Below, piece by piece: positions 1-8,529 of a DNA stretch of 8,529 nt (its first letter is position 1; every line of letters starts with the position of its first letter). The position numbers and the translations under genes were made by a program. The DNA is from Syntrophaceae bacterium (lineage in GTDB: Bacteria > Desulfobacterota > SM23-61): positions 1-8,529 of the forward strand of contig PMCE01000108.1 of the NCBI GenBank assembly GCA_003154025.1, written 5' to 3'. Under the pieces are notes generated by a model. That model was not told where the DNA came from. It saw only the letters and a list, made by a program, of their open reading frames with translations, and did no database searches.

Positions 1-1
1 C

Positions 2-562
2 TCCGTGAAGGATCTGCTGAAACACCAGATGCTTTGGAAAGGGGTCGAAGTCTTTGTCACCCAGTTGGAAACTCCGCTGGAAACGGTAACCAAAGGTCTG
101 ACTATGGCCAAGGGAAAGGGCTCTCTTACCATCCTCAATCCGGCTCCGGCCGTCCCCCTCCCCCCGAAGGTTCTTTCCCTGGTTGATTTCCTGGTTCCCA
201 ACGAATGGGAGGCTCAGACCCTTGCCGGGATGAAAATGAAAGGGAAGAAGGACCTCCCCGCAATGGCCCGAAGGTTGCTGGACAAAGGACCCGGCAATGT
301 GGTGATCACCCTGGGAGCGAAAGGACTTTACTTCCAGAATCGGGATGAAGAGATCTGGATGGATGCTTTCCGGGTGAAGGCCGTGGATTCCACGGCGGCA
401 GGAGATGCCTTCATGGGCGCCCTGGCTTGCGGCCTGGCAGAGGGGAAACCCATCCGGGAAGTACTCCTTTGGGCCAATGCGGCCGGCGCTCTCGCCACCA
501 CGAAACTGGGCGCTCAACTCTCTCTTCCCCGTAGAAAGGAGGTCGAAAGGTTATTGGAATAA
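2..562 (+). CDS. PfkB-family sugar kinase, ribokinase-like, C-terminal part (5' truncated by window)
   Basis: The reading frame is open to the left edge, so the true start lies upstream; the GTG at 5 is only the first possible start codon visible. The 185 visible residues (numbered from that GTG) match the C-terminal part of ribokinase-type kinases, which phosphorylate ribose or a related sugar with ATP in the cytoplasm. Visible motifs are TQLETPLETV (19-28), NPAPA (45-49), PNEWEA (65-70, the PfkB PNExE-like segment), ITLGAKG (101-107), and the PfkB signature DSTAAGDAF (128-136) with D134 as the expected catalytic base. Roughly 120 N-terminal residues holding the sugar-binding lid would be missing compared with a ~300-aa ribokinase. 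The ribokinase-like motifs favour ribose, but other PfkB substrates cannot be excluded without the N-terminus. No obvious terminator follows the TAA stop. Confidence 0.88.
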   Translation, partial: SVKDLLKHQMLWKGVEVFVTQLETPLETVTKGLTMAKGKGSLTILNPAPAVPLPPKVLSLVDFLVPNEWEAQTLAGMKMKGKKDLPAMARRLLDKGPGNVVITLGAKGLYFQNRDEEIWMDAFRVKAVDSTAAGDAFMGALACGLAEGKPIREVLLWANAAGALATTKLGAQLSLPRRKEVERLLE

Positions 563-1007
563 ATGCTCAGTTTTTGGGGCGCGCTTCCCCGGATTTTTTC
601 GGCGGTGAAATCCGCCCGATGGCCGCCATTTTCCGGCTGCCGGTGGGAGGGACACCCAGAGAACGTTCCTTCCGCATCGACATCCACTTTCCGGATATCA
701 CGCCCCCTTTTCCTTAATTCCTCCACTTTTTCAGCGGCCGGGAAAAACATCCCTCCTAGGTTTCTTCGAAGCCATCCCGCTCTGCCGAGATTTGCCGGAG
801 GCGCTCCCATTGGTCTTCCCAGTTCCAAGCTATCCCGATTTTAGTTTGTTGATTATTTCGTTAGTCCTGGTTCCTCCTCTTAAGCCCTTAGAAGAAAATG
901 AGGAAAGAGTATTTCTCATTTATCGGACCGAAGAATATTTTCCCAAGGTTGGTCTTGCCGAGCGAGAAATCTTTACAGAAACTGGGATTTTTTTTTGAAC
1001 TCCTTGG
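563..1007. other. Long intergenic stretch, no convincing gene
   Basis: No frame here gives a convincing protein. Minus-strand translations between about 563 and 828 contain protein-like patches that move between frames and are interrupted by stops, so this may be a decayed gene or chance. The right half (about 840-1000) is more AT-rich and leads into the promoter of the thioredoxin reductase gene. I see no tRNA, strong hairpin terminator or tandem repeat. Confidence 0.4.
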
Positions 1008-1013
1008 TATAAT
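1005..1013 (+). promoter_or_regulatory. Extended -10 promoter for the thioredoxin reductase gene
   Basis: TGGTATAAT is a perfect -10 hexamer (TATAAT, 1008-1013) preceded by TG one base upstream, the extended -10 configuration. No good -35 hexamer lies 16-18 bases upstream, where a T-run occurs instead, which is usual for extended -10 promoters. Transcription would start near 1020, giving a leader of about 28 bases. A Shine-Dalgarno GGAGGA at 1038-1043 sits 4-5 bases before the ATG at 1048. Confidence 0.6.
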
Positions 1014-1047
1014 AAGTAATTAAGACTCCCAAAAACCGGAGGAAAGT

Positions 1048-2676
1048 ATGGCCAAGACAGGGGAACCCAGAGGAGCCGCCGGCAAGGCTATGGAGGAAAA
1101 GACCGAGGCCCGGCTGCGGGAGCTTTTTGAAAAAATGCCCTACCCGGCGCGGGTCCTTCTCTTCACCGATAAAGCACGGAACGAACCATTCAACCAGGCC
1201 GCCCGGCAGGTCTTGCAGATTTTCCGCCAGATGTCCCCGAAAGTTCAACTTGACGAATTCGACCTGGGCGGTGAACAAGCCCGGAAGTGGCATATTGAGA
1301 GTTCTCCCGTGCTCCTCTTTGACCCCGAGCACTACCGGATTCGCTGGCTCGGGGCTCCCATCGGCGAGGAAACTCGAACTCTGATCATCGCCCTCCAGAT
1401 GTTGGGACACCGGAAAACTGGTCTCAGCGACGAATCCCGCAAAATTCTGAAGAAGATCGACTCCCCCCGGAACCTCAAGGTGTTCGTGAGCCCTACCTGC
1501 CCCTATTGCCCCCAGCAGGCCGTCAACGGGCTGAATGCCGCCATTGAAAGGCCCGACCTGATTTCCCTGGAGATCATCGACATTCAAGCCAACCCCGACC
1601 TGGCCCGCAAGTACGGCGCCCAGAGCGTCCCTCAGGTCTTTTCCGACGAGAAGCTGATCGCCATGGGAGCGCAGCCGGAAGAGCTCTTCATGTCCTCCCT
1701 GGAAAAGATGGAGGAGCAGAGGATCTTCATCCCGGAAAGCGATGCGGCGGAAGTGAAGGCAGACGTCGTCATCGTGGGGGGCGGGCCCGCAGGGCTCACG
1801 GCCGGCATTTACACGGCCCGGAGCGGCCTTCAAACGGTCATCGTGGAGAAAGGAATCCTGGGCGGCCAGGTGGCGACCACCCCGGTGGTGGAGAATTACC
1901 CGGGGATCACTCAGGTGGGCGGGAAGGCGCTGGTGGACATCATGGTGGAACACGCTCTCCAGTATGTCAACATCTTCCCCGGAGAGGAAGTCATGGAGAT
2001 CCAGCCCGGCGATCCCATCGGGGTCCTGACCAACCGCAGACGCTTCAAAGCCAGGGCTCTCCTTCTGGCCACCGGGGCCCGTTACCGGAGCCTCGGGGTA
2101 CCGGGAGAGGCCCTTCTTTCCGGTCACGGCGTGAGCTATTGCTCCACTTGCGACGGACCCCTCTTCAGGGGCAAGAAGGTCATCATCGTGGGGGGCGGGG
2201 ACAGCGCCGTCACCGAAGCCCTGAACCTGAAGAATATCAACGTGGATGTGACTCTCGTCCACCGGAGGGATGGCCTGAGAGCCCAGGACCATCTGCTCAA
2301 AAGCCTCCAGGCCAACAACATCCCGGTCCTCTTAAACACCGAGATCCAGGAGATCCGCGGCGATCAGGAAGTCAAGGAAGTGATTCTCTCTAACAACAGG
2401 ACCGGCGAGAAGAAAGCCGTCCCGGTCAACGGCGTCTTCGTGGCCATCGGTTACGACCCGGAAGTCGAGCTGGCCAAGAAGCTGGGAGTGGAGCTGACCC
2501 CCGACGGCTACATCAAGCACAACGGGCGGCACCGGACGAACATTCCGGGCATTTATGCCGCCGGGGATGTGGAGGGAGGCTACAAGCAGATCGTCATCGC
2601 CGCGGGCAAAGGCTCCGAAGCCGCCCTGACCATCTTCGAAGACCTCATCAACCCGTACTGGAAAAAACAGGTTTGA
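1048..2676 (+). CDS. Thioredoxin reductase with N-terminal tandem thioredoxin-like domains (AhpF/PDO-TrxR type fusion)
   Basis: This 542-aa cytoplasmic flavoenzyme should pass electrons from NAD(P)H through FAD to its own CSTC disulfide and on to the thioredoxin-fold domain. Residues about 20-125 form a thioredoxin-like fold without a CXXC. Residues about 140-225 form a second one with CPYC (151-154) and the cis-Pro segment SVPQ (193-196). The reductase follows: FAD-binding GGGPAG (244-249), LGGQ (271-274), redox centre CSTC (365-368), NAD(P)-binding GGGDSA (382-387), HRRDGLRA (405-412) and the C-terminal GDV (506-508). The usual TrxB is about 310-320 aa, so the first ~230 residues are additional. 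The order matches AhpF and glutaredoxin-like PDO-TrxR fusions; no ahpC peroxiredoxin gene is nearby, so the partner is unknown. The ATG is supported by GGAGGA. The TGA stop shows that UGA normally terminates here. Confidence 0.93.
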   Translation: MAKTGEPRGAAGKAMEEKTEARLRELFEKMPYPARVLLFTDKARNEPFNQAARQVLQIFRQMSPKVQLDEFDLGGEQARKWHIESSPVLLFDPEHYRIRWLGAPIGEETRTLIIALQMLGHRKTGLSDESRKILKKIDSPRNLKVFVSPTCPYCPQQAVNGLNAAIERPDLISLEIIDIQANPDLARKYGAQSVPQVFSDEKLIAMGAQPEELFMSSLEKMEEQRIFIPESDAAEVKADVVIVGGGPAGLTAGIYTARSGLQTVIVEKGILGGQVATTPVVENYPGITQVGGKALVDIMVEHALQYVNIFPGEEVMEIQPGDPIGVLTNRRRFKARALLLATGARYRSLGVPGEALLSGHGVSYCSTCDGPLFRGKKVIIVGGGDSAVTEALNLKNINVDVTLVHRRDGLRAQDHLLKSLQANNIPVLLNTEIQEIRGDQEVKEVILSNNRTGEKKAVPVNGVFVAIGYDPEVELAKKLGVELTPDGYIKHNGRHRTNIPGIYAAGDVEGGYKQIVIAAGKGSEAALTIFEDLINPYWKKQV

Positions 2677-2767
2677 GGTTCGAGGCCCGAGGCCCGAGGT
2701 TTAAGGAAAAAACAAGAACATCGGATTTCTCTTTAGCCTCGAGCCTCGGACCACGTGCCTCGCGCCT
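2677..2767. repeat. Heptad-periodic inverted repeat between convergent genes; possible bidirectional terminator
   Basis: The whole spacer between the two converging stop codons has a 7-base period. The left arm is built of heptads close to GGCCCGA (two exact copies at 2684-2697, flanked by GGTTCGA and GGTTTAA). The right arm contains the reverse-complement type, heptads such as GCCTCGA and GCCTCGG. The inner arms, 2687-2702 and 2733-2749, pair over about 15 bases with one mismatch and a wobble, around a ~30-base loop. In RNA this would give a long GC-rich hairpin from either strand, which could end transcription of both neighbours or protect 3' ends. There is no clear U-tract after either arm. 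Two other spacers in the window (6747-6818, 8141-8230) show the same heptad design. Confidence 0.6.
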
Positions 2768-4186
2768 CTATTCGATCGGCGGTTTCTTATCCTTCCAACC
2801 CGTTAGGGTTTCATAAGCGGCGGCGGCTTTCAGGACCGTCGTCTCGGCCAGCCTGCGGCCCACGATCTGCAGCCCCACGGGCAGGCCTTCGGAAGTGAAC
2901 CCGCAAGGGATGGAGATCGCGGGAAGCCCGGTCATGGTGATGGCGTAGGTCAGGTACAGCCACTCCTGATAGTTCTTCATGGGTTGTCCATTGATCTCTT
3001 TCGGGTAAATCCATTCCTGGGGGAAGGGGGGAACCGCCACCGTAGGGGTCAGGAGAAGGTCGACCTTCTCGAAGAACTTCCGGACGGTGTGGTATAGAGC
3101 CGTCCTTGCTCTCTCGGCTTCTCCAATCTGCTTGGGCGTCAGCGGAAACCCCTGTTCGATGTTCCAGACCAGGTTGGGATTCATCTGGCCGCGCCACTTC
3201 TCCAGCTTCTCCCCGTGCAGAGCCACCATCCGAAGCGCGCGGGTCACGTGGATGATCTGCTGGACACCGCTAAAATCCGGTTCCGCCTGCTCTACCCGGC
3301 ACCCCAGTTCGGCGAATCGGCGGGCCGCAGCGCTAAAAATTCTTTCCACTTCATGGTCCACGGCGGAAATCTTCAGGTCCGGGCTCCAGGCCACTCGGAG
3401 TCCTCGGGTTTCCGGATTTTCCACCGCCGCCAGAAATTCTCCGGGTTTCACCGGAAAAGAGATGGGGGAGCGGTCGTCTTGTCCCGCCATCACCTCAAGC
3501 ATGAGCGCCGTGTCCTTAACCGTCCGGGCCATGGGGCCTTCCACGGCCAAGGCATCCCAACCCAGTTGGCTCGGATACATGGGCACCAGCCCGGCTGAGG
3601 TGCGGAACCCGACGACTCCGCAGAAGGATGCGGGGATCCGGAGGGACCCCCCCAGATCGCTCCCCGTGGCCAGGGGGCCGAGCCCGCAAGCCAAGGCCAC
3701 GGCAGATCCTCCGCTGGATCCGCCGCAGGTGTGGCTCAGTCTCCAGGGATTGCGGGTGGCCCCGAAGACCTGGTTATAGGTATTGGCTCCCGCGCCGAAT
3801 TCGGGGGTGTTCGTCTTTCCCATGACGATCGCCCCCGCAGCCTTCAGCCGCTCCACGCTCAAGGCGTCCTCTTCGGGGACGAAATGCTCGTAAATTTTGG
3901 ATCCCCAGGTGGTTCGGATCCCGGCCGTGAGGGTCAAATCCTTGATGGAGACGGGAATCCCATGCACGAGTCCGAGTTTTTCCCCGCGCATGACCGCGGC
4001 CTCGGCCTTCTTCGCCGCTTCCCGGGCCATCTCCGGCACAACGGTGCAATAGGCGTTGACCTGGGGGTTGACCTTCTCGATTCGCGCCAGGACCGCATCG
4101 ACGATCTCCACCGGAGATATTTTTTTGTTCTTTACCGCCGAGGCCATCTCTGCGGCCGGCATGAAGCATAGATCTTTCGCGTTCAA
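2768..4186 (-). CDS. Amidase-signature family hydrolase (GatA-like amidase)
   Basis: This 472-aa protein belongs to the amidase signature family, which hydrolyses or transfers amide bonds using a Ser-cisSer-Lys triad. The triad is visible: K82 in VSIKDL, S157 in GGSSGGS (155-161), and the nucleophile S181 in GSDLGGS (175-181), followed by the conserved FCGVVGFR stretch (188-195). The C-terminal TGLPAISIPCG is also typical. The length fits the family. No gatC or gatB lies nearby, so a stand-alone amidase (aliphatic or aryl amide, nitrile-pathway or catabolic) is more likely than the tRNA amidotransferase subunit; the substrate cannot be read from sequence. The start chosen is TTG at 4184-4186, because a strong AAAGGAG (4193-4199) lies 6 bases upstream. 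The next ATG (codon 9) has no such site. The stop is TAG, and the gene converges on the thioredoxin reductase gene. Confidence 0.9.
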   Translation of the reverse strand: MNAKDLCFMPAAEMASAVKNKKISPVEIVDAVLARIEKVNPQVNAYCTVVPEMAREAAKKAEAAVMRGEKLGLVHGIPVSIKDLTLTAGIRTTWGSKIYEHFVPEEDALSVERLKAAGAIVMGKTNTPEFGAGANTYNQVFGATRNPWRLSHTCGGSSGGSAVALACGLGPLATGSDLGGSLRIPASFCGVVGFRTSAGLVPMYPSQLGWDALAVEGPMARTVKDTALMLEVMAGQDDRSPISFPVKPGEFLAAVENPETRGLRVAWSPDLKISAVDHEVERIFSAAARRFAELGCRVEQAEPDFSGVQQIIHVTRALRMVALHGEKLEKWRGQMNPNLVWNIEQGFPLTPKQIGEAERARTALYHTVRKFFEKVDLLLTPTVAVPPFPQEWIYPKEINGQPMKNYQEWLYLTYAITMTGLPAISIPCGFTSEGLPVGLQIVGRRLAETTVLKAAAAYETLTGWKDKKPPIE

Positions 4187-4192
4187 GGGTTT

Positions 4193-4199
4193 CTCCTTT
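4193..4199 (-). promoter_or_regulatory. Ribosome binding site fixing a TTG start (amidase)
   Basis: Read on the minus strand this is AAAGGAG, six bases before TTG at 4184-4186. The spacing decides for the TTG over the downstream ATG at codon 9. Confidence 0.65.
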
Positions 4200-4244
4200 C
4201 AGGAATAAAAGATGAGGGCGGGACGGAAAAGACTCTGAGGATCG

Positions 4245-4284
4245 AAAAAAGAGGGACTCCCCGCCTTTCGAGAGACGCGGGGAG
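4245..4284 (-). terminator. Rho-independent-like terminator after the selenocysteine rhodanese gene
   Basis: On the minus strand, CTCCCCGC (4277-4284) pairs perfectly with GCGGGGAG (4257-4264) around a 12-base loop whose ends can pair weakly too. After six bases comes a run of six U (4245-4250). It begins about a dozen bases after the rhodanese stop. The gap between stem and U-tract makes it less than ideal, but its position after the true stop fits a rhodanese gene ending at 4296. Confidence 0.55.
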
Positions 4285-4295
4285 CATCTAAAAGA

Positions 4296-4712
4296 CTACT
4301 TGGCTTCCACGGGGAAGTTGGCCTGAGACCATTCTTTCCATCCGCCCTTGAGGGCGTAGACTTTGGTGAATCCCATGCTCATCAGATCCTGTGCCACCCG
4401 GGCACTGGTCCCCTCGCTGGGTCAGGCGCAGTAGAGGATGATGGTCTTGTCCTTCCCGTATTTCTGGGCCCACGTCTTGGTTGCTTTGCTGGGATCTTCC
4501 CGGACCGCCCCCAGGATCTTCATCTGGGCCTTGTCCCAGTCTCCGGTAGCCCGGACATCCAGGACGGCCACATCCGGCTTGCCCAACATCTCCTTGAGCT
4601 GTTCCTTGGTCATGCGGGGAATTTTTTCCGCCCCCCCAACCGAACCGACCCCCATGGCCAGGACGGCGAGAATGGCGGTTATCCCGCAAATCATCGGCAT
4701 TCTTTTCCGCAT
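4296..4712 (-). CDS. Exported rhodanese-like sulfurtransferase with a probable selenocysteine (UGA) at the catalytic position
   Basis: Reading through one in-frame UGA (4422-4424) gives a 138-aa single-domain rhodanese. Residues 1-28 look like a Sec signal peptide (MRKRMPMICG, hydrophobic core, cleavage near GGA-EK), so it should act in the periplasm. Rhodanese features are DVAVLDVR (47-54), LGAV (67-70), the strand IILYCA (91-96), U97, the active-site loop PSEGTS (98-103) with A-R following, and ALKGGWKEW near the C-terminus. The loop and the distance to KGG match ordinary rhodaneses when U97 is aligned to the catalytic Cys; C95 is an extra thiol two residues before. Only 96 aa would remain if UGA stopped, cutting the domain at its active site, while the frame continues with rhodanese-like sequence to TAG. 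AGGAGG (4721-4726) lies 8 bases before the ATG. Rhodaneses move sulfane sulfur; the partner here is unknown. A sequencing error or a one-codon pseudogene is the alternative. Confidence 0.8.
4385..4410 (-). promoter_or_regulatory. Candidate bacterial SECIS element (bSECIS)
   Basis: In the mRNA just after the UGA, GUGCC (4405-4401) pairs perfectly with GGCAC (4395-4391) around the 5-base loop CGGGU. The stem continues below an A-A mismatch with CC/GG and then, past one bulged A, with GA/UC. The apical loop starts 21 nucleotides after the UGA and has a G as its second base. Both agree with the known bacterial SECIS consensus (loop about 16-37 nt downstream, G among the first two loop bases). The element would recruit SelB with Sec-tRNA to recode the UGA at 4422-4424. 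Confidence 0.65.
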
Positions 4713-4789
4713 CGTCGAATCCTCCTCGAAAAAATTCCTTCCTCCTTGGCAAAAGGGGAGGGATCCGCGGGCCGACCGCAGAAGCCGGT

Positions 4790-5227
4790 TTACAGATAGC
4801 GGACCAGGCGAACAGCCTTGGAGAGGACAAACACCCGGGCGTTGTTGCTCTTCGGATCGGCCGGGAAGACGAAGAACCCCGGCCGTTTGGGGTCATAGCC
4901 CAGCGTCGAGCCGACCATGACCTCTCCATCGATGAAGGTCACTTCCACGATCCGCCCGGAGGGGCGTTCCCCCGGAGTATATTCCCTTCGGTCGGCATAG
5001 TCAGGCTTTCCGGAAAAATCCCGCACGAAGAAGACGGCCTTCAAATCCCGGAGAAGAATCTCCGTTCCCTCCTTGAGGTCGGCGGCTTCCGTCGGAAAAA
5101 TATGGAAGCTGGGTTTGTTGGGGGCAAAATCCTGGGTAAAGCCTTTGATCATTTGGCCATCCAGATACCGGGCAACAATCTTTACCTTTTCCACGGCGCG
5201 AACCCGACCTTTTCCGTTTCCCCGCAT
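4790..5227 (-). CDS. Small protein of unknown function with two internal repeats
   Basis: I do not assign a function. The 145-aa protein has no signal peptide or membrane segment and looks cytoplasmic. It contains two similar beta-rich units: residues about 16-70 (IVARYLDGQMIKGF, then PNKPSFHIFP) and about 93-145 (IVEVTFIDGEVMVGS, then PKRPGFFVFP). Each has the pattern I-V-x4-DG-x3-x-G, an aromatic/Asp-Pro turn, P-x-F-x-(I/V)-FP, and a closing AV-(F/R)-(F/L)-VR strand. This points to duplication of one domain. I vaguely recall similar DG...KG...P..F domains of unknown function in deltaproteobacterial proteins. The ATG at 5225-5227 has no strong ribosome site, and the GTG at codon 12 (just before EKVKIVARY) is another candidate. 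It precedes the rhodanese gene on the same strand with a 77-base gap, so co-transcription is possible. Confidence 0.75.
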   Translation of the reverse strand: MRGNGKGRVRAVEKVKIVARYLDGQMIKGFTQDFAPNKPSFHIFPTEAADLKEGTEILLRDLKAVFFVRDFSGKPDYADRREYTPGERPSGRIVEVTFIDGEVMVGSTLGYDPKRPGFFVFPADPKSNNARVFVLSKAVRLVRYL

Positions 5228-5378
5228 TCATCCCGGAATTCGGATTTTTTTCCGAGAATCCAACCTTCGCCACCATTTTATAGACCTTTGCGGGCCCAGT
5301 CAAATAGATTTCAAGGTCGAAGAAGGAATTCTCCCCCCTCCTGATCCGTGACTGCCACGGGATAGAATCGCTCTATTT

Positions 5379-5407
5379 TTGACCGCGGACGGACGATGGG
5401 GTAATAT
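5379..5407 (+). promoter_or_regulatory. Sigma-70-type promoter for the small exported protein
   Basis: TTGACC (5379-5384) and TAATAT (5402-5407) are separated by exactly 17 bases, a good match to the housekeeping consensus. An overlapping TATATA (5405-5410) gives an alternative -10 at a longer spacer. Transcription would start near 5414, leaving a leader of about 20 bases that contains the Shine-Dalgarno AGGAGG (5421-5426) 7 bases before the ATG. Confidence 0.65.
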
Positions 5408-5433
5408 ATAAATATATAAAAGGAGGCGGGCTG

Positions 5434-5781
5434 ATGAGAAAATTTCTCATTTTTTCTCTCCTTTGGTTCTGGGCGTTATCCGGTCTGTTTTCCCCTGTCC
5501 CCTCCCGGGGAGAAGATCGAAGCCCGGGGGCCGACGGGAAGGCAGGAGTGAAGCAGAGCACCTCGGGAACTCTCAAGGGAAAAGCCAAGGAGGAAATGAA
5601 AGCGGTCCAGAAGGACACCAAACGGGCCGGTCAAGAAATCCAACAGTCGACCCAAGAACTCCCCTCGAAGGCGGGAAAGGAATTCAAGAAGACGGGCAGC
5701 GCGCTGAAAAAAGCGGGGAAAGAAATAAAAGACAACGCCGAAGAATCCTTTGAGGACGTCAAAAAGCTACTCAAGAAATAA
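5434..5781 (+). CDS. Small exported Lys/Glu-rich amphipathic repeat protein (LEA-like)
   Basis: The 115-aa protein starts with a clear Sec signal peptide (MRKFLIF, hydrophobic to about residue 20, likely cleavage near residue 26). The mature part has no Cys or Trp, is very rich in Lys, Glu, Ala and Gln, and should form amphipathic helix or be disordered. Three related units of 14-15 residues are visible: RAGQEIQ (64-70), KAGKEFK (79-85) and KAGKEIK (93-99). Such composition recalls LEA-like or apolipoprotein-like stress proteins that coat membranes or proteins, but no specific family can be claimed. Promoter, AGGAGG and ATG are all well formed, so expression is likely. It is the only plus-strand gene in a run of minus-strand genes, hence transcribed alone. 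Confidence 0.8.
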   Translation: MRKFLIFSLLWFWALSGLFSPVPSRGEDRSPGADGKAGVKQSTSGTLKGKAKEEMKAVQKDTKRAGQEIQQSTQELPSKAGKEFKKTGSALKKAGKEIKDNAEESFEDVKKLLKK

Positions 5782-5871
5782 TCTGCGCCCAAGAATCCCT
5801 CGTCGCCCTTTTCAATTTCCAACCTTCCACCTCCCCCTCGCAGACTCCGACGCAATCGGCGAAAGAATCCA

Positions 5872-5946
5872 TCAGCCGTCCAAAGCGGGAACCTTGGTCA
5901 GGGCCGAAGTCACCAGGGCCGCGAGAGCGATGGTCTCATATTCCAT
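5872..5946 (-). CDS. Possible micro-ORF downstream of the nucleoside phosphorylase (24 aa)
   Basis: An ATG at 5944-5946 (minus strand) opens 24 codons ending in TGA. The peptide begins MEYETIALAALVTSAL and is hydrophobic in the middle. It lies 18 bases after the phosphorylase stop, close enough for translational coupling, but I see no good ribosome site. A 10-base palindrome TTCCCGGGAA (5952-5961) sits between the two. It may be chance or the remnant of a longer gene. Confidence 0.2.
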   Translation of the reverse strand: MEYETIALAALVTSALTKVPALDG

Positions 5947-5964
5947 GCGATTTCCCGGGAATAC

Positions 5965-6705
5965 TTAGAGGAGACGGCAAATTTCGACGGCCAGTCGCGC
6001 CGCCCTTCTGGATGCGAGCCAGAAGAGGGGATTCAAAAACCCGGTCCGCCACTTGAGGGAGGAAAGTTCATCGGAAACCACCATGATGCCCCCCATCTGT
6101 ACCTTCCGGTAGGCCGCTACGGTGAAGAGGGCGGACATCTCCATCTCCACGGCCAGGAGTCCCTTCTCCGAGTACTCTTTCGTCTTCCCCCTGGTCTCCC
6201 GAAAGAGGGCATCGGTGGTCCAAACCTTCCCCGCCGAGACCTTGAACTTTTTCCCCTGCGCTTCTCTCCGGCAGAGTTCGACGATCGTTTCGTCCGCCCT
6301 GGCTTCCCTTCCCCGGGGCAAAGGGTAGTGGAGGGAAGTCCCCTCTTCACTCAACGCCGTCGTGGGAACGACCAGGGTGCCGACCTCCACATCCGGCTGC
6401 AGGGACCCACAGCACCCAAAGGCCAGGATCTTGGTGGCTCCCATGGCGATGAGTCTTTCCAGGACCATGGCCGCCTGGGGTGCCCCGAGGGGAGTTCCGA
6501 AAATGGATATCTCCTTTCCGGCTGCGGCCGCGGAGCAGCAGGTCATGGAAGGAAAGCGAAGTCTTTTGAGGGATGGTTTTTTCACCCGGAGCTCTTTTCT
6601 CAGGTAATCAAAGTAAGGTTCAAAGAGGTTCAGAATGATGGGGTGATCGATTCGCGGGTCCCCGGGAATCCTCCGGGGTTCGATTAACGCGCTGTCATCG
6701 TCCAT
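5965..6705 (-). CDS. Nucleoside phosphorylase, PNP/UDP (MTAP/uridine phosphorylase) family
   Basis: This 246-aa cytoplasmic enzyme should split a nucleoside with phosphate into base and ribose-1-phosphate, for salvage. Family features are GTPLGAPQAAMVLERL (70-85), FGCCGSLQPDVEVGTLVVP (96-114), the WTTDALFRET segment (162-171), the nucleoside-binding VEMEM (186-190, with E187-M188-E189), and VVSDE (209-213), where the acidic pair would contact the base. Length is normal for the trimeric/hexameric class. Uridine phosphorylase-like and purine-specific enzymes cannot be told apart confidently by eye. The ATG at 6703-6705 has GGAG (6711-6714) five bases upstream. A 105-base spacer with heptad repeats separates it from the upstream same-strand gene. 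A ribokinase-type fragment at the left end of the window would act in the same general ribose/nucleoside salvage area. Confidence 0.87.
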   Translation of the reverse strand: MDDDSALIEPRRIPGDPRIDHPIILNLFEPYFDYLRKELRVKKPSLKRLRFPSMTCCSAAAAGKEISIFGTPLGAPQAAMVLERLIAMGATKILAFGCCGSLQPDVEVGTLVVPTTALSEEGTSLHYPLPRGREARADETIVELCRREAQGKKFKVSAGKVWTTDALFRETRGKTKEYSEKGLLAVEMEMSALFTVAAYRKVQMGGIMVVSDELSSLKWRTGFLNPLFWLASRRAARLAVEICRLL

Positions 6706-6725
6706 AATTTCTCCAAACCGTATAG

Positions 6726-6731
6726 ATCATA
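6726..6731 (-). promoter_or_regulatory. Possible -10 element for the nucleoside phosphorylase gene
   Basis: On the minus strand this reads TATGAT, one base off the -10 consensus, 20 bases before the ATG. No good -35 is found at 16-18 bases, where the heptad repeat begins, so the call is weak. Confidence 0.25.
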
Positions 6732-6746
6732 AGTTCTCAGCTATCG

Positions 6747-6818
6747 GGCTCCAGCCTCACTCCTTGAGCCTTGAACCTTGCTTACTCTTCGCTCCTCGAA
6801 CCTCGCGCTTCTAACCTT
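6747..6818. repeat. Heptad-periodic spacer between two minus-strand genes
   Basis: The spacer reads in steps of seven. On the plus strand AGCCTTG and AACCTTG are adjacent heptads near 6767-6780, and CTCGAAC and CTCGCGC are adjacent near 6795-6808. On the minus strand these become GGTTCGA and AAGGTTC-type units, the same family as at 2677-2767. The phase shifts once in the middle. Unlike the other two loci, there is no clear inverted second arm. The repeat runs into the stop codon of the upstream gene (TAG at 6811-6813) and slightly past it. Confidence 0.45.
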
Positions 6819-8064
6819 TCTTTTGCAGGTGCCATTTCGGCCCTTGCGAAGTATCCTCTACCACGATCCCCAACTGGGTGATTTTATCCCGGATGAAGTC
6901 GGCCAGTTCCCACTGTTTGGCGGAGCGGAGTCTCCCCCGGATCTCCAGGAGAATGTCCATCAGCGGCGCCATGGTGGAAGGGATATCTTTGGGCAGTTCG
7001 TCAAGCCGCAGCCCCAGTTGGACGATCATCCCCCTGAAGATCTCCCGGGCATCGGAGATTCTTTCTTCGTCTTCGAATTCCCGGCAGGACTTCCAGAGTA
7101 GTTTATCCAGGGCCACCAGGGCGTGAATCAAGGACTCGGGTCTATGCTCCTGAAGATAGCGCCCGAAGGCCTCCTGGAGAGATCTCACCTGAACCATGAA
7201 GGGTTCGGCCCCCGGCTCGGTCGTCTGGATCTTCGCAGAAACGGGAGGGTTCTCCGGAAGGGAAGAAAGGGCCATCTTCCGGAATTCTTCGAGGGAGAGA
7301 GCCTCTCCATCCCGGAAAACCTTCTGATCTCCGCCATGGCGCAAAGTCACCCCTCCCACTCCCCGGATCAGAACCTGGCCCGACGAAAAGTCCAGAATGC
7401 AGGCCGTATGCTCATCGACCCCCAGGATCGGCGTCCCCGGGGGAAGCATGGTTTCGAGGCGAATCAGGCGGGGCTCCCCCATATAGCAGAAGCGGGTGTC
7501 GTGGGTTCCCCCTTCGGCGTTGTTCCAGTGGGGTATCACCACGACGGGAAGCCCAAATTGCCCCAGCAGGTTCAACCCCTCCACCCAGTGAACCTCTTCT
7601 CCCACTTTGTAGACCTCATACACGGGGAGGGTGAACCGGCCGAGCGTCAGGGCCGCGGCGCTGGCGGCCACAAAGCATGCCCCCAACCGGATCCTTTCCA
7701 CCAGGATCTGGGGGATGGGAGTGCCCATCCAATTTCTCAGGGCATAGGTGGGGCTGCCGGGTCCGACGAAAATATAATCAGCCTCTCGAAGGGCATGGAA
7801 GGCCTTTTCCGCCTCGTAGGCTGATATATTCTTCGCCGATTTGAAAGAGGCTTGCTCCAGGGGCTGGTTCAGACGCTTGAGGAAATATTCCCGGGACTTC
7901 TCGAAGAGGTCATCGGCGTTCATCTGAAAGCCGGCGGGAGTATCTATGAAAACAGCTCTCGCGGGACGGTTCAGCTTTTCTAGAAGAAACCGGTGCACCC
8001 GGACCATTGAATCCGTGGTTTCCCCGGAACCCATGATGGCGATGCTGCCACGAGGAGTGGACAC
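6811..8064 (-). CDS. Peptidase S51/cyanophycinase-like protein fused to a CysRS C-terminal-like domain
   Basis: Numbering here is from the upstream TTG (8071-8073). Residues about 10-230 resemble the S51/class I amidotransferase-like fold of peptidase E and cyanophycinase: IAIMGSGET (11-19), VFIDTPAGF (41-49), IFVGPGSPTYALRN (101-114), the nucleophile region VAASAAALT (135-143, S138), IPHWNN (180-185, H182) and GVDEHTACIL (218-227). The usual GxSAG is relaxed to AASAA. Residues about 295-420 resemble the C-terminal helical/anticodon region of cysteinyl-tRNA synthetase: an ALxALDKLL-type helix (317-326), LEIRGRLRSAKQWELADFIRD (376-396; key R379, W388, AD 391-392, IRD) and LGIVVEDTSQGPKW (401-414). 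No synthetase catalytic core (HIGH, KMSKS) is present, so it is not a CysRS. The GTG at 8062-8064 (codon 4, 417 aa) is preferred: AGGAGG (8074-8079) lies 9 bases before it but directly abuts the TTG. The role is unknown; peptide, amide or tRNA-related substrates are all possible. Confidence 0.82.
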   Translation of the reverse strand: MSTPRGSIAIMGSGETTDSMVRVHRFLLEKLNRPARAVFIDTPAGFQMNADDLFEKSREYFLKRLNQPLEQASFKSAKNISAYEAEKAFHALREADYIFVGPGSPTYALRNWMGTPIPQILVERIRLGACFVAASAAALTLGRFTLPVYEVYKVGEEVHWVEGLNLLGQFGLPVVVIPHWNNAEGGTHDTRFCYMGEPRLIRLETMLPPGTPILGVDEHTACILDFSSGQVLIRGVGGVTLRHGGDQKVFRDGEALSLEEFRKMALSSLPENPPVSAKIQTTEPGAEPFMVQVRSLQEAFGRYLQEHRPESLIHALVALDKLLWKSCREFEDEERISDAREIFRGMIVQLGLRLDELPKDIPSTMAPLMDILLEIRGRLRSAKQWELADFIRDKITQLGIVVEDTSQGPKWHLQKKG

Positions 8065-8073
8065 ACCCGTCAA

Positions 8074-8079
8074 CCTCCT
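8074..8079 (-). promoter_or_regulatory. Ribosome binding site deciding the start of the S51-like fusion gene
   Basis: On the minus strand this is AGGAGG. It touches the TTG at 8071-8073 (zero spacing) but is 9 bases from the GTG at 8062-8064, which favours the GTG start. Confidence 0.6.
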
Positions 8080-8140
8080 CTCTCAAATCTAGCGGCCCAT
8101 TTGGTGAAAAGCAAGGAGGATTTGGGAGGGACTTTGTTCC

Positions 8141-8230
8141 AGGCCTCAGACTTCAGACATCAGACTGAACGGGTAAAGGGCCAGGACTGAAACAAAGAAA
8201 GAATCTGGAGTCTGAAGCCCGGCGTCTGCA
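8141..8230. repeat. Heptad-periodic inverted repeat, TCAGACT-type
   Basis: The left arm (8141-8170) repeats TCAGACT/TCAGACA in direct 7-base steps. The right arm (about 8201-8229) carries the reverse complement, with AGTCTGA and related heptads. CTTCAGACATCAGACT (8151-8166) pairs with 8201-8217 at about 13 of 16 positions around a ~35-base loop. The architecture equals that at 2677-2767 but the heptad is different. Confidence 0.55.
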
Positions 8231-8529
8231 TGGCAGTACGACGGAGAAGGAGACCCCTCTCCCGAAGAAAACCGGCAACGATGAAAAGGATATCCCCGGG
8301 CAGGCCGGAAGGCCCTCTCCCCCCAAACCCATGAGAGCACCCCTGCCACCCTCATCTACCGCCGTCTCAATGTGCTTAATGATCTTACGCCCCTGAGTCT
8401 CACCCCAATAAACAAATCTGGTGCGGAATCAATGATAATATGGAATTGATTCTATAATATTTTCAACATAGAGGGATCCACAATAATCCCTATTCTTTCA
8501 TCCTTTTTTAATAAATACAGAAAGTTATT
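8231..8529. other. Non-coding right end with a sharp fall in GC
   Basis: No frame gives a recognisable protein. GC-rich sequence up to about 8390 gives way to AT-rich sequence to the end. The tail holds two small dyads: an 11-base imperfect inverted repeat (8435-8445 with 8450-8460) that includes a TATAAT at 8453-8458, and AGGGAT (8472-8477) with ATCCCT (8486-8491). This looks like a regulatory or intergenic region of a gene beyond the window, or the edge of a foreign segment. Confidence 0.4.

Follow-up and report, generated by a model that had tools for sequence, protein, structure and literature searches.

A rhodanese gene with an in-frame UGA codon and its surroundings

The window, by which we mean the whole 8,529-nucleotide stretch of the Syntrophaceae contig PMCE01000108.1 that was analyzed, carries a gene for a rhodanese-domain protein whose reading frame is crossed by a TGA triplet (Table 1). 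Under translation table 11, this triplet terminates an open reading frame of 96 amino acids (4422..4712, minus strand), and reading it as selenocysteine (Sec) extends the frame to 138 residues, closing at a TAG codon. The residue concerned, U97, falls within the active-site loop, YCAUPSEGTSAR; the TGC codon of Cys95 lies two codons 5' of the TGA, and the readthrough protein ends with KGGWKEWSQANFPVEAK. The original prediction of an in-frame UGA at codon 97 of an otherwise intact rhodanese gave the right coordinates for this gene, the strand being minus. The N-terminus reads as an export signal, a segment of low model confidence in the predicted structure (residues 1-30), and we infer from its sequence that the product is exported to the periplasm.

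Table 1. Features of the rhodanese locus, with the evidence for each
Feature	Positions	Strand	Evidence and remarks
Sec-containing rhodanese gene with export signal	4296..4712	-	138 codons and TAG (4298-4296); PF00581 and NF041203 matches
In-frame TGA, codon 97, read as Sec	4422..4424	-	ORF list and translation; UGA there in 72 of 83 over-cut-off relatives
N-terminal export signal, approximately residues 1-30	4623..4712	-	Basic start and hydrophobic core, read by eye; cleavage site inferred
SECIS-type hairpin, GUGCC-CGGGU-GGCAC	4391..4405	-	Comparative: conservation and covariation
Terminator-like hairpin and T run after TAG	4245..4285	-	Folding; weak on its own
DUF6982 (PF22478) gene, directly upstream	4790..5227	-	Pfam; same neighbor in L001 and L022
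Promoter-like site	5303-5275		Upstream of the DUF6982 gene
Amidase gene, downstream	2768..4186	-	Domain matches; same neighbor in L001 and L022

The gene order DUF6982-rhodanese-amidase is common to the window and to two relatives, L001 and L022 (the latter from genome G008). A terminator-like hairpin does follow the TAG, as had been proposed: the stretch 4240-4300 folds at -19.8 kcal/mol (z -1.5 against shuffles), with a shorter version of the hairpin at 4274-4257, but terminator-like sites are no commoner in that region than in shuffled sequence (3 against a shuffle mean of 2.2).

Elsewhere in the window, the plus-strand gene at 1048-2676 combines a protein disulfide oxidoreductase-like part (CPYC) with a thioredoxin-reductase-like part (CSTC), the NCBIfam matches of both lying under their cut-offs. 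The minus-strand gene at 6811-8073 encodes a Peptidase S51-like protein (24.2 bits against a cut-off of 23.9), whose C-terminus has a weak, below-cut-off likeness to the C-terminal domain of cysteinyl-tRNA synthetase. Two intergenic tracts (2668-2768 and approximately 6740-6815) appear by eye to be imperfectly purine/pyrimidine-biased, and the first of these draws weak miRNA matches on both strands that are surely spurious.

Conservation of the UGA codon and of the frame beyond it

Among the 56 relatives listed from a first protein search, 30 end at Tyr-Cys followed by Ala or Asn, that is, directly before codon 97, and a further 13 end at the Tyr that precedes codon 95. One database protein, P0002, from a contig of 1468 bases, is 98% identical to the window protein over its 96 residues and terminates at the same codon. 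Since P0002 and those 30 relatives stop at the same place, a sequencing error at codon 97 is very unlikely, and we rejected it. Gene calls in the databases thus often cut members of this family short.

The family profile was then used to search 395 genomes of a related phylum, 60 of which hold over-cut-off matches, and all 83 such matches were read and aligned. Codon 97 is UGA in 72 of them, Ser in nine, and Cys in two; taken together, positions 95 and 97 read CxU in 61, UxU in 11, CxS in eight, CxC in two, and SxS in one. Every one of the 72 sequences with Sec97 has either Cys (61) or Sec (11) at position 95. As controls from below the cut-off, we chose 15 of the 61 matches listed, seven of these 15 being picked for the absence of an inner stop; they comprise seven CxU, one UxU, three CxC, two CxA, and two CxS forms. 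In one CxS sequence, L113, the TGA is displaced one codon further on.

A single relative, L001, from a deltaproteobacterial metagenome-assembled genome of Lake Pavin, emerged from a scan of contigs. It is 70% identical to the window protein in the best segment, covers residues 4-138, and has its TGA at the same codon. Across eight genomes of its class, all seven over-cut-off matches contain one TGA. Beyond the UGA, the rate of nonsynonymous change was lower than that of synonymous change in all six pairwise comparisons tried (dN and dS are 0.14 and 0.30 for the window against L002, and 0.20 and 0.46 against L022). The same class also holds further weak rhodanese matches with an in-frame TGA (L005, L006, L025, L032, and L037). 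Two other sequences, L004 (1501-1830, plus strand) and L033 (1498-1818, minus strand), are CTU/CNU rhodaneses with a hydrophobic N-terminal stretch and longer open frames; they have a 7-bp version of the hairpin described below and score under the NF041203 cut-off.

The wider kin of the protein are more varied. Among the 120 of 3164 relatives listed from a profile search, positions 95 and 97 read CxC in 31, CxW in 29, and CxS in 23, with a gap at 97 in 17; the rest are CxD (four), CxE (four), CxQ, CxL, and WxW (three each), and CxF, FxL, and -xR (one each). The predicted Cys homologs at position 97 are present in every set, in the CxC forms given above and in the alignment of P0056. The broader expectation that homologs should have Cys or Sec there holds for most of the over-cut-off family, but position 97 is not strictly Cys/Sec, because Ser (in nine of the 83) and, in the wider kin, a gap, Asp, Glu, Gln, Leu, and others occur.

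The Trp readings in these database sequences raise the question of whether UGA is read as tryptophan (or glycine) throughout the organism, so that residue 97 would not be Sec at all. The 29 relatives with Trp at 97 and the three with Trp at both 95 and 97 are what such a code would produce, but they are most simply, and probably, explained by the use of code 4 in gene calling. Moreover, the open reading frame 1048-2676 of the window itself ends at TGA, which makes a genome-wide tryptophan code unlikely, and such a code would account neither for the hairpin after the UGA nor for the Sec machinery found in a related genome (G001, below). We accordingly rejected this explanation as highly improbable.

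A covarying SECIS-type hairpin downstream of the UGA

The putative SECIS-type hairpin occupies the 17th to 31st nucleotides after the UGA and comprises a stem of five base pairs and a loop of five nucleotides with G at its second position, the distance from the UGA to the apical loop being 21 nucleotides. According to PMC1088965, bacterial SECIS elements commonly share a small apical loop that contains a guanosine. When the hairpin is scored as present if at least four pairs form at the fixed place downstream of the UGA, it is found in 79 of the 81 rows, counting the window, in which codon 97 is UGA (the exceptions are L078 and L137), against three of the 18 rows in which it is not (L104, L111, and L113, of which L111 is a Ser form with four pairs). 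In each of 81 rows, the second base of the loop is G.

Folding of the alignment with RNAalifold over 48 columns yields this hairpin as the sole predicted structure, with changes on both sides in four of its five pairs. The proportion of paired cells (99.3%), the number of cells with changes on both sides (38), and the covariation score (0.285) were each reached by none of 500 shuffles, and the number of pairs with changes on both sides by one of 500; as the rows are related, these figures, like the Fisher value below, overstate independence. Slid versions of the structure attain a pairing of at most 63%. The principal covarying pair is formed by the third codon positions of Ser103 and Ala107, which in 75 rows read T-A in 45, C-G in 28, T-G in one, and C-A in one (Fisher 2.6e-18, uncorrected for kinship). 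Its mutual information exceeds that of every other pair among the 6216 third-position pairs in these genes; when pairs are ranked by how far pairing exceeds expectation, only 102-108 stands above it, at the place into which a longer stem would extend. Ser103 is encoded by AGY in 78 of 79 rows, as against 42% of the other Ser codons. Because the main pair joins two synonymous positions, selection at the level of the protein cannot explain the covariation. For a recoding signal, this is unusually clear evidence.

A SECIS signal had been anticipated in the stretch 4380-4430, and a hairpin does lie there, but it is apparent from comparison and not from the fold of the single sequence: that stretch folds no better than its shuffles (z 0.24), 4370-4424 slightly better (z -2.04), and 4365-4440 again no better (z 0.90). 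An Rfam scan of the window returned four weak matches, all far under their gathering scores and none at the hairpin.

These observations also bear on the simplest reading of the locus, namely that the UGA is a genuine stop and that the gene is a pseudogene or encodes a truncated protein of 96 residues, the frame downstream being a remnant. The table-11 frame and the endpoint shared by the truncated database relatives are what a true stop would give; against this stand the retention of the UGA across the phylum, a dN lower than dS beyond it, and a hairpin that covaries at synonymous sites. On the conservation of the UGA, the downstream frame, and the hairpin, we rejected a true stop as having only the slightest probability.

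The Ser97 forms above the cut-off include eight sequences (L104, L111, L114, L119, L121, L122, L126, and L127) from five genomes, four of which also hold a Sec copy (the exception is G374). The hairpin is absent from six of the eight, L104 and L111 having it by the four-pair rule; L104 may represent a loss of Sec to Ser with a remnant of the hairpin.

Selenocysteine machinery in related genomes

The Sec machinery was examined in the genomes of relatives, the nearest being G001, the genome of L001. G001 encodes SelB (366.8 bits) and SelA (633.8 bits), along with a tRNA-Sec (72.6 bits; called by ARAGORN as tRNA-SeC with anticodon tca) and a partial, over-cut-off SelD match located at a contig end, in agreement with the expectation that the machinery would be present. 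Each of the eight genomes searched from its class encodes SelA and yields a SelD match above the cut-off, and seven have SelB, G005 lacking a match at E 1e-60. In each of these eight genomes, the best over-cut-off selD match (L047-L054) itself holds one inner TGA. Across the phylum, SelB is found in 353 of the 395 genomes; of the 60 that have a rhodanese match over the cut-off, 59 also have SelB, G176 being the one with no SelB match at E 1e-60; given the base rate of 353 in 395, this co-occurrence is consistent with Sec insertion but hardly informative.

Insertion of Sec at codon 97, as originally predicted, is almost certain on comparative sequence grounds, namely the conserved UGA, the covarying hairpin, and the family match detailed next.

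Family affinities, fold, and the register of the nucleophile

The window protein matches NF041203, 'rhodanese-related (seleno)protein', at 174.9 bits against a curated cut-off of 115, its residues 16-138 aligning to positions 5-126 of the 126-position profile. The L-Y-C-A-U motif that we read from the name of that model, rhodanese_LYCAU, is matched by ILYCAU, with the UGA as codon 97. A single PF00581 rhodanese domain is also recognized (60.3 bits against a cut-off of 22.2). Its fold and Pfam family are held in common with the single-domain rhodaneses GlpE and PspE. Rhodaneses of the GlpE/PspE type have one active-site Cys, and their loop is shorter and usually contains an Arg, as is also visible in 6mxv. 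In contrast, the loop of the window protein has CxU and no Arg before Ser103.

The window protein shares the YCAU motif, small size of the rhodanese, and export signal with rhodanese_LYCAU, and we found no substantive difference from that family; it is a new member, from a lineage in which DUF6982 and amidase genes flank it (window, L001, and L022). TsoB, a rhodanese/DsbD fusion-like protein (NF045694), is likewise a rhodanese-domain selenoprotein, but the match of the window protein to that model is weak, 27.6 bits against a cut-off of 805 that it does not reach. TsoB is a fusion with a model of 572 positions and two Sec residues in a UxxxxU arrangement, according to the part of PMC13188914 that covers it, unlike the single-domain CxU protein of the window. 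The NF041203 kind is itself tabulated in two reviews, PMC13188914 (rhodanese form 3, CxU, TKB26178.1) and PMC9312934 (COG0607 form 2, CxU, TKB26178.1), in line with the statement in the original prediction that Sec-containing rhodanese-like proteins had appeared in selenoproteome surveys. As the model and these tables already hold the CxU form, that form is not new, and the present finding is a correct independent rediscovery of it.

The predicted structure has a rhodanese fold (mean pLDDT 90.3), with rhodanese-like proteins as the top Foldseek hits (best E 2.4e-8). In it, a strand spanning residues 90-94 ends at Tyr94; Cys95, Ala96, and Sec97 open the loop, and a helix follows at 101-112. The claim that U97 sits exactly in the place of the nucleophilic Cys stands in one register: in the alignment by family profile, U97 corresponds to the canonical Cys of both 6mxv domains, and the single window sequence gives the same for domain 1. 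In other alignments the place falls to C95, namely across a gap in domain 2 of 6mxv with the single sequence, in one 1yt8 domain with the profile, and in the single-Cys relatives P0035 and P0038, which keep the Tyr-Cys and have a loop two residues shorter. Sequence alignment thus gives two registers for the canonical nucleophile, U97 and C95.

The fold, and the match of U97 to the canonical Cys in most 6mxv domain alignments, would suit an ordinary sulfurtransferase, in which Sec is inserted and either U97 or C95 is the sole nucleophile carrying sulfane sulfur, the other residue being structural. We consider this unlikely, though deserving of more weight than the other alternatives: each of the 72 over-cut-off Sec97 rows has Cys or Sec at position 95, and the two replace each other there (parsimony counts seven changes, though the tree is poorly resolved), a pattern that a paired redox residue would be expected to show. 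Our preferred reading, to which we assign a probability of about 0.85, is that the product of the window gene is a single-domain, exported selenoprotein with a rhodanese fold, that it belongs to the rhodanese_LYCAU family, and that its CxU motif forms a redox dyad, broadly understood.

A possible double-selenocysteine variant

In the UxU forms (11 of the 83 over-cut-off relatives and one of the 15 chosen from below the cut-off: L063, L069, L073, L082, L091, L098, L099, L101, L103, L108, L128, and L138), codons 95 and 97 are both TGA, and a single copy of the hairpin follows them. Parsimony places the seven changes at position 95 on a tree in which 42 of 81 inner branches are unresolved, and a single origin of UxU is compatible with the strongly supported branches alone. 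We lean slightly toward a recurrent Sec-x-Sec form in the family, with repeated exchange of Cys and Sec at 95 and with both UGAs, six nucleotides apart, served by one hairpin. Four database proteins (P0011, P0012, P0014, and P0015), 78-79% identical to the window protein, terminate in their protein records at Tyr94, which is where a UxU form would stop. A literature search, resting on partial texts, returned no description of a UxU form for this rhodanese family, which is not proof of its being unpublished. The variant is the most novel by-product of the analysis. If it is real, the family would represent a natural series of forms (CxS, CxC, CxU, and UxU) of a chalcogen redox dyad in the periplasm, and its UxU members would contain a diselenide.

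Predicted mechanism and significance

The comparative evidence for the frame and hairpin suggests that SelB with Sec-tRNA(Sec) would bind the hairpin during translation, that codon 97 would then be read as Sec, and that translation would continue to the TAG. The protein would be exported, and both sequence and predicted fold place the Cys95-Ala-Sec97 dyad where the active-site loop begins. There, one member of the dyad may attack a sulfane sulfur or a disulfide, the other may resolve the intermediate via an internal selenylsulfide, and a periplasmic thiol partner may then reduce the selenylsulfide. We favor a redox role for the dyad because, in the over-cut-off set, position 95 is invariably Cys or Sec where 97 is Sec; tentatively, at somewhat less than even odds, the protein could be a periplasmic persulfide/polysulfide or disulfide reductase and not a classical thiosulfate:cyanide sulfurtransferase. 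A periplasmic role for the Cys/Sec pair in the binding or transfer of selenium, mercury, or arsenic compounds is improbable: what speaks for it is the general chemistry of CxU pairs, and the neighbors in the window, L001, and L022 are the DUF6982 and amidase genes, between which no gene related to metals or selenium lies.

With this locus, a predicted selenoprotein family that is often truncated in database gene calls gains a well-supported member. It also gains a covarying SECIS-type hairpin that is usable for re-annotation, and the CxS, CxC, CxU, and UxU forms offer a way to test what the dyad does.
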